Below are positions 1 to 64,000 of a stretch of 64,000 nt of DNA, piece after piece (position 1 is the stretch's first letter; every line of letters starts with the position of its first letter). Source of the stretch: Nitrospirota bacterium (GTDB lineage: Bacteria > Nitrospirota > Thermodesulfovibrionia > UBA6902); assembly GCA_016234115.1 (NCBI GenBank), contig JACRHD010000019.1, positions 124,001 through 188,000 of the forward strand, in the 5' to 3' direction. A program made the translations under genes and the position numbers. Under the pieces are notes generated by a model. It was not told the DNA's origin. It ran no database searches and saw only the letters and a program-made list of their open reading frames with translations.

Positions 1-1582
1 TTACATGAGCTATGGCTGTTTTCACTGCAGGCTTTTGCACGGCCTGTCTTAATGCCCTGCCCCTTGTGCCTGTGTCGTCTACCTTGAAGAATGCAATAGC
101 GCCCTGCAGTTGCTCTGCCTGTGACGACAGCTCTTCCGCAGTCGCCGACATTTCTTCCGATGCCCCGGCGTTCTGCTGTATCACCTGGTCTAATTGCTGT
201 ATCGCCCTGTTTATCTGGTCGGCCCCGGAGTTTTGCTCATTGCTGGCCCCGCTTATCTCCTGCACAAGCTCCGCCGTCTTCTGGATGTCAGGGACGAGTT
301 TCGCAAGCATCTCTCCTGCCTGCTCCGCCACTTCTACGCTGGATGATGAAAGCTGGCTGATCTCTCCTGCCGCCGCCTGGCTGCGCTCAGCAAGCTTTCT
401 CACCTCTGACGCGACCACTGCAAAGCCCTTGCCGTGTTCTCCCGCCCTTGCCGCCTCGATTGCCGCGTTCAGCGCAAGAAGGTTTGTCTGTCTCGCTATC
501 TCTTCGATTATCGATATCTTGCCTGCTATCTCTTTCATTGCCGACACTGTCTCTGAAACAGACTTGCCGCTCTCTTTTGCGTCCGTAGCAGACTTCAGCG
601 CTATCTTTTCGGTCTGCTGTGCGTTGTCCGCATTCTGTCTTATATTTGATACCATCTGCTCCATCGATGACGATACCTCTTCAACGGAACTTGCCTGCTC
701 TGTGGCGCCCTGCGACATTTGTTCCGAGCTGGCGCTCAGTTCCTGGCTGCCTGAGGCGACATTGTCTGCCGCGGATTTGACGTCCGTTACAACCATCTGG
801 AGCTTTTCAACCATGTTCTTCATTGCCGCAAGCATTTGACCCGTCTCGTCCCTGCCGGTTGCTTCAATAGTAAGCGTCAGATCGCCTTCGGCAAGTTTGT
901 TGGCAACATTCAGGCCTTCACTTAACGGCTTAACAATGCTGCGGGTGATGAATATAGTTGTGCCTATGCTCAACGCAATTGCTACGAGGGCAAGGATGAT
1001 CATGATAGTAGTAACACGGCTTGTAAAACTCTTGATAACGCCTTCCTGCCCGTCCATAGACTTATTGGCTGCGTCCGCAAGTTCCTTTGCCGCGCTTTCA
1101 AGCTTATGGATTTCATCCTTTACTTCACCGACGGCCTTATTGCCCTCCTGGGGAGTCGTTATCTTTCCCGTCTGGACCATGTTATAGACTTTGTTGAAAC
1201 CCGCAGCATAAGCGGCAAGATTGTCCTTCATCTGTTTAACCGCGTCTTTGTCGTCCTGATGGAGCGCAACTTTTTCGAGGTCGCTGAGTCTTGCCGACAT
1301 ATGATCATATTGCTCTTTCCATTTGCCGAGATACTCCGCCTCTTTTTCGCGCGACCCGATATTCAGAAATGTGTCTTTCTCGTATCTCCGCATACCGAGG
1401 ATATTCGCGCGTGCCCGCGCTGAATGCTGGGCAATCTGCGCTTCACCCCTAAGCATGTTAATTGTCTCATCCTCGAGAGAATTTACTCCCCAATAGCCGG
1501 ACCCGCCAATTATGAGCAGCAGGGCCAAAACCATGCCGAAACCGAGCATCAAACGTGTTCCGATTTTCATATTCTTTAACAT
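1..1582 (-). CDS. methyl-accepting chemotaxis protein (C-terminus cut by window edge)
   Basis: Membrane chemoreceptor that feeds the CheA gene just upstream of it in the operon. Reading back from the ATG at 1582 gives an uninterrupted frame of at least 527 codons that runs off the left edge without a stop. Seen in order: a transmembrane segment (about residues 10-28), a roughly 160-residue periplasmic helical sensor region of the four-helix type, a second transmembrane segment (about 190-213), a HAMP linker, and the signalling domain with the hallmark hairpin [20 protein letters not shown]. The start is supported by an AGGAGGA Shine-Dalgarno sequence 6-13 nt upstream. The ligand cannot be told from sequence. 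Last gene of a minus-strand chemotaxis operon. Confidence 0.93.
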
Positions 1583-1638
1583 TACGTCTTCCTCCTTTTA
1601 ATAGATGAACCGTTAACTAATTGCTCTGTTAAGCTGCG

Positions 1639-3789
1639 CTAATTGTCTCCTTCCTTCAAGCTCTGCAGCTTCTTACTGCCCGCCTGCGCCTTCATCTCCT
1701 CATGTTCCGCAATTTCAGTCAGTCTCTGTATATCAAGTATGAGGGCCACTGTCCCGTCGCCTAATATCGTCGCCCCTGATATGCCGTCAATATCTTTATA
1801 AATACGTCCTAATGTCTTTATGACCGTCTGGTGTTCGCCGACAACGCTGTCCACCACAAAGCCCACCCTGTGTCCCTCCACCCCGGCAATCACTATCTGC
1901 TCTATCTCAGGCCCTTCTCCCTGAATAATGAACTGTTCGCGCAGGCGTATGTACGGCACTATCTGCCCACGGACATTCGCAAGGTGTCTGCCGTGGGCAT
2001 TGGCTGCGTCCTGCCGGGCAAGCTCGACACATTCCTCCACAACTGCCAGCGGCAATACAAAATACTCTTTACCGATGTTCACAAGCAGTCCCTCTATGAT
2101 CGCAAGTGTCAGCGGCAGCTTTAATGTGATGGTGGTGCCTATGCCCTTCTGACTGCTTATGCCTATGGACCCTCTCAGGTTGTCTATCGCCCTCTTTACA
2201 ACATCCATCCCTACACCGCGTCCCGACACATTTGTGACTGTCTTTGCCGTTGAAAACCCCGGCGCAAGGATCAACGAATATATCTCTTTTTCAGTCAGTT
2301 CGTCGTCAGGCGTTATCAGCCCCTTCTCTATTGCTTTGGCCCTTATGGCGTCCGCATCCAGCCCTGCGCCGTCGTCTATTATCTCAATCAATACATAAGC
2401 CCCTGAATGTCTTGCCGACAGATGGACCATCCCCTGCGCAGGTTTTCCAACAGCGCTCCTTATGTCAGGCGGTTCTATCGCGTGGTCTATGCAGTTTCTT
2501 ATCAGGTGCACCATCGGGTCGTTGAGCTTCTCTATCACTGTCTTGTCAAGCTCTGTTTCAGCGCCCTCGGTTGTAAGCTCAATCTCCTTGCCGAGTTCTT
2601 TTGACAGGTCCCTGACCAGTCTTTTGAATTTGCTGAATGTCGTCCCGATAGGCAGCATGCGGATGCTCATGGTCTGGTCGCGCAGCTCCCCGGTGAGACG
2701 CTCCACTTCCTCTGCAACGGAAAGAAGGACGGGGTCGTTCTTAAACGCGGACAACCGGCTCAGTCTCGCCTGTACCGTTACCATCTCGCCCACTAAATTG
2801 ACAAGGCTGTCGAGTTTGCCGGAGGCCACACGGATGCTTGAGGGAGTGTCCGCCTGGTGATCGTTCTGCTGTTCTTTCTGTCTTATCTCCCTGATGTGCT
2901 GCTGTTCGGCCAGGGCGGCTTCGACCTTCCGGGGGGACACCATGTTCGTCTCGATAAGCATCTCCCCGATGCGTCTTTGCTGGCCAAGCACACTGGCAAG
3001 GTCGCCCTGTGTTACAAAGCCCCGTTCAATGAGTATCTCCCCGACCTTTTTGTCGGCGAACTTTTCACCGAATTTCCCGGCGTCGCATATTTCCTCGATT
3101 ATCAGCTTGCAGTCCTCTTCAACAAAGATAAATACGTCTTTGACCGCGTTTATTCCCTTGTCAGTGGTAAGCATGATGTCCCAGTACGTATAACACGTCT
3201 CAGGGTCTATGGAATTCAGTTTGGGTATCGAGTCCGTATACGCCAGCGCCCTGCATGGACCGAGCGTCCTCAACTCATTTAACAGGAGAGAAGGGTTGAT
3301 CCCTTTTTTGAATATATCCGGCCCGGGACGAAACTGTATCCTGTACGTCATATTGTCTCCCGCGTGTCCGGACGCGGAGTCGCCGGTTCCTGTTTCCTCT
3401 GCGTCCCGAGGAACAAGCTTTCTGAGGGGTGTGAGGATTTCTCCTCCTGCGGCGTTATGGTCCGTTTCGGGCAGGTCCAGCAAATTCCTGATATGGTCCC
3501 GTGCCGACAGCGTCAGGTCTATCAGGTCTTTTGTCACGGGCATCCTGCCGTCTCTTACAAGGTCGAACACCGTCTCCACTTCATGAGTAAAGGCGGCTAT
3601 GCCTTCAAAACCGAACATGGCGCCCGAACCCTTGATTGTATGAAGGTCCCGGAATGCGCGGCCGATAAGCTCCCCGTTGTCGGGACTCTTCTCAAGCTCA
3701 AGAAGGGCGACCTCGAGGTCGGCAAGCAATTCGTACGCCTCTTCCCTGTAAGTCTCCTTATGTTTGTCGGCGCTGCTCATGTCCCTCAT
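1639..3789 (-). CDS. cheA: chemotaxis histidine kinase CheA with inserted MshEN-like motif pair
   Basis: Central chemotaxis kinase, about 716 residues, phosphorylating CheY. Domains in order: HPt with phospho-accepting His50 in DLHTIKGSG; a P2-like segment (about 146-232); two tandem 24-residue motifs (about 238-285) of the form xxGxxLxxxGxxxxxxLxxxLxxQ, resembling the c-di-GMP-binding MshEN module of type II/IV secretion ATPases; dimerisation helices (about 317-375) starting SSIRVASGKLDSLVNLVGEM; HATPase with GRGVGMDVV; C-terminal CheW-like domain. An open frame extends upstream to 4056 but overlaps the STAS gene. The ATG at 3789 is preferred because it overlaps the STAS stop (ATGA); ATG 3780 (MSSADKH) is an alternative. 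The MshEN-like part is my inference from the motif. Confidence 0.94.
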   Translation of the reverse strand: MRDMSSADKHKETYREEAYELLADLEVALLELEKSPDNGELIGRAFRDLHTIKGSGAMFGFEGIAAFTHEVETVFDLVRDGRMPVTKDLIDLTLSARDHIRNLLDLPETDHNAAGGEILTPLRKLVPRDAEETGTGDSASGHAGDNMTYRIQFRPGPDIFKKGINPSLLLNELRTLGPCRALAYTDSIPKLNSIDPETCYTYWDIMLTTDKGINAVKDVFIFVEEDCKLIIEEICDAGKFGEKFADKKVGEILIERGFVTQGDLASVLGQQRRIGEMLIETNMVSPRKVEAALAEQQHIREIRQKEQQNDHQADTPSSIRVASGKLDSLVNLVGEMVTVQARLSRLSAFKNDPVLLSVAEEVERLTGELRDQTMSIRMLPIGTTFSKFKRLVRDLSKELGKEIELTTEGAETELDKTVIEKLNDPMVHLIRNCIDHAIEPPDIRSAVGKPAQGMVHLSARHSGAYVLIEIIDDGAGLDADAIRAKAIEKGLITPDDELTEKEIYSLILAPGFSTAKTVTNVSGRGVGMDVVKRAIDNLRGSIGISSQKGIGTTITLKLPLTLAIIEGLLVNIGKEYFVLPLAVVEECVELARQDAANAHGRHLANVRGQIVPYIRLREQFIIQGEGPEIEQIVIAGVEGHRVGFVVDSVVGEHQTVIKTLGRIYKDIDGISGATILGDGTVALILDIQRLTEIAEHEEMKAQAGSKKLQSLKEGDN

Positions 3790-4127
3790 ATCCCTTTCCA
3801 GAAACAACCCTGTCCCGAGTCCGACCTGCAGTCCAGACACCGTGAATATCCGTTTTCCCTGACGGCCTCCTTCAGTATCCCTGGATAATCCTGTTTCAGG
3901 GCGATGGCCTTCGCGGAACTTAAAGACGTCCTGTGGGCGGAGCACAGCAATTGCAGGCAGGACAGGTCCACCGCGGTGACCTTGCCGAGGTCCAGGATTA
4001 CCCTCTCGCTGCCGCCCAGGGACCGCAGTAACGCATCCCTCAGTGCCCCTGCGCATTCTATGGTCATCTCGCCCCTTATGACGACCACGTCCGCGTCTTT
4101 TTCCTTTACAATTTCAATCTCAGCCAT
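3786..4127 (-). CDS. STAS-domain protein of the chemotaxis operon
   Basis: A 113-residue single STAS domain (anti-sigma-factor-antagonist fold). The core shows ILDLGKVTAVDLSCLQLL, with Ser at the usual phosphorylation position of SpoIIAA-type proteins. The tail CLDCRSDSGQGCFW carries three cysteines, which could bind metal. The ATG at 4127 has a GGGGAGGG ribosome site; the longer open frame to 4229 is rejected because its first 34 codons are translated dispersed repeat. The stop overlaps the cheA start by ATGA, so translation of the two is probably coupled. Its partner is unknown; position between cheY and cheA suggests it modulates the kinase array. Confidence 0.85.
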   Translation of the reverse strand: MAEIEIVKEKDADVVVIRGEMTIECAGALRDALLRSLGGSERVILDLGKVTAVDLSCLQLLCSAHRTSLSSAKAIALKQDYPGILKEAVRENGYSRCLDCRSDSGQGCFWKGI

Positions 4128-4146
4128 GCGCCCTCCCCATCCGTTT

Positions 4147-4222
4147 AAAAATCCCCCTTCCTCCCCCTTTTTCATAGGGGGAATTTGAGTCCCTCTCTTC
4201 GGCAAAGAGGGGCAAGGGGAGT
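4147..4222. repeat. dispersed hairpin repeat, family 2 (copy a)
   Basis: G/C-run hairpins: a half with CCCCCTTTTTCATAGGGGG and a half with CCCTCTCTTCGGCAAAGAGGG lie side by side between cheY and the STAS gene. The same two halves, separated by an AT-rich spacer, occur at 21660-21778 and, inverted, at 33464-33588; a single half occurs at 16058-16093. It probably forms strong RNA hairpins within the chemotaxis transcript. Confidence 0.8.
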
Positions 4223-4232
4223 TATTCAATTT

Positions 4233-4598
4233 TCATTTCACAAACTTCTTTATGACCTCTATCAGCTTTTCAGGAGTAAACGGCTTTACCAGCCAGCCGC
4301 TGGCCCCGGCAAGCCTCCCTTCCTGCTTTTTGGCTTCCTGCGACTCGGTAGTAAGCATTATCACCGGGGTGAATTTGTTTCCCGCGCCGCATCGAAGCTG
4401 CTTTATCAGGGTTATTCCGTCCATGTTCGGCATATTCAGGTCCGTCACAACCATATCGACCTTTGTGCCGCTGAGCTTCCCCAGGGCGTCTTTGCCGTCG
4501 ACCGCCGCTACCACATCGTAACCTGCGTCCCTGAGGGCAAAAGTCACAAGCTGCCTCATGGAGGCCGAATCGTCAACTATGAGTATTGTCTTTGCCAT
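4233..4598 (-). CDS. cheY: chemotaxis response regulator CheY
   Basis: Single receiver domain of 121 residues. Acidic pair D9/D10 in ILIVDDSASM, phospho-acceptor D53 in VVTDLNMPNMDG, Thr/Ser switch in VIMLTTES and the conserved Lys in LVKPFTPEKL are all present, so it should be a functional phosphorylatable output protein. It lies between the MCP gene at 4624-5823 (25 bp gap) and the STAS/cheA pair, in the same direction. No effector domain is attached, as expected for CheY proteins that act on the flagellar switch or on another complex. Confidence 0.95.
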   Translation of the reverse strand: MAKTILIVDDSASMRQLVTFALRDAGYDVVAAVDGKDALGKLSGTKVDMVVTDLNMPNMDGITLIKQLRCGAGNKFTPVIMLTTESQEAKKQEGRLAGASGWLVKPFTPEKLIEVIKKFVK

Positions 4599-4623
4599 AC
4601 GCCCTCTGCCTGTTCACAAGAAA

Positions 4624-5823
4624 CTATTGTTCGTCATTCCGGAGAGTCCGAAGTCCCTCTTCAAAGGGGTTTTTAGAGAGAGTCTTCTTTAAGACCTTTC
4701 TCTCCGATTCCATGGTGTACATATTTTCAAGCCATTCCGCCTTGCCGTTTGCAGGGACAACGTCATGAATTCTGCTTTCCGCATCGGTCGCGCGGTGCAG
4801 CATCTCCTCAAGCTCCGTTTTGAAATTAAGAAGCGGCTCTATCACGTGCTCTATGCGCTGTCTCGTGATGTCCTGAAACTGCATGGATATCACAACACTG
4901 CTGATGTCGGAGGCAAACGCCCCGGTTTCCCCCGCAAGGCGGTCGAGCTGGGTCTTGACTGTTTCTATTGTGTTGTCGATAGTGCGCATGGCCTGATCGA
5001 CTATCGAGGCCGAATCAGATGAGACCGTAAAGCTGCGTGTAATGCTTTCTTCCGAATTATTATAAATATCTCTCGTATCGGTCTCGATCTTCGTGATAAG
5101 CTTCCGGATTTCGTCCGCAGCGGTATTGGACCTGTCCGAGAGTTTTCTCACCTCATCGGCGACGATGGCGAAACCCCTTCCGTGTTCGCCGGCCCGCGCG
5201 GCCTCTATCGCGGCGTTAAGGGCAAGCAGGTTTGTCTGCCCCGCGATAAATTCAATCTCGTCCACGACCTTCTTGATGTTGCCCATGTCTTCATTCATTA
5301 CTTTCAGCTCGTTCATTGTCTGATTTGCAAAGGATATCGCCTCCTGCAGGCTCTGTATAACATTCTTGAGGGCCTCTTTGCTCATTTCAACGGGGTTGCG
5401 GTCGCCTTTTTGTTTGGTAAACATCTCCAGCACACTTATGGATTCGGCGGTGTTTGTTCTTGCCTGCTCCACAATATGCATAAACTTTTCTCCGATATCG
5501 ATCGCCGCCGTCTCGGTCTGCTGCGTGACTTCCTGGAGCTGGTTGACGAGGACCGGAATGAGCTGCGCCTTTTCGCGAAGGGGCGCTTCCATGGGTCTTA
5601 TCAACTCTTCCATTGCCGACAGGCGCCTGCTTAACTCAAGTTGATGTCTCTGTTTTAATTCCTGTTCGGACCTTCCGACCAGGACGTAACAGGCAGAGAT
5701 CGCGAAAATGCAAACCGTTATATTGACGATAATTCTGACGGATAAGTCGTGAATGAGCGATGCGGCCGCAACCAGCACAAGAAATGAGACAAGGACTGAA
5801 AATATTTTCCAGTTTCGCATCAT
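4624..5823 (-). CDS. methyl-accepting chemotaxis-like protein without a periplasmic sensor
   Basis: A 399-residue transducer. The N-terminus has two closely spaced transmembrane stretches (about residues 6-26 and 28-48) with almost nothing between them, so there is no periplasmic ligand domain and no clear HAMP. A long coiled coil follows, then the signalling hairpin [20 protein letters not shown] (about 200-220). The C-terminal part ([20 protein letters not shown]) is typical of MCP-like proteins that pair with cheA/STAS clusters. Input may be membrane, energy or cytoplasmic signals. First gene of the chemotaxis operon; ATG at 5823 or 5820, both after AAAGGCG. Confidence 0.9.
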
Positions 5824-6024
5824 ACGCCTTTGACGGGCCTTATCCCGCCGTTGCAGTTCACATGGTTAAAATGAAAAAGTTCAGTGTCCTTTACAGGGAA
5901 CAGCATATTTATCGGTAAAACCATTTTCCGTTTAGAGAGGGATTTACCTGTTTTTTTCATGGGGTACTTCCCGATGTTGAATAACTTAATACTTGTGACA
6001 GATATCTTTACGGTGGAGGAGCGT

Positions 6025-6050
6025 AGGGGGGGACCCGCCGGGTCGCCCCT
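6025..6050. repeat. GC-rich palindrome after the luxR-type regulator
   Basis: Near-perfect inverted repeat, GGGGGACCC then GCC then GGGTCGCCCC, 20 bp past the stop of the response regulator at 6070. It could be a transcription terminator for that minus-strand gene, but no T-tract follows in that direction; it may instead be a REP-type element. Confidence 0.5.
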
Positions 6051-6069
6051 GCGACCGGGAAAAAACAGG

Positions 6070-6759
6070 TTACTGCCTGGGCTTTGTAGTATTTCTGGCC
6101 TGTGCGGCGTGGGACTGCTCGTTCATGAACCACTGAGCGGCGTGAAGAATCAGGTTGCGGGAATCGTCGATACCCATTTTCCTTTTTATATGCTCGATAT
6201 ATGTTTCTATGGTCTTCACGCTGAGGTTCAACTGCTCAGCTATCTTGCGCGTCTTCAGACCCCGGCCGATGAGCTGAAAGACCTCAAGTTCCCGGTTGCT
6301 GAGACTTTCAATAGGAGAGCCGTGCTCCTCGGAACGCTTCGTAACGAACTTTTGCAGAAGCTTCACGCTTAATTTTTCACTTATGTACATTTCTCCCTTC
6401 GATACCTTTTTTATCGCCTGGATCACTTTCTCGGGCGGTTCCTGTTTCATGACATACCCTTTGGCCCCGGCCTTGAGACACCTCTCGGCATATAAAAATT
6501 CATCGTGCATGGAAAGCACCAGCGCGGGCAATTCCGGCTTCCTCAGGAGGATTTCCTCGATAAGTCTTATGCCGCTCTCCTGCCCCAGAGAAATATCCAC
6601 TATGAGGATATCAGGGGAACACTTGAGAATTGCCTGCAACGCGGAAGAAATGTCGCTCGCCTCCCCGCAGACGGCAAGGTCATGTTCCTGGTTGATAAGC
6701 TGGGCAAGTCCCTGCCTGACGATCGGATGATCATCGACAATAAATACTTTGTGTTTCAT
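6070..6759 (-). CDS. NarL/LuxR-family response regulator
   Basis: Two-component transcription regulator of 229 residues. Receiver domain at 1-120 with VDDHPIVRQG, phospho-acceptor D55 in ILIVDISLG and Lys in YVMKQE; LuxR-type helix-turn-helix at about 160-215 with LSNRELEVFQLIGRGLKTRKIAEQL followed by the recognition helix SVKTIETYIEHIKRK. The ATG at 6759 is chosen over an in-frame ATG at 6798 because receiver homology begins there and AGGA lies just upstream. It follows the HisKA_3-type kinase gene 7040-9223 on the same strand, so the two are a probable cognate pair separated by a dispersed repeat. Target genes unknown. Confidence 0.92.
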   Translation of the reverse strand: MKHKVFIVDDHPIVRQGLAQLINQEHDLAVCGEASDISSALQAILKCSPDILIVDISLGQESGIRLIEEILLRKPELPALVLSMHDEFLYAERCLKAGAKGYVMKQEPPEKVIQAIKKVSKGEMYISEKLSVKLLQKFVTKRSEEHGSPIESLSNRELEVFQLIGRGLKTRKIAEQLNLSVKTIETYIEHIKRKMGIDDSRNLILHAAQWFMNEQSHAAQARNTTKPRQ

Positions 6760-6893
6760 TTCCTGTCTTCCGGAGCGCGGCTTCCCGTTAAATTCCATGA
6801 TTCGCAGATGATGTGTTTATGTTAACACAAAAAGTGTTATCAGTTGTTGGTGCAGTGCGTCTAACGCTTTTTACTAAGCTTCGAGTATCTGAG

Positions 6894-7031
6894 CGTCATT
6901 CCCGTGCCTAAAGCACCTACTGTTGGCAGTCTTTAAGCAGGAATCCATGGTTCAACAGGCTCACCATGACAAGCTTGTCACCCTGAGCTTGTAGAAGGGT
7001 GGATTCCCGATTACTACCTCGGGAATGACAA
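6894..7031. repeat. dispersed composite hairpin repeat, family 1 (copy 1)
   Basis: Three-part element: a left hairpin (GTCATTCCCG ... GGAATCC), a core that translates to MVRQAHHDKLVTLSLSKG-like peptides, and a right hairpin (CCCGATT ... CGGGAATGAC). A 22-nt segment at 6905-6926 ending CCTACTGTTGG interrupts the left hairpin compared with copies at 34680 and 38068. Lies between the kinase stop and the regulator start, so it is transcribed in this two-gene unit. Confidence 0.9.
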
Positions 7032-7039
7032 CAACCTGT

Positions 7040-9223
7040 TCACTCATCGGTATCGGAATAAATACACCTTATCACGGTGCCGCCGCCGTCCTCGTTCCGC
7101 CTGACCTCAAGAATGGCATTTATGAGGTTTGCCCGGTAATCCATTATTTTCAGTCCCATTCCAGCGCTCTTTCGTCCGGCAACATCCGGGATGCCGGCGC
7201 CGTCGTCTTTAACGGTCATCGCAACCTTCCCGTATAAATCCGAAAGGGATATGTCTATCCGTTTGGGCCTGCCGTGTTTGACCGCGTTTGTCACCGCCTC
7301 CTGCGCAATCCTGTACAACTGCAGGACCGCGGTTTTATTGTGTATGGTGACATGTTCGTTGCATATAAAGACGCAGGTAATCCCGAAGGTCTTCCTGACA
7401 TAAAAGGCCAATTTTTCCAGGGCGGTCGTCAAGCCTTCCTTGTCCACTTCAACGGGATAAAGCCCCCTGGATATCCTGCTTACCTGTTTCTTTGCATCAT
7501 CTACGAGCACGGATATTTCAGCGGCGTCTTCGGCTTCTGAAAAGGAGTTCTTTTCCAGTTTGCGTCCCAACCCCCTGACCTGAAACGCGATCCCGGTCAG
7601 GAGCTGTCCAAGGCCGTCATGCAAATCCTGCCCGATGCGGCGGCGCTCCCTCTCCTCTATCTCGATAAGCGACTTCTCCAACTGTTTATGCTCGGTAACG
7701 TCTTCTCCGGAGCTGAGCACGCCGGTAACGCCGCCCGCCTCGTCCTTCAAAACCGTATTATGCCAGGCCACTACCCTTTCTTCCCCTTGCCTGTTAAGCA
7801 CGGTGTTTTCATAATGCTCGAAAAATTCAGACTCACCGGCCATTATCTTTCCAAAAATCAATCTTATTTCATGACGGGACCTTTCCGGGACAAAATTCTC
7901 GAACCAGTCTTTGCCTATAATCTCGTTCTCTCCGTATCCCAGCAGGCTGCAGCCTTTCCTGTTTATCATGGTAATTTTACCCGTCGAGTCCAGGGTCAAA
8001 ATAATAGTCCCGGCGATGTCCAGATAGTTCTGGGCCATATCTCTCTCCTTCTGCAATATCTCGGCGTGGCTCCTGAGCGATTCCTGGGAAAGAGAGATCA
8101 CGTTTGTCAGGTTCCGGAAACATTCATCGAGGACCTTCAGCTCGTCCCCTTCGGGTGAATGTTTTTGCGGCACTTGCAGAGAGCGCTGGGAGAAATCCAG
8201 CACCCTGCCGGTCAGGCTCTGGATTCGTCTGGTAATCCATACCATTATTAAGGAGAAAGAAAGGATGAGCAGCAGGGCGGTTATTATCCTGTTTCCCCTT
8301 TCTTTCCCTAAAATGGACTTACTCATCTGTTCAAGGGGCATCCTGGGCACGAAGACGACAAGCTCCAGCTTCTGACCGGCCTCCCCGTAGTCATGGACGC
8401 TTTTCCCTGAATGCAGATACCTGTCCTTTAGAGATTCGACCTTTGTGCCGGCCGTCAAAAGATCGCCCCTGTTGCTTGCGACAATGTGACGGTCTTTGCC
8501 TTCCACAAAGGCCACGAGCTGGTTCTTGTCCTGGGAATAAGAAAGAAAGTCATCGTCTACCGGGGTGGCAAGCAGCAAGGTGGACATCAATTCTCCAGAG
8601 GGGCCGTAAAGATGTTCGGATGCGACAAGGTAGAGAGCGCCGTCGATGTCCGTCAAAAGGCCCGAATTATCGCGCGGGCGGGCGGGCAGGTTCGAGGGAT
8701 CGAGCAGCGATTGAGGGGGCATCTCGGCGACGTTTTTGTAGATTTCCCTTACATTCCCCCTGCTGTCTATAAGGATGGCGTAATGGAAGTGCGGAAGCGA
8801 GCTGAGGGCGGCAGAACGCGGCATCCATCGGGGGTATTCCATGTAATACGCGTAAGATTTTATCCGGTTCCTGCCGTCCCGGACCGATTGCCACAGGGGC
8901 GGCTCCAGGTAGTGCGTGTAGTATTTGATCCGGTCCGAGCTCTCGGGGTCCCGGATCCAGTCCGTGGCCGTCACTTCCCGGACGTAATCATAAAACTCTT
9001 TCTCCAAAGCAATAAGCCTGACGTTTTGGTGAAATATCTGGACATACCGGTCAAAGAGCATCAGGTTTTTATCAGCGTCCTCGGTGATCCTCGCGAACAG
9101 TTGCTGATGAAATATATTCTCAATCGTGCCGCTCTGGATGGGGTCCATAAAACTCCACGTGGATATCCCCACGATAATAGTTATCAGCAACATTCTCAGA
9201 GTCAGCGAGATATGCCTGAACAT
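7040..9223 (-). CDS. membrane sensor histidine kinase, NarX/DegS-like (HisKA_3) with PAS
   Basis: A 727-residue two-component sensor. Transmembrane helix at about 7-25, a roughly 285-residue periplasmic region resembling a double-Cache/CHASE sensor, second transmembrane helix at 313-331, HAMP-like linker, PAS domain at about 395-510 (LDSTGKITMINRKG), HisKA_3 dimerisation domain with phospho-His535 in DLHDGLGQLLTG, and an HATPase with N-box EAVTNAVKHG (642-651) and DDGAGIPD. Partner of the LuxR-type regulator downstream. No Shine-Dalgarno is visible; an extended -10 promoter ends 5 nt before the ATG, so the mRNA may be almost leaderless. Ligand unknown. Confidence 0.92.
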   Translation of the reverse strand: MFRHISLTLRMLLITIIVGISTWSFMDPIQSGTIENIFHQQLFARITEDADKNLMLFDRYVQIFHQNVRLIALEKEFYDYVREVTATDWIRDPESSDRIKYYTHYLEPPLWQSVRDGRNRIKSYAYYMEYPRWMPRSAALSSLPHFHYAILIDSRGNVREIYKNVAEMPPQSLLDPSNLPARPRDNSGLLTDIDGALYLVASEHLYGPSGELMSTLLLATPVDDDFLSYSQDKNQLVAFVEGKDRHIVASNRGDLLTAGTKVESLKDRYLHSGKSVHDYGEAGQKLELVVFVPRMPLEQMSKSILGKERGNRIITALLLILSFSLIMVWITRRIQSLTGRVLDFSQRSLQVPQKHSPEGDELKVLDECFRNLTNVISLSQESLRSHAEILQKERDMAQNYLDIAGTIILTLDSTGKITMINRKGCSLLGYGENEIIGKDWFENFVPERSRHEIRLIFGKIMAGESEFFEHYENTVLNRQGEERVVAWHNTVLKDEAGGVTGVLSSGEDVTEHKQLEKSLIEIEERERRRIGQDLHDGLGQLLTGIAFQVRGLGRKLEKNSFSEAEDAAEISVLVDDAKKQVSRISRGLYPVEVDKEGLTTALEKLAFYVRKTFGITCVFICNEHVTIHNKTAVLQLYRIAQEAVTNAVKHGRPKRIDISLSDLYGKVAMTVKDDGAGIPDVAGRKSAGMGLKIMDYRANLINAILEVRRNEDGGGTVIRCIYSDTDE

Positions 9224-9228
9224 AGATA

Positions 9229-9237
9229 ATTATATCA
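9229..9237 (-). promoter_or_regulatory. extended -10 promoter of the sensor kinase
   Basis: On the minus strand TGATATAAT is a perfect extended -10 (TGnTATAAT). It ends 5 nt before the ATG at 9223, so transcription would start at or beside the start codon. No good -35 is seen; the upstream DNA is the word array. Confidence 0.55.
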
Positions 9238-9250
9238 AAAACAGACAAGA

Positions 9251-9326
9251 AGCGATCAGCGATCAGCAATCAGCCATCAGCAAAATCCGTCTCAAGCTGA
9301 CTGCTGATCGCTGATAGCCGACAGCT
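9251..9326. repeat. inverted word array 1 (7-nt word AGCRATC)
   Basis: Left arm 9251-9281 is four imperfect heptamers (AGCGATC twice, AGCAATC, AGCCATC). After a short spacer the right arm 9295-9326 carries reverse-complement heptamers of the same word. It fills the gap between the cysK stop and the sensor kinase promoter. The same word recurs inside the topA coding region at 26466-26497. Confidence 0.85.
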
Positions 9327-9329
9327 TTA

Positions 9330-10253
9330 TTATGTCTGATTGAAAAGCCCGGTGCTTAAATACCTGTCTCCGCGGTCCGGCAAAATAACAACCACTTTTT
9401 TGCCCTTCCCCAGTTTCCCGGCAACCTTCAGCGCCGCCCATGCCGCCGCCCCCGAAGAAATGCCTGCAAGTATCCCCTCTCTTTTAGCCAGCATCCGCGT
9501 CATGGACGCGGCGTCATTATCAGTCACGGGTATTACCTCATTATATATGTCCGCATTCAGTACCCCGGGGAAAAAACCGGCGCCGATGCCCGCGATCTTG
9601 TGCGGACCGGGATTGCCCCCGGACAACACCGGAGACGCCGCCGGTTCAACGGCCGCTATCCATATATCGGGTTTCCGGGACCTCAGGACCTCTCCCACTC
9701 CGGTTATGGTCCCTCCTGTTCCGACCCCCGCCACAAAGCAGTCGATCTCAGGGCCGATGGCGTCGATTATTTCTACTGCGGTCGTCCTTCTGTGTATTTC
9801 AGGATTGGAGGGGTTTTCAAACTGCATGGGCATGAAATAATCCGGGTTCTCCTTCGATATTATCTCCGCCTGCTCCACTGATCCCATCATCCCCTTTGCG
9901 CCAGGCGTCAGGACCGGTTCAGCCCCAAACGCCTGGAAGGTCTGTCTGCGCTCCAGGGACATGGTCTCGGGCATTGTCAATATCAGCCTGTATCCCTTAA
10001 CGGCCGCGACCATGGCCAGTCCGATCCCGGTGTTGCCGCTTGTGGGCTCTATTATGGTCCCGCCGGGCCTTAACCTGCCTTCTCTTTCAGCGGCCTCTAC
10101 CATTGAGAGGGCGATCCTGTCTTTCACGGACCCGCCGGGGTTGTACCCTTCGAGTTTGGCCCAGATCTCCGCGCCGTCAGGATCGGGAATATGGTTCAGC
10201 CTTACAAGAGGTGTATTGCCGATAAGATTTAAAACATCTGCGTGAAGTTTCAT
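9330..10253 (-). CDS. cysK: cysteine synthase A (O-acetylserine sulfhydrylase)
   Basis: PLP-dependent enzyme making L-cysteine from O-acetylserine and sulfide. 307 residues, the usual length. Seen: PLP-binding Lys in PGGSVKDRIA (about 44), the substrate loop PTSGNTGIGLA, the phosphate-binding loop GTGGTITG and the serine near the PLP nitrogen in GISSGAAAWA. Fold type II beta family; cystathionine beta-synthase is less likely as no CBS pair follows. Monocistronic, with a promoter at 10282-10290 and a GGGGA ribosome site. Confidence 0.95.
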   Translation of the reverse strand: MKLHADVLNLIGNTPLVRLNHIPDPDGAEIWAKLEGYNPGGSVKDRIALSMVEAAEREGRLRPGGTIIEPTSGNTGIGLAMVAAVKGYRLILTMPETMSLERRQTFQAFGAEPVLTPGAKGMMGSVEQAEIISKENPDYFMPMQFENPSNPEIHRRTTAVEIIDAIGPEIDCFVAGVGTGGTITGVGEVLRSRKPDIWIAAVEPAASPVLSGGNPGPHKIAGIGAGFFPGVLNADIYNEVIPVTDNDAASMTRMLAKREGILAGISSGAAAWAALKVAGKLGKGKKVVVILPDRGDRYLSTGLFNQT

Positions 10254-10281
10254 GGATGTTCCCCGATTAAGCGCATCGGAA

Positions 10282-10290
10282 ATTATAACA
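10282..10290 (-). promoter_or_regulatory. extended -10 promoter of cysK
   Basis: On the minus strand TGTTATAAT matches the extended -10 consensus TGnTATAAT exactly, 28 nt upstream of the cysK ATG at 10253. No clear -35 is present, as is common for extended -10 promoters. Confidence 0.5.
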
Positions 10291-10401
10291 CATTAGCCAG
10301 AAGAACGGGGTCAAATGTTTAAGGGTTTTTCGAGGGCCGGGAGTTGCGGCTTGCAGAAGCGCAAAGGCAGTCCGGAGGGTCAGAGGAGTTGCTTCATAGC
10401 T

Positions 10402-10541
10402 CGTCACTCCCGTGCATAATGCACCTACTGTTGGCAGTCAGTAAGCGGGAATCCATGGTTCGACAGGCTCACCATGACAAGCTTGTCACCCTGAGCTTGT
10501 CGAAGGGTGGATGCCCGATTAATAACTTCGGGCATGACGTT
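10402..10541. repeat. dispersed composite hairpin repeat, family 1 (copy 2)
   Basis: Full-length copy with left hairpin, core and right hairpin in the same arrangement as 6894-7031. The 22-nt segment at 10413-10434 interrupts it; the bases after it (CAGTCAGTAAGCGGGAATCC) are identical to the insert-free copy at 34680. The remainder of the 386-bp gap (10254-10401 and 10542-10639) holds the cysK promoter, the promoter of the next gene and nothing else recognised. Confidence 0.9.
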
Positions 10542-10585
10542 GAGTTATGCGTCTTTACTTATGAACTCCTTAGCAATAAAGCCGC

Positions 10586-10614
10586 TTGTTACCCATTGCT
10601 TTATCTGGTAAGAT
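10586..10614 (+). promoter_or_regulatory. sigma-70-type promoter of the cysteine hydrolase gene
   Basis: TTGTTA (10586-10591), a 17-nt spacer ending in TGG, then TAAGAT (10609-10614). This fits the vegetative consensus with an extended -10 TG, 25 nt upstream of the start codon at 10640. Confidence 0.5.
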
Positions 10615-10639
10615 GTTTTTTAACAGAAAGGAATTTTGA

Positions 10640-11671
10640 ATGCTGCATCGCGAGCTTCCTGTTCCGCCTTTTTTTGATCCGGGCAAAGTAAGCGAGGTCT
10701 GGAAAGTGCCTTATCAGCAGCGGGCGGAAGAAGCCGAACAATGGTCGCTGCGGCATGACCTGTCGCCTGCCGGAAAGGATTCTCTCAGGATATGCCTTGT
10801 GCTGGTCGATGTCCAGAACACCTTCTGCATTCCGGGATTCGATCTTTACGTAGGCGGCCGCTCCGGCTCCGGGGCCGTAGACGACAACGGCAGGCTGTGC
10901 GAATTTATTTACCGCAACCTCGGCGCGCTTACCCGTATCTGCCCCACCATGGATACCCATCAGGCCATGCAGATATTTCACTGTATCTTTCTGGTCGGCG
11001 AACGGGGAGAACACCCTGCTCCCTTTACGCTCGTCTCCGAGGAAGACGTAAAGGAGGGTCGCTGGAAGTTCAACGAAGCGCTCTGCGAAAGTTTGGGCAT
11101 TTCTCCCGAATACGGCCGGAGGCACATCCTTCATTACGTGCAAAGTTTGAAACAGGGGGGCAAGTATGACCTCACAGTATGGCCCTACCATGCCATGTTA
11201 GGGGGGATCGGACACGCCCTGGTGTCGTCGGTGGAGGAAGCGATTTTTTTCCACACCGTGGCGCGGCTCGCCAGGGCCGATTACCACATAAAGGGAAGCA
11301 ACCCCTTTACCGAGCATTATTCAGTGATAGGCCCGGAAGTGCTGATGGGGCCGGATGGAGAGACCATGGCGGAAAAGAGCGCGTATTTTGCCGCTCTGCT
11401 GTCCGGTTTTGACGCCGTTGTAATTGCGGGACAGGCAAAAAGCCATTGTGTGGCCTGGACGATCGGGGACCTGTTGAGCGACCTTCGCGACCGGAGGGAC
11501 CTGACCGGGAAGGTTTATCTCCTTGAAGACTGCGCTTCCCCGGTGGTCATACCGGGAGTTATCGATTATACCGAAGAGGCGAACGCGGCCTTCATGCGGT
11601 TCGCCGAAGCCGGGGCGCACATTGTTAAATCAACCGATCCGGTTGCGACCTGGCCGGGGATGAACTATTAA
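10640..11671 (+). CDS. isochorismatase/nicotinamidase-like cysteine hydrolase
   Basis: A 343-residue cysteine hydrolase family protein. Seen: Asp of the catalytic triad in CLVLVDVQNTF (about residue 57), and the catalytic Cys in GQAKSHCVAWT with the preceding Ala that stabilises the cis-peptide typical of the family. It is longer than usual nicotinamidases (about 200 residues) because of a roughly 40-residue N-terminal extension and internal loops. Substrate unknown: nicotinamide is possible, given a nicotinate phosphoribosyltransferase 4.5 kb away, but not shown. Ribosome site AAGGA. Stands alone between a promoter and a convergent EamA gene. Confidence 0.8.
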   Translation: MLHRELPVPPFFDPGKVSEVWKVPYQQRAEEAEQWSLRHDLSPAGKDSLRICLVLVDVQNTFCIPGFDLYVGGRSGSGAVDDNGRLCEFIYRNLGALTRICPTMDTHQAMQIFHCIFLVGERGEHPAPFTLVSEEDVKEGRWKFNEALCESLGISPEYGRRHILHYVQSLKQGGKYDLTVWPYHAMLGGIGHALVSSVEEAIFFHTVARLARADYHIKGSNPFTEHYSVIGPEVLMGPDGETMAEKSAYFAALLSGFDAVVIAGQAKSHCVAWTIGDLLSDLRDRRDLTGKVYLLEDCASPVVIPGVIDYTEEANAAFMRFAEAGAHIVKSTDPVATWPGMNY

Positions 11672-11675
11672 CTAC

Positions 11676-11762
11676 GGGTTCGAGGGTTCAAGGGGTCAGG
11701 GTTGAAGTGATAGTTATGAGAGTCACTGTCACCCTTGAACCCTCGGCCCCTTGGACCCTTCA
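11676..11762. repeat. inverted word array 2 (8-nt word GGGTTCAA)
   Basis: Left arm 11676-11707 contains octamers GGGTTCGA, GGGTTCAA, GGGGTCA, GGGTTGAA; right arm 11731-11762 carries their reverse complements. It lies between two convergent genes and its last bases form the stop codon of the EamA gene. A hairpin here could act as a bidirectional terminator. Confidence 0.85.
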
Positions 11763-12629
11763 CTCTTTTTTGGCCCGCATTATCAAATACCCCGAGCACA
11801 ATATCAAGGCCCCTCCTAACAATGCGTGCAACCCCGGCTCTTCGCGCAGGAAAATCAGCGCGAGGATTATCGCCCCGACGGGTTCGAGATAGCCGAGTAT
11901 CGCGGCCTCGTTCGCCTTCACGCTCCTGAACCCCTGGACATAAAGGACCGGGGCAATGGTTGAATGGACAATCCCCATAAAAGCGAGATACGGGATTGCA
12001 TGCAAGGGGAAGGGCCCGCTCTTCAGCATCACCGGCAGAAGCAGCAGCGCTATAACTGAATTCTGCGCGCAGATGACCGCGATGGAGGAGTAATGCAAGG
12101 CTATTTTTCTTAAGATCAGTATTATGAAGGCATATGCCAGCCCCGAGCTCGCGCCTGCTATGATGCCGTTACGTTCGTTTTCATTCATCGAGGCCCATTC
12201 ATACGGAGACGGCGCGCCCAGGATAAGCCATAACCCGAAGGACGACAGCGCTATCGCCAGCCATGTCGCCTTCAGTATTTTTTCCCTTAAGAAAAACGGC
12301 GCGGTCAATGCAACAAATATCGGGGCGGTATAATGCGTCAAAACGGCATTGGCGATGGTCGTGTGGGTGAACGCGAAATAGAAGAGGAGCACGTTGGCAA
12401 GCGAAAAGACAGGCAGCAGGACAAATATTAATAATTTGTAAGAGCCGGTATCGGATTTATAGGACGCCCCAAGCCGGCCCGTAAGCGTTAGAAGGGACAA
12501 TTGAAAGAGCCCCGCAATCGCCGAGGAGTAAAAAACAATCCCCTCATTCGGTATCCCTATCTTCCTTATGAATATGCCGAGCGAGCTCCAGAGAAGGATG
12601 GCTGTGATGATTTTAATGTAGCCTGTCAA
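11760..12629 (-). CDS. EamA/DMT-family transporter
   Basis: Inner-membrane protein of 289 residues with about ten hydrophobic helices in two homologous EamA halves (first about 1-135, second about 150-285), typical of drug/metabolite exporters. Conserved features include LTHYTAPIFVAL at the end of the first half and GYLEPVGAIILALIFLREEP in the second. Substrate not predictable. It starts with TTG overlapping the stop of the upstream restriction-modification gene (TTGA), with AGAAGGA inside that gene, so it looks translationally coupled to it. Confidence 0.88.
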   Translation of the reverse strand: MTGYIKIITAILLWSSLGIFIRKIGIPNEGIVFYSSAIAGLFQLSLLTLTGRLGASYKSDTGSYKLLIFVLLPVFSLANVLLFYFAFTHTTIANAVLTHYTAPIFVALTAPFFLREKILKATWLAIALSSFGLWLILGAPSPYEWASMNENERNGIIAGASSGLAYAFIILILRKIALHYSSIAVICAQNSVIALLLLPVMLKSGPFPLHAIPYLAFMGIVHSTIAPVLYVQGFRSVKANEAAILGYLEPVGAIILALIFLREEPGLHALLGGALILCSGYLIMRAKKE

Positions 12630-15600
12630 ACCGCGTCCTTCTCAATTTCAGGATAAATTTTATCGATTGCCCGCTGGACGTCTATGGTCTTTTGAAGAGC
12701 GGTTACAACTTTGCAATAATGCTTAATGTCCTCAAGAGATAACGACCTCCCTTTTCTGTCCTTCAGCCATTTTTCACAGACCTGGTAACCGCCTATTTGA
12801 TACGCCCATACTTCAGGTTTAATATTCTCAAAATATTGATTCTTGTTAATATACAATTTCTCATTTTCATATCTCAGTTTATCAATTCTGTTATTCCCAT
12901 TGCCTTGATACTTAACAACCGGCATATCAAGCTCGGATGATTTAAGTAAGTGCAAACCGATAAGTTTCTCACCATACTCTCCCATTTTCTCGAACAGGTT
13001 GTAATCTTTTGTAAAAGGGATTCGTGGAAAATCAATCCTCAAAAATTCGGCATACGTTGCACGATATATGTTTGAATAAAGCACTGCGTAAATGTAATAG
13101 AATATTTCTTCAGGAGATGGCTGTTTCCTGTAAGCTGATGAAAGGCTATCCATAAAAGATTCGGAAATATTCGGCTTCCTGATCCTATAAGGAGTCTCCG
13201 GTTCAAAAAGCATCAAAACCTTTCCTAAAGATTTTCCTTTTTTAGGTTTGTTTGTGTCGATATAAAGATAAAGGGGGAAAAGATAATCTATAGTTTTTAA
13301 AGAGACGGCAACATGCTCTATGATCCTATCCGTGCACAGGATGTGCGACCAGGGTATTCTGGGCTCCACTCTTCTAGGCGCAACGAGTCCGAGATTGTCA
13401 TGCAACATGTGTTGAATGACTTCCTTTCGAGACCTTTCAATTACAGCATCGTGATAGAAGATGTGTCTTTCGTCGAACGGCCGATATAGAATTTTGGAAA
13501 ACGCCATATCCCATGCATTATCCTTCATCACCGCTGCTCTCGCATCTTTCAACTTCCAGTTGGATTTATCTGTTAAGTCATAGGTCCGTCCGACAATTTC
13601 ATCGGGTATCTTCGTGTCTCTGAACTGTAAAAGCCTTCTGCGGAGTTTGTCCTTGTCAAAATCAATAACAAAGTTGTCCCTTGAAGTTACAATTCCGACG
13701 CTGTTTACAGGAAAAATGTCCGTAATCTTTGGAAATCTTTCATAGACAGCCAACAGCCGCTCGTCATACGGGATAAACAAATAGAACTCAGATTTTGGAG
13801 TCAGTTCTTCCCACCTCGTAGTTGTTAAATCATTTTTATTAAGCCAATCATATTTATCTTCCCATAGGCCCCATAGCTCAGAATGAGAAATCTTTTTCTT
13901 TAGCCCCTTCTTCTTGATAAATAAAGCAATCGCCACTCCCTGCTGAATATCGAAAACATTCTCATCCTTAGAGCCATCAGGACATTTTTCTTTCTTGAGT
14001 GCATTGCCATGAAGATCCAGTAAATAAATTTCGTCAAAACTCTTCATGAGAGACTGACGCATACCCCTGAAAGTCGGGTTATCAAGATAACTGTGGTTTG
14101 TTATGAAGCCTAAAACTCCTTCACCGGTCTGATCAATCTTCCATTGCGCAAAGCGAATGAACTTGACATAATCATCCTGAAGCCATTTAGGATTTTTCTC
14201 TCTGAGAGGTCTACCGTCAATCCAATGATAAGTTTTTATTTCTTTAGTTATCCAGTCTCCGATGTTAGTTGAATGCCCCGAATACGGAGGGTTGCCGAGG
14301 ATTGCAAGGATAGGCTTTTCCTTCTTAACCTTACCGGCCAGATGTGATTCTTCGGAAAGAGACGCCATGCCCGGCAGGGATGTTTGTTCGAGCTCCTCCA
14401 TTTCAAGCGTATTAGTGAGATAAAGCTTGAACCTGTCATCCTTCTGCAATCTATACCCGAGTTCTTCTAAAAGAAAAGACATCTTCAGATGGCCGACAGC
14501 ATATGGAGCCATCATTAATTCAAACGCATAATAGTTCTTCAAAATATGATTCTTAATGAGGTCTGCTTTTCCTCCTTCGCCATACTTGGAGGTAAATTCT
14601 TCCATAGCAAGTTTGCTTGTTCCAGCAAGAAAGGTCAGCGTCCCTGCCGCAGGGTCCAACACAGTAACAGATTCAGACGCAAAACCGTCCTTCTTGCCGA
14701 AATATTCTTTCAGGATTATATTTAAAGAACGGACAATATAAGATACCACCGGTTCGGGTGTGTAATAGACCCCGCGCTTCTCCCTTTCCTTCGGGTCGTA
14801 TTCCGCAAGGAATGTCTCATAAAAATGAATGATCGGGTCGCTGCCTTTGCCTTCATGATAAAATTTATGAAGTGTCTGTTTAACATCGGCAACCGAAAGG
14901 ACTTCAGATATGTCGTCGACAATCCATTCCATCTGGGGAGGTAAATCTTCAAGGGACACAAACCTGAAGACATCTCTTAAAATCCCGATCGTCCTCGGAA
15001 TGTAATCAAATGCAAGCTTCCTGTTAAAACCGTTTTCAGCGCGGGTCCTTGCCGCAAAAAGGCCGTAGGTTATTGTCTGGCTGTAAAGGTCCGCAAAATC
15101 TTCTTTTGAAAGTCCGTGAATGAGATACTTTTGAAACGCCTCATAAAATCCGAGAATAAATCCTTTTCCTTTTCTCTCTTCTTCCTTCAGTTCCTCAATT
15201 ATAACCTGCTCTTTTAAAAACCTCGTCCTCTTTGCAAGCTCTTCGGCAAGGGTCTTCGCCGTGTATGCCGCGGGCAGGGAAAAAGAGAAGAACCTTTCAA
15301 GGAGACCAAAAAATTCCTGTTCCTTTTCGACAGGCGGGACGGTGTCGAGTTTGTATATCAAAAATGGCCTTGCAATCTGAACGCTGTCAATCATCCGCCC
15401 GTCCCGATAAAGCCTGAATTCAAAGAAGTTGGTCAATATCAAATTCGGGAAGGTACGCAGATAGCGCTTCAACTGCTCGGTGTCTTCTGCCTGGTCCAGG
15501 TATTTTACAGTCGGGGCCTTGGCTTCAATATATCCGACGATATGCTGTTTTCCGTCCCATACCCTGAAATCCGGGTTCCCGGCATCGGTCTTTTGCGGAA

Positions 15601-15742
15601 TAGTCGTAACGTGTATACGTTTCTTTTTTACAGATTCAGCATAATTTCTGAAAAGCCCCTCGACGCAGGAGTAGTAACTGGATTCCGTCGCATCGCCGCG
15701 TTTGGCGACCTCAAATATATTTCTTAAATACGCTTTCAGCAT
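12626..15742 (-). CDS. type IIG (type ISP-like) restriction-modification enzyme, single chain
   Basis: A 1038-residue fused endonuclease and adenine methyltransferase. N-terminal PD-(D/E)xK nuclease: P57-D58 and E73-A-K75 in PDFRVWD...YIEAKAP. Methylase part: motif I LDPAAGTL around D363 and motif IV NPPY at N484-Y487, an m6A-type signature. The last roughly 350 residues resemble the type ISP/IIL target-recognition domain. There is no helicase or ATPase, so it should be an ATP-independent self-contained restriction-modification protein. No Shine-Dalgarno at the ATG (CACTATAAATG). Its lysine-rich, AT-richer sequence differs from neighbouring housekeeping genes, suggesting acquisition. Recognition site unknown. 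Confidence 0.88.
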   Translation of the reverse strand: MLKAYLRNIFEVAKRGDATESSYYSCVEGLFRNYAESVKKKRIHVTTIPQKTDAGNPDFRVWDGKQHIVGYIEAKAPTVKYLDQAEDTEQLKRYLRTFPNLILTNFFEFRLYRDGRMIDSVQIARPFLIYKLDTVPPVEKEQEFFGLLERFFSFSLPAAYTAKTLAEELAKRTRFLKEQVIIEELKEEERKGKGFILGFYEAFQKYLIHGLSKEDFADLYSQTITYGLFAARTRAENGFNRKLAFDYIPRTIGILRDVFRFVSLEDLPPQMEWIVDDISEVLSVADVKQTLHKFYHEGKGSDPIIHFYETFLAEYDPKEREKRGVYYTPEPVVSYIVRSLNIILKEYFGKKDGFASESVTVLDPAAGTLTFLAGTSKLAMEEFTSKYGEGGKADLIKNHILKNYYAFELMMAPYAVGHLKMSFLLEELGYRLQKDDRFKLYLTNTLEMEELEQTSLPGMASLSEESHLAGKVKKEKPILAILGNPPYSGHSTNIGDWITKEIKTYHWIDGRPLREKNPKWLQDDYVKFIRFAQWKIDQTGEGVLGFITNHSYLDNPTFRGMRQSLMKSFDEIYLLDLHGNALKKEKCPDGSKDENVFDIQQGVAIALFIKKKGLKKKISHSELWGLWEDKYDWLNKNDLTTTRWEELTPKSEFYLFIPYDERLLAVYERFPKITDIFPVNSVGIVTSRDNFVIDFDKDKLRRRLLQFRDTKIPDEIVGRTYDLTDKSNWKLKDARAAVMKDNAWDMAFSKILYRPFDERHIFYHDAVIERSRKEVIQHMLHDNLGLVAPRRVEPRIPWSHILCTDRIIEHVAVSLKTIDYLFPLYLYIDTNKPKKGKSLGKVLMLFEPETPYRIRKPNISESFMDSLSSAYRKQPSPEEIFYYIYAVLYSNIYRATYAEFLRIDFPRIPFTKDYNLFEKMGEYGEKLIGLHLLKSSELDMPVVKYQGNGNNRIDKLRYENEKLYINKNQYFENIKPEVWAYQIGGYQVCEKWLKDRKGRSLSLEDIKHYCKVVTALQKTIDVQRAIDKIYPEIEKDAV

Positions 15743-15788
15743 TTATAGTGACTGGTTTAGTTATGCCTAACAGGCTGCTTAAAAAGAT

Positions 15789-15965
15789 CGTCATTCCCGA
15801 GGTAGTAATCGGGAATCCAATTTAAAATTCGGCCAATATTATCCCCGTCAAAATTCACCGCTTAATTTTAATCGAATGTGGAATAAACGGCAAGGGTTAT
15901 CAGGTGATTTGTGTCAAGCCAAATTTAAAATGTCCGGTTTTTACCAAAATAGAAATGTCCGGTTT
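15789..15965. repeat. decayed repeat region upstream of the type IIG enzyme
   Basis: The 388-bp gap 15743-16130 has no gene. It holds a half copy of family 1 (15789-15822, GTCATTCCCG ... CGGGAATCC) and two direct copies of AAATGTCCGGTTT (15928-15940 and 15953-15965, spaced 25 bp). The latter resemble the repeated ends of IS21-type elements, but no transposase gene is nearby, so this would be a relic at most. Confidence 0.45.
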
Positions 15966-16057
15966 GTTGTTTCGCATATGCCCTCGGTAATCTTTGCGAT
16001 TTGAGGCCCTGCCGCCATGGATGATGGGAGATTTTTCTGAAAAATGTTTTTATTTCA

Positions 16058-16093
16058 AAATCCCCCTTAATCCCCCTTTTTCAAAGGGGGAGA
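16058..16093. repeat. dispersed hairpin repeat, family 2 (half copy b)
   Basis: One half of family 2 (AAATCCCCCTTAATCCCCC ... AAAGGGGG), 38 bp from the stop of the nicotinate phosphoribosyltransferase gene. A hairpin here could terminate that transcript. Confidence 0.7.
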
Positions 16094-16130
16094 CACCAAT
16101 CAACAAAGTGTGAGAACAGCTTGTGAGGTA

Positions 16131-17288
16131 TCACAATTCCAACCGCTTCACCTGCTCCAGCACAAAAGTCCTTATATCTTTAGCAGGGGAGAGTTTCTGC
16201 AGGGCTTTGCCTTTGTCACAGAACGGGACGAGCACGTCATTGAATTTACCGCCGCACCGGCATCCGTGCTTTTTGCCGTCGTTCGGGACTATGCCGGAGG
16301 CGTTGCACTTCCGGCAGCGCAGCACCCGCTTGCTGCCCGACCATTTGCCCCTTTTGGCAAGAGGCGTTCCGTCCACTTCCATTATATCCATTGCGAAATC
16401 GACAACCGGGGCGTTGCTTATCGATGTGCCTATCCCATAGGCGTCGACAACCGGGTTCAGGACAGGCAGGTCTTCTTCCTTAAGGCCGCCGCTTACATAA
16501 AGTTTGACATTGTTATGTCCCCTCAAATTCAGCTCCCACCTCACTTCTTCAAGGATGCGATAGAAATTCCCCCTCCTTGATCCGGGTGTGTCGAGCCTCA
16601 TTGCATATAACTTCCCGCCCATGGCCTCCGCAACGTTGAGCGCCTCAAATTTCTCATCGAGAAAGGTATCGATGAGCGCGACCCTTTTGAATTTGGGCTC
16701 CAGCACCTCGTCGTACGCCTTTATCGCTTCAACCGTAGAGCCGATGCAGATTATAAGCGCGTGAGGCATTGTGCCCATCGGGTCTTCACCTATGATCTCC
16801 CCGGATCTCACAACGGCGACCCCGTCACAGCCCCCGACATATGCGTTCCTCTCGATCATCGGCGCCAAAACCGGATGCATCCTCCTGGCCCCGAAGCTGA
16901 TCACAGGGCGCTCTCCCGCAAGCTTTTTGAAACGCGCGGCCTTTGTGGCAATGCCTGAGGCCTGGCATATGAGTCCCAGCAGGGCCGTCTCGAATACACA
17001 GAAATCCTGATACCTGCCCTCGATCTCCATCACCGGCTCATACGGGTAAAAAACCGTGCCTTCCCTGAAGGCCCTGACCCTGACCGAAAGCTGATTCAGG
17101 AGATACGCTACCTCTTCCATCCCGGCAAGCACCGCCCACTGATAGTCGCCGGGGAGGGTCTTTGCGATAAACTCGGCCTTCACGACAGGGTTGACCTTTT
17201 TTGCCTTCAGTATTTTCAGGGTGCGCTCGAAATAGACATCGGTGATCTTGCCCTGAAGGATGTCTTTAGCGTCAGCCGTGTGGAACAT
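16131..17288 (-). CDS. pncB: nicotinate phosphoribosyltransferase with C-terminal zinc ribbon
   Basis: NAD salvage enzyme converting nicotinate and PRPP to nicotinate mononucleotide. 385 residues, matching the shorter archaeal/bacterial NAPRTase class. Seen: SFGARRMHP (about 150) and the conserved substrate loop, ALIDTFLDEK with the PRPP-site Asp, VSGGLKEEDL and YGIGTSIS for phosphate binding. The C-terminus has a four-cysteine ribbon CRKCNASG...CRCGG (about 328-350), a feature of this subclass. Starts with ATG 17288; the gap upstream to coaD is a word array. It may share a pathway with the nicotinamidase-like protein at 10640, but that link is inference. Confidence 0.9.
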   Translation of the reverse strand: MFHTADAKDILQGKITDVYFERTLKILKAKKVNPVVKAEFIAKTLPGDYQWAVLAGMEEVAYLLNQLSVRVRAFREGTVFYPYEPVMEIEGRYQDFCVFETALLGLICQASGIATKAARFKKLAGERPVISFGARRMHPVLAPMIERNAYVGGCDGVAVVRSGEIIGEDPMGTMPHALIICIGSTVEAIKAYDEVLEPKFKRVALIDTFLDEKFEALNVAEAMGGKLYAMRLDTPGSRRGNFYRILEEVRWELNLRGHNNVKLYVSGGLKEEDLPVLNPVVDAYGIGTSISNAPVVDFAMDIMEVDGTPLAKRGKWSGSKRVLRCRKCNASGIVPNDGKKHGCRCGGKFNDVLVPFCDKGKALQKLSPAKDIRTFVLEQVKRLEL

Positions 17289-17303
17289 ATCGCCTCCGAT
17301 TTT

Positions 17304-17403
17304 AGAGTTCTGGAGTTAAAAGAGTTTATAGAGTTTATAGAGTTTTGGAGTTTCAACTAAACTCTTTAAACACCCCAAACTCTTTTAACTCTTTAAACTC
17401 TTC
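17304..17403. repeat. inverted word array 3 (9-nt word AGAGTTTAA)
   Basis: Left arm 17304-17352 has nonamers such as AGAGTTTAT (twice) and AGAGTTTTG; right arm 17356-17403 is the reverse complement with AGAGTTTAA, AGAGTTAAA, AGAGTTTGG. The right arm reaches into the coaD gene, whose last codons and TAA stop (17393-17395) are array sequence. Confidence 0.88.
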
Positions 17404-17881
17404 TTTTAAACTTTTCTTTCAGGGCCTTCTCGACAACTTCAGGGACCAGCCCTTTCACTGAGCCCCCAAACGACGCGACCTCTTTGACCAGAGTCGATGA
17501 AAGGAGGGTATACTCTTCACTCGGCATCATGAAGACTGTTTCGATGTTTGAGTCGAGCCGCCTGTTCATAAGCGCCATCTGCAGCTCATACTCAAAGTCG
17601 GAGACCGCCCGCAGTCCGCGGACAATAGCGATGCTCCTGTTTTTCTGCGCATATTTGATCAGGAGGTTGCTGAATGACTCTATCCTCAGCCTCTTGAAAT
17701 TCTTCGTCGATTCCCTGATTAAATGGAGTCTTTCCTTGACGGTAAACAGGGGCTGTTTTTTATAGCTCGGGGCCACGGCGACAATTACTTCGTCGAATAT
17801 CTTCAGGGTCCTTTGCATGAGGTCGATATGGCCATTGGTAAAAGGATCGAATGTTCCCGGGTAAATCGCTGTCTTGCTCAT
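17393..17881 (-). CDS. coaD: pantetheine-phosphate adenylyltransferase
   Basis: Penultimate step of coenzyme A synthesis: 4'-phosphopantetheine plus ATP gives dephospho-CoA. 162 residues, the standard length. Seen: nucleotide-binding YPGTFDPFTNGHIDL (residues 7-21, the HxGH-type motif as TNGH), GLRAVSDFEYELQMA and the ISSTxxKE-like motif LLSSTLVKEVASFGG. The final residues KRRV and the stop codon come from the adjacent word array, so the extreme C-terminus may have been rewritten without loss of the domain. Probably co-transcribed with rsmD upstream (72 bp gap), a common gene pair. Confidence 0.95.
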   Translation of the reverse strand: MSKTAIYPGTFDPFTNGHIDLMQRTLKIFDEVIVAVAPSYKKQPLFTVKERLHLIRESTKNFKRLRIESFSNLLIKYAQKNRSIAIVRGLRAVSDFEYELQMALMNRRLDSNIETVFMMPSEEYTLLSSTLVKEVASFGGSVKGLVPEVVEKALKEKFKRRV

Positions 17882-17953
17882 TCTTTCTCCCTTGCTGAAG
17901 ATTATATCATTAAAAAGGAACAGGGTTTAGGATATATTTATCCCCCATAACCC

Positions 17954-18484
17954 CTAAACCCTATCCCCTGTCTTACTATACAAACTCAGCGCCGTGTCTC
18001 CATAAGTATACTCCCTGATTTTTTTCAGGCAGCCGATTGCATCCGGCAGGCGACGTTTTGCAAAATGCTCCGCCACGGCAATGCCGTCATCACTGAAGAT
18101 GTCCGCTTTCCCGAGGGCCTCAAGGGCCTGCGTTATGTCCTCTGTATGGTAAGGCGGATCGAGGAATATTATATCAAAGGCCACCCGGTTTATCCCCGCC
18201 CATTCAATAAAAGACAGGACCTTTCTTGTCATCACCTTTCCCTTTGATTCAAGTCTGAACTTGACGAGGGCCTTTCCGATATCAGCGGCATTGTTCCTGT
18301 CCGCTTCCACGAACAGGACCGACGACGCCCCCTGCCTGAGCGCCTCGATACCGACAGAGCCTGTCCCGGCGTAGAGGTCGAGGAAACTGGAATTTTCCAT
18401 CCTGCCGCGCAGGATATCGAAAAAGGCCTCTCTCACCTTGCTGCTCGTGGGTCTCAATGCTTTTGTCTTTTTATCGGATTTCAT
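17954..18484 (-). CDS. rsmD: 16S rRNA (guanine966-N2)-methyltransferase RsmD
   Basis: SAM-dependent methylase acting on G966 of 16S rRNA. Seen: RPTSSKVREAFFDIL (substrate-side helix), SAM-binding FLDLYAGTGSVGIEAL and catalytic motif FLDPPYH. At 176 residues it is slightly short: the family's usual first 10-15 residues (a RIIGG-type beta strand) are missing before KTKALRPTSS, and there is no Shine-Dalgarno at ATG 18484. The domain itself is complete. Forms the classic rsmD-coaD pair. Confidence 0.92.
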   Translation of the reverse strand: MKSDKKTKALRPTSSKVREAFFDILRGRMENSSFLDLYAGTGSVGIEALRQGASSVLFVEADRNNAADIGKALVKFRLESKGKVMTRKVLSFIEWAGINRVAFDIIFLDPPYHTEDITQALEALGKADIFSDDGIAVAEHFAKRRLPDAIGCLKKIREYTYGDTALSLYSKTGDRV

Positions 18485-18613
18485 AATAAAATATCAGCGC
18501 GGTATAAGTATAAAACGATAGCGATAAAAAACAAAGGGGAAAAATAAGTTTATGCTGGAAATAGCGCAGGTAACACAAGGCGTGGATAACGCTGTCTGGG
18601 CGAGCTTATAGAA

Positions 18614-18749
18614 CTGTCATGCCCGAGGTCCTTAATCGGGCATCCATGTACCCGTCGAAGGGTGGATTCTCGCTTACTGACTGCGAATGACAGCTTGGGT
18701 ATTTATTACTATAAGGGTGGATTCCCGTAAAAACCTCGGGAATGACGGG
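18614..18749. repeat. dispersed composite hairpin repeat, family 1 (rearranged copy 3)
   Basis: Here the CCCGAGG/CGGGCATCC hairpin comes first, then a truncated core (CCCGTCGAAGGGTGG), a CTGCGAATGAC end, and after about 20 bp a second partial right hairpin (18712-18749). It shows that the element's parts are shuffled between copies. The rest of the 296-bp gap is unremarkable. Confidence 0.8.
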
Positions 18750-18780
18750 CTGAAACAGAATCCATAATTGAGGACGTGCC

Positions 18781-19647
18781 TTGCACGAAATACAAAATAA
18801 TCTCAAAAAAACGGTAACCCGCCTTGCCGGGGACATCGGCCCGCGCGGATATACGCAGCTCGATTCACTGAACAAGGCTGCCGATTATATTAAATCCGAA
18901 TTAAGCGGTTACGGCTATACCGCATATGAGCAGCCGTATGAAATCGAAGGGAAGACATATAAGAATATTTTTGCTGAGCTGAAGGGCGGCAGAAGGCCGG
19001 AGAAAGTCCTCGTTGTCGGAGCCCACTATGATACTGTCACTACAACCCCCGGCGCGGATGATAACGCAAGCGGCATTGCCGGAATGCTAGAACTGGCAAG
19101 ATTGCTGAAAGCTTCATCTCCCGCCCTTACCATCCAGTTCGTCGCCTTCACCCTGGAAGAGCCCCCTTTTTTCAGGAGCAGGTCCATGGGGAGCCATGTG
19201 TACGCGAAAAACCTTAAGCAGGCGGGGCGTGACGTCGAAGGCATGATCTGTCTGGAGATGATCGGCTATTTCACGGACAGGCCCGGCAGCCAGCTTTATC
19301 CCCTTCCGTTTCTGAGATGGCTTTATCCGAAAGAAGGCAACTTCATTACCCTCGTCGGCAACCTGCACTCAAGAGAATTCCTGGACCGCATAAAAAGCGC
19401 ATTTAAAAAAGGCACGGACCTGCCGGTCGAGTCCTTCGCAGGACCGGCGGTTGTAATCGGGGTGGATTTTTCGGACCACCGGTCTTTCTGGAAGTTCGGC
19501 TACGAGGCTGTAATGGTCACGGACACCGCATTCTTCAGGAACCCTCAATATCACGGCATCGGCGATACCCCGGAGATCCTTGATTATGAGAGGATGGCGA
19601 AGGTGGTGTCCGGGCTTAAGGCAGCGATTGAGGAATTGTCCAGGTAA
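18781..19647 (+). CDS. M28-family zinc aminopeptidase-like protein
   Basis: A 288-residue metallopeptidase of family M28 (aminopeptidase Y/ glutaminyl cyclase fold). Metal and catalytic residues are visible: H in VVGAHYDT with D, D in PGADDNASG, Glu pair in FTLEEPP, Glu/Asp region in CLEMIGYF, and the last His in YHGIGDTPE. No signal peptide, so probably cytoplasmic, or exported by a route not visible here. Start is TTG at 18781 after GAGGACG. Possible roles are peptide turnover or N-terminal processing. It stands alone between two family 1 repeats. Confidence 0.88.
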   Translation: MHEIQNNLKKTVTRLAGDIGPRGYTQLDSLNKAADYIKSELSGYGYTAYEQPYEIEGKTYKNIFAELKGGRRPEKVLVVGAHYDTVTTTPGADDNASGIAGMLELARLLKASSPALTIQFVAFTLEEPPFFRSRSMGSHVYAKNLKQAGRDVEGMICLEMIGYFTDRPGSQLYPLPFLRWLYPKEGNFITLVGNLHSREFLDRIKSAFKKGTDLPVESFAGPAVVIGVDFSDHRSFWKFGYEAVMVTDTAFFRNPQYHGIGDTPEILDYERMAKVVSGLKAAIEELSR

Positions 19648-19730
19648 AAAAATTTAGACAAAATTATCAACGAAAATTTATCATTCAGAGTAACCCCTCT
19701 GTTATGGTGACAAACCGCATGTTAATCGCG

Positions 19731-19791
19731 CTATGGTTCGACAGGCTCACCATGATATGCTGGTCACCCTGAGCTTGTCGAAGGGTCCCGG
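19731..19791. repeat. dispersed repeat family 1, core only (copy 4)
   Basis: Only the core is present (ATGGTTCGACAGGCTCACCA ... CTTGTCGAAGGGT), with neither outer hairpin. It lies in the 242-bp gap between convergent genes; the rest of the gap shows weakly matching arms (TCATTCAGA words at 19681 and 19814) but no gene. Confidence 0.75.
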
Positions 19792-19889
19792 GCTCCACAT
19801 AACTGAGGCGTTATCATTCAGATGTAACCATTCAGATTTGTATGCCTGTGTCCTTTACGGACACGGTTAACAGGCGCAACACCCGTTCT

Positions 19890-20165
19890 TTATTTCTGCT
19901 GCCCGGCCTTCACATTCAATGAATAAATGAAGGCGAGTATTTCGGCGACGGCCTTATACAACTGGGGAGGTATCTCCTGATACAGGTCGAGTGTTGAGAG
20001 GAATTCAACGAGCTCTTCGTCTTCCCGTATGGGGACATTATTCGCCTTCGCGAGCTCGATGATTTTCTTTGCGACTTCTCCCCTGCCTTTCGCGGTGAGC
20101 TTCGGCGCGGGGTCTTTCCCGTGCGTGTATTTTAACGCTGCGGCTTTTTGAGGTTTTTCTTTCAT
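19890..20165 (-). CDS. stand-alone FlhB C-terminal-like protein
   Basis: A 91-residue protein equal to the cytoplasmic tail of FlhB, the flagellar export switch, without its membrane part: ALKYTHGKDPAPKLTAKG, VPIREDEELVEFL and IPPQLYKAVAEILAFIYSL. The autocleavage motif NPTH of true FlhB is absent. This matches the FhlB/YlqH group, usually encoded beside a FliK-like protein, exactly as here. It probably interacts with the export gate or competes with FlhB-C; no flagellar operon is in the window. Confidence 0.88.
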   Translation of the reverse strand: MKEKPQKAAALKYTHGKDPAPKLTAKGRGEVAKKIIELAKANNVPIREDEELVEFLSTLDLYQEIPPQLYKAVAEILAFIYSLNVKAGQQK

Positions 20166-20173
20166 GATTTTTT

Positions 20174-20235
20174 AGTGACAAGTAACGAGTATGTTTTTTA
20201 AATTACCAGTCACTTGTAACTCGTCACTTGTCACT
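20174..20235. repeat. inverted word array 4 (7-nt word AGTGACA)
   Basis: Left arm AGTGACA, AGTAACG, AGT; right arm 20206-20235 in reverse complement reads AGTGACA, AGTGACG, AGTTACA, AGTGACT. It fills the gap between the FliK-like and FlhB-like genes. The same word family forms array 7 at 42433-42515. Confidence 0.85.
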
Positions 20236-20242
20236 GTTTGTT

Positions 20243-21364
20243 TTAAGCCTTCAAATCCAGCCCCTGCTGCCGGGGCTTCCCGAAAGTTATCTCTTGTTTC
20301 TGACTTACGTTCACCGCCTTCAGCGCAAGCCCCTGGGCCGCAAAGCGCTCCTGAAGCAATTTTTTCCCCGAAGATATAAGGTCGGCGACATCCTGACGCT
20401 CCACGAAAAATGAGACGTAGAACGCCCTGTCCATGACCGTCACGGACGCGGACATCCTGCCGAGCCTTTCGAGGTCCAGATTTATATCGCAGGTGTAACA
20501 GGCATTCTTCTCATTTTTATTTTTCCTGAACAGGAACTCGCTGTCTTTTAAACCGTCCCACAGAAGAGGGATGAATGTACAGAACATGTCGTTGAGCTTT
20601 GAGGTCATCTGGAAGAATTCTATGTTCCGGGTAAATTTTTCCACTGCGGCTGAAAGCTCCGGCAGATCGAGCCCCGCCTGTTTGAGGGAGCGAAGGACCT
20701 CAGGCTCTTTCAACAGGCTTTTAAGCCTTAAGAGGAGCCCTTTCAAATCTCCTTCAGCCTGCATCGCGATAAGGTTCTTCAGCATTGATTCAGGATCATG
20801 CAGTATCGCTATCTTCAGCCTCGTCTCAAACGCCACTCCCGACGTCTCTACAAAGGCGCGTATGACTTTTCCGTTCAATTGCGCCGGAGCGCGCAGGAGA
20901 TTTTCGAGGCCCTCAAATTCCGGGACAGCGGCCTTTATGCTTTCAGGGAGGGTCCTGAGTAAACTCAGGAGGTCCTTCAGCTCCGCGCTGCCGGACCTCG
21001 AAGAGGACAGACTTGCCAGCATATCCAGTATCTTCGCCGGGATCTTTTGAAGCGAAGACGCAGCCTGACCATCGGCATTTTCGATGAGCTGCATCCTGAT
21101 ATTATCTCTCCCGCCGAGGACCTCAAGATATACAGTCTGCCCCCTTGTCAGAGGGACGTCGGTGAAGGCCTTTATAACCGTCCCCGTCATCGCCTCTTTG
21201 CCCGTGCCGGCTGTTATGACCCGGAGGAGCGCTTCCCCCTTGCCGGTGATGTCCGAAACTTCCGCTTTGATTATAGTTCCGGCCTTGAGCCCGGAGGCCC
21301 CGCCCGCCGGACTCCCCGGAAACAGAAGATTGCGGACGTCGCCTGTAACGATATTGTTGATCAT
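20243..21364 (-). CDS. FliK-like flagellar hook-length control domain protein
   Basis: A 373-residue soluble protein. The N-terminal 90 residues form a beta-rich domain (VEVLGG type), the middle is helical, and the C-terminus (about 270-365: DMFCTFIPLLWDG, LGRMSASVTVMDRAFYVSFFVER) matches the Flg_hook domain of FliK. Co-directional with the FlhB-like gene, as in the ylqG-ylqH pair of Bacillus, implying that the two proteins work together in flagellar export control. ATG at 21364 follows AAGG. The exact role of such extra FliK/FlhB pairs is not established. Confidence 0.8.
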   Translation of the reverse strand: MINNIVTGDVRNLLFPGSPAGGASGLKAGTIIKAEVSDITGKGEALLRVITAGTGKEAMTGTVIKAFTDVPLTRGQTVYLEVLGGRDNIRMQLIENADGQAASSLQKIPAKILDMLASLSSSRSGSAELKDLLSLLRTLPESIKAAVPEFEGLENLLRAPAQLNGKVIRAFVETSGVAFETRLKIAILHDPESMLKNLIAMQAEGDLKGLLLRLKSLLKEPEVLRSLKQAGLDLPELSAAVEKFTRNIEFFQMTSKLNDMFCTFIPLLWDGLKDSEFLFRKNKNEKNACYTCDINLDLERLGRMSASVTVMDRAFYVSFFVERQDVADLISSGKKLLQERFAAQGLALKAVNVSQKQEITFGKPRQQGLDLKA

Positions 21365-21367
21365 GCC

Positions 21368-21595
21368 TTATTTATATGTTATTTCATGACACTTGAAGCA
21401 TTCGAATTTGGGTGGATGCTTTTTACTCAGGGGCTCATCTCTGCCGGGCGCGTGACAGTCAAAACATTTCTTCTCCTCCGTTATTCCCGCATGCTTGTCG
21501 TCAAAAGGGACCGGCGCGATTTTTTTTGCCGAGAGCATATAGAGGAGAATAATGACGAGCAGGGCCATTACGATGAAGACCAAATTTTTCTTCAT
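21368..21595 (-). CDS. small membrane-anchored diheme c-type cytochrome
   Basis: A 75-residue protein with an N-terminal signal anchor (about residues 5-22) and two CxxCH heme-binding motifs, CFDCH (about 44-48) and CFKCH (about 67-71), so it should be exported and loaded with two c-type hemes in the periplasm. It resembles NrfJ-like or other tiny electron-transfer cytochromes. Only 3 bp separate it from the FliK-like gene. No Shine-Dalgarno is visible before the ATG. Electron partners are not encoded nearby. Confidence 0.85.
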   Translation of the reverse strand: MKKNLVFIVMALLVIILLYMLSAKKIAPVPFDDKHAGITEEKKCFDCHAPGRDEPLSKKHPPKFECFKCHEITYK

Positions 21596-21659
21596 AACTA
21601 CAATCTAACAGAAAGCTCGGGATTCATCAATGACCGGAGCGTCATCCGTGACCCGCGAA

Positions 21660-21778
21660 GTGGATATTCCCCCTTTGGAAAAGGGGGACGAAGGGGGATT
21701 TTGAAAAAATACATTCATAAAAAAATCTCCCCTGACCCTGCTTAAGGCGCCTACTGTTGGTCTTTGTCAAAGAGGGGA
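21660..21778. repeat. dispersed hairpin repeat, family 2 (copy c) with 22-nt insert
   Basis: First half ATTCCCCCTTTGGAAAAGGGGG, a GGGGGATTTT arm, an AT-rich spacer, then the second half AAATCTCCCCTGACCC and TCTTTGTCAAAGAGGGG. A 22-nt segment (21739-21760, ending CCTACTGTTGG) splits the second hairpin; removing it restores a continuous stem. Lies upstream of argG, in a 305-bp gap also holding the site at 21809-21855. Confidence 0.88.
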
Positions 21779-21808
21779 ATCTTCCACCCCTGTAACCGGC
21801 GGGGTTAC

Positions 21809-21855
21809 CACGACATGTAGAAAATATTTTACATTTTTTATGGTCGTGTGATATG
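21809..21855 (+). promoter_or_regulatory. promoter-like element with inverted repeat upstream of argG
   Basis: TTTACA (21828-21833) and GATATG (21850-21855) are spaced 16 nt. An inverted repeat CACGACATGTA ... TACAT ... GTCGTG (21809-21848) overlaps it, suggesting an operator or RNA hairpin. A similar TTTACATTTTT ... TGTGATATG block lies upstream of dprA at 23116. Confidence 0.4.
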
Positions 21856-21900
21856 TTTTATAAAAATCAGCGTAGCGGCGGAGAGACAAAAGGAGAAGAG

Positions 21901-23100
21901 ATGGAGATCAAAAAGGTAGTGCTTGCCTATTCCGGCGGCCTTGACACTTCCGTCATCATCACGTGGCTGAAGGAGACCTACGGCTGCGAAGTCGTCGCGT
22001 TCTGCGCGGACCTCGGGCAGGGGGAAGACCTTGCCGCTGTAAAAAGCAAGGCGCTGAAGACCGGCGCCTCTAAGGCGTATGTAGTCGACTTGAGGGAAGA
22101 ATTCGTAAAAGATTATGTGTTCCCCATGCTCCGGGCCAATGCGGTCTATGAGGGCGCTTATCTCATGGGCACCTCGATAGCCCGTCCCCTGATCGCGAAA
22201 AAGCAGATTGAAATAGCTCGCAAGGAGAAGGCGGACGCCGTGGCCCACGGCGCAACAGGCAAGGGCAACGACCAGGTAAGGTTTGAATTGACATACTATG
22301 CCCTTAAACCCGGCATAAAAGTCATCGCGCCGTGGAGGGAATGGACCTTTGATTCGAGAGAGTCCCTGATAACCTTCGCAAAGAAACACGGCATCCCGGT
22401 CCCGGTGACAAAGAAAAAACCCTACAGCACCGACAGGAACCTCTTCCACATCAGTTATGAAGGGGGCATACTTGAAGACCCGTGGGCGGAGCCGCCTGCC
22501 GACATGTTCACACTTACGATATCGCCTGAAAAGGCCCCGGCAAGACCTGAATATGTTGAAATCGGGTTCGAAGAAGGCAATCCGGTATCTGTTGACGGGA
22601 AGAAACTTTCTCCCGCGGACCTCCTCAGGAAACTCAACGATACCGCCGGAAGACACGGCATCGGCAGGCTGGACATGGTCGAAAACAGATACGTGGGAAT
22701 CAAATCCAGGGGAGTATATGAAACACCGGGAGGGACAGCGCTCCATGTCGCGCACCGCGCGGTCGAATCGATCACGCTCGACAGGGAGGTCATGCACCTG
22801 AAAGATTCCCTGATGCCCAAGTATGCGGAGCTCATCTACAACGGCTTCTGGTTTTCTCCTGAAAGACTCGCCCTGCAGAGTTTAATGGATGAGGCGCAAA
22901 AGGGCGTGACAGGGACCGTCAGATTAAAATTTTACAGAGGCTGCTGCAGCGTCGCGGGAAGGAAATCTCCTGTGTCCCTTTACAGCCCGCGGCTTGCGAC
23001 GTTTGAGGCCGAAACGGTCTACAACCAGAAAGACGCGGAGGGTTTTATCAAATTGAACGCCCTGAGGCTTAAGATGAGGAATCTGCGGGGCGGGAAATGA
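21901..23100 (+). CDS. argG: argininosuccinate synthase
   Basis: Arginine biosynthesis: citrulline plus aspartate plus ATP gives argininosuccinate. 399 residues from ATG 21901, chosen because AAGGAGAAG precedes it and the ATP-binding P-loop [11 protein letters not shown] starts at residue 8 as usual; an open frame extends 16 codons further up. Other signatures: [13 protein letters not shown] (nucleotide/citrulline site), [15 protein letters not shown] and GRGYES-like C-terminal elements. Full length. No other arginine gene is adjacent. Confidence 0.96.
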
Positions 23101-23115
23101 AACGGCCTGCCGCAT

Positions 23116-23142
23116 TTTACATTTTTGCGGGCTTGTGATATG
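23116..23142 (+). promoter_or_regulatory. promoter-like element upstream of dprA
   Basis: TTTACA (23116-23121) and GATATG (23137-23142), spacer 15 nt, in a block strongly resembling the one upstream of argG. Placed 87 bp before the dprA ATG. Confidence 0.35.
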
Positions 23143-23160
23143 GTTTCAGAAGATTTAATA

Positions 23161-23192
23161 TTCAAAATTTGAAATTTAAAATTTGAAATTTG
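23161..23192. repeat. short word array 5 (7-nt word AAATTTG)
   Basis: Four heptamers (AAATTTG, AAATTTA, AAATTTG, AAATTTG) in tandem. The word contains the palindrome AAATTT, so a single arm can fold back on itself. Lies in the 128-bp argG-dprA gap. Confidence 0.75.
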
Positions 23193-23228
23193 CAAAGAGA
23201 TTTCACTGTAATTTCCCGTTTATAAACC

Positions 23229-24326
23229 ATGCCTGATTTGAAATATTATCTTGCCCTGAATTTCATACCCGACATCGGACCCGTCACCTCGGGACGGTTG
23301 CTGGCTGCCTTCGGCAGCGCCGAAAATATCTTCCATGCGCCTGTTCAGGAGCTGAGACAGGTTGAAGACGTCGGTGAAAAAAGGGCAGGCCGTATCGCGG
23401 GCTTCAATCAATGGGACGTTGTGCGGCAGGAGATTGAAAAAGCAAAAAAAAACAATGTGCGGCTGATTGCAGGAAACAACCCCGCCTACCCTGAAGCGCT
23501 AAAACGCATTCACGGCGCCCCGCCCGTGCTTTATGTCAAAGGTGAATTGAAAGAGGCTGACAAGTATGCGGTAGCTATCGTGGGTTCACGCACCGCGACT
23601 GAGTACGGGGCGCAAATGGCTGAAAAAATAAGTCGCACACTGGCGTCATCAGGGCTTACCGTTGTAAGCGGAATGGCAAGGGGCATAGACAGCGTCTCTC
23701 ACACTGCGGCCTTGCGGGCCAGAGGCAGGACCATAGCCGTACTCGGTTCGGGACTCGACATGCCCTACCCTCCTGAAAACAGGGGGCTTATGAGCGCAAT
23801 CGCGTCTTCGGGGGCCGTTGTAAGTGAGTTCCCCTTCGGGACGAAACCCGAGAAAGAAAATTTTCCAAGGAGAAACAGGATAATAAGCGGCTTGTCGTTA
23901 GGCGTCGTGGTAATCGAGGCCACGCTCGACAGCGGCTCGCTCATTACGGCGTCTTATGCCCTTGAGCAGAACAGGGAGGTCTTCTCCGTGCCGGGCAATG
24001 TTACCTCGGGCGGCTCGCGGGGCACGAATGACCTTATTAAAAAGGGGGCAAAACTTATCGAGAGCGCTGAAGAAGTCATAGAGGATCTCGGTCCGCAGAT
24101 AAAGGGGGTTCTCAGAGAACGGAAAATATCCTCTCATAAACCGCTGCCGGCATTGACAGGCGACGAGAAGGCGCTTTATGATTCCCTGGGCGACGCGCCT
24201 AAACATATAGATTCAATCATCAGGGAAATGAATATGCCGACAGCCAGGGCATTGTCGGTACTTTTGAGTCTTGAGCTGAAAGGAGTAGTCAGACAGATGC
24301 AGGGGAAGCGCTTTTCCCTTAATTGA
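23229..24326 (+). CDS. dprA: DNA-processing protein DprA/Smf
   Basis: Loads RecA on incoming single-stranded DNA during natural transformation. 365 residues: N-terminal SAM/helix-hairpin region (GPVTSGRLLAAFGS), Rossmann-like core (about 100-290) with VAIVGSRTATEYG, SGMARGIDSVSHTAAL, LGSGLDMPYPPEN and FPRRNRIISGLS, and a C-terminal winged-helix DML1-like domain (about 300-365). All expected parts are present. Often paired with topA, as here. Suggests competence or at least DNA-uptake processing capacity. Confidence 0.95.
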   Translation: MPDLKYYLALNFIPDIGPVTSGRLLAAFGSAENIFHAPVQELRQVEDVGEKRAGRIAGFNQWDVVRQEIEKAKKNNVRLIAGNNPAYPEALKRIHGAPPVLYVKGELKEADKYAVAIVGSRTATEYGAQMAEKISRTLASSGLTVVSGMARGIDSVSHTAALRARGRTIAVLGSGLDMPYPPENRGLMSAIASSGAVVSEFPFGTKPEKENFPRRNRIISGLSLGVVVIEATLDSGSLITASYALEQNREVFSVPGNVTSGGSRGTNDLIKKGAKLIESAEEVIEDLGPQIKGVLRERKISSHKPLPALTGDEKALYDSLGDAPKHIDSIIREMNMPTARALSVLLSLELKGVVRQMQGKRFSLN

Positions 24327-24353
24327 GATGAGGTCGCAAGATAAACAGCATAA

Positions 24354-24513
24354 ACGTCATTCCCGTGCCTAAAGCACCTACTGTTGGCAGTCTGTTGAGC
24401 GGGAATCCACCCTTCGACCCTTCGACAAGCTCAGGGCCTCAGGGTGACACGGCTTGTCATGGTGAGCTTGTCGAACCATGGATGCCCGATTAAGGACTTC
24501 GGGCATGACAGTA
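24354..24513. repeat. dispersed composite hairpin repeat, family 1 (copy 5, core inverted)
   Basis: Outer hairpins run in the same direction as in copies 1 and 2, but the core is in the opposite orientation: ACCCTTCGAC ... GGTGAGCTTGTCGAACCATGG. It carries the 22-nt insert at 24366-24387. The remaining part of the 303-bp dprA-topA gap (24514-24629) presumably holds the topA promoter, which I cannot fix. Confidence 0.88.
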
Positions 24514-24629
24514 ATACCCTCGATTCGTTGAGGGGGCTTTTCAATCGGTAAAGGTTTCACATAAACTGCCGATACTAAAGGGCGGTTAAAATTCATTGCA
24601 AGTTTAAGAATTGTATGAGGTATTTTTAA

Positions 24630-26903
24630 ATGAAATCACTTTTAATTGTCGAGTCTCCCGCCAAGGTGAAGACTCTCAGCAAGTTTCTCGGCAACGATTT
24701 TACCATCAAGGCGTCGATCGGTCACGTAAAGGACCTTCCCAAAAAAGATATCGGCGTCGACGTTGAGAACAACTTCACTCCCACTTACGTCGTCATCGAG
24801 GGAAAAGAAAAGGTAATGAAGGATTTGAAGAAGGCGGCAAAGGCGGCCGACAGGGTCTTTCTCGGACCCGACCCGGACAGGGAGGGAGAGGCCATAGCGT
24901 GGCATATTGCGGAAGAATTAAACGGCGATTCGGACAAGCTGTTCAGGGTGGAATTCAACGAGATTACTGAAAAAGCCGTCACGGACGCAATGAACCATCC
25001 CCGCAAGATCAATATCAACCTTGTCGATGCCCAGCAGGCAAGAAGGGTGCTGGACCGGCTCGTCGGTTATAAGCTGTCGCCGCTCCTGTGGCGGAAGGTG
25101 AGACGGGGCCTGAGCGCCGGCAGGGTGCAGTCGGTGGCTGTCAGGCTCGTTGTAGACCGCGAGCGCGAGATAGAGGCCTTCAAATCAGAGGAATACTGGA
25201 GCATCACCTCTTTATTAGAGGCAAAAGAACCGCCGCAGTTTGAGGCCAAACTCCATCAGATAAGCGACCGGAAGGCAGATATCAAAAATGAAGAACAGGC
25301 AAAAACCATTGTCGAAGATTTAACCGACAAACCCTTTGCGGTCAAAAAGATAGAAAAGAAGAAGAGGAAACGCTCGCCTGCGCCCCCATTTATCACGAGC
25401 ACCCTCCAGCAGGACGCTGCCCGCAAGTTCAGGTTCACTGCCAAAAAGACCATGATGATAGCGCAGCGGCTGTATGAGGGCATCGAATTGGGCGAAGAAG
25501 GCCCGACCGGCCTCATTACATACATGAGGACCGATTCCGTAAGGACGGCGACCGAGGCGCAGAATGAGGCCAGGGACTTCATTATAAAGGAATACGGGAA
25601 GGATTACGCTCCCCCGAAACCCCCGGTTTACAAGAGCAAGAAGTCGGCGCAGGAGGCCCATGAGGCGATCAGGCCGACATCCGTTTTCAGGAGGCCGGGC
25701 GATATCAAAAAATTCCTGGAGCCGGACCAGTATAAACTCTACAAACTTATATGGGAGCGTTTTGTCGCAAGCCAGATGGAAGCGGCCCTCCTTGATCAAA
25801 CATCAATCGACATAGCCGCCGATAAATATATCTTCCGCGCCAGCGGCACTGTAGTTGCTTTTCCGGGCTTTATGACCCTGTATACCGAAAGCACGGACAA
25901 CGGGAAAGAGGAAGAAGCCCGGCTGCCGTCATTATCGGAAGGAGAGATGCTCAGGGTAGACGGGATCACGCCGAAACAGCATTTCACCCAGCCGCCCCCG
26001 AGATATACCGAGGCCACGCTCGTCAGGGAACTCGAGGCAAAAGGCATCGGAAGACCCAGCACCTATGCCGCCATCCTGTCGACGATACAGGACCGGAAAT
26101 ATGCGGAAAAGAACGACGGCAAGTTCAAACCCACGGAGTTAGGGAGCGTGGTAAGCGACCTTCTCGTGGAGCGCTTTTCCGAATTGATGGACTACAACTT
26201 CACCGCGAACATGGAGGACCACCTCGATAAAATCGAGGAAGGCGGGTACAAGTGGGTCGATGTAGTGATGGATTTTTACAAACCTTTCGACAAGGACCTT
26301 GCAGAGGCCATGGCGACCTTAGGCAAGGTAAAGCCTGAGGACATCCCTACGGACCAGACGTGCGAGAAGTGCGGAAAGCCGATGGTCATCAAGTGGGGCA
26401 GACACGGCAGGTTTATCGCGTGCACCGGTTATCCGGAATGCAAGACGACAAAGCCGCTGGAAGACCATCAGTCAGCGGTCAGCGGTCAGCAATCAGCTCC
26501 TGAAATCCAGGAAACGGATGAAAAGTGTCAGAAATGCGGGTCCCCGATGGTCATCAGGACCGGCAGGTACGGGAAATTTATCTCCTGCAGCAAATACCCC
26601 GAGTGCAAAACGACAAAGGCCCTGAGCATAGGCATTCAGTGCCCCGACGACGGGGGGGACCTGGTCGAGAGGAGGACGAAAAAAGGCAAGCTGTTTTACA
26701 GTTGCGGCAATTATCCCAATTGCAAATTCGCTACGTGGTACAAGCCAGTGGCCAAACCCTGTCCCAAATGCGGCGCGCCGGTCCTTATAGAAAAGAAGAC
26801 CAAAAAGGAAGAGGTCCTGGCATGCCTGAAAAAAGAGTGCGGGTTTAAGGAAGATCTTGCACCTTCCTCTATGGAGCCGGCTGATACGGATCAGGGGGAA
26901 TAA
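24630..26903 (+). CDS. topA: DNA topoisomerase I
   Basis: Type IA topoisomerase relaxing negative supercoils. 757 residues: TOPRIM domain with IVESPAKVKTL and the acidic DPDREGEAIAWH, strand-passage domains, catalytic Tyr298 in GLITYMRTDS, then four C-terminal zinc ribbons (about residues 570-745) with CxxC pairs: CEKCGKPM, CQKCGSPM, CPDDGG (second cysteine lost on its first side) and CPKCGAPV. Between ribbons 1 and 2 the linker reads HQSAVSGQQSAP; its DNA (26466-26497) is a heptamer array like the one at 9251. Start ATG preceded by GAGG. Confidence 0.96.
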   Translation: MKSLLIVESPAKVKTLSKFLGNDFTIKASIGHVKDLPKKDIGVDVENNFTPTYVVIEGKEKVMKDLKKAAKAADRVFLGPDPDREGEAIAWHIAEELNGDSDKLFRVEFNEITEKAVTDAMNHPRKININLVDAQQARRVLDRLVGYKLSPLLWRKVRRGLSAGRVQSVAVRLVVDREREIEAFKSEEYWSITSLLEAKEPPQFEAKLHQISDRKADIKNEEQAKTIVEDLTDKPFAVKKIEKKKRKRSPAPPFITSTLQQDAARKFRFTAKKTMMIAQRLYEGIELGEEGPTGLITYMRTDSVRTATEAQNEARDFIIKEYGKDYAPPKPPVYKSKKSAQEAHEAIRPTSVFRRPGDIKKFLEPDQYKLYKLIWERFVASQMEAALLDQTSIDIAADKYIFRASGTVVAFPGFMTLYTESTDNGKEEEARLPSLSEGEMLRVDGITPKQHFTQPPPRYTEATLVRELEAKGIGRPSTYAAILSTIQDRKYAEKNDGKFKPTELGSVVSDLLVERFSELMDYNFTANMEDHLDKIEEGGYKWVDVVMDFYKPFDKDLAEAMATLGKVKPEDIPTDQTCEKCGKPMVIKWGRHGRFIACTGYPECKTTKPLEDHQSAVSGQQSAPEIQETDEKCQKCGSPMVIRTGRYGKFISCSKYPECKTTKALSIGIQCPDDGGDLVERRTKKGKLFYSCGNYPNCKFATWYKPVAKPCPKCGAPVLIEKKTKKEEVLACLKKECGFKEDLAPSSMEPADTDQGE
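26466..26497 (+). repeat. word-array arm inside the topA coding region
   Basis: Tandem heptamers AGCGGTC, AGCGGTC, AGCAATC preceded by AGTC and followed by AGC, the same word family as the intergenic array at 9251-9326. It encodes QSAVSGQQSA in the flexible linker between two zinc ribbons and keeps the reading frame. Confidence 0.85.
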
Positions 26904-26963
26904 GCCGCCGGAATTGATAATCTCTCTTGATGATGTCGGGTGTCCCGCTCAATAACGATAATT

Positions 26964-27731
26964 ATGACAGACGACAAAACACGATTAATTGAATTATTAG
27001 TAAAGACAATTCCGGAACTAACGGCGGGTCAGTTGCAATGGCTTCAGCGCGTCGTCCATGTATTTTCTGCTCGCCACGACTTCAAATTAAGAAAGTCTGA
27101 CCTATTTGATGAAACTATATTGCAGAACTTCGGAGATGCTATGCGGGTGCATCATAGCTTTTCATCAGAGCCTTTCAGTAAGGACAAATTTGAATACGTA
27201 TTGGTTAAGGTTCTGAAAATGAGTGGCCATAAGGCAGCCCTCGCACCAAAAGGAAATCCAGGCCATGACGCCACCGCCGACGGTATTAAACTTTCATTGA
27301 AAACTCAAGCGGACAAAGGCGTCAAGGAAGATATTATTTGGATAAGTAAATTCATGGAACTCGGCAAGGGAAACTGGGGTAACAATCCTGAAGACCTTGT
27401 CGGCCTGCGTCAACAATTCCTCGCTCACATGAAGGCTTATGACCGAATTCTGACTTTGCGCACACTGGCAAAGTCGCCGAAATGGAAATACGAACTTGTA
27501 GAAATCCCCAAAGGGCTTTTAATGAAAGCTAAGACTGGTGAGCTAAAGATGATGGGCGATAGCAGACAGTATCCTAAACCCGGTTATTGTTATATTCGGG
27601 ACCAAACAGGTGGGTCGATGTTTGAACTTTATTTTGACGGCGGCACTGAACGAAAGCTACAGATCAAGAACCTGAACAAAAACTATTGCTCAGTTCATGC
27701 CATTTGGGAATTCATCATTCCGCCGGAATAA
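26964..27731 (+). CDS. type II restriction endonuclease (probable)
   Basis: A 255-residue protein encoded tail-to-tail with an m4C methylase gene, overlapping it by 17 bp; this arrangement and size are typical of type II restriction enzymes. A candidate PD-(D/E)xK-like site is PGHDATADGIKLSLKTQ (about 101-117), an Asp followed 9 residues later by SLK. I do not recognise the family with certainty; MvaI/BcnI-like enzymes, which also pair with m4C methylases, are one possibility. Start uncertain: ATG 26964 has no Shine-Dalgarno, and a GTG at 26940 is possible. AT-rich relative to neighbours, consistent with horizontal transfer. Confidence 0.7.
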   Translation: MTDDKTRLIELLVKTIPELTAGQLQWLQRVVHVFSARHDFKLRKSDLFDETILQNFGDAMRVHHSFSSEPFSKDKFEYVLVKVLKMSGHKAALAPKGNPGHDATADGIKLSLKTQADKGVKEDIIWISKFMELGKGNWGNNPEDLVGLRQQFLAHMKAYDRILTLRTLAKSPKWKYELVEIPKGLLMKAKTGELKMMGDSRQYPKPGYCYIRDQTGGSMFELYFDGGTERKLQIKNLNKNYCSVHAIWEFIIPPE

Positions 27732-28608
27732 GCGCTGGCTGTACGGCCGCTGTTCGCTTGTCGGCTATTTCAATATATTCTTGCTTCAATTCAATGCCGA
27801 CACATAGCCTTGACAGCTCTCCAGAAACAATACCCACAGTGCCGACTCCGTAAAACGGATCTAGAATAACATCATTGGGCCTGCTGCCGGCGAGAATACA
27901 GGGTCGCACAAGGCCCTTGGGAAATACGGCAAAATGCGCATCCGGGCAAGGTTCTGTATTTATCGACCATACGCTTCTCTTATTCTTGAGACCATTGCCA
28001 TTAGTAGTGCGTTCCTTAATGGCCTCCTGGTCGAAATAATAATGTTCCGACTTGCTGAAAAGAAAAAGGTACTCATGCGCTACGGTGAATCTGTCTTTTA
28101 CACTCTCAGGCTGACAATTTGGTTTGTACCAAATAATATCATTTCTCAAATACCAGCCGTCTCTTTGACATTTAAGGGCCAAGAGCCAGGCCACTCCAAT
28201 AAGGTCTTTTTTCTTCAGTCCGGGCGGCGTCGGCGGTCTATATGACATCGCACGTCCCTTATTCTTATCGTCCTCTTGACGCCACTTTCGGCCACCTGAA
28301 GAATAAGTATTCCCAATGTTTAACCAAAATGTTCCCTCTGGCTTTAGAACTCTCCGAACTTCCCGGAAAATATCAACCAGCGTGTCAAGATACACATCCA
28401 ATTCAGCCTCTGCGCCAATCTGTCCTTCTACACCATAATCCCGTACGCCCCAATATGGCGGGGAGGTCACGACACACTGAAAAGAGTTATCAGGCAAACG
28501 CCGTATAATGTCTCTTGTGTCGCCGTGCAATATGACAATAGGTTCTTGATCCGTCGGCCATTCAAGAGCCGGTATGGGGGTGTTATTTGATGGCGAAATG
28601 CTGTTCAT
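27715..28608 (-). CDS. site-specific DNA N4-cytosine methyltransferase
   Basis: A 297-residue beta-class methylase: catalytic motif IV TSPPYWGVRDYG comes early (about 49-60) and SAM-binding motif I DPFYGVGTVG late (about 254-263), the permuted order of m4C enzymes whose motif is SPPY/W. It presumably protects host DNA from the convergent endonuclease. It follows a small HTH gene on the same strand (44 bp gap), likely its regulator. No Shine-Dalgarno at ATG 28608. Confidence 0.9.
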   Translation of the reverse strand: MNSISPSNNTPIPALEWPTDQEPIVILHGDTRDIIRRLPDNSFQCVVTSPPYWGVRDYGVEGQIGAEAELDVYLDTLVDIFREVRRVLKPEGTFWLNIGNTYSSGGRKWRQEDDKNKGRAMSYRPPTPPGLKKKDLIGVAWLLALKCQRDGWYLRNDIIWYKPNCQPESVKDRFTVAHEYLFLFSKSEHYYFDQEAIKERTTNGNGLKNKRSVWSINTEPCPDAHFAVFPKGLVRPCILAGSRPNDVILDPFYGVGTVGIVSGELSRLCVGIELKQEYIEIADKRTAAVQPALIPAE

Positions 28609-28652
28609 TTGTGAAAATAGTCTATCATAATCCTAACGCTTGCGCAAGATAT

Positions 28653-28847
28653 TTATTTTTCTTTTTTGGGTCTGCCTCTTTTCTTCTTGCCATCCTTGGC
28701 AAACCGTTCCAATTCATCCTCTCGAATCAAATGATCCCGTCCATATTTATCAGACTCCAATCGCTCGCTGATAATAAATTGACGTATTCTGGAAGACGTT
28801 ACCCCAAGATACTGTGCAGCCTCTTCAGTTGTATAATACTTTCCCAT
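28653..28847 (-). CDS. small HTH (excisionase/MerR-type) DNA-binding protein with AT-hook tail
   Basis: A 64-residue protein: winged-helix-type HTH_17 domain YYTTEEAAQYLGVTSSRIRQ (residues 4-23) with the following wing SDKYGRDHLIREDELERF, and a basic tail KKKRGRPKKEK, an AT-hook-like GRP motif. Upstream of the m4C methylase in the same direction, so it is a candidate controller of the restriction-modification system, of a different fold from the usual XRE-type C proteins. Two direct heptamers just upstream (28866-28879) could be its operator. Confidence 0.82.
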   Translation of the reverse strand: MGKYYTTEEAAQYLGVTSSRIRQFIISERLESDKYGRDHLIREDELERFAKDGKKKRGRPKKEK

Positions 28848-28865
28848 AAGTTAGGAATATTCTAT

Positions 28866-28879
28866 AACGACTAACGACC
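28866..28879. promoter_or_regulatory. direct heptamer pair, possible operator of the HTH gene
   Basis: AACGACT directly followed by AACGACC, 19 bp upstream of the HTH start codon. In reverse it overlaps a weak TATAGA/TAGAAT -10 region. Position suggests autoregulation; this is inference. Confidence 0.35.
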
Positions 28880-29004
28880 ATAAAACAAGAAAACGGCGGC
28901 CAACAAAAAAATCACCCGACTGGTGATAGGACTGTTTCTATCTCACCTCATGACAACCCGTAATATTTAAGTAGTATGCTAAAATAATCGGCACAGGAGC
29001 GGTT

Positions 29005-29226
29005 ATGCAAAAGACCATTGAAGCCATATATGAAGACGGTGTATTGAAGCCGACTAAAAAGATTACATTACCTGAACATTCCAGATTGAAGCTGATCGTA
29101 ATCAGGGGAAAAAAATCGTCAAAGACTCTTGCTAAAAAACAATCCGAAGCTCTGCTTTCCATAGCCGGAATAGGTGAAAGCGGGTTGAGCGGGGTCAGTG
29201 AACATCCCGAAAAGTATCTTCGGTAA
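29005..29226 (+). CDS. DUF104 (AF2212-like) antitoxin-type protein, no toxin alongside
   Basis: A 73-residue protein beginning MQKTIEAIYEDGVLKPTKKI and continuing LPEHSRLKLIVIRGKK, the signature of DUF104/AF2212-like small beta-barrel antitoxins. Such genes normally precede a PIN-domain toxin; the next gene is instead a phosphotransferase 5 bp away. It is therefore an orphan or has been recruited. AGGAG precedes the ATG. Confidence 0.8.
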   Translation: MQKTIEAIYEDGVLKPTKKITLPEHSRLKLIVIRGKKSSKTLAKKQSEALLSIAGIGESGLSGVSEHPEKYLR

Positions 29227-29231
29227 ACACC

Positions 29232-30329
29232 TTGAACAATCTTGCTGATATCGCGGAACAATTCAAACCTTCCGGCCGTGTCGTCGGCATTGATGAGCAC
29301 GGCAGCGGCAATATCAATAAGACCTATCTTGTAACCCTCGCCTCCGGAGAGATAAACCACTTCATCCTTCAGCGCATAAACACGCAGGTGTTCCGTCAGC
29401 CGGAACATGTCATGCAGAACATGCAAGTCGTTACAGAGCATATGCGGATGAGCCTGCGGCGCGTTCCGCCCGATGCGGGCCGCAGGTGGAAAATTCCGCA
29501 CGTCCTTTTGACTCATGACGGTAAGGACCACTTTGTCGACGGCGACGGGGCGTACTGGCGGGCGATCAGCTTTATTGAAGACGCGCAAGCCTTTGATACC
29601 ATCAAAGATGCCGGACACGCCGAAGAGGCAGGCCGTGCATTAGGCATGTTCCACAACCTCCTGAGCGATCTCCCTACTGAGAGGCTGATTGACACATTGC
29701 CGGGTTTTCATATCACGCCGCTTTATCTTCGTGATTACGATGAAGCCCCGGCGAAACACAGTGAGCGCAAATCGGTTGAAGCGAATTATTGCGTGCAGTT
29801 TGTTAAAGAGCGAAGCGGCTGGGCGCACGTCCTTGAAAATGCGAAGGCAAAGGGCATATTGCGTCTTCGCACAATCCACGGCGATCCGAAAATCAACAAC
29901 ATTATGATGGACATCCGCTCCGGTCTGGCTGCCGGAATAATCGACCTGGATACGGTCAAACCGGGCCTGGTCCATTACGATATCGGCGACTGCCTGCGTT
30001 CGTGCTGCAATCCCATGGGAGAAGAAACCGAAAAATGGGAGGCCGTCTATTTCGACACAGTCATTTGCCGGGCCGTCCTGCGGGGTTATCTTTCAGCGGC
30101 GAGAGAGTTTCTGACGGAAAGCGACTTTGATTACATGTACGACTCGGTCCGCCTGATAACCTTCGAGCTCGGGCTCAGGTTCTTCACGGACTATCTCAAA
30201 GGCGATGTCTACTTCAGGGTCCGTTATCCTGAGCACAATCTTGCCAGGGCGCTCGTGCAGTTCAAGCTCGTCGAAAGCATCGAATCACAGGAAAGGGCCA
30301 TTCGCGGTATCATCAGGGACCTGAGATGA
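29232..30329 (+). CDS. aminoglycoside-phosphotransferase-fold kinase (NahK-like sugar kinase?)
   Basis: A 365-residue kinase-like enzyme. The catalytic loop HGDPKINNIMMD and the metal-binding Asp in IIDLDTVKPG match the APH/choline kinase fold; the N-terminal GSGNINKTYLV is the nucleotide loop. N-acetylhexosamine 1-kinase NahK and related sugar kinases share this layout and the WRAISFIEDA segment, so a sugar-1-kinase role is plausible but unproven; antibiotic resistance is unlikely. TTG start at 29232 without clear ribosome site. Overlaps the next gene by ATGA. Confidence 0.78.
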   Translation: MNNLADIAEQFKPSGRVVGIDEHGSGNINKTYLVTLASGEINHFILQRINTQVFRQPEHVMQNMQVVTEHMRMSLRRVPPDAGRRWKIPHVLLTHDGKDHFVDGDGAYWRAISFIEDAQAFDTIKDAGHAEEAGRALGMFHNLLSDLPTERLIDTLPGFHITPLYLRDYDEAPAKHSERKSVEANYCVQFVKERSGWAHVLENAKAKGILRLRTIHGDPKINNIMMDIRSGLAAGIIDLDTVKPGLVHYDIGDCLRSCCNPMGEETEKWEAVYFDTVICRAVLRGYLSAAREFLTESDFDYMYDSVRLITFELGLRFFTDYLKGDVYFRVRYPEHNLARALVQFKLVESIESQERAIRGIIRDLR

Positions 30330-30865
30330 ACTTAAAGAGATTCTCCCTGGAGCCTTTTTCTTCATCCGGACTTCCGCCCGGTCTAAAGATAACAGGCAGC
30401 ATCGGAAGGCAAAACAACGCACTCGCCGTCCGCTATGAACTTACCGGGTCTCTTGCTGAAATCATTGTTCCCGCGAAGGCAGACGCCCCTGGACGCAAAG
30501 ATAAGCTTTGGGAAGAGACCTGTTTTGAGCTGTTCATCGGTTTGCCGGAGTCCAAACAGTATTGGGAATTCAACCTCTCGCCGTCAGGGCACTGGAATGT
30601 CTACCGCTTCAGCTCCTACAGGGAAGATATGAGGGAGGAGCCGGCCTGTTCTTCACTTTCACTCAGCACGGAAAGTCGCCCCGATGCCCTGAGTCTGTCT
30701 CTTGATTTCGATCTCGATATTATCATACCCGCGGATAGTGAGCTGAAAGCCGGCGTCAGCGCGGTCGTCAAACTCATGGACGGCAGGCTGACATACTGGG
30801 CGCTGGTCCATCCTGGCGACAGGCCCGACTTTCACAGCAGGCGCAGTTTTATTGTCGAATTGTGA
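30326..30865 (+). CDS. DOMON-like (CBM9-type) domain protein
   Basis: A 179-residue all-beta protein; WEETCFELFIG, YWEFNLSPSGHWNVYRF and the final WALVHPGDRPDFHSRRSFIVEL match the DOMON-like domain related to carbohydrate-binding module 9. No signal peptide. Translationally coupled to the phosphotransferase (ATGA overlap), which supports a shared, probably sugar-related, function. No catalytic residues can be assigned. Confidence 0.78.
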   Translation: MNLKRFSLEPFSSSGLPPGLKITGSIGRQNNALAVRYELTGSLAEIIVPAKADAPGRKDKLWEETCFELFIGLPESKQYWEFNLSPSGHWNVYRFSSYREDMREEPACSSLSLSTESRPDALSLSLDFDLDIIIPADSELKAGVSAVVKLMDGRLTYWALVHPGDRPDFHSRRSFIVEL

Positions 30866-30872
30866 GGACCGG

Positions 30873-32168
30873 CTATTCCGGCGGGGACGGCGCGCCTTTC
30901 AGGGGATAGGCCGGTTCCACTTTGAACGGGTTATAAAGGGGATCGCCAAGGAGAATCATCCGCCAGGACAGAAAAGGGTTCGACATGGCGAAGACCTCAA
31001 CCAGAGAATATTGTCCGCTCATCAGTAGCTGGAAGAAAATCGAGGGAGGCGGAAAGGAGGTAAGATAAGGCTCCGCCACCGGGCCTATGCTTGCAATCAC
31101 CCCCCTGTCCAGCATGCTTTTAACCCAGTATTTTGCTTTCGGCTCGTGGAGAGACACCGCTTCAGAGCTCGCAACGTGATAACCGACCGCGCCCTCAGAC
31201 CACTGGAACGCATCTATGTATTGTCCATGACTGTACCAGCCGCAATAAAGCGCCGCGGCAGGGGCGTCGCCCGGCCCGAAAAGCTCCTGCCTGTTGTCCA
31301 GCACGACGGGCATCCGTCCCTTTCCAAGGACTTGAGCTGTCCTTCTTATGTCTTCATCAAATTTGGCATATTCGCTTTTGTTCCCTGTGTATCCCCTGGC
31401 GTCGAGATAAAATTTGCCGGCAAGCCCTGTCTTTTCCACTGCGACCGCGGTCCTCATCATTTTCTCGACCACCTCTGGAGAGGACGCGTCAAGCCTGCTC
31501 ACCATCAGCGCATGAGGCGGGTCCTCAAGCCGTCCCCTGACGGCAACGAAGTCCGGGTTGGGCCGCCACCCGGCAAGTTTATAAGACGGAGAAAGCAGTA
31601 AGGCAAGTTCCGAGTCTACCGCGGCAATCGTGTCGTCGCCGACAATACGGTCCAGTTCAAACTGGAGCCCGTTGATCTCGGCCTTTATCTGCTCCAGCCT
31701 GCCTGAAATATTTTTATCTTCCTTATTCTCTTCATATTGCCGTTCGAGCCCCTTTTTTTCACGGGTCTTTTTCTCCAGAACTTCTTTCCTTTTTCCGACT
31801 TCCTCCCGTGAGACATCCGGCGGCGTCACTGCGCTGATCTTGAGGGGAACTCCGAAAACAGTGACGAGGCAGCGTATCTTTTTCCCGTTCTTTTTCATCC
31901 TGTCGATGGCTTCTCTGAGAGGTCCGGCGATAAGCTCATCGTATTGCCGCCTGGAGATATAGTCCTGCACGGGCGCTTTAATTTCCACAAGCCGGGTCGA
32001 AGGAATGCGGCGCAATTCGGCGTATAACCTGCCCAGGCGCACAGAGTCGGCGGATTCCGAATTCACTACTATAAGGACCTCTTCCGGTTTGACAACGGCC
32101 CCCGCCGGTCCCGCTGTTATGATCATTATCAAAGCTGCGGACAGGACCGTCAATAATAATCTATTCAC
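30873..32168 (-). CDS. TIGR03790-like exported protein with coiled-coil insertion
   Basis: A 431-residue protein with a cleavable signal peptide (about 1-24, ...AGPAGAVVKPEE). It resembles the TIGR03790 family of exported, caspase/gingipain-fold-like proteins of unknown function: IPSTRLVEI, CLVTVFGVPLKI, HALMVSRLDASSPE, FYLDARGYTGN, HVASSEAVSLHEP and LLGDPLYNPF. Residues about 125-175 are a charged coiled coil (EEVGKRKEVLEKKTREKKG). The family is frequent in genomes with PEP-CTERM systems, consistent with the gene at 44761. Follows the YkgJ-type gene by ATGA overlap. Confidence 0.8.
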   Translation of the reverse strand: MNRLLLTVLSAALIMIITAGPAGAVVKPEEVLIVVNSESADSVRLGRLYAELRRIPSTRLVEIKAPVQDYISRRQYDELIAGPLREAIDRMKKNGKKIRCLVTVFGVPLKISAVTPPDVSREEVGKRKEVLEKKTREKKGLERQYEENKEDKNISGRLEQIKAEINGLQFELDRIVGDDTIAAVDSELALLLSPSYKLAGWRPNPDFVAVRGRLEDPPHALMVSRLDASSPEVVEKMMRTAVAVEKTGLAGKFYLDARGYTGNKSEYAKFDEDIRRTAQVLGKGRMPVVLDNRQELFGPGDAPAAALYCGWYSHGQYIDAFQWSEGAVGYHVASSEAVSLHEPKAKYWVKSMLDRGVIASIGPVAEPYLTSFPPPSIFFQLLMSGQYSLVEVFAMSNPFLSWRMILLGDPLYNPFKVEPAYPLKGAPSPPE

Positions 32169-32830
32169 CGTGGGCCCGGTCCCTTTTTTAAATCGAAATC
32201 ACGCATCTTCCCGGCAAGGCCCTTCCAGTTGCAGCAGTGGAGCTCCCTGACCATCTTGTGAAAGGCGCCTGTCTCGACGATCCTGGCCCGCTCGGATTCT
32301 TTCTCCACTCCGTAAAAAGGGAGCATGATGAAGAAGGCCTGGTCCACATATTTTTTTACCGGGGGCTGGACGTCGCTTCGTCTCGTGTAATAAGGGTCTT
32401 CCCCCTCTTCACAGGGCCTGTCGAGTACATTGAATTGCCTGCAGGCCATCGGCCTCACGGGATGTATCGAGCACGCGTCTTCCGCCAGGAACGGGCAAGG
32501 GTCGTCCTTTTTAAAATGCTCGAGCCTGTCCCTGAGCGCGTCCCTCGCCCGGCCTTCTATTTTCTCCGTAACATACCATGAAATGCCGGTCAGCTCCAGC
32601 GGGTAAACGGGGATGTCTTTATGCGTCCTGCAGCAGTGTGAGCAGCCTTTTGCGCAGGCGGGCTTTCTGCCTCTCTTCTGTTCAGCTTCAAGCGCCCTGG
32701 CAATGCCTCTGTCGACTATGTGATAGGCCTCAAGCAGCAATGCAAGCCAGGGTTGCGTCTCTTCATCGCCGGGGAAGGAGGGTCTTCCGGCTTTGACAGG
32801 GCCGGGTCTATGTTTTTTTGGTTTCGACAT
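32165..32830 (-). CDS. YkgJ-family cysteine-cluster protein
   Basis: A 221-residue protein with the zinc/iron-chelating cysteine pattern of the YkgJ (CxxxCxxCC) family: CAKGCSHCCRTHKDIPVYPLE (about 62-83; eight-cysteine type) and CPFLAEDACSIHPVRPMACR (about 120-140). The function of the family is unknown, and oxidative metal binding is assumed. No signal peptide. First gene of a two-gene unit with the TIGR03790-like gene. Confidence 0.85.
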   Translation of the reverse strand: MSKPKKHRPGPVKAGRPSFPGDEETQPWLALLLEAYHIVDRGIARALEAEQKRGRKPACAKGCSHCCRTHKDIPVYPLELTGISWYVTEKIEGRARDALRDRLEHFKKDDPCPFLAEDACSIHPVRPMACRQFNVLDRPCEEGEDPYYTRRSDVQPPVKKYVDQAFFIMLPFYGVEKESERARIVETGAFHKMVRELHCCNWKGLAGKMRDFDLKKGPGPR

Positions 32831-32977
32831 GCAGGGCTGTGTCCAATCTTTTTTACTTTAAACCCGGTCCGGGTAAAATATCAACAAGAAACCCGCTTAA
32901 ACGGATGTTCCACAGATACAAATAAAAAAGAGTTGAGAGTCAGCGCAGGGTCGCCTGATACAATTTAGAAAAGGACA

Positions 32978-33007
32978 AAGACAGGCAGGGTCCGACCTGC
33001 CTGTCTT
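32978..33007 (-). terminator. intrinsic terminator of the small zinc-ribbon gene
   Basis: Perfect 12-bp inverted repeat AAGACAGGCAGG ... CCTGCCTGTCTT around a 6-nt loop, 20 bp past the stop at 33027. On the minus strand it is followed by TTTGTCCTTTTC, a moderate T-tract. Confidence 0.75.
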
Positions 33008-33026
33008 CAAGTTCAAAAATAATCCG

Positions 33027-33185
33027 TTAATTGCCGCAGCAGAGGCGCCTCATGCTTTTCTTGCCTGTCGGTGAGACAGACATGACTACCTCTACCTTGT
33101 TTCCACAGAGGCTGCAGAGGCGTGCGGAATTCTTGGCATCCGCCCTCGCCGATACGTCGGTCTTTGACTTGACTTTTCCCGCCAT
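33027..33185 (-). CDS. 52-residue zinc-ribbon-like protein
   Basis: A small basic protein starting MAGKVKSKTDVSARADAKNS, with CSLCG (about 24-28) and a C-terminal RRLCCGN, giving a possible Cys4 zinc site over a 25-residue ribbon. The start at 33185 is fixed by a strong AAGGAGGGAG site; longer frames are rejected. Its own promoter region and terminator suggest an independently and possibly highly expressed protein. Function unknown; a nucleic-acid or ribosome-associated role is conceivable. Confidence 0.8.
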   Translation of the reverse strand: MAGKVKSKTDVSARADAKNSARLCSLCGNKVEVVMSVSPTGKKSMRRLCCGN

Positions 33186-33463
33186 AATACTCCCTCCTTT
33201 CCGAATTGCTAAATTTGAAATTTTCCAGTTTCCTGATCGTCTGTATCTCCACGGTCTTTTTACGCAAAACCTGCACAATACCTGAGCGCACCTTCATGCG
33301 CGCAAATTCCCTGATTATGTATCCTCATTGAATTTGGTAATACGAGGACAACAAAGCGGCTGAATCCGCGGGCTTTTTTAATATAAACCATGAAAGGAAA
33401 ATATTTCAAGGCCGTCCTCTGACGTGAAGGAGGGTCTGCGACATAAAAGTTGGAGCAGCATAG

Positions 33464-33588
33464 CCCCCTCTTTGAAAAAGACCAACAGTAGGTGCCTTAA
33501 GCAGGGGTAAGGGGAGATTCTTTAAAATGAGGTTATTTCAAAAAATCCCCGCTTCATCCCCCTTTGCCAAAGGGGGAATATGGCTTTA
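33464..33588. repeat. dispersed hairpin repeat, family 2 (copy d, inverted) with 22-nt insert
   Basis: Mirror-image arrangement of copy c: CCCCCTCTTTGAAAAAGA, then the 22-nt insert in reverse orientation (33482-33503), then GGGGTAAGGGGAGATT, an AT-rich spacer and a CCCCCTTTGCCAAAGGGGG hairpin. The other parts of the 509-bp gap 33186-33694 show no gene. Confidence 0.88.
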
Positions 33589-33694
33589 CCAATAAATTTG
33601 TCGCACACCCTCTGAAGGGTATTGCGCGGGAGGCATAACCGGACCGCCCCGACACGGGGACAGTTATCTCATTTCACTTTCAATTATTAAGCCA

Positions 33695-34414
33695 TTAATT
33701 CCAGGAAAGCCATATTAGGACAAGGAATAATATCCCCTTGGAAAGCTCAATATATCCCGTTGCCCTGAGTTTTTCCGGTCTCGGTCGCAACGCAGTATAT
33801 ACGTTCTCCAGAAGCGGGGCCAGCATCAATACCGGCACGCCGATAGAATAATAAACGAGCAGGGCCATAACGCAATAGACAATCATCACGGATCTTAAGA
33901 AGCCTGTCTTCCTCAATCTCATTCTCACCTTGAATACACCCGCCCAGAAAAACAGCGTAACGGCAATGTACAGCTTCCATGACATATCTCCCGTGACCGC
34001 AAAATAAACAGCCGGCGCAGCAGCGGTCAGAAGGGCAAAACCGTTGAGCTCGGCAGCGAGATGATGCTCTTTGCCTGTCTGGAGAAGAACGAGATAGCTT
34101 GCAGCCGGCAGGGCAAATATCAGGAACGCGCCTGCTCCTTCGGCAAGGAAAGGTATCAGCAGGCAAAGGCCCGCAATTACAAAAAAAAGGAGCCATGCCA
34201 TATGTTCCTTCTTCTCCCGCGATCTCAATGCCGCGGCAAGGGACGATTTGGAGTTTATGAGAAGGGACAGGCCGAGGACGGTAAGCGCCGTAACGCCCGC
34301 AAATTCTCTTTCGCACAGCCACGGACGCGTCTGTAAGCCTGTTATCAGACCGCCGAGACATGAGGTAAGAAAGACCGCCCACGACCCCCACTCTTTTACA
34401 AAGGGTATCTTCAT
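33695..34414 (-). CDS. YwiC-like family membrane protein
   Basis: A 239-residue integral membrane protein with about eight hydrophobic helices. The N-terminus IPFVKEWGSWAVFL and overall layout match the YwiC-like family of unknown function. A consensus promoter lies immediately upstream and the ATG would be at the very 5' end of the transcript. Nothing in the gene neighbourhood suggests a substrate. Confidence 0.75.
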   Translation of the reverse strand: MKIPFVKEWGSWAVFLTSCLGGLITGLQTRPWLCEREFAGVTALTVLGLSLLINSKSSLAAALRSREKKEHMAWLLFFVIAGLCLLIPFLAEGAGAFLIFALPAASYLVLLQTGKEHHLAAELNGFALLTAAAPAVYFAVTGDMSWKLYIAVTLFFWAGVFKVRMRLRKTGFLRSVMIVYCVMALLVYYSIGVPVLMLAPLLENVYTALRPRPEKLRATGYIELSKGILFLVLIWLSWN

Positions 34415-34423
34415 CTGGAGCCA

Positions 34424-34452
34424 ATTCTATGGGAATCTCTTCCGCCTGTCAA
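34424..34452 (-). promoter_or_regulatory. consensus sigma-70 promoter of the YwiC-like gene
   Basis: On the minus strand TTGACA (34452-34447), a 17-nt spacer and TAGAAT (34429-34424), 6/6 and 5/6 matches. The -10 ends 9 nt before the ATG at 34414, giving a leader of about 0-5 nt. Confidence 0.75.
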
Positions 34453-34679
34453 GATTATTTCTCATTAGAAACAACGTCCCTCATCGCCGGGAATTCGTCA
34501 GACGGCATCGGCTATCTTAATATTGCGACGGATGATTACAACCTCACGGGCGTCTGGAGGCGGTTCGGCAACATGTATCATGAGTCAACGTACGTCTTGA
34601 GTTCCGCCTTCAGTGACATTTTCTATGAGTCAATCCGGATTGTAACCGATTCAGTTATGTGGATACAAAACTACCCAAG

Positions 34680-34790
34680 CTGTCATTCCCGCAGTCAGTA
34701 AGCGGGAATCCACCCTTCGACGGGTCCACGGATGCCCGATTAAGCCTGCCCTCGAAGGCCTTAGTCGGGGGGACCTCGGGCATGACAGTT
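34680..34790. repeat. dispersed composite hairpin repeat, family 1 (copy 6, no insert)
   Basis: Left hairpin CATTCCCGCAGTCAGTAAGC without the 22-nt insert, a shortened core (CCACCCTTCGAC ... GGTCCACGG) and an enlarged right hairpin ending GGGCATGACAG. Lies in the 564-bp gap 34415-34978; positions 34453-34679 of that gap show an open frame of unnatural composition and no recognisable element. Confidence 0.85.
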
Positions 34791-34875
34791 CTATGAGTTC
34801 GCTCAGACAGCGTTGTCCACATAACTGAGCGGTTACTCCGGATTCGCGGTTCTTATATTGTAATTTCCCCCGCTG

Positions 34876-34884
34876 TGATATAAT
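34876..34884 (+). promoter_or_regulatory. extended -10 promoter of trpB
   Basis: TGATATAAT, a perfect extended -10, about 95 nt before the trpB ATG. The leader between them contains a G/C-rich hairpin and the small frame 34905-34982. Confidence 0.5.
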
Positions 34885-34904
34885 AAGGACTTAAAAATTT
34901 TAAT

Positions 34905-34982
34905 ATGAGCTTGTCCACGCAGGACACGGGTCCCGGCAAGAGACGGGAAAGACTTTTGCATGGACCCCGCAACGAGTCATGA
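34905..34982 (+). CDS. possible 25-codon leader ORF coupled to trpB
   Basis: ATG to TGA, 25 residues ([14 protein letters not shown]...), whose stop overlaps the trpB start as ATGA. It contains no Trp codon, so it is not a classical attenuator peptide. Its own ribosome site is weak (AAGGA 17 nt upstream). trpB itself lacks a clear Shine-Dalgarno, so re-initiation from this frame is a possible explanation; equally it may be chance. Confidence 0.3.
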
Positions 34983-36175
34983 AATTCAAAAAATCTCCGG
35001 ACAGCAAAGGACATTTCGGCGTCTACGGCGGCAGGTTCGTTCCTGAGACCCTGATGCCGGCGCTTATCGAGCTTGAAAAAGCTTATAAGGCCCATAAAGA
35101 AGACAGGGCATTCCTTCACGAGCTTATTCAGCTTCAGAAAGATTATATAGGAAGGCCGACGCCCCTTTACCACGCAAAGAACCTCTCGGAAAAACTCGGG
35201 GGGGCGAAGATATATCTGAAACGGGAAGACCTCTGTCATACGGGCGCGCATAAAATCAACAATGCGATCGGGCAGGCCCTGTTGGCCAAAAAGATGGGCA
35301 AGCGCAGGCTCATAGCGGAGACCGGAGCGGGCCAGCACGGAGTGGCCACTGCCACGGGAGCGGCGCTCACAGGACTTGAGTGTGAAATATATATGGGCAG
35401 CGAGGACGTAAGACGCCAGGCGCTGAATGTCTTCAGGATGCGTCTGTTAGGAGCAAAGGTCACAGAGGTCGATATCGGCTCCAGGACATTGAAGGACGCC
35501 ATCAACGAGGCCCTGAGAGACTGGACGACGAACGTCCATACTACTCACTACGTGTTAGGCACGGTATTCGGCCCCCATCCTTTCCCTGTTATGGTCAGGG
35601 ACTTCCAGTCGGTAATAGGCAAAGAGGCCCGGCGGCAAATTCTCAACGCTGAAAAGAAACTGCCCGATTGCCTGATTGCCTGCGTCGGCGGGGGAAGCAA
35701 TTCAATCGGGTTGTTTTATGCCTTCCTCGATGATGATGTCAGGATGGTAGGCGTTGAGGCGGGCGGGCGCGGGATCGGTTCCGGCGAGCATGCCGCGCGT
35801 TTCGCGGGCGGCTCTTTGGGCGTTTTCCAGGGATGCAAAAGCTATCTTCTGCAGAACGATGAAGGCAATGTCCTGGGCACACATTCCGTCTCCGCGGGGC
35901 TCGATTACGCCTCTGTAGGGCCTGAACACTGCTTTCTCAGAGACATGAAAAGGGTTGAATATACCTTTGCGACTGATGAGGAGGCCATGAAGGCCTTTGC
36001 GCTCCTGAGTGAAACAGAAGGCATAATCCCGGCCCTTGAATCCGCTCATGCGGTCGCTGAGGCGTCAAAGATTGCGCCGTCCATGTCCGGAGACTCAGTT
36101 ATTATAGTCAACCTCTCCGGCAGGGGAGATAAAGACGTTCAGGAAGTGGCGCGGATAAAGGGGATAACCTTATGA
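34979..36175 (+). CDS. trpB: tryptophan synthase beta chain
   Basis: Condenses indole with serine to tryptophan. 398 residues, full length. PLP Lys in [13 protein letters not shown] (about residue 88), [10 protein letters not shown], the phosphate-cradle [10 protein letters not shown] and the C-terminal [16 protein letters not shown] are all present; this is the TrpB1 type. Followed by trpA, but instead of the usual overlap an 83-bp gap with a word array separates them. The rest of the trp operon is not in the window. Confidence 0.97.
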
Positions 36176-36246
36176 AATTCAAAATTCAAGATTCAAGACA
36201 CGTTCAGTCTTTAATTTTTGAATTTTGAATATTGAGTTTTGAATTT
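36175..36246. repeat. inverted word array 6 (7-nt word AAATTCA) between trpB and trpA
   Basis: Left arm AAATTCA, AAATTCA, AGATTCA starting on the last base of the trpB stop; right arm 36209-36246 in reverse complement reads AAATTCA, AAACTCA, ATATTCA, AAATTCA. It lies within a co-transcribed enzyme-subunit pair. Confidence 0.85.
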
Positions 36247-36258
36247 CCGGAATAACGA

Positions 36259-37029
36259 ATGAACAGGATAGAAAAGATATTCAAAACAAAAAGGGCGCAA
36301 AACAGTAAGATTTTCATCCCTTACATAATGTCGGGCGACCCTTCGCTGGAACATACAAAGAGATATGTAGCGGAGTTGGAAGAGGCGGGAGCGGACATTA
36401 TTGAGCTCGGGGTCCCTTTCTCCGATCCCCTTGCCGACGGACCGACAATCCAGCGGGCCTCAGAGAGGGCGTTGGCGCAGGGCGTAACTTTGAGAAAATG
36501 TCTGGAGCTCGTCAGAGAAATCAGGCAGACCTCGCAAGTCCCGCTCATTCTCATGACATACTTCAATCCGGTATTTAAATACGGCATCGCGGCCTTCATA
36601 AAAGAGGCCTCAGACGCCGGCGTCGACGGGGTGATAGTCCCTGATCTGATACCGGATGAGGCGGATGAATTCATTCGCGCAGCCAGGCAGCGCGGCCTCG
36701 ATACCATATTTCTCCTTGCGCCGACAAGCACGGAAGACAGGATCGGGAAGGTCGTCAAGGCGGCAACGGGATTTATTTATTATGTTTCCATTACCGGCAT
36801 CACCGGCTCGAAACTCTCAATAGGCGAACCGATGAAAGACATGCTGGCCCTGATAAAAAACAGCACGCGCAAACCGGTTGCCGTAGGTTTTGGAATTTCA
36901 ACCCCTGAAGAAGCTGCGGCAGCGGCAAAAATGGCTGACGGGATCATTATCGGCAGCGCCATCGTACGTTTGATTGCCGAAGGAAAAGATATAAAGGATT
37001 TTGCAAAGAAAATAAAGGAAGCTATTTAA
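36259..37029 (+). CDS. trpA: tryptophan synthase alpha chain
   Basis: Cleaves indole-3-glycerol phosphate to indole for TrpB. 256 residues. Catalytic Glu in ADIIELGVPFSDPLADGP (about 47) and Asp in GVIVPDLIPDEA-type loop, FIYYVSITGITG and the phosphate loop GFGISTPEEA are visible. TIM-barrel enzyme of full length. ATG 36259 follows a weak GGAATAAC. The trpA end is followed by the longest word array in the window. Confidence 0.96.
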   Translation: MNRIEKIFKTKRAQNSKIFIPYIMSGDPSLEHTKRYVAELEEAGADIIELGVPFSDPLADGPTIQRASERALAQGVTLRKCLELVREIRQTSQVPLILMTYFNPVFKYGIAAFIKEASDAGVDGVIVPDLIPDEADEFIRAARQRGLDTIFLLAPTSTEDRIGKVVKAATGFIYYVSITGITGSKLSIGEPMKDMLALIKNSTRKPVAVGFGISTPEEAAAAAKMADGIIIGSAIVRLIAEGKDIKDFAKKIKEAI

Positions 37030-37030
37030 T

Positions 37031-37191
37031 TCAGAGTCAGGAGTTATGAGTTAAGAGTTATGAAACAAACACTCTTGACTCCCAACTCTTGCTTAACTCT
37101 TGACTCTTAACTCTTAACTCTTAACTCTTAACTCTTAACTCTTAACTCTTAACTCTTAACTCTTAACTCTTAACTCTTAACTCTTAACTCT
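37031..37191. repeat. inverted word array with 12 perfect heptamers (word ACTCTTA) upstream of accD
   Basis: Left arm 37031-37064 (GAGTCAG, GAGTTAT, GAGTTAA, GAGTTAT); right arm 37070-37191, in which ACTCTTA is repeated 12 times without error (37103-37186). The array ends 3 nt before the accD ATG. The perfect copies imply recent expansion or slippage. Confidence 0.95.
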
Positions 37192-37194
37192 AAT

Positions 37195-38043
37195 ATGGCC
37201 TGGTTCAAGAAAAAAGAACAACTTCCCATATCCAAGAAGGTCAAGGTCCCGGAAGGCCTCTGGGTAAAATGCAATTCCTGCAAGGAAATCATCTACCGCA
37301 AAGAGGTCGAGAAGAACCTCAAGGTATGTCCGAAATGCAATTACCACTTCAGGATCAGCGCAAAGGAGCGCATATCCCTTCTCGTGGACGAAAACAGTTT
37401 CGAGGAAATGGGCCGGGACCTGCTGTCGAAGGACCCCCTGAACTTCAGGGACCAGATACCGTACAGGGACCGTCTCAGTGAATCGCGGAAAAAGACGAAC
37501 AACAGGGACGCCGCAATCGCGGGACATGCGTCAATCGGGGGGCTCAGGACGATCCTCGTGGTCCTCGACTTTGAATTTATGGGCGGGAGCATGGGTTCGG
37601 TAGTGGGGGAAAAATTTGTAATGGGCGCGGAGAAAGCCGTCGAAGACGGACTGCCTCTGATATCGGTATCGTCATCCGGCGGAGCAAGGATGCACGAGGG
37701 GATCGTGTCGCTCATGCAAATGGCGAGGACCTCGGCCTCCGTGGCCAGGTTCAGGGATAAGAGGATGCCCTTTATTTCAATACTTGCGGACCCCACCTTC
37801 GGCGGCGTGTCGGCAAGTTTTGCCATGCTGGGAGACATCATTATAGCCGAGCCCAAAAGCCTTATCGGGTTTGCAGGTCCGAGAGTCATTGAGCAGACGA
37901 TAAAGCAGCAATTGCCGGAGAACTTTCAGACCGCGGAATTTCTCCTGCAGCACGGTATGATCGACATGATCATCAACAGGAAAGATCTCAGACAGACCCT
38001 TGTTAAGTTGTTATCGTTAACATCCGGGAACGTTACGCCGTAA
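37195..38043 (+). CDS. accD: acetyl-CoA carboxylase carboxyltransferase subunit beta
   Basis: Transfers CO2 from biotin to acetyl-CoA in fatty-acid synthesis. 282 residues. N-terminal Cys4 zinc finger CNSCKEII...CPKCNYHF (about 26-48), then the crotonase-type carboxyltransferase core with SVSSSGGARMHEG and DPTFGGVSASFA (oxyanion loops) and GFAGPRVIEQT. The start MAWFKKKE is the usual AccD start, yet no Shine-Dalgarno sequence exists because the word array abuts it. Often next to folC, as here. Confidence 0.96.
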   Translation: MAWFKKKEQLPISKKVKVPEGLWVKCNSCKEIIYRKEVEKNLKVCPKCNYHFRISAKERISLLVDENSFEEMGRDLLSKDPLNFRDQIPYRDRLSESRKKTNNRDAAIAGHASIGGLRTILVVLDFEFMGGSMGSVVGEKFVMGAEKAVEDGLPLISVSSSGGARMHEGIVSLMQMARTSASVARFRDKRMPFISILADPTFGGVSASFAMLGDIIIAEPKSLIGFAGPRVIEQTIKQQLPENFQTAEFLLQHGMIDMIINRKDLRQTLVKLLSLTSGNVTP

Positions 38044-38067
38044 CGAAAACTGAAATTCACCTCTGTC

Positions 38068-38184
38068 TGTCATTCCGGCAGTTCTTAAGCCGGAATCCAT
38101 GGTTCGACAGGCTCACCATGACAAGCTTGTCACCCTGAGCTTGTCGAAGGGCTGGATTCCCGCTCAAAAGACTGCGGGAATGAC
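38068..38184. repeat. dispersed composite hairpin repeat, family 1 (copy 7, no insert)
   Basis: Complete element without the 22-nt insert: CATTCCGGCAGTTCTTAAGC left hairpin, core reading MVRQAHHDKLVTLSLSKG, and a CCCGCTCAAAAGACTGCGGG right hairpin. It fills the accD-folC gap. Confidence 0.9.
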
Positions 38185-38201
38185 GACCCGGTTAAAATAT
38201 T

Positions 38202-39569
38202 ATGACCGCCGAATTCAACAAATACGATGCCACTGTAAGTTACCTGTACGGCCTGCAAAAGCACGGCATAAAATTAGGGCTGGCCAACATAAACAAAATG
38301 TTGCAACTCCTTGGGAGACCCCACGAATCCTTTCATTCCGTGCATATCGCGGGCACGAACGGAAAGGGCTCCACGTCGGCGGCAATCGCCTCCATCCTGA
38401 AGGAAAGCGGCTTCAGAACGGGTCTCTTTACCTCTCCTCACCTCGTAAGTTTTACGGAGAGAATACGGATAAATAATACGCGGGTTGAAGAAGCTGAAGT
38501 TATAGAGCTCGCGTCCCTGGTCCGCGATTCCCTGGCCGGCTCGGGACTGAATCCTACCTTTTTCGAGTTTGTTACCGCCATGGCATTCTGTTATTTTGCG
38601 AAGAACAACGTTGAGTGGGCAGTCGTGGAAACCGGCATGGGAGGAAGACTCGACGCCACGAACGTCATTCAGCCCCTGGTCGGCGTCATTACAAATATAA
38701 GCCTGGACCACAGTGAATTTTTAGGCAGCGCCGTTTCCGATATCACCTTTGAAAAAGCGGGGATCATCAAGCCGGGGACCCCTGTGATAACGTCCTCACA
38801 GAGGCCTGAAGTAATAAAACAGTTATCGGACATCGCCGGAGGCCTCGGTTCGGAAATACACGTATACGGCAGAAACTTTGACGGTTCGCTCCTCCTTATG
38901 GATGACGAAAAGATAACCTTTGATTACTCCGGTTACAGGGACTATAGAGACCTCTCATTCCCTCTCACGGGGCAATATCAACTGCACAACGCTTGTACCG
39001 CTGTACGGGCCTGCGAGGTCTTGAGAGAGAAGAGCTTTTCGATCTCAGGCGCTTCTATCGCGGCGGGATTATCTGCCGTCAAGCTCGAAGGCAGGATGGA
39101 ATGGATTTCAAAATCACCCCCGATACTCATCGACGGCGCTCATAACCCGGAGGCCGCTTGCAAATTGTCCGAATCCATAAGGACACTTTTCCCTGACGGA
39201 AAAATCATACTTGTTGCCGGGGTAATGGACGACAAGGACATTAAGGGCGTTTTGGCCCCGCTGATGGAAATCGCTGAATCGGCTGTCCTTACGAAGGCAG
39301 GATATGATAGGGCCGCGTCTCCTGAAAGACTCCTGGACACGGCGCGGGGCCTCAAAGAGTCAGGCAGTCACCGCGTCCCCGGATCGATAATGACGACCCC
39401 GTCTGTCGCTGAGGCCCTTGAGCTTGCAAAAAAGCTCTGCCGAAAAGATAATATCATTCTTGTGACCGGTTCCTTCTACACAACCGGGGAGGTGAAAAAA
39501 ATATCAGGCCGCGGGGGCGTCCTGTCAAACCTGAGTGAGCGGGTAAGAAGCGAGGAAACAGGGAAGTGA
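38202..39569 (+). CDS. folC: bifunctional folylpolyglutamate/dihydrofolate synthase
   Basis: Adds glutamate to folates (and usually to dihydropteroate). 455 residues of the Mur-ligase superfamily: P-loop HIAGTNGKGSTSA (about 47-60), TGLFTSPHLVSFTERI, ETGMGGRLDATN and LDHSEFLG (metal-binding His), then the C-terminal ligase domain with LIDGAHNPEA. Full length. Followed after 4 bp by lptD, so the two are co-transcribed. Confidence 0.95.
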   Translation: MTAEFNKYDATVSYLYGLQKHGIKLGLANINKMLQLLGRPHESFHSVHIAGTNGKGSTSAAIASILKESGFRTGLFTSPHLVSFTERIRINNTRVEEAEVIELASLVRDSLAGSGLNPTFFEFVTAMAFCYFAKNNVEWAVVETGMGGRLDATNVIQPLVGVITNISLDHSEFLGSAVSDITFEKAGIIKPGTPVITSSQRPEVIKQLSDIAGGLGSEIHVYGRNFDGSLLLMDDEKITFDYSGYRDYRDLSFPLTGQYQLHNACTAVRACEVLREKSFSISGASIAAGLSAVKLEGRMEWISKSPPILIDGAHNPEAACKLSESIRTLFPDGKIILVAGVMDDKDIKGVLAPLMEIAESAVLTKAGYDRAASPERLLDTARGLKESGSHRVPGSIMTTPSVAEALELAKKLCRKDNIILVTGSFYTTGEVKKISGRGGVLSNLSERVRSEETGK

Positions 39570-39573
39570 AAAA

Positions 39574-41631
39574 GTGCGCCAGAGAATAAAAACATGTATC
39601 ATCCTGCTGCTTGCGGCCTGCGGCCTGCTGTCCGCCTCTTACGCCTTTGCCGAAGGGCAGGTCAATATCACGGCAGACCGGCTTGAATATCTTTCTCAAA
39701 CAAACGTATATGAAGCAAAGGGCTCAGTAAGGATAGAATTTGAAGATAAAGTCCTGACCGCTGATGAAATGCGTCTCGACGGCGACACATCAGACGCCTT
39801 TGCCTCGGGTAATGTCGTTTACGAAGACCCCGAAACCGTGGTCCGCGCGGACAGGATGGACTTCAATCTGAAGACAAAGATCGGAACGGTCCATAACAGT
39901 TATCTTTATTACAAAAAACAGAATTTCCATCTCCACGGAGACGACATAAAAAAGACCGGGGACAAAAGCTTTTACCTCGACAGGGCTTGCGTCACTACGT
40001 GCGACGGAGACGCCCCTGCATGGCATATTGAAGGAAAGGACATAGAAGCGACGCAGGACAAAAGCCTGAGCGCCTGGCACGCCAGGCTTTATCTGCGGAA
40101 CGTGCCCGTTTTATATACGCCATATTTCTGGGCCCCTCTTACAAAAGAGCGGCAGACCGGTTTCATCTTCCCCTATTTCGGCTACAGCAGCGCAAGGGGC
40201 TCCTATTATAAGCAGGGGTTTTACTGGGCTATAAGGGAAGACCAGGACGCAAGCATTTATCTTGACTACTACGCTAAAAACAAGCTGGCTGAGGGGCTTG
40301 ATTACCGGTATGCCCTGACACCCCGGTCAAACGGCGAATTCTGGATATATCACGCAAAAGACAATGCCCCGGTCAGGGACCTTTTCGAGGTGAAATCTCA
40401 TCACAATCTGGAGCTGCCTCATAGCGCGTCGGCTTATCTGAAACTTCATAATGTAAGTAAATTCGACTACTATAAGACGCTTGATTCAACGTCGCTCAGA
40501 AGATACGGCCTGGCGTCCCAGGAGGTAAATCCCTTTGGTTTCGCTTCAGAGGAAAGGCTGCAGAAGTATCTCGAATCGGACCTGCACGTCTCAAGGCCGT
40601 TCAATGCCGGGAGGGTGTATCTCCTGGGCCGGACCAGGCAGAGCCTTGAAGGCAGCTCGGATGAAATCCCCCGGAGCCTTCCAGAGATCGGGTTCGTCGT
40701 CAACACCATGTCCCGCGGCCCGTTTTCTTTTAACTCGGCCGTCACAGGGGTCAATTTCCGGAGAAAAGAAGGACAGCAGGGTATGAGATTCGATATAAAC
40801 CCGAATTTCTTTTTCAGCCGCGGGAAGCTGGTCAATTTCACTCAAAGGATCGGTCTCAGGGACACCGCCTATTTTCTTGACGCCCCGGCAGGCACTGAAA
40901 ACAGACTGCTTTTCGATCTAAGTTCAACACTGACGACCAGGCTTGCCAGGAAATACTCTTCCGTGATTCATATAGTTGAGCCTTCAGTTGAATATGAGCA
41001 TGTCCCTGCCGTAGACCACGATAATATCCCGTTTTTCGATTCCGTCGATTCAATACCGCAAAAGAGCGGCATTAATTACTCGCTTACCAACAGGGTCTCG
41101 GGATTGTCTCCGCTGAGACTGGAATCGAGGTTCAGGCTTTCCCAGAACTACAGCCTTCTCAACATTGAAAAGCATTTTTCCCCCATACTTGCCGAGGCGG
41201 TCCTGACCAGCGGCAATGTCGATCTCAGCGTCAACGCTTCCTACGACGTACATGAAGGAGAGGTAGCGGAAACCATTGCCTCTTTCGTCCTGAAAAACGG
41301 CAAAGGCTATGTCGGCGTCGGTGAAAATTTCAGGCGGTCCTCATCTCTTGAGCAGGTCACATTTGAGGCGGGCGTCTACAGGCCGGGCATAAACGGACGT
41401 CGGGTACCGGTGGACCTGCGGGGTAAATTATGGTATGACATGAAAGGCAACGGCGTCCAGCAGTTCAACGTAACTACTACCTACCTGCACCAATGCTGGG
41501 GGCTGGCCGTTTCCTACACGGGAAGGCCCGACGAATTTCTGCTGGCCTTCACCGTCGAGTTCAGGGGCCTGGGGTCCCTGCAATTAGGGAACACGGCGTC
41601 CACTTCATCCCTTCTTGGCCTCATTCCATAA
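39574..41631 (+). CDS. lptD: LPS-assembly outer-membrane protein LptD
   Basis: Inserts lipopolysaccharide into the outer leaflet. 685 residues from a GTG start: signal peptide about 1-26 (SASYAFAEG), N-terminal OstA/jellyroll domain (about 30-140: VNITADRLEYLSQTNVYEAKG and repeated RADRMDF strands), then a long beta-barrel. Cysteines at ACVTTCDGD and near the C-terminus (LHQCWG) could form the inter-domain disulfide seen in the family. Proves a diderm LPS-type envelope. Its last 27 bp overlap the convergent mazG gene. Confidence 0.93.
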   Translation: MRQRIKTCIILLLAACGLLSASYAFAEGQVNITADRLEYLSQTNVYEAKGSVRIEFEDKVLTADEMRLDGDTSDAFASGNVVYEDPETVVRADRMDFNLKTKIGTVHNSYLYYKKQNFHLHGDDIKKTGDKSFYLDRACVTTCDGDAPAWHIEGKDIEATQDKSLSAWHARLYLRNVPVLYTPYFWAPLTKERQTGFIFPYFGYSSARGSYYKQGFYWAIREDQDASIYLDYYAKNKLAEGLDYRYALTPRSNGEFWIYHAKDNAPVRDLFEVKSHHNLELPHSASAYLKLHNVSKFDYYKTLDSTSLRRYGLASQEVNPFGFASEERLQKYLESDLHVSRPFNAGRVYLLGRTRQSLEGSSDEIPRSLPEIGFVVNTMSRGPFSFNSAVTGVNFRRKEGQQGMRFDINPNFFFSRGKLVNFTQRIGLRDTAYFLDAPAGTENRLLFDLSSTLTTRLARKYSSVIHIVEPSVEYEHVPAVDHDNIPFFDSVDSIPQKSGINYSLTNRVSGLSPLRLESRFRLSQNYSLLNIEKHFSPILAEAVLTSGNVDLSVNASYDVHEGEVAETIASFVLKNGKGYVGVGENFRRSSSLEQVTFEAGVYRPGINGRRVPVDLRGKLWYDMKGNGVQQFNVTTTYLHQCWGLAVSYTGRPDEFLLAFTVEFRGLGSLQLGNTASTSSLLGLIP

Positions 41632-42366
41632 AATATCCATTTCAGCGAGGGTCATGTCCTTCAGTTTCCTGCCCCGCTGCTCCGCCTCTTTTTCCATGTA
41701 AGTAAACCGGTAAATGAATTTATTGATCGTCTTTCTCAGGGCATCTTCGGGATTCACCCCGACAAAGTTGGCAATCCTGACCATCACAAAAAAAATGTCT
41801 CCCAGCTCATCCTCTATCTCCGCCTGGTTTTTCTTGTTCAGGGCCTCGCGCAGCTCGCTTACCTCCTCATTCAGCTTCGAGAAAACATCCCCGATTTTTT
41901 CCCAGTCAAAACCGGCCTTCGTGGCCTTCATCTGAAGCTTTCGCGCCCTCAACAGGGCAGGCAATGACGCGGGGACCCCTCCGATGGCCGATACATAATC
42001 CTTCCCTTCCCTCTTCTTATGCTCCTCCCACCGGACCCTTACCTCGTCGGAAGTCTTCAATTCTTTGCCGCCGAAGACATGAGGATGCCTGTTGACCATC
42101 TTCCGCGCAATACCGTCTACGACGTCGTTGATGTCAAACCGTCCCTCTTCGCCGGCAAGCCGGCTTTGCAGGACTATCTGGAACAGAAGATCTCCGAGTT
42201 CCTCCTTTATCCCTTCCGTGTCACCTTCGTCAAACGCGTCGATAAGCTCATAGAATTCTTCAACAAGATATGGTCTCAGAGACTCTAAAGTCTGTTCTTT
42301 GTCCCACGGGCAGCCGCCCGGCCCGCGAAGTCTTGCGGCAATATCGACAAGGTCCTGAAAATTCAT
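41605..42366 (-). CDS. mazG: nucleoside triphosphate pyrophosphohydrolase MazG
   Basis: House-cleaning enzyme hydrolysing NTPs to NMPs. 253 residues with two MazG domains: first with GGCPWDKEQTLESLRPYLVEE and EELGDLLFQIV (ExxE metal motif), second with EIEDELGDIFFVMVRIA. An extended -10 promoter ends 6 nt before the ATG and AGG overlaps it, so the mRNA is nearly leaderless. The 3' end overlaps lptD tail-to-tail. Confidence 0.95.
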   Translation of the reverse strand: MNFQDLVDIAARLRGPGGCPWDKEQTLESLRPYLVEEFYELIDAFDEGDTEGIKEELGDLLFQIVLQSRLAGEEGRFDINDVVDGIARKMVNRHPHVFGGKELKTSDEVRVRWEEHKKREGKDYVSAIGGVPASLPALLRARKLQMKATKAGFDWEKIGDVFSKLNEEVSELREALNKKNQAEIEDELGDIFFVMVRIANFVGVNPEDALRKTINKFIYRFTYMEKEAEQRGRKLKDMTLAEMDILWNEAKKG

Positions 42367-42372
42367 CCTGAA

Positions 42373-42381
42373 AGTATATCA
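42373..42381 (-). promoter_or_regulatory. extended -10 promoter of mazG
   Basis: On the minus strand TGATATACT, one mismatch from the extended -10 consensus, ending 6 nt before the ATG at 42366. Confidence 0.45.
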
Positions 42382-42432
42382 GATTTCTCTTGATAGTGGC
42401 CAACGAGTTGCAGTAAAATGCTATCTGCTTAT

Positions 42433-42515
42433 AGTAACAAGTAACAAGTAACAAGTGACAAGTGACGGTAAGTTTTAGCCAGTTACTATTACCTGTCACT
42501 CGTTACTTGTTACTT
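42433..42515. repeat. inverted word array 7 (7-nt word AGTAACA)
   Basis: Left arm has five heptamers (AGTAACA three times, AGTGACA, AGTGACG; 42433-42467); the right arm 42479-42515 carries reverse complements (AGTAACA, AGTAACG, AGTGACA, GGTAATA). Lies between the divergent mazG and PK-C genes and uses the same word as array 4. Confidence 0.9.
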
Positions 42516-42531
42516 TCGGGGAGGCAAGGAC

Positions 42532-43101
42532 ATGCAGAAGACCGTCACTTATTTTGAAAAACCGGGGGCTGAAAACACGGAACAGTGTCTTGAGATTGTA
42601 AACACTGCTATAAATGAATACGGCTACAGGCATATAGTCGTTGCGACCACGGGCGGAGATACGGGGGTCCTCTTTGCGGAAGGACTTAAAGATAAAAAGA
42701 CCAATCTCGTTGTCGTGACCCATTCGTGCGGCTTCAGGGAGCCGAACAACATGGAGCTTACCGGTGAAGCGAGAGAAAGAATAACGGCTTCCGGAGCCAT
42801 AATTTATACCGGCACCATGTTGACTCACAGCATAGAGACTTCGCTGGCAAAAAAATTCAGCGGCGTCTACCCCACTCTCCTCATCGCTCAAACCCTCCGG
42901 AGGTTCGGCGAAGGGGTAAAGGTATGCTGCGAGATGGCGATGATGGCCGCCGACGCAGGGCTTGTTCCCGAGGGGGAAGAGGTCTTGGCTGTTGCCGGCA
43001 CCGGTCGCGGGGCCGATACGGTAACGATTATACGGGCGGTCGCCTCAAAAAGATTCTTGGATCTGAAAGTCCTCGAAATCCTCGCGAAGCCGAGAGGCTG
43101 A
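42532..43101 (+). CDS. stand-alone pyruvate kinase C-terminal-like domain protein
   Basis: A 189-residue protein equal to the alpha/beta (PK_C) allosteric domain of pyruvate kinase without the catalytic barrel: IVVATTGGDTGVLFAEGL, VVTHSCGF, GVKVCCEMAMMAADAG and VLAVAGTGRGADTVTII. Such free PK_C proteins are common in anaerobes; they may bind nucleotides or phosphosugars, but their role is unknown. Strong GGGGAGG ribosome site. Confidence 0.85.
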   Translation: MQKTVTYFEKPGAENTEQCLEIVNTAINEYGYRHIVVATTGGDTGVLFAEGLKDKKTNLVVVTHSCGFREPNNMELTGEARERITASGAIIYTGTMLTHSIETSLAKKFSGVYPTLLIAQTLRRFGEGVKVCCEMAMMAADAGLVPEGEEVLAVAGTGRGADTVTIIRAVASKRFLDLKVLEILAKPRG

Positions 43102-43130
43102 ATATCCCCTGATTCACCATCAAGAGACAA

Positions 43131-43265
43131 ACCACAGAGACCACAGAGGAAAAAAATAAATATTAATCCACAGATTACACTGATTAACACAGATGTATTT
43201 AGAAATATTTTTTCAATCTGTGTAATCTGCGGATAAATTAATCTTTTCTCTGTGCCCTCTGTGGT
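43131..43265. repeat. nested inverted word array 8 (9-nt words ACCACAGAG and ACACAGATT)
   Basis: Outer arms 43131-43149 and 43247-43265 use ACCACAGAG; inner arms 43168-43194 and 43215-43234 use CCACAGATT/ACACTGATT/ACACAGATT. Both pairs are nested around one AT-rich centre, so the RNA could form a two-storey hairpin between the PK-C and DsbA-like genes. The other part of the 262-bp gap shows only AT-rich, promoter-like DNA before 43364. Confidence 0.9.
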
Positions 43266-43363
43266 CAGGTGGTGGATTCCGGTATCACACTATACTTTTA
43301 AATTAACAGTGTATTATTATAGTTACGCTGTAATCCTATTCTGAAAATTAAGGAGAAACAATC

Positions 43364-44128
43364 ATGAAAAAACTCTTTATTGCAGTTTCACTGCTTTTGT
43401 CAGTGTCTATCGGCACCGTTTCAATATATGCCCAGAAGGACCCTGTAAAAGAAACTAAAGCTTCTGCGATATCGAAAGATGACCTTTCCGAAATGAAGAA
43501 GTCACTCGCGGACATCCAGAAAAGTCAGAAGGCGATACTGGACAGGTTGTCCGATCTTGAGAAAAAAATCACTGCGCCCGCGGCCCAGGGAAAACCCGCA
43601 ATTGATCCGAATAAAGTCTACAACCTTCCGGTTGCCCATTCGCCGATAAAAGGCAATAAAAGCGCGCCCGTGACGATTGTTGAATTTTCAGATTTCCAGT
43701 GTCCGTACTGCGCGCAGTTGCAGGCCACGCTCACCGAGGTCCTCAATGCCTATCCTAAAGACGTCAGGCTCGTTTTCAAACATTACCCTTTACCGTTTCA
43801 CCAGAATGCGATGATCGCGGCAAAGGCCACCGAGGCGGCAAAGGAACAGGGGAAATTCTGGGAAATGCACGATCTCGTCTTTCAGAATTTCAACAAACTC
43901 AGTGAGCAGGCGTTAAAGGACTTCGCGCAGCAGCTCGGCCTGGACGTGGAAAAGTTTTCCGCCGACCTTGCGGGCAACAAATACGATCAGCTTATCCAGC
44001 AGGACATGGCGCTTGCAAGGAGCTCCGACGTGTCCGGCACGCCAACTTTATTCATCAACGGAAAAAGGGTTCAGCAGAGGTCTTTCAATGACTTCAAACA
44101 GACGATCGACGGTATTTTGAAAAAATAG
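43364..44128 (+). CDS. DsbA-like thiol-disulfide oxidoreductase
   Basis: Periplasmic thioredoxin-fold protein of 254 residues. Signal peptide about 1-23 (...SIYAQKD), a coiled-coil linker (about 35-70) possibly for oligomerisation, then the DSBA domain with active site CPYC (about 113-116) in FSDFQCPYCAQ and cis-Pro loop SGTPTLFING. It probably introduces or isomerises disulfides in exported proteins such as LptD. AAGGAG precedes the ATG. Confidence 0.92.
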   Translation: MKKLFIAVSLLLSVSIGTVSIYAQKDPVKETKASAISKDDLSEMKKSLADIQKSQKAILDRLSDLEKKITAPAAQGKPAIDPNKVYNLPVAHSPIKGNKSAPVTIVEFSDFQCPYCAQLQATLTEVLNAYPKDVRLVFKHYPLPFHQNAMIAAKATEAAKEQGKFWEMHDLVFQNFNKLSEQALKDFAQQLGLDVEKFSADLAGNKYDQLIQQDMALARSSDVSGTPTLFINGKRVQQRSFNDFKQTIDGILKK

Positions 44129-44132
44129 AAAA

Positions 44133-44200
44133 CGTGAACCGTGTCCGTGATTCGTGACCGTGAAAGACGGGCATGGACGGTCACGGACAACGGACACGGG
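44133..44200. repeat. inverted word array 9 (6-7-nt word CCGTGAC)
   Basis: Left arm CGTGAAC, CGTGTC, CGTGATT, CGTGACC (44133-44170); right arm 44175-44200 carries the reverse complement (CCGTGT, CCGTTGT, CCGTGA, CCGTCC). It sits between the DsbA-like gene and hpt, ending 10 nt before the hpt ATG. Confidence 0.85.
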
Positions 44201-44210
44201 TGACGACTAT

Positions 44211-44732
44211 ATGGTGACCGGAAAACCTTTTCTTACGGTTGAGCAGATACAGGGCAGAGTAAGAGAGCTCGCCCTGAAAATATCAGACGATTATAACGGC
44301 AGGGAAATCCTTGCCGTCGGCATCCTGAGGGGGGCGTTTATGTTTTTCCCGGACATTGTCAGGAACATCAGCGTCCCCATGAGGATTGATTTTCTCATCG
44401 CGTCAAGCTATGTCAAATCAAAGACTTCAGGGGAAATAAATATCGTTGCGGACATCAGAGAAAATATCGAAGGCAGGGACGTGCTTCTGATTGAAGACAT
44501 TGTCGATACAGGGCTCACGTTAAAGAGCATCCACGACATGCTCCTTGCAAGAAATCCCGCTTCCCTGAAGATATGCACGTTTCTCGACAAGAAATCCCGG
44601 AGGAAAGTAGACCTGAAGCTGGATTATGTGGGTTTTGAAATCCCGGACAAATTCGTCGTCGGGTACGGTCTTGACTTTGACGGCAGGTTCAGGAACCTTC
44701 CCTATATCTCGATTTTCAAGGAAAGCACATAA
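44211..44732 (+). CDS. hpt: hypoxanthine phosphoribosyltransferase
   Basis: Purine salvage: hypoxanthine (or guanine) plus PRPP to IMP/GMP. 173 residues from ATG 44211; the open frame extends upstream to 44154 but those codons are word-array sequence. PRPP-binding motif VLLIEDIVDTGLTL, early ILRGAFMFFPDI and the base-binding FVVGYGLDFDGRFRNLPYI are present. Full length for the family. Confidence 0.94.
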   Translation: MVTGKPFLTVEQIQGRVRELALKISDDYNGREILAVGILRGAFMFFPDIVRNISVPMRIDFLIASSYVKSKTSGEINIVADIRENIEGRDVLLIEDIVDTGLTLKSIHDMLLARNPASLKICTFLDKKSRRKVDLKLDYVGFEIPDKFVVGYGLDFDGRFRNLPYISIFKEST

Positions 44733-44760
44733 GGCTGATGTCCTGACAGCGTGCCGGAGG

Positions 44761-45528
44761 TCAGCTATTGATGCCGGATTGTCTCCCGGTTTTCCGGAAA
44801 CGTCTGAACCCCAATATTGTTCCGCCCGTAATAAACAGGATGTAGCTTATCGGTTCGGGCGCGACTGCTGCGACTGAGTCTATTTCCGGTTCACGGTACA
44901 GACCTGTCTGGGCCCACGGCATCAATTTAACATATTGATAAGAATCTCTGAATTGAAATACGGCCGAGACATCGTCGCTGAGCCATTGATTCTGATTTGC
45001 GTCTTCCGAAGAATCATGTGTTCGCCAACCGTCCAGATATACGTCGGTAATTCTGCCGGGCTGAAGGGAGCCGTTGTCCCACGGCGTGTTGGTGCCGAAC
45101 ACTCTGTATTCCAGACCCTCCGAAAGATAAGGTCCATGGTCCTGTGAAGAAAAGACAGTAATAGTGTTCGAGGCCGTCCCGAGGTCCCACCATCCGCCCT
45201 CGCCCTGAACGTCTACCCACAATCCATCAAGCGCATCGCCATTTATGTTTCCGTCTCCGACAAGAGGAATAAACCGTTCATCGTCCCATCCGGTACTTGC
45301 TCCGTTATCGCCGTAATCCAACGCATCAGGCTGAGTCTCAGAAATTCCCAGGTAGTCTCCAAACGCAAGATTAGAGGTATCAATTGTGCCCTCATGGATA
45401 GTTGCCTGCGAGTTGTAATTCGGGTCCCCCGATTCCCAGCTCCAGACAGCCCCTGAAGTATACGCATAAACTCCCTGCGATATCCCGATTGACAATAATA
45501 CTGCTAAACAAAAAACGAGCTTTTTCAT
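44761..45528 (-). CDS. PEP-CTERM sorting-domain protein
   Basis: Secreted surface protein of 255 residues: signal peptide 1-22 (..GISQGVYA), a beta-rich Asp/Gly/Trp-rich body with no catalytic motif, and a C-terminal sorting signal: PEP at 224-226, hydrophobic segment about 228-240 and basic RRFRK at 242-246. Such tails are cut by an exosortase (EpsH/XrtA type) and the proteins accompany exopolysaccharide. No exosortase gene is in this window. ATG 45528 follows GGTGGGTG. A sigma-54 promoter lies upstream at 45592-45609, matching the RpoN/PrsK-PrsR control known for PEP-CTERM genes in other bacteria. Confidence 0.88.
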   Translation of the reverse strand: MKKLVFCLAVLLSIGISQGVYAYTSGAVWSWESGDPNYNSQATIHEGTIDTSNLAFGDYLGISETQPDALDYGDNGASTGWDDERFIPLVGDGNINGDALDGLWVDVQGEGGWWDLGTASNTITVFSSQDHGPYLSEGLEYRVFGTNTPWDNGSLQPGRITDVYLDGWRTHDSSEDANQNQWLSDDVSAVFQFRDSYQYVKLMPWAQTGLYREPEIDSVAAVAPEPISYILFITGGTILGFRRFRKTGRQSGINS

Positions 45529-45591
45529 GATGTCACCCACCTATTCTTTTGTAATAAAATATGCAGCGGTTGAATCTGCTGCCCAAATATT

Positions 45592-45609
45592 AAGCAAAGC
45601 CTATGCCAG
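45592..45609 (-). promoter_or_regulatory. sigma-54 (RpoN) promoter of the PEP-CTERM gene
   Basis: On the minus strand CTGGCATAGGCTTTGCTT: GG and GC are separated by exactly 10 nt, matching the -24/-12 consensus TGGCAYRNNNNTTGCW. Transcription would start near 45583, giving a leader of about 55 nt before the ATG at 45528. Confidence 0.75.
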
Positions 45610-45814
45610 GTAGACGAGTAAAACAACCTTTTTATTTATTATTAATAAACAGGAAGTTAACAGATTGGGTAGCGAATAAGCTTGTCTGTCTTTTTTACAA
45701 TAAGTGTGACGTGGCACAACAATGTATCGACACATCCTGCTTATTTGTCACAATTATAATGAGCACCGGGCTGACCTCTAATCCGGATTATTCACAAACT
45801 TCGGGAGGTATGAT

Positions 45815-47938
45815 TCAGACAGGCTCTTTTTCAATCCGGCACAGAAGTCCCCTCAATTGGTAGGAGCCGAAGGCGGGATCATAAGGGGGGGCATTATTAG
45901 TAAGGATATTTGCGTTTGATTCCCAGACGCCAAAGTCAGGCGCGGCCTTTTCAGGGAACCACCATCCGTGTTCAATATTTATGACATTCGGGTTTATATC
46001 TTCCGTAACAGTTGCCTGCATGCGGATACTCCCCCTTGGAGAGCTTATCTTTACCCACTCGCCGTGTTGTATTCCATGCTGTCTGGCCGTATCAACATGA
46101 ATCTCAACCTGCGGGTTGGGTCTGCGCTTTCGTAAGGATTCTATCTGCCTGTGCTCACTGTGAAAGAATTCGGTCCTTCTGCTCCCGGTGGTAAGCACAT
46201 AAGGAAATTCACCTAAAAGTTCAGGAGTCTGAAGCGGGCTTTCAGGCGGCTCTTTATAAGATGGAAGAGGATCATATCCCATCTTCTCAAGCGATTTTGA
46301 GTATAACTCCACCTTCCCGTTCGATGTCCTGAATCCGCCTTTTTCATGTTTCCTATATTGATGCGGTGGATAAACATACCCTTTTTCCTTCAGCTCCTGA
46401 TAGGTTATCCCCAAAGGAGAAAGCTGATAATCCATAATGTCTTTGAGTCTCTTGTCTGAATCAGGGAGCTTCAGCCTTTCACTGAGTTCATCTATTATCC
46501 ATTCATCCTGCCTGCACTGGGCTGTCTGCACAACACCTTTCTGGGCCATGACCATGTTTTCAGCAACAAGGGGATATCCGATGACCTGTTCGACTTCAGG
46601 CCAGTAGGCTGCGGGAAAGACATAATCTGCAATAGCCGCAGTCGGCGTCATGAACAGGTCCGTTACCGTCAGTAAATCAAGTTTCTGCAGTGACTCATAA
46701 ACTTCTCTTGAATTGGCTACGGTAGTCAGGGGGTTGTTTCCGAAAACCAAAAGCGCCCGGACCCGGTACGGGTCCCCTGTCCGCATCGCATTAAACAGCG
46801 TGGGAATATGCGCAGACGGCATGAAGGCCCGCCATCCGCCCAATAGTTTGTAGTCTTCGGCGCCGAGCCGTTTTTTAATCATTCCGCGGGGAAGTTTGTT
46901 CCTGAGGGTCGGATAGGTGCGGATAATATTCATTCCGATAACATCCCCCCCCGGGATGTCAATATTGCCTGTTAAGGCACGCAGGATGGCGATGGCCCTT
47001 ACGGTCTGCAGCGTATTGACGTTCTGTTCAATCGCCAATCCCCATTCAAGAATCGCCGGCTTGTGCGATGCGTATGTTCTGGCCGCCTTTGCTATTTGAG
47101 CAGCAGGCAGCCAAGTAATTTTCTCTGCCCATTCAGGGGTATTGCCTGCTATATGATTTTTTAGTTTTTCAAATCCGAAAGTCCATTTTTCCACAAATTC
47201 CCTGTCATAGAGTCCTTCGTTTATAATCACGTTTATCATGGCGAGCGCCAGCGCATCATCTGTTCCGGGACGAACGGGCAGCCACATAGCGCACTTCCTG
47301 GCCGTTTCAGAACGTCTTGGATCTATGGCGATACCTACGGCCCCCTTGTCCAGCGCCCGTTTGAAGGCGATTGCAAGTTTCCCGTCGGCGCTCGAAACGA
47401 GCGGATTATGTCCCCAGAACATAATGCATTTGGGCGCGACATTGCCGTAATAGTCCCCTACCACATGCCCTCCATATGTAAGATGGCTGACGGTAATTCT
47501 GGGAATAAAGCACTGGGCAAGTCCCGGCTCATACCAGTTGGGGGTGCCGAGCGCATTGGCAAATCTGACGACGTGCATATAATGATGACGTCCGGTGCCC
47601 TGACCCAGGGCTATTGATTCGGGGCCTGATTCTCTGCGAATGGCATCAAGCCTGTCTGCCACTTCATCGAGCGCATTCTCCCATGTAATCTCGGCCCATT
47701 TCCCCTCTCCCCGTTTGCCCGTTCGTTTCAGGGGAGTTTTTAATCGGTCAGGATGGTTGACGATCTCCGGGGTCCTTAATCCCTTGACACACATCCATCC
47801 CCTGCTCAAAGGTGATTCAGGATCTCCTTTTACCTTTATCAATTTTCCGTCCTGAACATAAAGAAGCGCTCCACACCCTCCATGACATATTCTGCAAACG
47901 CTCCTGTATGATTGTATCCCGTCCATGTTTTGCATCAT
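45815..47938 (-). CDS. molybdo/tungsto-bis-MGD oxidoreductase, acetylene-hydratase-like branch
   Basis: A 707-residue cytoplasmic enzyme (no Tat signal). [4Fe-4S] site CRICHGGC...GWMCVKG (residues about 15-52), molybdopterin domains with ALGQGTGRHHYMHVVRFANALGTPNW-type region, FWGHNPLVSS, and a C-terminal MopB_CT domain. A Cys in GLAQCFIPR aligns by position with the metal-ligating Cys of Pelobacter acetylene hydratase, which has the same overall layout; but the residue after the second cluster Cys is His rather than the catalytic Asp of that enzyme. So the reaction is unknown. No electron-transfer or membrane subunit genes accompany it. Confidence 0.85.
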   Translation of the reverse strand: MMQNMDGIQSYRSVCRICHGGCGALLYVQDGKLIKVKGDPESPLSRGWMCVKGLRTPEIVNHPDRLKTPLKRTGKRGEGKWAEITWENALDEVADRLDAIRRESGPESIALGQGTGRHHYMHVVRFANALGTPNWYEPGLAQCFIPRITVSHLTYGGHVVGDYYGNVAPKCIMFWGHNPLVSSADGKLAIAFKRALDKGAVGIAIDPRRSETARKCAMWLPVRPGTDDALALAMINVIINEGLYDREFVEKWTFGFEKLKNHIAGNTPEWAEKITWLPAAQIAKAARTYASHKPAILEWGLAIEQNVNTLQTVRAIAILRALTGNIDIPGGDVIGMNIIRTYPTLRNKLPRGMIKKRLGAEDYKLLGGWRAFMPSAHIPTLFNAMRTGDPYRVRALLVFGNNPLTTVANSREVYESLQKLDLLTVTDLFMTPTAAIADYVFPAAYWPEVEQVIGYPLVAENMVMAQKGVVQTAQCRQDEWIIDELSERLKLPDSDKRLKDIMDYQLSPLGITYQELKEKGYVYPPHQYRKHEKGGFRTSNGKVELYSKSLEKMGYDPLPSYKEPPESPLQTPELLGEFPYVLTTGSRRTEFFHSEHRQIESLRKRRPNPQVEIHVDTARQHGIQHGEWVKISSPRGSIRMQATVTEDINPNVINIEHGWWFPEKAAPDFGVWESNANILTNNAPPYDPAFGSYQLRGLLCRIEKEPV

Positions 47939-48104
47939 TTCTTATCGTAACATTGTGGTTATAAGTTTAATTATATTCACAGGCTTGCTCAGTATAGACT
48001 AATGTGGAAAATAATTGCGTTAAGCAGGCAATTTTTTCCTGATGAAGGGGACAACACAATATAATATTAATAATAAATCATGTATAAATCAATACGTACT
48101 AAAA

Positions 48105-48121
48105 TTGGCACAAATTTTGCA
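48105..48121 (+). promoter_or_regulatory. sigma-54 (RpoN) promoter of the EF-hand gene
   Basis: TTGGCACAAATTTTGCA: a near-perfect -24/-12 element with GG and GC 10 nt apart. Transcription would start near 48132, 116 nt before the EF-hand ATG, leaving a leader that contains the short frames described at 48184-48225. The rest of the 309-bp gap (47939-48247) is AT-rich and without genes. Confidence 0.8.
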
Positions 48122-48183
48122 ACGCAATGATTCCAGAAGTCTATTCAGTTACACCGGCCATGTTTTCAAATAATGAGGAGGTG

Positions 48184-48225
48184 ATGATATTCATCAGACC
48201 AGGCAGTACCCGTATCAACCTTTAA
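48184..48225 (+). CDS. possible 13-codon leader ORF before the EF-hand gene
   Basis: ATG to TAA encoding MIFIRPGSTRINL. It overlaps (TGATG) an even shorter frame ATG AGG AGG TGA at 48173-48184. The 10 nt AGGAGGTGAT (48176-48185) are a full complement of the 16S rRNA 3' end, far stronger than a normal ribosome site. Translation of such peptides is not proven. Confidence 0.3.
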   Translation: MIFIRPGSTRINL

Positions 48226-48247
48226 GCTGAAGAAAGGAGTCAGGCAT

Positions 48248-48871
48248 ATGTGCAACATACCCGGAGTAGGCAACCAGTGGGGTACTCACTATCCTATTCA
48301 GAATCGCCTTAATTATATGACCACAAACCTGATCAAAGACAAAGACGCTAATCAGGACAATGTTTTAAACGCGGAGGAGTTAGGGATAGACGCGGAGGCC
48401 TTCGCAAGGATCGACCGGAATGAAGACGGTCAGGCAGGCAGAACGGAGTTGGCTATTGATCACCCGTTGAGTCGCATCAATCACATGACCGCCGCGCTGA
48501 TCAAAGACAAAGACACTAACCAGGACAATGTTCTGAACGCGGAGGAGTTAGGGATAAACGCGGAGACCTTCGCAAGGATCGACCGGAATGAAGACGGTCA
48601 GGCAGGAATAAAAGAGTTGATTATTGCTCACCCGTTGAGTCGCATCAATCACATGAGCGCTACCCTGATCAAAGACAAAGACACTAATCAGGACAGTGTT
48701 CTGAACGCGGAGGAGTTAGGGATAGACGCGGAGACCTTCGCCAGGATAGACCGGAACGAAGACGGTCAGGCAGACAGAAGAGAGATAAACATTCATAAAT
48801 TCAAAATACTGTCGAATTATCAGTCACTGACATCAGAACAATCGGATCCGGATGTCAGTGTATCAGTTTAA
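48248..48871 (+). CDS. EF-hand calcium-binding repeat protein (six loops)
   Basis: A 207-residue acidic protein without signal peptide or membrane segment. Three 56-residue repeats (from residue 20) each contain two EF-type loops: DKDxNQDxVLNAEE and DRNEDGQAxxxE, so up to six Ca2+ could bind. The repeats are almost identical in DNA sequence. The tail (LSNYQSLTSEQSDPDVSVSV) is Ser/Asp-rich. Strong AAGGAG ribosome site; sigma-54 promoter and terminator make it a single-gene unit. A calcium sensor or a matrix protein exported without a classical signal is possible. Confidence 0.9.
   Translation: MCNIPGVGNQWGTHYPIQNRLNYMTTNLIKDKDANQDNVLNAEELGIDAEAFARIDRNEDGQAGRTELAIDHPLSRINHMTAALIKDKDTNQDNVLNAEELGINAETFARIDRNEDGQAGIKELIIAHPLSRINHMSATLIKDKDTNQDSVLNAEELGIDAETFARIDRNEDGQADRREINIHKFKILSNYQSLTSEQSDPDVSVSV
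48305..48808 (+). repeat. three tandem 168-bp coding repeats (EF-hand units)
   Basis: Units 48305-48472, 48473-48640 and 48641-48808, in frame, differing at few positions. Indicates recent duplication or gene conversion. Confidence 0.92.
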
Positions 48872-48890
48872 ACCGATTATCAGGCCCGGC

Positions 48891-48924
48891 AACAAAAGGG
48901 GAGATACTGTCCTCCCCTTTTGTT
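48891..48924 (+). terminator. intrinsic terminator of the EF-hand gene
   Basis: Perfect 13-bp stem AACAAAAGGGGAG / CTCCCCTTTTGTT with an 8-nt loop, followed by TTTCC, 20 bp past the stop codon. Confidence 0.85.
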
Positions 48925-49000
48925 TTCCTCTGTAACAGTGAGAAATAAAACATAAACAGATTGCCGCGCTTTCTGCTTCCCCCGGCCCTGGACCTTGCAT

Positions 49001-49672
49001 TTATTCAGCGGCTGTTCTGATCGGACGGTGTGGTTTGCGTGAGCGATGATCTTTCAGGTCCCCACGCCTGTCACGCCTGTCCTCTCGTCTGTCGCGAATT
49101 TTTTCCCTGTTGTCTGAAATGTTTTCGCGCCGGTCGCTGGTGTCTTCCTGTCTGTCGCGGACATCTTCACGGCGGTCCTTAACATCCTCACGACTGTCTA
49201 CGCGATCTTCACGTTTATCTCTGGCGATATTCTGTTCTGATCTGTCTATTTGGCCCTGCAGCCTTGCCTGATCTTCGGGGTTCGAAGTGTTCTCCAATTG
49301 TTCTTTTAAGCTGCCTAACCGCTCAGCCTTTATTGCATTGTCTCTTTTGTCACGAACATCTTCCCGCCTGTCCCCGATGTCTTCCCCGCGGTCTCGTCTG
49401 TTTTCTTTTCTGTCGCGAAAGTTCTCAGCCTTGTCTACGGCATCCTCACGACTGTCAAGCCTGTCCTCTCTCTTATCGCGAACGTCTTCCCGCCTGTCTC
49501 TTGCGACCCCTGATTTGTCTCCGGACTGGGGACCCAAATGCTCCGAATCGCCTGAAACAATTGTCCCATCAGCAGTCGTCACGCTGTCCGCCCCGTCAGT
49601 CCCCGACAAGACGGGCATTGCGCAAATTAAAAAAAACCCCAACGCCATCATTAGTATTGAGAACCTATTCAT
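49001..49672 (-). CDS. exported RED-repeat (charged heptad) protein
   Basis: A 223-residue protein with a signal peptide (about 1-23, ..AMPVLSGTDG) and a long highly charged region of seven-residue repeats of the type RDxREDx: RDRREDV, RDKREDR, LDSREDA, RDRKENR, GDRREDV. The Arg/Asp/Glu alternation predicts a rigid single alpha-helix or coiled coil. A short break (about 115-145, LKEQLENTSNPEDQARLQ) separates two repeat blocks. No known enzyme motif. Strong AGGAGG site. It is not recognised by name; a periplasmic scaffold or stress/metal-binding role would be speculation. Confidence 0.82.
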   Translation of the reverse strand: MNRFSILMMALGFFLICAMPVLSGTDGADSVTTADGTIVSGDSEHLGPQSGDKSGVARDRREDVRDKREDRLDSREDAVDKAENFRDRKENRRDRGEDIGDRREDVRDKRDNAIKAERLGSLKEQLENTSNPEDQARLQGQIDRSEQNIARDKREDRVDSREDVKDRREDVRDRQEDTSDRRENISDNREKIRDRREDRRDRRGDLKDHRSRKPHRPIRTAAE

Positions 49673-50044
49673 TGGTTTCCTCCTGTTTCCCTTTTAAATA
49701 TTAATTATTGATCTGAAATCCGACCATCAAATTTTACCACATACCTCCTGTCGAATAAAGGTACATTTGCCTGGTCCTAATTCAAGGGGCCTTAAACTCG
49801 AGTTGAAACCGGATTATTTTATCTATGGGGAACTGACTTCCTGATTATGACCTCATGGTTTAATCTTCGAGAATCTGCCGTTCTCTACAACACCGGAGGA
49901 TTACAGGAAACTCACGCCGCTGCACCTGGATCGAAACCAATTCGATACATCACTTTCCCAGTGGGGTTAATTTGACGCTTACGTTTAAAGACGTGGTTTT
50001 TCAGGGTCGTCTTAAACCTTTGCAGAAGGCATTACCGAAAAAAT
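49673..50044. other. 372-bp gap without recognised gene
   Basis: Divergent spacer between the RED-repeat gene and the DUF3106-like gene. It begins with the ribosome site of the former; I see no hairpin array, sigma-54 site or coding frame with natural composition. It may include a decayed 5' part of the DUF3106-like gene, since that gene lacks the expected signal peptide. Confidence 0.4.
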
Positions 50045-50302
50045 ATGCTCCTCTCGTTTCTTCCCATCCATTTCTTTACAAAAGAAGGCGAAGAACAGAC
50101 ATTAGAAATAATAACAGAGAGAAATCAGGAAAACGTGAAACGCTGGGAAGGAATGACCCCTGAACAGAGGGATGGGATAAGAGAAAGATATCGTAAATGG
50201 AGGGACACGTCGCCGGAAGATCGCGAGACTTTTAGGGACAACTTCCGACGGTTTAAGGATATGCCGCCCGAAAAAAAAGGACCTGCTAAGAGACAGGTTT
50301 AA
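50045..50302 (+). CDS. DUF3106-like protein, N-terminal fragment before a frameshift
   Basis: An 85-residue frame: VKRWEGMTPEQRDGIRERYR, KWRDTSPEDRETFRDNFRRF, KDMPPEKK match the repeated W-x-x-(M/L)-(S/T)PE(E/D)R pattern of DUF3106 proteins. After an eight-A run (50271-50278) the frame leaves the repeat and stops at 50302, while the pattern goes on in the +1 frame. Usual family members are exported; here no signal peptide is seen. It could be a pseudogene, an assembly error or a slippage-controlled gene. Confidence 0.6.
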   Translation: MLLSFLPIHFFTKEGEEQTLEIITERNQENVKRWEGMTPEQRDGIRERYRKWRDTSPEDRETFRDNFRRFKDMPPEKKGPAKRQV

Positions 50303-50453
50303 TCAATTCAGGCAGCTTCAGCCCAAAGAAAGAAACCGGATTAAAAAAAACTTTGAAAGGTGGAGAATGCTCTCTCCTGAAGAAAAAAGAACAATGAAGC
50401 AGAAACACAGAAAATGGAGGCAAATGCGTCCTCCACAGTCCCCACAAGGCTGA
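50280..50453 (+). pseudogene. DUF3106-like protein, continuation in the +1 frame
   Basis: 57 codons continuing the same repeat: RDRFNQFRQLQPKERNRIKK, FERWRMLSPEEKRTMKQ, KHRKWRQM, ending at TGA 50453. No own start codon or ribosome site fits. Loss of one A from the preceding run of eight would join it to the upstream frame into a protein of about 135 residues. Confidence 0.65.
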
Positions 50454-50563
50454 AGAACAATAAAAACAACTTTTCGTAAAGTGTCCTTAACTGCAAAAGC
50501 TTTGACAGTCGCCTCCGGGCAAGAGGTTATTTTTTGACCGAAGGATACATCGGTTCCCTGACA

Positions 50564-51541
50564 TCATACAAATTTTCTTGAATGCAGTATTCCCCATATG
50601 CTTCCCATGCCGAGTGACAATGCCCTTAAAGAAAGAAAAAAAAGAGAAAGCACGCCGACTATAAAATCCTTCCGCAAGGCAAGCAAGGTAAATGGGACGG
50701 ATGTCAATATGAACAATCCAAAAGCCGCCGACATCAGGGAATATGCGGCACGCGGCAGAACCGGCGCTAACGGCAGCGATATAAATAATAAGAACAGGAA
50801 AAGTATCTGCAGTTTCAATGTCTGGGGAGTATATGAGTCCTTCAGCATTTTATCGGGATATCTCTTATAAACGACCATACGCCAGTAGCCCCTCCAGAAT
50901 TTCAGTCTCGCATATCTTTTTATGGAGTCCGGATGATTGAGGTGATAAACAATCGCGTCAGGATTGAATACCATTTTATGGCCTTCGAGTGACAGTCTGT
51001 ATGACAAGTCCGTATCTTCATTATTTGCCACGGGGAATGACGGATCAAAGCCTCCCAAAGATAAGAATACGGATTTTCTGAAGGCAGCGGAGTATGTATC
51101 CACCATATCTATGGATACAGCCCTCTTCAGCATCTCAAATCTTTCTTCAAATTCAACTTGAGCAAACCGGGCCGTCAATGACCGTTGTCCGGTCCTGTAA
51201 GCGCCTTTTACCGCCGCGACCCCGGTGTTTTTCAAAGGTTTGACCATTTCTTCCAGCCAGTCCTTCTGCGGAACGCAGTCAGCGTCGGTAAAAAGGATGA
51301 TTTCGCCCTGAGCTTCCTGTGCTCCTCTATTTCTTGCCGCCGCCGGACCCCTGTTAGTCTGCCGTATGCACTTTACCGGGGACCTGCCGATAATATCAGG
51401 CGTTTCATCGGTTGATCCGTCATCCACTACGATTACTTCATACATATCCCCGGGAATCGACTGATTCACCAGGGAATGAAGACATGCGTTTATTGTCTTT
51501 TGGGCATTATAAGCAGGGACTATTACGGAATACAAAATCAT
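50564..51541 (-). CDS. family 2 glycosyltransferase
   Basis: A 325-residue membrane-associated GT2. N-terminal GT-A domain (about 1-220): VIVPAYNAQKTI, VVDDGSTDET, the DxD-type FTDADCVPQ and the acceptor-site NNEDTDLSYRL; C-terminal hydrophobic helices (about 245-320) anchor it in the inner membrane. It should transfer a sugar to a lipid-linked or growing polysaccharide. Last gene of the large minus-strand polysaccharide operon. Confidence 0.9.
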   Translation of the reverse strand: MILYSVIVPAYNAQKTINACLHSLVNQSIPGDMYEVIVVDDGSTDETPDIIGRSPVKCIRQTNRGPAAARNRGAQEAQGEIILFTDADCVPQKDWLEEMVKPLKNTGVAAVKGAYRTGQRSLTARFAQVEFEERFEMLKRAVSIDMVDTYSAAFRKSVFLSLGGFDPSFPVANNEDTDLSYRLSLEGHKMVFNPDAIVYHLNHPDSIKRYARLKFWRGYWRMVVYKRYPDKMLKDSYTPQTLKLQILFLFLLFISLPLAPVLPRAAYSLMSAAFGLFILTSVPFTLLALRKDFIVGVLSLFFLSLRALSLGMGSIWGILHSRKFV

Positions 51542-51593
51542 TTCCTATATTGAGAAAGGCCTTTAACAGCCGAACAGGCAGTCCGGCTTATTG

Positions 51594-53057
51594 TCAATTT
51601 ACCGATGGAACGTCAGATCCTTTTAAAAGGTATCGGAAAAAAGTCCTGGCTGATTTCAGCGTCCTTTTTATCTCTTCAGGATGAAGCAGCATCTGTTTCG
51701 CCTTATACAGCAGGTAGGCGGGTCTCAGGTAAAACTCTCTTCTTGCATGATCACAGAACCTTACAAGGTCCTCGGGCTGGAGGTGCTCTGTCTTGACGAC
51801 TGTATTATGCAGGCCTCCCGGCGTTATCCATTTGGAGAAATCATCGGTAATAAGGAATCCCTGACTTTTATACCATTCATAAGCCTCTGTGCCCGGATAA
51901 ACCATGACAGGATAAAACTGGACCGTATCAGGTTTCAGCCGCTTGGCCAGGTCAAGTGTCTGCTTCATTGTCTCCTTTGTCTCGCCGGGCAGCCCCGCAA
52001 GAAAACAGCCATGCACAAGAATGCCCGCCTTCCTGGCGTTTGTCATAAAGTCAAACATCATATCAAGCCTGGAGCTCTTTCTCATATTGTTAAGAATATC
52101 CTGATTGCCGCTTTCAAATCCGACGCAAAATGATCTGCAGCCGGCCTCTTTCATCTTTTTCATGGTCTCCAGGTCCAGGCCGACCCTTGCATTTGCGGTC
52201 CATGATATCTTTATCCCGCGTCTGATCAATGATTCCGACAGCTCGATACATCTTGTTTTATTAACGGTAAGCGTGTCATCCTCGAAAAATACGGCCTTGG
52301 CCCGCGGAAAATTATTAGTTATATATTCAATTTCATCGACCACATTCTCAACGCTTCTTAAGCGATAACCCCTGCCCATAAGTGTCTGAGGATATACACA
52401 GAAGGTGCATTTGAAAGGACACCCTCTGCTTGTCGTAATTGTAACCATCGGATACAGCGCATTGGGATTGAAGTAGTTTTCTATATTCAGGAACTTCTTA
52501 TATACCCTGCTTACAAATGGTATCTCATCCAGGTCTTCAATCAAAGGTCTTTTTTCATTTTCCACGACCCTGCCGTTTTGCCTGTAGCTGATCCCCGGCA
52601 CCTCCGATAAATTACCTTTGTTTTCCAGCGTCCGGGCAAGATCACGCAGGGTATAATCGTATTCATGATGGGCAACCGCATCAATTCTTTCATCGATGTC
52701 CAAAGATTCACGAGGTAAGGCTGAGACGTGAGTTCCGACAAGAATAACGAAAGATGAGGGAAACAGGTCCTTCAACTGCCCTGCAATGGAGGCATCATTA
52801 TAAATACTCGGCGTACTTGTGTCCACCACTATAAGGTCAGGGTTGAGTTGTTTGCTCCGCTGCACCACCTTTTCCATTTCATAATCATCGGCAGGGGCAT
52901 CTATCAAATCAATTTCATGCCCTTCTTTTTCAAGTACTCCGGCTGCATATGACAGCCACATGGGGAAATAGATAGTGCCGCTCTTTGTAACGGCCGGACT
53001 GCGTTGGGGACGGGAAAAATTTTTCAAAAACGGCGGATTAAGCAGTAGTATTTTCAC
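51594..53057 (-). CDS. B12-binding-domain radical SAM protein
   Basis: A 487-residue enzyme: N-terminal cobalamin-binding Rossmann domain (about 1-150: LLLNPPFLKNF, VGTHVSALP), then radical SAM barrel with the [4Fe-4S] motif CPFKCTFC (about 213-220), SWTANARVGLD and GFESGNQDIL. Class B radical SAM enzymes of this type methylate unreactive carbons or rearrange lipids (for example hopanoid HpnJ). Substrate here unknown; the operon suggests a modification of a lipid or sugar of the surface polysaccharide. GTG start directly abuts the DUF362 stop. Confidence 0.87.
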   Translation of the reverse strand: MKILLLNPPFLKNFSRPQRSPAVTKSGTIYFPMWLSYAAGVLEKEGHEIDLIDAPADDYEMEKVVQRSKQLNPDLIVVDTSTPSIYNDASIAGQLKDLFPSSFVILVGTHVSALPRESLDIDERIDAVAHHEYDYTLRDLARTLENKGNLSEVPGISYRQNGRVVENEKRPLIEDLDEIPFVSRVYKKFLNIENYFNPNALYPMVTITTSRGCPFKCTFCVYPQTLMGRGYRLRSVENVVDEIEYITNNFPRAKAVFFEDDTLTVNKTRCIELSESLIRRGIKISWTANARVGLDLETMKKMKEAGCRSFCVGFESGNQDILNNMRKSSRLDMMFDFMTNARKAGILVHGCFLAGLPGETKETMKQTLDLAKRLKPDTVQFYPVMVYPGTEAYEWYKSQGFLITDDFSKWITPGGLHNTVVKTEHLQPEDLVRFCDHARREFYLRPAYLLYKAKQMLLHPEEIKRTLKSARTFFRYLLKGSDVPSVN

Positions 53058-54296
53058 TTACACAACCTTTCTTGTTATTTCGTCATATTGTCTCATCTGT
53101 TCAGCCATAAAACCCAGGCTCCCTCTGAATTCAATAGCCACGGACGGGCATACGAGAAAACAGTAAAGACATTCAATACACTTTTTATCATCAAATTTCT
53201 TCGGTAGGTCCAGTTCAACCGGACAATAGTCTCTGCACCGGGTACAGCCGCCGATGCATCTGCTCATGTTAAAGTTCAGGCCCTCGAACTTCATTTCTTC
53301 TTTAATGAAGTTATCCTGCCTCAGGCCGGAAAGAAAAAGAAGGTGCCCGAACCATTTTGTGGACGCCATATAGGTAAAGAATTTTGTATTCCTCACGGCA
53401 AGAAAATATTTTTGTCTTTTCGGGCTATGGATGAAGGTCGCAAGAGGGCCCGCCTCCGGCGGTTTAAAATGATATTTTTTCTCAAGTTTAAAGCCGTCAG
53501 TAAATTTTTTATAATCATTGTTAATTATACCTCTTTTTTCAGCCTCCACAAGCGTTCTGACCTTTCTATAGTCAAACGAGGCAAGCCTCGCGCACAGCAA
53601 GTCTATTAAGTAAGGGTCCTTGCCGATGATAACTGTACCTGTATTTATAGGGATTCCACGTGTAGGCCCAAGCCCTTCCATGGACAGAAGCGCATCCACT
53701 ATATGGATATGAGGTTTAATCCGTTTATTAATATTAAGGATATTCGCTGCAAGCGATTGGTGGGTCTTTTTCTTGTTCTGCTGTCCAACGAGACAGCCCA
53801 TCAGGTTCTTAAGACAAACGCTCATTCCCGCCTCAAAATGGGTCTTGAGTTTAGGCATATTTATCAGGAACTCGGCTTCAACGACCTCCCGCGCAACTCC
53901 CGCCTTGATTCCGTCTTCGAAATCAATATAAACAGGCTCGGAATAATTAAGGTCTACTACCTTTACGCCGTAATACCTTGCCAGAGCATCTACTTTCAGA
54001 CGCGCAATGACACTGATATTACTTCTGTAGTAGCCGCTATTAGTGCCTTCACCGATGGAGATATTGTCATAACCTTTGTTCTTGAGATATTCAATGACGG
54101 CAGCAAGCAAGCGGAGATCGGTGGTATTCCCCGTTAATGCATTCATATTGGCATTAAGGTTGGGTTTTATGAGTATCCGTGCAGTCCTGGACTGGGGGAA
54201 AATGCCCTTATGCCCGTCAAGGACCGGCAAAATTTTTTCCTTGATTTCTCTGGCGGAGCCCGCCTTTATAATATCTACCTGGAAAGACATATGCAC
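53058..54296 (-). CDS. DUF362 protein with C-terminal 2x[4Fe-4S] ferredoxin domain
   Basis: A 412-residue protein: DUF362 domain (about 1-270: RILIKPNLNAN, INMPKLKTHFEAGMSVCLKNLMG, VDALLSMEGLGPTRG), and two ferredoxin motifs CIGGCTRCRDYCP and CIECLYCFLVCP (about 340-390). DUF362 proteins are iron-sulfur proteins of unclear role, possibly electron donors. Immediate adjacency to the radical SAM gene suggests that it supplies electrons to it. GTG at 54296 or ATG at 54290 (MSFQVD). Confidence 0.87.
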   Translation of the reverse strand: MHMSFQVDIIKAGSAREIKEKILPVLDGHKGIFPQSRTARILIKPNLNANMNALTGNTTDLRLLAAVIEYLKNKGYDNISIGEGTNSGYYRSNISVIARLKVDALARYYGVKVVDLNYSEPVYIDFEDGIKAGVAREVVEAEFLINMPKLKTHFEAGMSVCLKNLMGCLVGQQNKKKTHQSLAANILNINKRIKPHIHIVDALLSMEGLGPTRGIPINTGTVIIGKDPYLIDLLCARLASFDYRKVRTLVEAEKRGIINNDYKKFTDGFKLEKKYHFKPPEAGPLATFIHSPKRQKYFLAVRNTKFFTYMASTKWFGHLLFLSGLRQDNFIKEEMKFEGLNFNMSRCIGGCTRCRDYCPVELDLPKKFDDKKCIECLYCFLVCPSVAIEFRGSLGFMAEQMRQYDEITRKVV

Positions 54297-54335
54297 TATA
54301 TTAATAACTTTCGCAAATTAACTACATCCCTTTGT

Positions 54336-55514
54336 TCATTGATGGTCCACAGCAACTGTCCTGTCCTGCATTATTTCCATAGCGGCATTTATGACGTCAT
54401 CAGGCCCTATGGCGGTCATGCATTCATTATGCATTGTATGTCTGCATGTACTTTCATCACAATCGTACCTGCATGGGAAATCCTTCTCAACCACTCTGTG
54501 AGTGTTTCCATAAGGACCCGTCTCTCTGCTCTTGGAAGGGCCAAAAATGGCAACAGTCGGTGTTTTCATGGCGGACGCTATGTGCAGCGGTGAACTGTCG
54601 TTGCAGATAAATAAATCACATTTTTTAAGTATCGACGCCATTTCCCTTATCGTTGTTTCTCCCGCAAGGACAACAGGTCTGTTTCTCATTATCTTTTCAA
54701 TCCTTTTTACAAGATCAACTTCATCCGGAGAGCCGGTAAATATTATATTAGCACCTGATTCTTCTATCAATCTATCGGCAACAACGGCAAAACCTTTAGC
54801 CGACCAGCACTTAAGCTGCAACCTTGCGCCCGGATGCATCGCTACCAGGGGTCTGTCCGAAGGGACACCCAGTTTCCCCAGAATGTCGCCGGCTTTCTTT
54901 TCTTCAACAGGAGTCAGATATATGCTCCACTCAACAGGCCCGTCATTGCAGCCAAGATACCTTGCCATATCCAGGTGATACTCTACTTTATGCTTCAGCT
55001 CCCTGTACGGCACGGTATGCGTCAACAGGTATCCCCCGCCGCCTACATTATAGCTGACTTTGTACCGGCTGCGGCTCGGATAAACCAGCATCAATATATC
55101 CCGGATATCGGCCCTCGCCTCAATTACCAGATCGTACATTTTTGCCCGCAGGTGTTTCAGAAAATGGAGGTATTCCGGCATCACTTTTTTACCTTTTTTC
55201 CCGTAAAACCAGAAGGCGTCATATGTAAGGACCTCATCGACATAAGGATTATTGCTGATGACCTCCGCCGATTTGATCCCTGTCAGAAATGTAATTCTTG
55301 CATTCGGGAACCTTTCCCTGAGAGGCTTCAGTACCGGCAGGGTCATAATTACGTCGCCGATGTAGGCAGTACGGATGATGAGGATATTCATGACCTCCCC
55401 CGGCCGTATCTCCCCTCTCCTTTTGAACAACAGCTTCGGCGAAAAGACGATATTCCCTGCAATATCCACAGCCAGGGTGGCCAAGAGTTTTTTTTTGTTG
55501 ATTATTTTGTACAT
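54336..55514 (-). CDS. family 9 glycosyltransferase (heptosyltransferase-like)
   Basis: A 392-residue GT9 with GT-B fold. ILIIRTAYIGDVIMTLPVL (about 44-62) is the acceptor-side signature, HPGARLQLKCW and FICNDSSPLHIASAMKTPTVAIFG the donor-side ones. A membrane-facing N-terminal extension of about 42 residues is common in such enzymes, so ATG 55514 (GGGAGAT upstream) is kept, though ATG 55391 with GGAGGTC is possible. Three cysteines near the C-terminus (CRYDC...CRHT) form a small cluster. Adds heptose or a related sugar to LPS core or polysaccharide. Confidence 0.9.
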   Translation of the reverse strand: MYKIINKKKLLATLAVDIAGNIVFSPKLLFKRRGEIRPGEVMNILIIRTAYIGDVIMTLPVLKPLRERFPNARITFLTGIKSAEVISNNPYVDEVLTYDAFWFYGKKGKKVMPEYLHFLKHLRAKMYDLVIEARADIRDILMLVYPSRSRYKVSYNVGGGGYLLTHTVPYRELKHKVEYHLDMARYLGCNDGPVEWSIYLTPVEEKKAGDILGKLGVPSDRPLVAMHPGARLQLKCWSAKGFAVVADRLIEESGANIIFTGSPDEVDLVKRIEKIMRNRPVVLAGETTIREMASILKKCDLFICNDSSPLHIASAMKTPTVAIFGPSKSRETGPYGNTHRVVEKDFPCRYDCDESTCRHTMHNECMTAIGPDDVINAAMEIMQDRTVAVDHQ

Positions 55515-55617
55515 ATCTCCCGCACACTGGTCGCATACCCTGGCCGGATAATCCGGCGGCGAATAGTAAGTAGTTTGCGGCGCAGGCTATTTCTTTTATA
55601 TTCTGCAGGAATTCTAT

Positions 55618-56622
55618 TCATAACTCACTAACGTTGTTCTCCCTTATCATGGGGCTTCGGTTGCCGCAGGACGTCGACCGGGGGGAATCGACAAAAAAGG
55701 GAGGGATCGCCCCAAGCCTTGATTCCTCTCTCATCCCATACAGCGTCATCGCGTAATGGTCGGGGTGTTCGGAGACATATTTCTCGAAAATTCCGACGAG
55801 CCTTTCAAGATTGACCCTCGCTGCTTCTTCTTTGTCCTCCAGAGAGGTCATTTCAAGGGCCGGGCTTACTATTAAATTATGCCTGCCGTCCTTACCCATG
55901 ATCGCAATAAAGGGGAGGATCACAGCCCCGGTCCTCATGCTCAGATTGACAAGGCTGGGCGAGAATTGCGCCGTCCTTTCAAGGAATTTCACAGGTATCA
56001 TTTTTGTGGCCTCCCTGCCGTCTATCACAACACCGGCGATCTCGTTCCGTTTGAGCGCCGTCAACAGGGGCTTCAGCGAATTGCCCACGACAACGACCTT
56101 GAAAGGATAGCGGCTTTCCTCCTCTTTCCTTAACGCATATATTTTATTTTTAATATAACTGCTGGCCTCAATAAGGGGCGTACCCGTGATGGCGTTGGCT
56201 TTGTATCCTCTCAGACCGAGTCCCAGCATGGAAAGGAAGAAAGACCCGAAATGAAGAGAAATCAGCATAACGCCCTTACCCTTTTTTAGTGCCTCGTCGA
56301 GGTGGTGCGTCCCCTGGAACGTGAAGATACTGTCGGCGCCGCGCTTCGTAATTTCACCATAGAGGAGGTTTTCGTAAACCTTTCTTGCAAAGATATAGAA
56401 AGATGAGCGGGCTGTCCTGTTTATCTCATCCTCTCCCATGCCCTTATCGAACAGCAGCCGCAATTCCTCTTTGACCCCTTCTCTTCTCTTTTTATCTATC
56501 GCATATAAAAGGGACGAACACGCCCTCAGCGTTATTGAGACGACTGGCAACGGTATCCTCACGACAAGCTTCCTCATCGGCACCCATATAAACCATAAAA
56601 TGAAATCTATGATCAGTCTCAT
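55618..56622 (-). CDS. LpxL/HtrB-like acyltransferase, atypical catalytic motif
   Basis: A 334-residue protein similar to lipid A late acyltransferases: N-terminal membrane segment, KGVMLISLHFGSFFLSMLGL at about 115-134, VVIDGRE and PVKFLERTAQFSPSLVNLSMRTGAVILPF typical of the family. The catalytic motif of LpxL proteins is H-x4-D/E; here the His is followed by FGSFF, so the acidic residue is missing. It may be inactive, use another residue, or have a different acceptor. In the middle of the polysaccharide operon. Confidence 0.8.
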   Translation of the reverse strand: MRLIIDFILWFIWVPMRKLVVRIPLPVVSITLRACSSLLYAIDKKRREGVKEELRLLFDKGMGEDEINRTARSSFYIFARKVYENLLYGEITKRGADSIFTFQGTHHLDEALKKGKGVMLISLHFGSFFLSMLGLGLRGYKANAITGTPLIEASSYIKNKIYALRKEEESRYPFKVVVVGNSLKPLLTALKRNEIAGVVIDGREATKMIPVKFLERTAQFSPSLVNLSMRTGAVILPFIAIMGKDGRHNLIVSPALEMTSLEDKEEAARVNLERLVGIFEKYVSEHPDHYAMTLYGMREESRLGAIPPFFVDSPRSTSCGNRSPMIRENNVSEL

Positions 56623-56640
56623 CGCAGTTAATTTAAATTC

Positions 56641-58308
56641 TCACAGATATCCAAGATCACTGAGCCGTTTGCTTATCTCATCTGCCTGACTTGCCGAGTA
56701 GATGAAATTTTCTTTTTCCTTCTCCTCGCCCTCCCTTGTGCGCCTGCGGCGGATCTCGGCGTCCGGCGGTACGGACTCCAGCAACTGAGTGAGCACGTCG
56801 CCGTCCATGTCATCGGGAATCTCCGCATCCAGCAGAAAGAGGACCGTGGGCGCAAGATCGCAGATGTGGGCCCCGTCGATTGCGACACCTTTCTTTATCC
56901 CCTTTCCTTTTGCCAGAAGGATCCCGTAATCACGGTGCATCCCCCCAAGTCCGAGACGTGGAATACTTTCGAATTGTTCCTTTGCAAAAAGGCCGTCGCC
57001 GGGCAGGTAGGGATTGTCACAGAAATCGAATATCAAATCAGGGGCATGCCTGACAAAATCCCCCCGGTACAACTCCTCGCGTTTCCACAGCTTCCTGAAG
57101 ACCTTTGCCGACGTTTCGGGGTCCCTGACCTCGGACAGTCCTTTGATAATGCGGTCCCTGAGCATTTCGTACTCCGGGCCCTCCGCCACAATGCCCTCCC
57201 CCTCGCGTCCCTTGAGGTTTATGTGAATTCCGTATTCGCCGATCCGCCCGGCATACGCCTTTGTCATGGACCAGTCGATAACATTCTTCCTGGCAAAGGC
57301 CATCCTCTTCGACCGGGTCCTGAACCCGATGAGTCTGCGGAGGCCAAGCACATCGAACCGCGAGCCGGCGTTTATAATTCCCGTAAGGGCCTTTTTCAGG
57401 AAGCCTATCGAAACGCCGTAACTTTTGTCGTAATTCTCTTTTATGTGCAGCAACCCCTCGTCCTTGAGCCACTTGTTCACCTGAAATACTTTATGCGCAG
57501 GACCCGCGCCGTGATCCGACATGATCATCAGCACGGTATTCTCATCCATAGACTTCAGCCTGTTGGCAATGATATCGTCCAGAGCCATGTAACATTTCTC
57601 GATGAGGGGAAGAAATTTCCCTGATTCCCTGCGTTCGTAATTCGGATGCGAGGGGTCAAGACAGGACCAGAAGATGTGCTGGATAATATCAGGGATCGCA
57701 AAAAAAGACATGGTAAAGTCGCAGGGATGCTTCCGGATAAGATAAGAGCAGACGCGCTCCTGGCACTTCAACTGTCTTGCGACGTGACGCAGGAAGTGTT
57801 TTGTACGCGAGATTTGTCTGAACGGTTCGACCTTGAAGCCGGGCTCCACCCCAAGGATCTCCGCCTTGAGAGCCTTTGGGAAAGTGTATTCGGCGTCTTC
57901 ACTCGGGGTCTCTCTGCCGGCGACGATAAACCCGTTCACCTCCGAGGGAGGGTATGTGAAGAGCATATTAATGATGCCTACCTTTCTACCCTGCTCCGAG
58001 AGGGTCTCCCAGAAGGTCTTTCCGGGAATAAATGAACTGTTTATCGGCGTGCACGCATATTCTCCCGGCAGATTGCGGAAAAAATCGTAAATACCATGTC
58101 TGCCGGGCTGTTTCCCGGTGGAAAACGTCGCCCATGCCGGACCCGAAAGGGGCGGCACCGTGCTCCTCAGTTTACCCCATGCGCCCTCCTTCATAAGCGC
58201 GGCGAAGTGCGGGAGCTTGCCCTTGGAGATCAATTCATTGATCACATTAAAAGACGAGCCGTCAAAGCCCAAAACCATCACTTTTGTCTTGTTTTCTTTC
58301 TTATTCAT
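56641..58308 (-). CDS. alkaline-phosphatase-superfamily phosphodiesterase (nucleotide pyrophosphatase-like)
   Basis: A 555-residue metallohydrolase. Metal ligands are recognisable: Asp in VLGFDGSSFN, catalytic Thr region in SGPAWATFSTGKQPGRHGIYDF, Asp/His in MSDHGAGPAH and the late His in GGMHRDYGI; DLAPTVLFLLDAEIPDDMDG is the usual ending of the family. No signal peptide, so likely cytoplasmic or membrane-peripheral. In polysaccharide loci such proteins probably remodel phosphorylated or nucleotide-sugar intermediates. Start overlaps the stop of the O-antigen ligase gene (ATGA). Confidence 0.88.
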   Translation of the reverse strand: MNKKENKTKVMVLGFDGSSFNVINELISKGKLPHFAALMKEGAWGKLRSTVPPLSGPAWATFSTGKQPGRHGIYDFFRNLPGEYACTPINSSFIPGKTFWETLSEQGRKVGIINMLFTYPPSEVNGFIVAGRETPSEDAEYTFPKALKAEILGVEPGFKVEPFRQISRTKHFLRHVARQLKCQERVCSYLIRKHPCDFTMSFFAIPDIIQHIFWSCLDPSHPNYERRESGKFLPLIEKCYMALDDIIANRLKSMDENTVLMIMSDHGAGPAHKVFQVNKWLKDEGLLHIKENYDKSYGVSIGFLKKALTGIINAGSRFDVLGLRRLIGFRTRSKRMAFARKNVIDWSMTKAYAGRIGEYGIHINLKGREGEGIVAEGPEYEMLRDRIIKGLSEVRDPETSAKVFRKLWKREELYRGDFVRHAPDLIFDFCDNPYLPGDGLFAKEQFESIPRLGLGGMHRDYGILLAKGKGIKKGVAIDGAHICDLAPTVLFLLDAEIPDDMDGDVLTQLLESVPPDAEIRRRRTREGEEKEKENFIYSASQADEISKRLSDLGYL

Positions 58309-59789
58309 TTACCTGTTGCCTTATCGGCAGCCCCTTCCTTTTGAATATTGAACAAAGAAATTGCCAGCGCAAAAAAGAGCCATATTATGCTTTTGAAATA
58401 ATACTGGTCCACTGTGCTGTGGATGCCTAAAGCAACGAGCCCGCCGCACATCGCTATCCCCATCACCTGAGCGTATGTGGTCTGCCCATGGAGATTATTT
58501 CTCATAACGTTCCATATCTTCCGGCCGAAGACAGAGAAGAGGACCGTGGCGTAGACAAACCCGAAGAGACCATAATCGAACACAAGCGAGAGGAAGAGAT
58601 TGTGCGGATGGGGCCGTTTGGTAGTATAGTCGAAGCCGCCGGGACCCAGACCCACGAGACTGAGATGCCTCCTTTTCATCTGCGCCCACCCTTCTTTCCA
58701 CATGTCGACCCTGTCCTGGACAGACACGACGTCGCCCCGATATGATACGTGCATCAGGCGGGGCGTCCTCTTTTCCCCGGCATACACCAGCGAGAGCCCG
58801 AAGATAATCACAACCAGAACAAGACTCAGCGCTGCGTGCCGCATGAACCGCCTCCTGGTCTTCTCATAAACAGCCAACAGGAGCAGGAGCACTATGAGGA
58901 ACGAGCCGATGCCGGCCTTCGACATGGTGAGGAAGTTTGCGAGGACAAGGAGAAATAACGCAGTCCAGAGGAGCAGCTTCTTCCATTTCACCTGTTCGAG
59001 AATGAGCAGGCCCAGGGCCGCCCAGGTGACCATGTTCAGGATCGTGGAAGAGGCATTCGGATGTCCGAGGGCATGGCCCCGGATCTTCACCTTCGTCGAA
59101 TTGTTAAAAATAAAGGTGACCCAGTCCGAAAGCTTCTTACTATAGAAAAATTCACCCGGGATATCGAGAATCGAGAGCATTACCAGCACGGCCGTAATGA
59201 CTCCGGAGACGACCCAGCAGACCATCAGTCGCTTATGCAGGCGCTCGCTGTCGATAACGTAAATGATAAAATAAAAAAGTGCAAAGTTGATAAGCATAAG
59301 AACAAAGCTGACAAGGCCGTAATTAAACCCGGGTGACCATAACGCCAGCGACACGGCGGCATACAGTATAAGCAGGCCGTTGAGCGTCGTGAGGGGCCCT
59401 TTCCACGGTATGCCCCTGTGGAGCCCTGCTGCTTTCTTTATACCCAGTGCAACCGCTCCCAACACGAGGATTATGGAGAAGACCGGTATCGTCTTATTCG
59501 TTTTTATTCCGATGTTCGCGGCGTCGAAGTAAAAACCCACATAATTAAAGAGCGTCATCACGGCGACGATCAGCATATAAGACGCCGCTTCCGGCTTAAT
59601 GAGAAAGATCACAGTTAATATAAAGAGCACCAGGGCCGACAGCGACACATACCACGGGCTGAAAAGATACAGAACAGACCACATCATGAGAACAACCGCA
59701 GCGACCAGTCCTCGATACACACTCCTGTCATCCCCGGGCCGGACATCCTTTTCGCAGCTTACCTTGCCGAATATTGTATTTGTCTTCAT
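58305..59789 (-). CDS. O-antigen ligase/polymerase family membrane protein
   Basis: A 494-residue integral membrane protein with about twelve helices. The large periplasmic loop near the C-terminus with SYRGDVVSVQDRVDMWKEGW and GLGPGGFDYTTKRPHPHNLFL is the Wzy_C/WaaL signature, including the conserved Arg and the PHN motif. It joins or polymerises undecaprenyl-linked glycans outside the inner membrane, as WaaL- or EPS polymerase-type enzymes do. Coupled to the downstream phosphodiesterase gene. Confidence 0.9.
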   Translation of the reverse strand: MKTNTIFGKVSCEKDVRPGDDRSVYRGLVAAVVLMMWSVLYLFSPWYVSLSALVLFILTVIFLIKPEAASYMLIVAVMTLFNYVGFYFDAANIGIKTNKTIPVFSIILVLGAVALGIKKAAGLHRGIPWKGPLTTLNGLLILYAAVSLALWSPGFNYGLVSFVLMLINFALFYFIIYVIDSERLHKRLMVCWVVSGVITAVLVMLSILDIPGEFFYSKKLSDWVTFIFNNSTKVKIRGHALGHPNASSTILNMVTWAALGLLILEQVKWKKLLLWTALFLLVLANFLTMSKAGIGSFLIVLLLLLAVYEKTRRRFMRHAALSLVLVVIIFGLSLVYAGEKRTPRLMHVSYRGDVVSVQDRVDMWKEGWAQMKRRHLSLVGLGPGGFDYTTKRPHPHNLFLSLVFDYGLFGFVYATVLFSVFGRKIWNVMRNNLHGQTTYAQVMGIAMCGGLVALGIHSTVDQYYFKSIIWLFFALAISLFNIQKEGAADKATGK

Positions 59790-59817
59790 AACCTATATTG
59801 CTCCCGTCGTATCTGAT

Positions 59818-61563
59818 TTATTCTCTGAAATAGTCCCACCACACAACATAGACCTTTGCCCCCGACTCTTTCTTTGTAAACCTGTATACATAGATGTTGT
59901 CTTTACCGTCCACCACTGTCTCGACTCTTTTCCAATCGCTTCCATCAAGAAGCGAGGTCATCAGTTTATAACTGTAGTAAGAGAGCTTCTTTACACCCCG
60001 GCCCTCATCAGAGGAAAACTTCCCGTCATACATAAGGCCGGTATGATCAAAATACGTATCATTGCCATGAAAGCCCTCCATTAATCCCCACGCCCAGAAT
60101 ATCTTCTCCACTCCTATCGAAAGACCGTATACATATCTCTTGATAAGGTCCCCTGCCTGCATCCCCTCGGACTGATAGGGCGGGTCCCAGGGCTGGGAGG
60201 AAGCCTTTACCGGGTCGCCGCTGTATGTGCTCATTTCGGTGATCCATACCGGTGTATCCCCCGATAATCCCGCTTTGACCAATTCGCTCCTCAAATAGGA
60301 ATAAATATCCTTGTAGTCCCTGTAGTTCCCCTGCGCATTGGACCCCCAATGGAAGTCTATGATATCGATATACTTGCCCTGCAGTTCTTTTATTACCGGA
60401 ATAAAGGCCCTTTCAAAATTAGACCGGCTCTCCATGACGATGCGGAACGCCCCTCCAAGGACGACCTTTGCGGATGGATCGGCCTGCCTTATCGCCGAGC
60501 TTGTGATCTTCACAAACTCTGCGAAATCGGCTATTTTGGGGTGTGGCTCATTGCCTACCTGCCAGTATTTTATGGGGCTGGTCAATCCCGGCATGTCATC
60601 GATGCCGTCACCATCGTACCGCTCGACACATGCCGTAACAAAGGCCGTATACGCTTTATTGTTTACCGGGAGATAAGAATCTTTCCTGATGTATTTCTCC
60701 AGATCAAGCCCCTTCTTTTTTGCCTTCTCGAAAATGTCCTTTTGATGGGACGAAGCCGGCGGCGCGACGATTATATTGTAGAGAAGATTCATGCCGGGAG
60801 GGACCTGCCTTATCTCGCTGTCGAAGAGAGACCAATCATACGCGCTTTTGGCGATATCCGTCTGCACTAAAATCCACGCAAAATATTTTGCAGGACGGTG
60901 CCAGCTTACACCGATATCCGTCGCATACTGATATGGATTTTCAATGTCTTCGACCTTTGCGGGATGGAGCCCAAACGGAGAGCTCTCGGACAATCGGGCA
61001 GGCGTTAACGGCAAGCGGGGCTGCTCTTCGAGAATGAACACCGGCTGCGCAGTGAGGGGAACGGTCACTGCCCCGTCTTTCAGTGCGAGAGGCGCTACAT
61101 CAAATGCCCCCTCCCCGTCCGGCGAGGTGATTTCCTTTCCCTTTTGGTACCGGGGCTTGAGGCTGACCATGTAGGCGGCCTTCAGAGGCAGATTGAGACG
61201 TACGCTCTTATTTTTCGTCTCTTCAATGCCGGATGTCCGAGCATCTTTCTTTTCCGGACTCGCGTCGGCCTTCGTAACGGGGCCGGAAAGCTCTCTGAGG
61301 AGCTCCTCAACGAGGCGGTCCGCCGTATCCATGTCCCTGCTCCTGAATGCAGTCACGGATCTCCGGTATTTTTTTTCAGACTCGGCGACATCCTCTCCCC
61401 TCTCCTTCTTTGCCCGCAGCAGGTCCCTCACCCTGTCCGCCTTCTCTCTGAGCTCGACAGGGGAAGTCATGGCGCTGAGAGGACTCGATGCGTTCATCTG
61501 ATACATGCAGGCGAATACCAGGAACGCTATGCACAGGATAATCGCATTATTTTTCATATTCAT
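59818..61563 (-). CDS. exported GH-A clan glycoside hydrolase (GH39-like)
   Basis: A 581-residue protein from ATG 61563 (AGAGGT upstream; longer frame to 61614 rejected). N-terminal hydrophobic signal or lipobox-like LVFAC segment, a helical region (about 45-110), a beta linker, then a TIM-barrel: acid/base Glu339 in YWQVGNEPHP and nucleophile Glu443 in WITEMST, the two-glutamate pair of clan GH-A. It may trim or cut the polysaccharide made by this operon, a pairing common in EPS clusters. Exact family and substrate unknown. Confidence 0.85.
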   Translation of the reverse strand: MNMKNNAIILCIAFLVFACMYQMNASSPLSAMTSPVELREKADRVRDLLRAKKERGEDVAESEKKYRRSVTAFRSRDMDTADRLVEELLRELSGPVTKADASPEKKDARTSGIEETKNKSVRLNLPLKAAYMVSLKPRYQKGKEITSPDGEGAFDVAPLALKDGAVTVPLTAQPVFILEEQPRLPLTPARLSESSPFGLHPAKVEDIENPYQYATDIGVSWHRPAKYFAWILVQTDIAKSAYDWSLFDSEIRQVPPGMNLLYNIIVAPPASSHQKDIFEKAKKKGLDLEKYIRKDSYLPVNNKAYTAFVTACVERYDGDGIDDMPGLTSPIKYWQVGNEPHPKIADFAEFVKITSSAIRQADPSAKVVLGGAFRIVMESRSNFERAFIPVIKELQGKYIDIIDFHWGSNAQGNYRDYKDIYSYLRSELVKAGLSGDTPVWITEMSTYSGDPVKASSQPWDPPYQSEGMQAGDLIKRYVYGLSIGVEKIFWAWGLMEGFHGNDTYFDHTGLMYDGKFSSDEGRGVKKLSYYSYKLMTSLLDGSDWKRVETVVDGKDNIYVYRFTKKESGAKVYVVWWDYFRE

Positions 61564-61625
61564 TGCAGACCTCTTTTTGTGCATTGGAGTCCGTCCCGCC
61601 GCCTTACGGAACAACCCGATACCCT

Positions 61626-61639
61626 GCAGTCCGGACTGC
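61626..61639. promoter_or_regulatory. perfect 14-bp palindrome upstream of the hydrolase gene
   Basis: GCAGTCCGGACTGC, fully symmetric with no loop, in the 106-bp gap between the propeller gene stop and the hydrolase start. Could be a dimeric regulator site or the core of a weak hairpin. Confidence 0.3.
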
Positions 61640-61669
61640 TTTTGGACCTTTTAGAGAAGAATGCTTTAA

Positions 61670-63352
61670 TCACTCCACTCCTGCTCCCCTCATGGGAATG
61701 ACAACCACCCCTTCATCGGGATCATTGGAATAAACTTTCAGCAATGCATCCTGTCTGCCGGCGGACAACGGTTTAAATGTCACGGTGATCTCGCAGAAAC
61801 TGTCCGGGGTGACCGTCGAGCAGGTATTCGACTGTGAAAAATCGCTCTCATACCTCTCGGCTATCGCTATGGAGCGTATAATCAGGCCGGACAGTCCGCT
61901 GTTCCCGATAAATACGGTTTCGGAGGATGAAGTATTGTTCCTTACAGGTCCTAATTTCACGAATGAAGGCTTGACGGTAATGTCCGGGTCGAGTGCATCT
62001 GAACACAAGGTCACCGGAGGCATCCCGATCAGCGCTTCGGGAATGCTTTCAGCTTGAGGAACAGCATCAGTCATTATACCTGCAATCCCGGTATTCCTTA
62101 TCATCGCACTCGACGTGCCCGCTATCATGTGAGGAGTATATTTGTTCGGGCACGCGCCGATATTCCCGTTTCCGTCAACTTTAAGTACCCATGAATCATT
62201 ACTCATTACACCGAAGGAGGCTGTTTCGGCAGCCACCACATATCCGCCGTCGGGAATCTGGATTACAGAGTTTGATTTATCATCGCCCGAATCACCGTAC
62301 GCGCTCTGCCATACGATATTCCCGCTCGCATCAAGCTTCAGTGTCAGCACATCATAGTCGCCTGCGCCGAAGGAATTGCTCCACCCGGCAACAATATACC
62401 CGCCGTCAGACGTCTGCTGGATATGTCTGGCCTGATCGGTCCCGGTATGACCATACGTTTTTTCCCATTCAATAGTTCCTGCGGAGTTGAGCTTGAACAC
62501 CCAGAAATCGAAATCGCCCCTCCCGAAAGAAGCGGTCCAGCCCGCCACTACATACCCGCCGTCGGAAGTCTGGAGCACGTATTTGGAATAGTCGTTCCTG
62601 TATCCGCCAAAGGTTTTCTGCCATTGCACATTTCCGGACGCATCGAGCTTCAGTATCCAGGCATCAAAATCACCATTTCCGAAAGACGAGGTCCAGCCGG
62701 TTACTATGTACCCGCCGTCGCTGGTACTCTGGACAGTGCGGGCCTGATCATCGCCTTCACGCCCGTATGCCTTCTGCCATTGCACCTGTCCCGCTGCATC
62801 GAGCTTCAGCATCCAGGCATCGGACATTCCGGTCTCGAAAGACGAGGTCCAGCCGGCCACGATGTACCCGCCGTCAGAAACCTGCTGTATGTAACGGGCA
62901 TAGTCGGCATCTGCCCCCCCGTAAGTATATTCCCATTGAGTAGACCCATCCGGTCCCAGCTTCACAACCAGGGCGTCCATCAGCCCCTTGCCGAAGGAAT
63001 CAGTTACACCCGCAATAATGTATCCGTCGTCCGAAGCAAGCGCGAGCGTACGGGCGGAGTCAACGCCGCCGCCACCGTAGGTTTTCTGCCATTGAACATC
63101 ACCAGCACCATCAAGCTTCACTACCCACAGGTCTGCATCACCCTCGGAAAAAGAGGTCGTATAGCCTGCTGCAATATACCCGCCATCCGGCGTCCGTACA
63201 ATGGAGCGAATGAAATCATCGCCGCTGCTTCCATACGTCTTCGACCAAAAGGCGGCGGCATACGTTGTAACTGGAAGGAAAAGCGTGAAAAACAAAATCG
63301 GGATAAAGAGAAGCAACAAGCCAATCATAATAGATGTAAAACATTGCCGCAT
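61670..63352 (-). CDS. exported beta-propeller-like repeat protein with C-terminal Ig-like domain
   Basis: A 560-residue secreted protein from ATG 63352 (AAGGAGGTC upstream). Signal peptide about 1-33 (...VTTYAAAF). Then seven or eight repeats of about 49 residues with the pattern DGGYIVAGWTSSFG, DxWxLKLDxxGxVQWQKTYGG, each likely one blade. The last roughly 110 residues (KPSFVKLGPVRNNTSSSETV, NSGLSGLIIRSI, ITVTFKPLSAGRQDALLKVY) match the choice-of-anchor/ASH-type Ig-like domain. Surface or extracellular scaffold; no enzyme motif. Confidence 0.85.
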   Translation of the reverse strand: MRQCFTSIMIGLLLLFIPILFFTLFLPVTTYAAAFWSKTYGSSGDDFIRSIVRTPDGGYIAAGYTTSFSEGDADLWVVKLDGAGDVQWQKTYGGGGVDSARTLALASDDGYIIAGVTDSFGKGLMDALVVKLGPDGSTQWEYTYGGADADYARYIQQVSDGGYIVAGWTSSFETGMSDAWMLKLDAAGQVQWQKAYGREGDDQARTVQSTSDGGYIVTGWTSSFGNGDFDAWILKLDASGNVQWQKTFGGYRNDYSKYVLQTSDGGYVVAGWTASFGRGDFDFWVFKLNSAGTIEWEKTYGHTGTDQARHIQQTSDGGYIVAGWSNSFGAGDYDVLTLKLDASGNIVWQSAYGDSGDDKSNSVIQIPDGGYVVAAETASFGVMSNDSWVLKVDGNGNIGACPNKYTPHMIAGTSSAMIRNTGIAGIMTDAVPQAESIPEALIGMPPVTLCSDALDPDITVKPSFVKLGPVRNNTSSSETVFIGNSGLSGLIIRSIAIAERYESDFSQSNTCSTVTPDSFCEITVTFKPLSAGRQDALLKVYSNDPDEGVVVIPMRGAGVE

Positions 63353-63381
63353 AAAAGACCTCCTTTCCCGTACAAAATAGT

Positions 63382-64000
63382 TCATTGCTGTACCTTGAGC
63401 TTGATGAGCACGCCGTTGAATTCACCTGTCCCAGCGGTATGCATCACCCCGAGGACAACATAACCGCCGTCGGCTGTCTGCGAGGCGGAACCGCTCGTAT
63501 CATAGGAGTTAGCGCGTCCGATCGTCCGGTCCCACAGCTTGTTGCCGTTCGCGTCGGTCTTGATAATCCACATGTCGTCCAGTCCTGTCCCGAAAGAATA
63601 CGTATAACCGGCGATAATATACCCCCCGTCGCCGGTAATTTGGACAGACCGCCCTCGGTCGTCCTTAGCTCCGCCGAAGGTTTTGCTCCAAATCTCGTTG
63701 CCGTCCCTGTCCGCCTTGAACAACCAGAGGTCGTAGTCTCCCTCTCCTACAGAATCAGTATAGCCTGTAATGATATATCCACCGTCGGCCGTCTGCTGCA
63801 CGGCACAGCCGCGGTCATCGCCCAATCCGCCGAACGTCCTTGTCCATTCCGCAATACCATCCGCATCTGTCTTTATAAGCCATGCGTCATATTTCGAAAG
63901 GGAAGAGGCATATGAGATCGTCTCCCCTATAATAATGTACCCGCCATCGGCCGTCTGCCACGCCTGTCGCCCGTAATCTATCATCTCGCCGCCGAATGTC
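63382..64000 (-). CDS. beta-propeller-like repeat protein (N-terminus cut by window edge)
   Basis: At least 206 codons of the same 49-residue repeat as the next gene (DGGYIIIGETISYASSLSKY, DAWLIKTDADGIAEWTRTFGG, TADGGYIITGYTDSVGEGDY), ending KVQQ at a stop at 63382. The frame is open to the window edge, reading TFGGE before the Met at 63984, so that Met is internal and the gene continues outside. Lacks the Ig-like tail of its downstream neighbour. Likely a tandem-duplicate surface protein. Confidence 0.85.
   Translation of the reverse strand, partial: TFGGEMIDYGRQAWQTADGGYIIIGETISYASSLSKYDAWLIKTDADGIAEWTRTFGGLGDDRGCAVQQTADGGYIITGYTDSVGEGDYDLWLFKADRDGNEIWSKTFGGAKDDRGRSVQITGDGGYIIAGYTYSFGTGLDDMWIIKTDANGNKLWDRTIGRANSYDTSGSASQTADGGYVVLGVMHTAGTGEFNGVLIKLKVQQ

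Follow-up and report, generated by a model that had tools for sequence, protein, structure and literature searches.

The window, that is the whole 64-kb stretch of DNA that was analysed, contains five copies of a 22-nt element, every one of them located inside a hairpin repeat. Three copies stand within hairpins of a first repeat family (family 1): variant A (TGCCTAAAGCACCTACTGTTGG) is present twice in identical form on the forward strand, at 6905-6926 and at 24366-24387, and the copy at 10413-10434 (+, TGCATAATGCACCTACTGTTGG) has 2 substitutions, with a compensated pair at positions 4/8. Variant B occupies hairpins of a second family (family 2), at 21739-21760 on the forward strand (TGCTTAAGGCGCCTACTGTTGG) and at 33482-33503 on the reverse strand (TGCTTAAGGCACCTACTGTTGG). 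The coordinates and strands of the five blocks, as given in the initial annotation, were confirmed, and each block is exactly 22 nt long; the three substitutions ascribed there to the family 2 copies were recovered at 21739-21760 (+), but the copy at 33482-33503 (-) has only 2. No further copy with up to 6 substitutions was detected in the 64-kb window, and the window gave no match to Rfam.

The sequence of family 1 is GTCATTCCCG^CAGTCNNTAAGCGGGAATCCA and that of family 2 is CTCCCCTNACCCC^TCTTTTCCAAAGAGGGG, where ^ marks the insertion point. Family 1 is a REP dimer of the CGTC type, and in the window the insert is found in just one of its two hairpins: the filled hairpins at 6895..6946, 10403..10454 and 24356..24408 (all +) each have an empty inverted partner approximately 55-75 nt beyond (7001-7029, 10509-10538 and 24480-24509, respectively). 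A hairpin of the same type at 34682..34711 (+, GTCATTCCCG^CAGTCAGTAAGCGGGAATCC) is empty, as are both hairpins (38069-38098, +, and 38154-38184, -) of the dimer at 38069..38184. Family 2 is represented by filled hairpins at 21727..21777 (+, CTCCCCTGACCC^TCTTTGTCAAAGAGGGG) and 33465..33516 (-, CTCCCCTTACCCC^TCTTTTTCAAAGAGGGG) and by an empty one at 4192..4212 (-, CCCCTCTTTGCCGAAGAGAGG). It had been claimed that the two families are unrelated and that removal of the 22 nt rebuilds the hairpin, and the comparison of empty and filled copies bears this out. The family 1 loop measures 13/14 nt when empty and 35/36 nt when filled, an exact difference of 22 nt, and the arm-to-arm distance in family 2 is 9-10 in empty against 32 in filled copies. 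Both families coexist in empty and filled form, differing by exactly 22 nt, in 0.87 Mb of the window genome; the empty copies were counted in this sequence surrounding the filled ones, and their numbers are biased towards these surroundings. The stem of the filled family 1 hairpin remains largely intact because the insertion lies one base pair from the loop. Target duplication, which had been reported as not visible, is indeed absent: unambiguous sites such as GCGT^TGC hold 22 extra nt and no doubled flanking base. CGTC-tagged REPs are characterized by the CGTC tag, an AT-initial 8-bp stem, a CCA tail and head-to-head dimers (Di Nocera 2013, PMC3733652); the tag, an AT-initial stem of 8-9 bp, the CCA tail and the head-to-head arrangement are all present in family 1, but its loop is 9-10 nt long, plus 22 nt when filled, instead of 4-5 nt.

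Other repetitive features of the window include a tandem array of the heptamer CTTAACT at 37092-37191 (about 14 copies, 97% match), further heptamer arrays at 42433-42463 and nonamers at 17304-17402. An ORF of 207 amino acids at 48248-48871 consists of roughly three repeats of 56 aa (168 nt), in which D and N are frequent, and its predicted product resembles an EF-hand-like calcium-binding repeat protein. A 223-aa ORF at 49001-49672 (-) contains a highly repetitive charged stretch (REDVRDKRED...) with a periodicity of 21 nt, and two ORFs at 61670-63984 (-) are built of repeats of about 52 aa (TFGG...DGGYIVAGWT...), 156 nt per unit.

The window genome is a MAG, most likely of a Nitrospirota bacterium, of 3.5 Mb in 69 contigs, 97% complete. 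When it was searched as a whole with a degenerate 22-mer, allowing up to 3 mismatches, 64 copies were obtained against 3 for the reversed control, and the 11-mer CCTACTGTTGG alone occurs 56 times in the 3.5 Mb against 2 for its reversed control. The abundance of the element in this genome is far above chance, and the copies are distributed over both strands and many contigs. Besides the approximately 64 copies of the window genome (G000), 51 were counted in the genome G061 and 27 in G075. Two arrangements in the window genome differ from those of the window: a family 2 hairpin (L015:8665-8718) carries two elements in opposite orientation, one in each arm and at different sites (CCCC^ and CCCCTCT^), and at L022:9968 the element has a third host context, GCCACAGA^CTGTGGC, which is a different short hairpin.

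The consensus of the element is NGCNTAANGCN'CCTACTGTTGG, laid out as a hairpin of 3-4 bp, NGC-NTAAN-GCN', followed by the constant tail CCTACTGTTGG. Positions 1 and 11, which were left free in the search pattern, co-vary, the pair being CG, TA or GC in 30 of the 31 context clusters among the matches listed; the 4:8 pairs include compensated ones of the G-U-like kind. Minor forms end in CTTTTGG, and folding of one strand of the element gives a 3-bp hairpin only. The reverse strand reads CCAACA-GTAG-G-hairpin, where the GTAG is internal (CCAACAGTAGG).

An exact pattern scan over one genome per species returned at least 112 stretches with the element. The matches listed come from Methylobacter and its relatives, other Gammaproteobacteria, Nitrospirota, a Nitrospinae MAG and a Chloroflexi MAG (Ardenticatenales), and clustering of their flanks resolved 31-42 different contexts; records named Nitrospirae and Thermodesulfovibrionia contain both repeats, again filled by this insert. 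The spread across taxa is not a binning artefact, because isolates are among the carriers, namely Methylobacter marinus A45, M. tundripaludum SV96, Methylotuvimicrobium buryatense 5G and Exilibacterium tricleocarpae R142. A match in a Halobacteria MAG (L075) was discarded: its flanking repeat is the same as in Methylobacter, and probably the bin is contaminated. In four Gammaproteobacteria MAG loci (L067, L105, L113 and L122) the element lies within large mosaic intergenic repeats, host repeats that are uncharacterised, at two positions 66 or about 132 nt apart. GGC...GCC variants were seen in separate repeats (L058:3393, L173:236 and L242:236; e.g. CTTC^CTTCAG), the one at L058 near a reverse transcriptase gene resembling a group II intron ORF.

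Direct comparison of occupied and unoccupied sites was possible in several genomes. In M. marinus A45 a filled gene copy (L304) and its empty paralog (L324) are 94% identical, and near the site their sole length difference is one 22-nt gap, GAAGCCGGTGT^CGATCTG, the remaining differences being point changes. The filled gene encodes a tyrosine recombinase and adjoins an IS91-family transposase; its orthologs L317 and L318, from two further Methylobacter genomes, lack the insert as well. In the genome G072 the insert occupies the very base of the recombinase gene that it occupies in A45, with alleles that are 79% identical (21% different), so either this site was hit twice or the element was lost exactly. 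These loci, together with L319, represent a Methylobacter two-gene mobile unit, the tyrosine recombinase followed by the IS91-family transposase; the reading frame of the recombinase shifts at an A(7-8) run.

Among the matches listed, 6 of 234 distinct sites interrupt transposase or recombinase genes with both halves in register: the original frame is taken up again past the element, and the frame read through the insert soon stops. The six genes comprise IS630-type, IS91-type, one IS5-type and two rve-type transposases and one tyrosine recombinase, and the insertions occur in both orientations. When the halves were scanned separately, the DDE_3 profile of the IS630-type gene continued across the element (26-86 | 89-142), as did the zinc domain of the IS91-type gene (3-54 | 57-87). 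The repeats GGGCGACTT^CAGTCGCC of A45 offer a further pair, where one hairpin is filled and its partner at the same locus has the exact empty sequence. At L107 a copy of the element has entered the loop of a second copy (CCAACAGTAGGCGCTT^TAGGCG), a clear case of self-nesting; L082 was first read in the same way, but an 18-nt tandem duplication explains it equally well. Two near-identical viral contigs, for which no phage homologs were found, contain one and two tandem 22-mers, respectively, in a terminator-like hairpin (L263:1034 and L265:2266), an outcome which slippage would produce as well. The suggestion of the initial annotation that the insert is an unrecognised nested mobile unit has gained support from the empty/filled pairs, the interrupted genes, the contexts in different phyla and the self-nested copy, and as judged from these sequence comparisons the element is almost certainly mobile.

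The insertion sites follow a simple rule. With the flanking bases recorded, pyrimidines were found to flank the junction on either side in 35 of 42 clusters among the matches listed, compared to 28% locally (p=1e-13), and T precedes the junction (position -1) in 24 of 31 clusters of the matches listed. The usual junction is T^T or T^C, while family 2 has C^T. The initial annotation had also proposed a process directed at hairpins, and this was only partly upheld: perfect stems of 6 bp or more cross the junction in 33% of the context clusters versus 12.7% of neighbouring positions (p=5e-4), yet stems are unnecessary, as in five of the six interrupted genes no stem at the junction exceeds 5 bp and only the A45 recombinase has one of 6 bp. 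Where a junction stem exists, the insertion lies in several cases at the border of loop and arm. A first hairpin test, based on 106 non-independent contexts (30% against 6%), was superseded by the cluster tests with local controls, which gave the smaller effect reported here. Hairpins are favoured at insertion and not required, the more general rule being pyrimidine^pyrimidine; part of the hairpin excess may come from hairpin repeats being abundant, tolerated sites.

Considering all the evidence, the best explanation is probably an SDR-like, non-coding 22-nt mobile element that may be moved in trans by a Y1/HUH transposase. The HUH route itself is put forward tentatively, as a plausible candidate, and it is proposed because of the REP-like reverse strand, the co-occurrence of Y1_Tnp and RAYT genes and the lack of a reverse transcriptase in several carriers. 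The element inserts whole and exactly, mostly between two pyrimidines and often in or near REP-like hairpin loops, but also in transposase genes and in a copy of itself. According to this model it might move as a single-stranded piece or circle, and the candidate mover would be a Y1/HUH transposase of the IS200/IS605-TnpA or RAYT type. Such an enzyme could read the reverse strand CCAACA-GTAG-G-hairpin in the way a RAYT reads GTAG and hairpin in a REP, and it might join the element into hairpin loops or other single-stranded DNA. After entry into a REP-type repeat the element would have multiplied along with its host. In its widest form the model, which is possible but more speculative, pictures a self-moving single-stranded piece that crosses phyla, is served in trans by resident Y1/HUH enzymes and has REPs and transposons as vehicles.

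In known REPs a GTAG before a small hairpin is recognised by the RAYT (PMC8266576, PMC3733652), and in the REP of Marinomonas the stem measures 5 bp, the loop is TTTA and GTAG lies two bases from the stem (PMC8266576). A Y1_Tnp gene was found in 26 of 28 carrier genomes among the matches listed, the Y1 transposases of A45 being of the IS200 type (145 aa) and of 184-aa types, and in G061 (51 copies) a RAYT gene (NF047646, E=1e-25) lies between two inverted REPs, both of which carry the element. Nevertheless, RAYT had to be given up as the obvious partner: Y1_Tnp counts do not follow the copy number of the element, G016 and G028 have copies and no Y1_Tnp, the 22-mer is absent within 1.5 kb of the RAYT genes of the window genome, and the IS200 ends in A45 bear no resemblance to the element. 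Furthermore, TnpAREP cleaves at C|T (PMC8266576) whereas the junctions of the element are mostly T^T or T^C, and the stem of 3-4 bp is shorter than those of known REPs. Insertion into the lagging strand would predict a strand bias, and none relative to the local GC skew was detected in the window genome (28/60). Two IS200/IS605 tnpA neighbours were considered as parent elements and rejected, the pair in G078 being one duplicated repeat and the copy in G070 an old, decaying orthologous insertion.

Alternatively, a few founder insertions per host family may have been followed by passive spread, through amplification or gene conversion of filled repeats, and we regard this as rather unlikely to be the whole account. 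Variant A (CTAAAG) occurs in the window genome solely within family 1 and variant B (TTAAGG) solely within family 2, each at a constant base of the repeat, and this confinement suggests, from the sequences at hand, few entries per family and then spread along with these repeats or from one of them to another. At orthologous spacers the genus mates lack the entire repeat unit, a result which is uninformative on the 22 nt alone and indicates that the REPs themselves come and go; the element-carrying REPs which flank a RAYT gene fit the same idea. On the other hand, filled and empty copies form no clades (nearest neighbour in the same state in 32/61 versus 30.3 by chance, p=0.40, and in 12/23 versus 11.2, p=0.46), a test that is weak on such short repeats, and in both families identical loop variants are common to the two states. 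Entries into unrelated hairpins and genes are left unexplained by passive spread, which is better regarded as a probable second stage than as a competing account.

A 22-nt small RNA that is reverse-spliced or reverse-transcribed into the DNA is an unlikely intermediate. Elhai et al. reportedly proposed in 2008 an RNA route for the cyanobacterial SDRs, and the compensated hairpin pairs, including the G-U-like ones at 4:8, are in line with it, as are the precise insertion at structured sites and the absent target duplication. However, RVT_1 was not found in 7 of 22 carriers, including genomes with many copies (G000 with 64, G061 with 51 and G075 with 27) besides G032, G034, G028 and G044, and the insertion into genes in either orientation also argues against an RNA. 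Even less probable is that repair or replication slips at hairpins, by template switching from elsewhere and with no dedicated enzyme: the enrichment of hairpins at the junctions and the one- and two-copy viral contigs agree with it, but the constant 22 nt with constant ends in several phyla, the strong preference for two pyrimidines and the stemless sites do not, and slippage may be the cause of the tandem duplications only. The view that the 22-mer is an ancestral part of larger repeats and the insert-free copies are deletions has hardly any probability left, as ragged loss does occur (one orthologous copy with point changes and a 2-nt loss) but nothing else in its favour was found, and the exact 22-nt empty sites in unrelated contexts and the gene frames that are intact only without the element contradict it.

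The 22-nt element resembles the SDRs more than any other system considered. SDR1-8 of Nostoc and its relatives, described by Elhai et al. in 2008, are said to be 21-27 nt long, exactly inserted and provided with a small compensated hairpin, to be mobile, and to be embedded in other repeats and in their own copies; reportedly they were confined to one cyanobacterial group. We know of no enzyme for their mobility. As far as descriptions can be compared, the 22-nt element shares with them the size and the dispersal in many copies, the precise insertion with matching empty sites, the small hairpin with compensatory changes, and the nesting in other repeats and in itself (clear at L107, ambiguous at L082). 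It differs in its distribution, the SDRs being cyanobacterial and the element occurring in records of Nitrospirota, Gammaproteobacteria, Nitrospinae and Chloroflexi, and in its sites, which are REP hairpins, transposase genes and a T^Y junction. SDR5 is placed within palindromic HIP1 sites (PMC4390886), and the SDRs of Elhai et al. 2008 are cited in both PMC4390886 and PMC3116915.

With the GTAG REPs and their RAYT the element has in common the GTAG with an imperfect hairpin on the reverse strand, a size in the 20-40 nt range and a partly overlapping phyletic distribution (Proteobacteria, Chloroflexi), and GTAG REPs inside small palindromes have been reported, namely GTAG-23 of T. roseum and GTAG-15 of A. 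variabilis (Di Nocera 2013, PMC3733652). However, the GTAG of these REPs is terminal and their stem has at least 5 bp, while in the element GTAG is internal, preceded by CCAACA, and the stem is 3-4 bp; moreover, unlike GTAG REPs, the element inserts inside other REPs, its junction is not C|T and no RAYT clearly cognate to it was found. MITEs and miniatures derived from IS200-IS605 are likewise non-coding and presumably moved in trans, but these are 70-300 nt long, and for the 22-nt element neither terminal inverted repeats nor target duplication nor a parent were found.

In the literature searched there was no description or sequence of the 22-nt element. It is a very small mobile repeat, SDR-like in so far as descriptions can tell, present in three or more phyla, its empty sites are unusually clear, and it ranks with the smallest mobile DNA units described so far. 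A unit smaller than REP hairpins and transposons has invaded both of them, and some of the transposase genes that databases list as broken contain such a 22-nt insertion. Since the SDRs were described, the way in which sequences of about 20 nt move has remained an open question, for which the element provides a test case: exact empty and filled pairs, a co-varying consensus, a target rule, isolates and candidate enzymes make the mechanism directly testable. If a Y1/HUH transposase, with REPs and transposons as vehicles, does move the element, it would be the smallest mobile unit for which an enzyme and a target rule can be defined.
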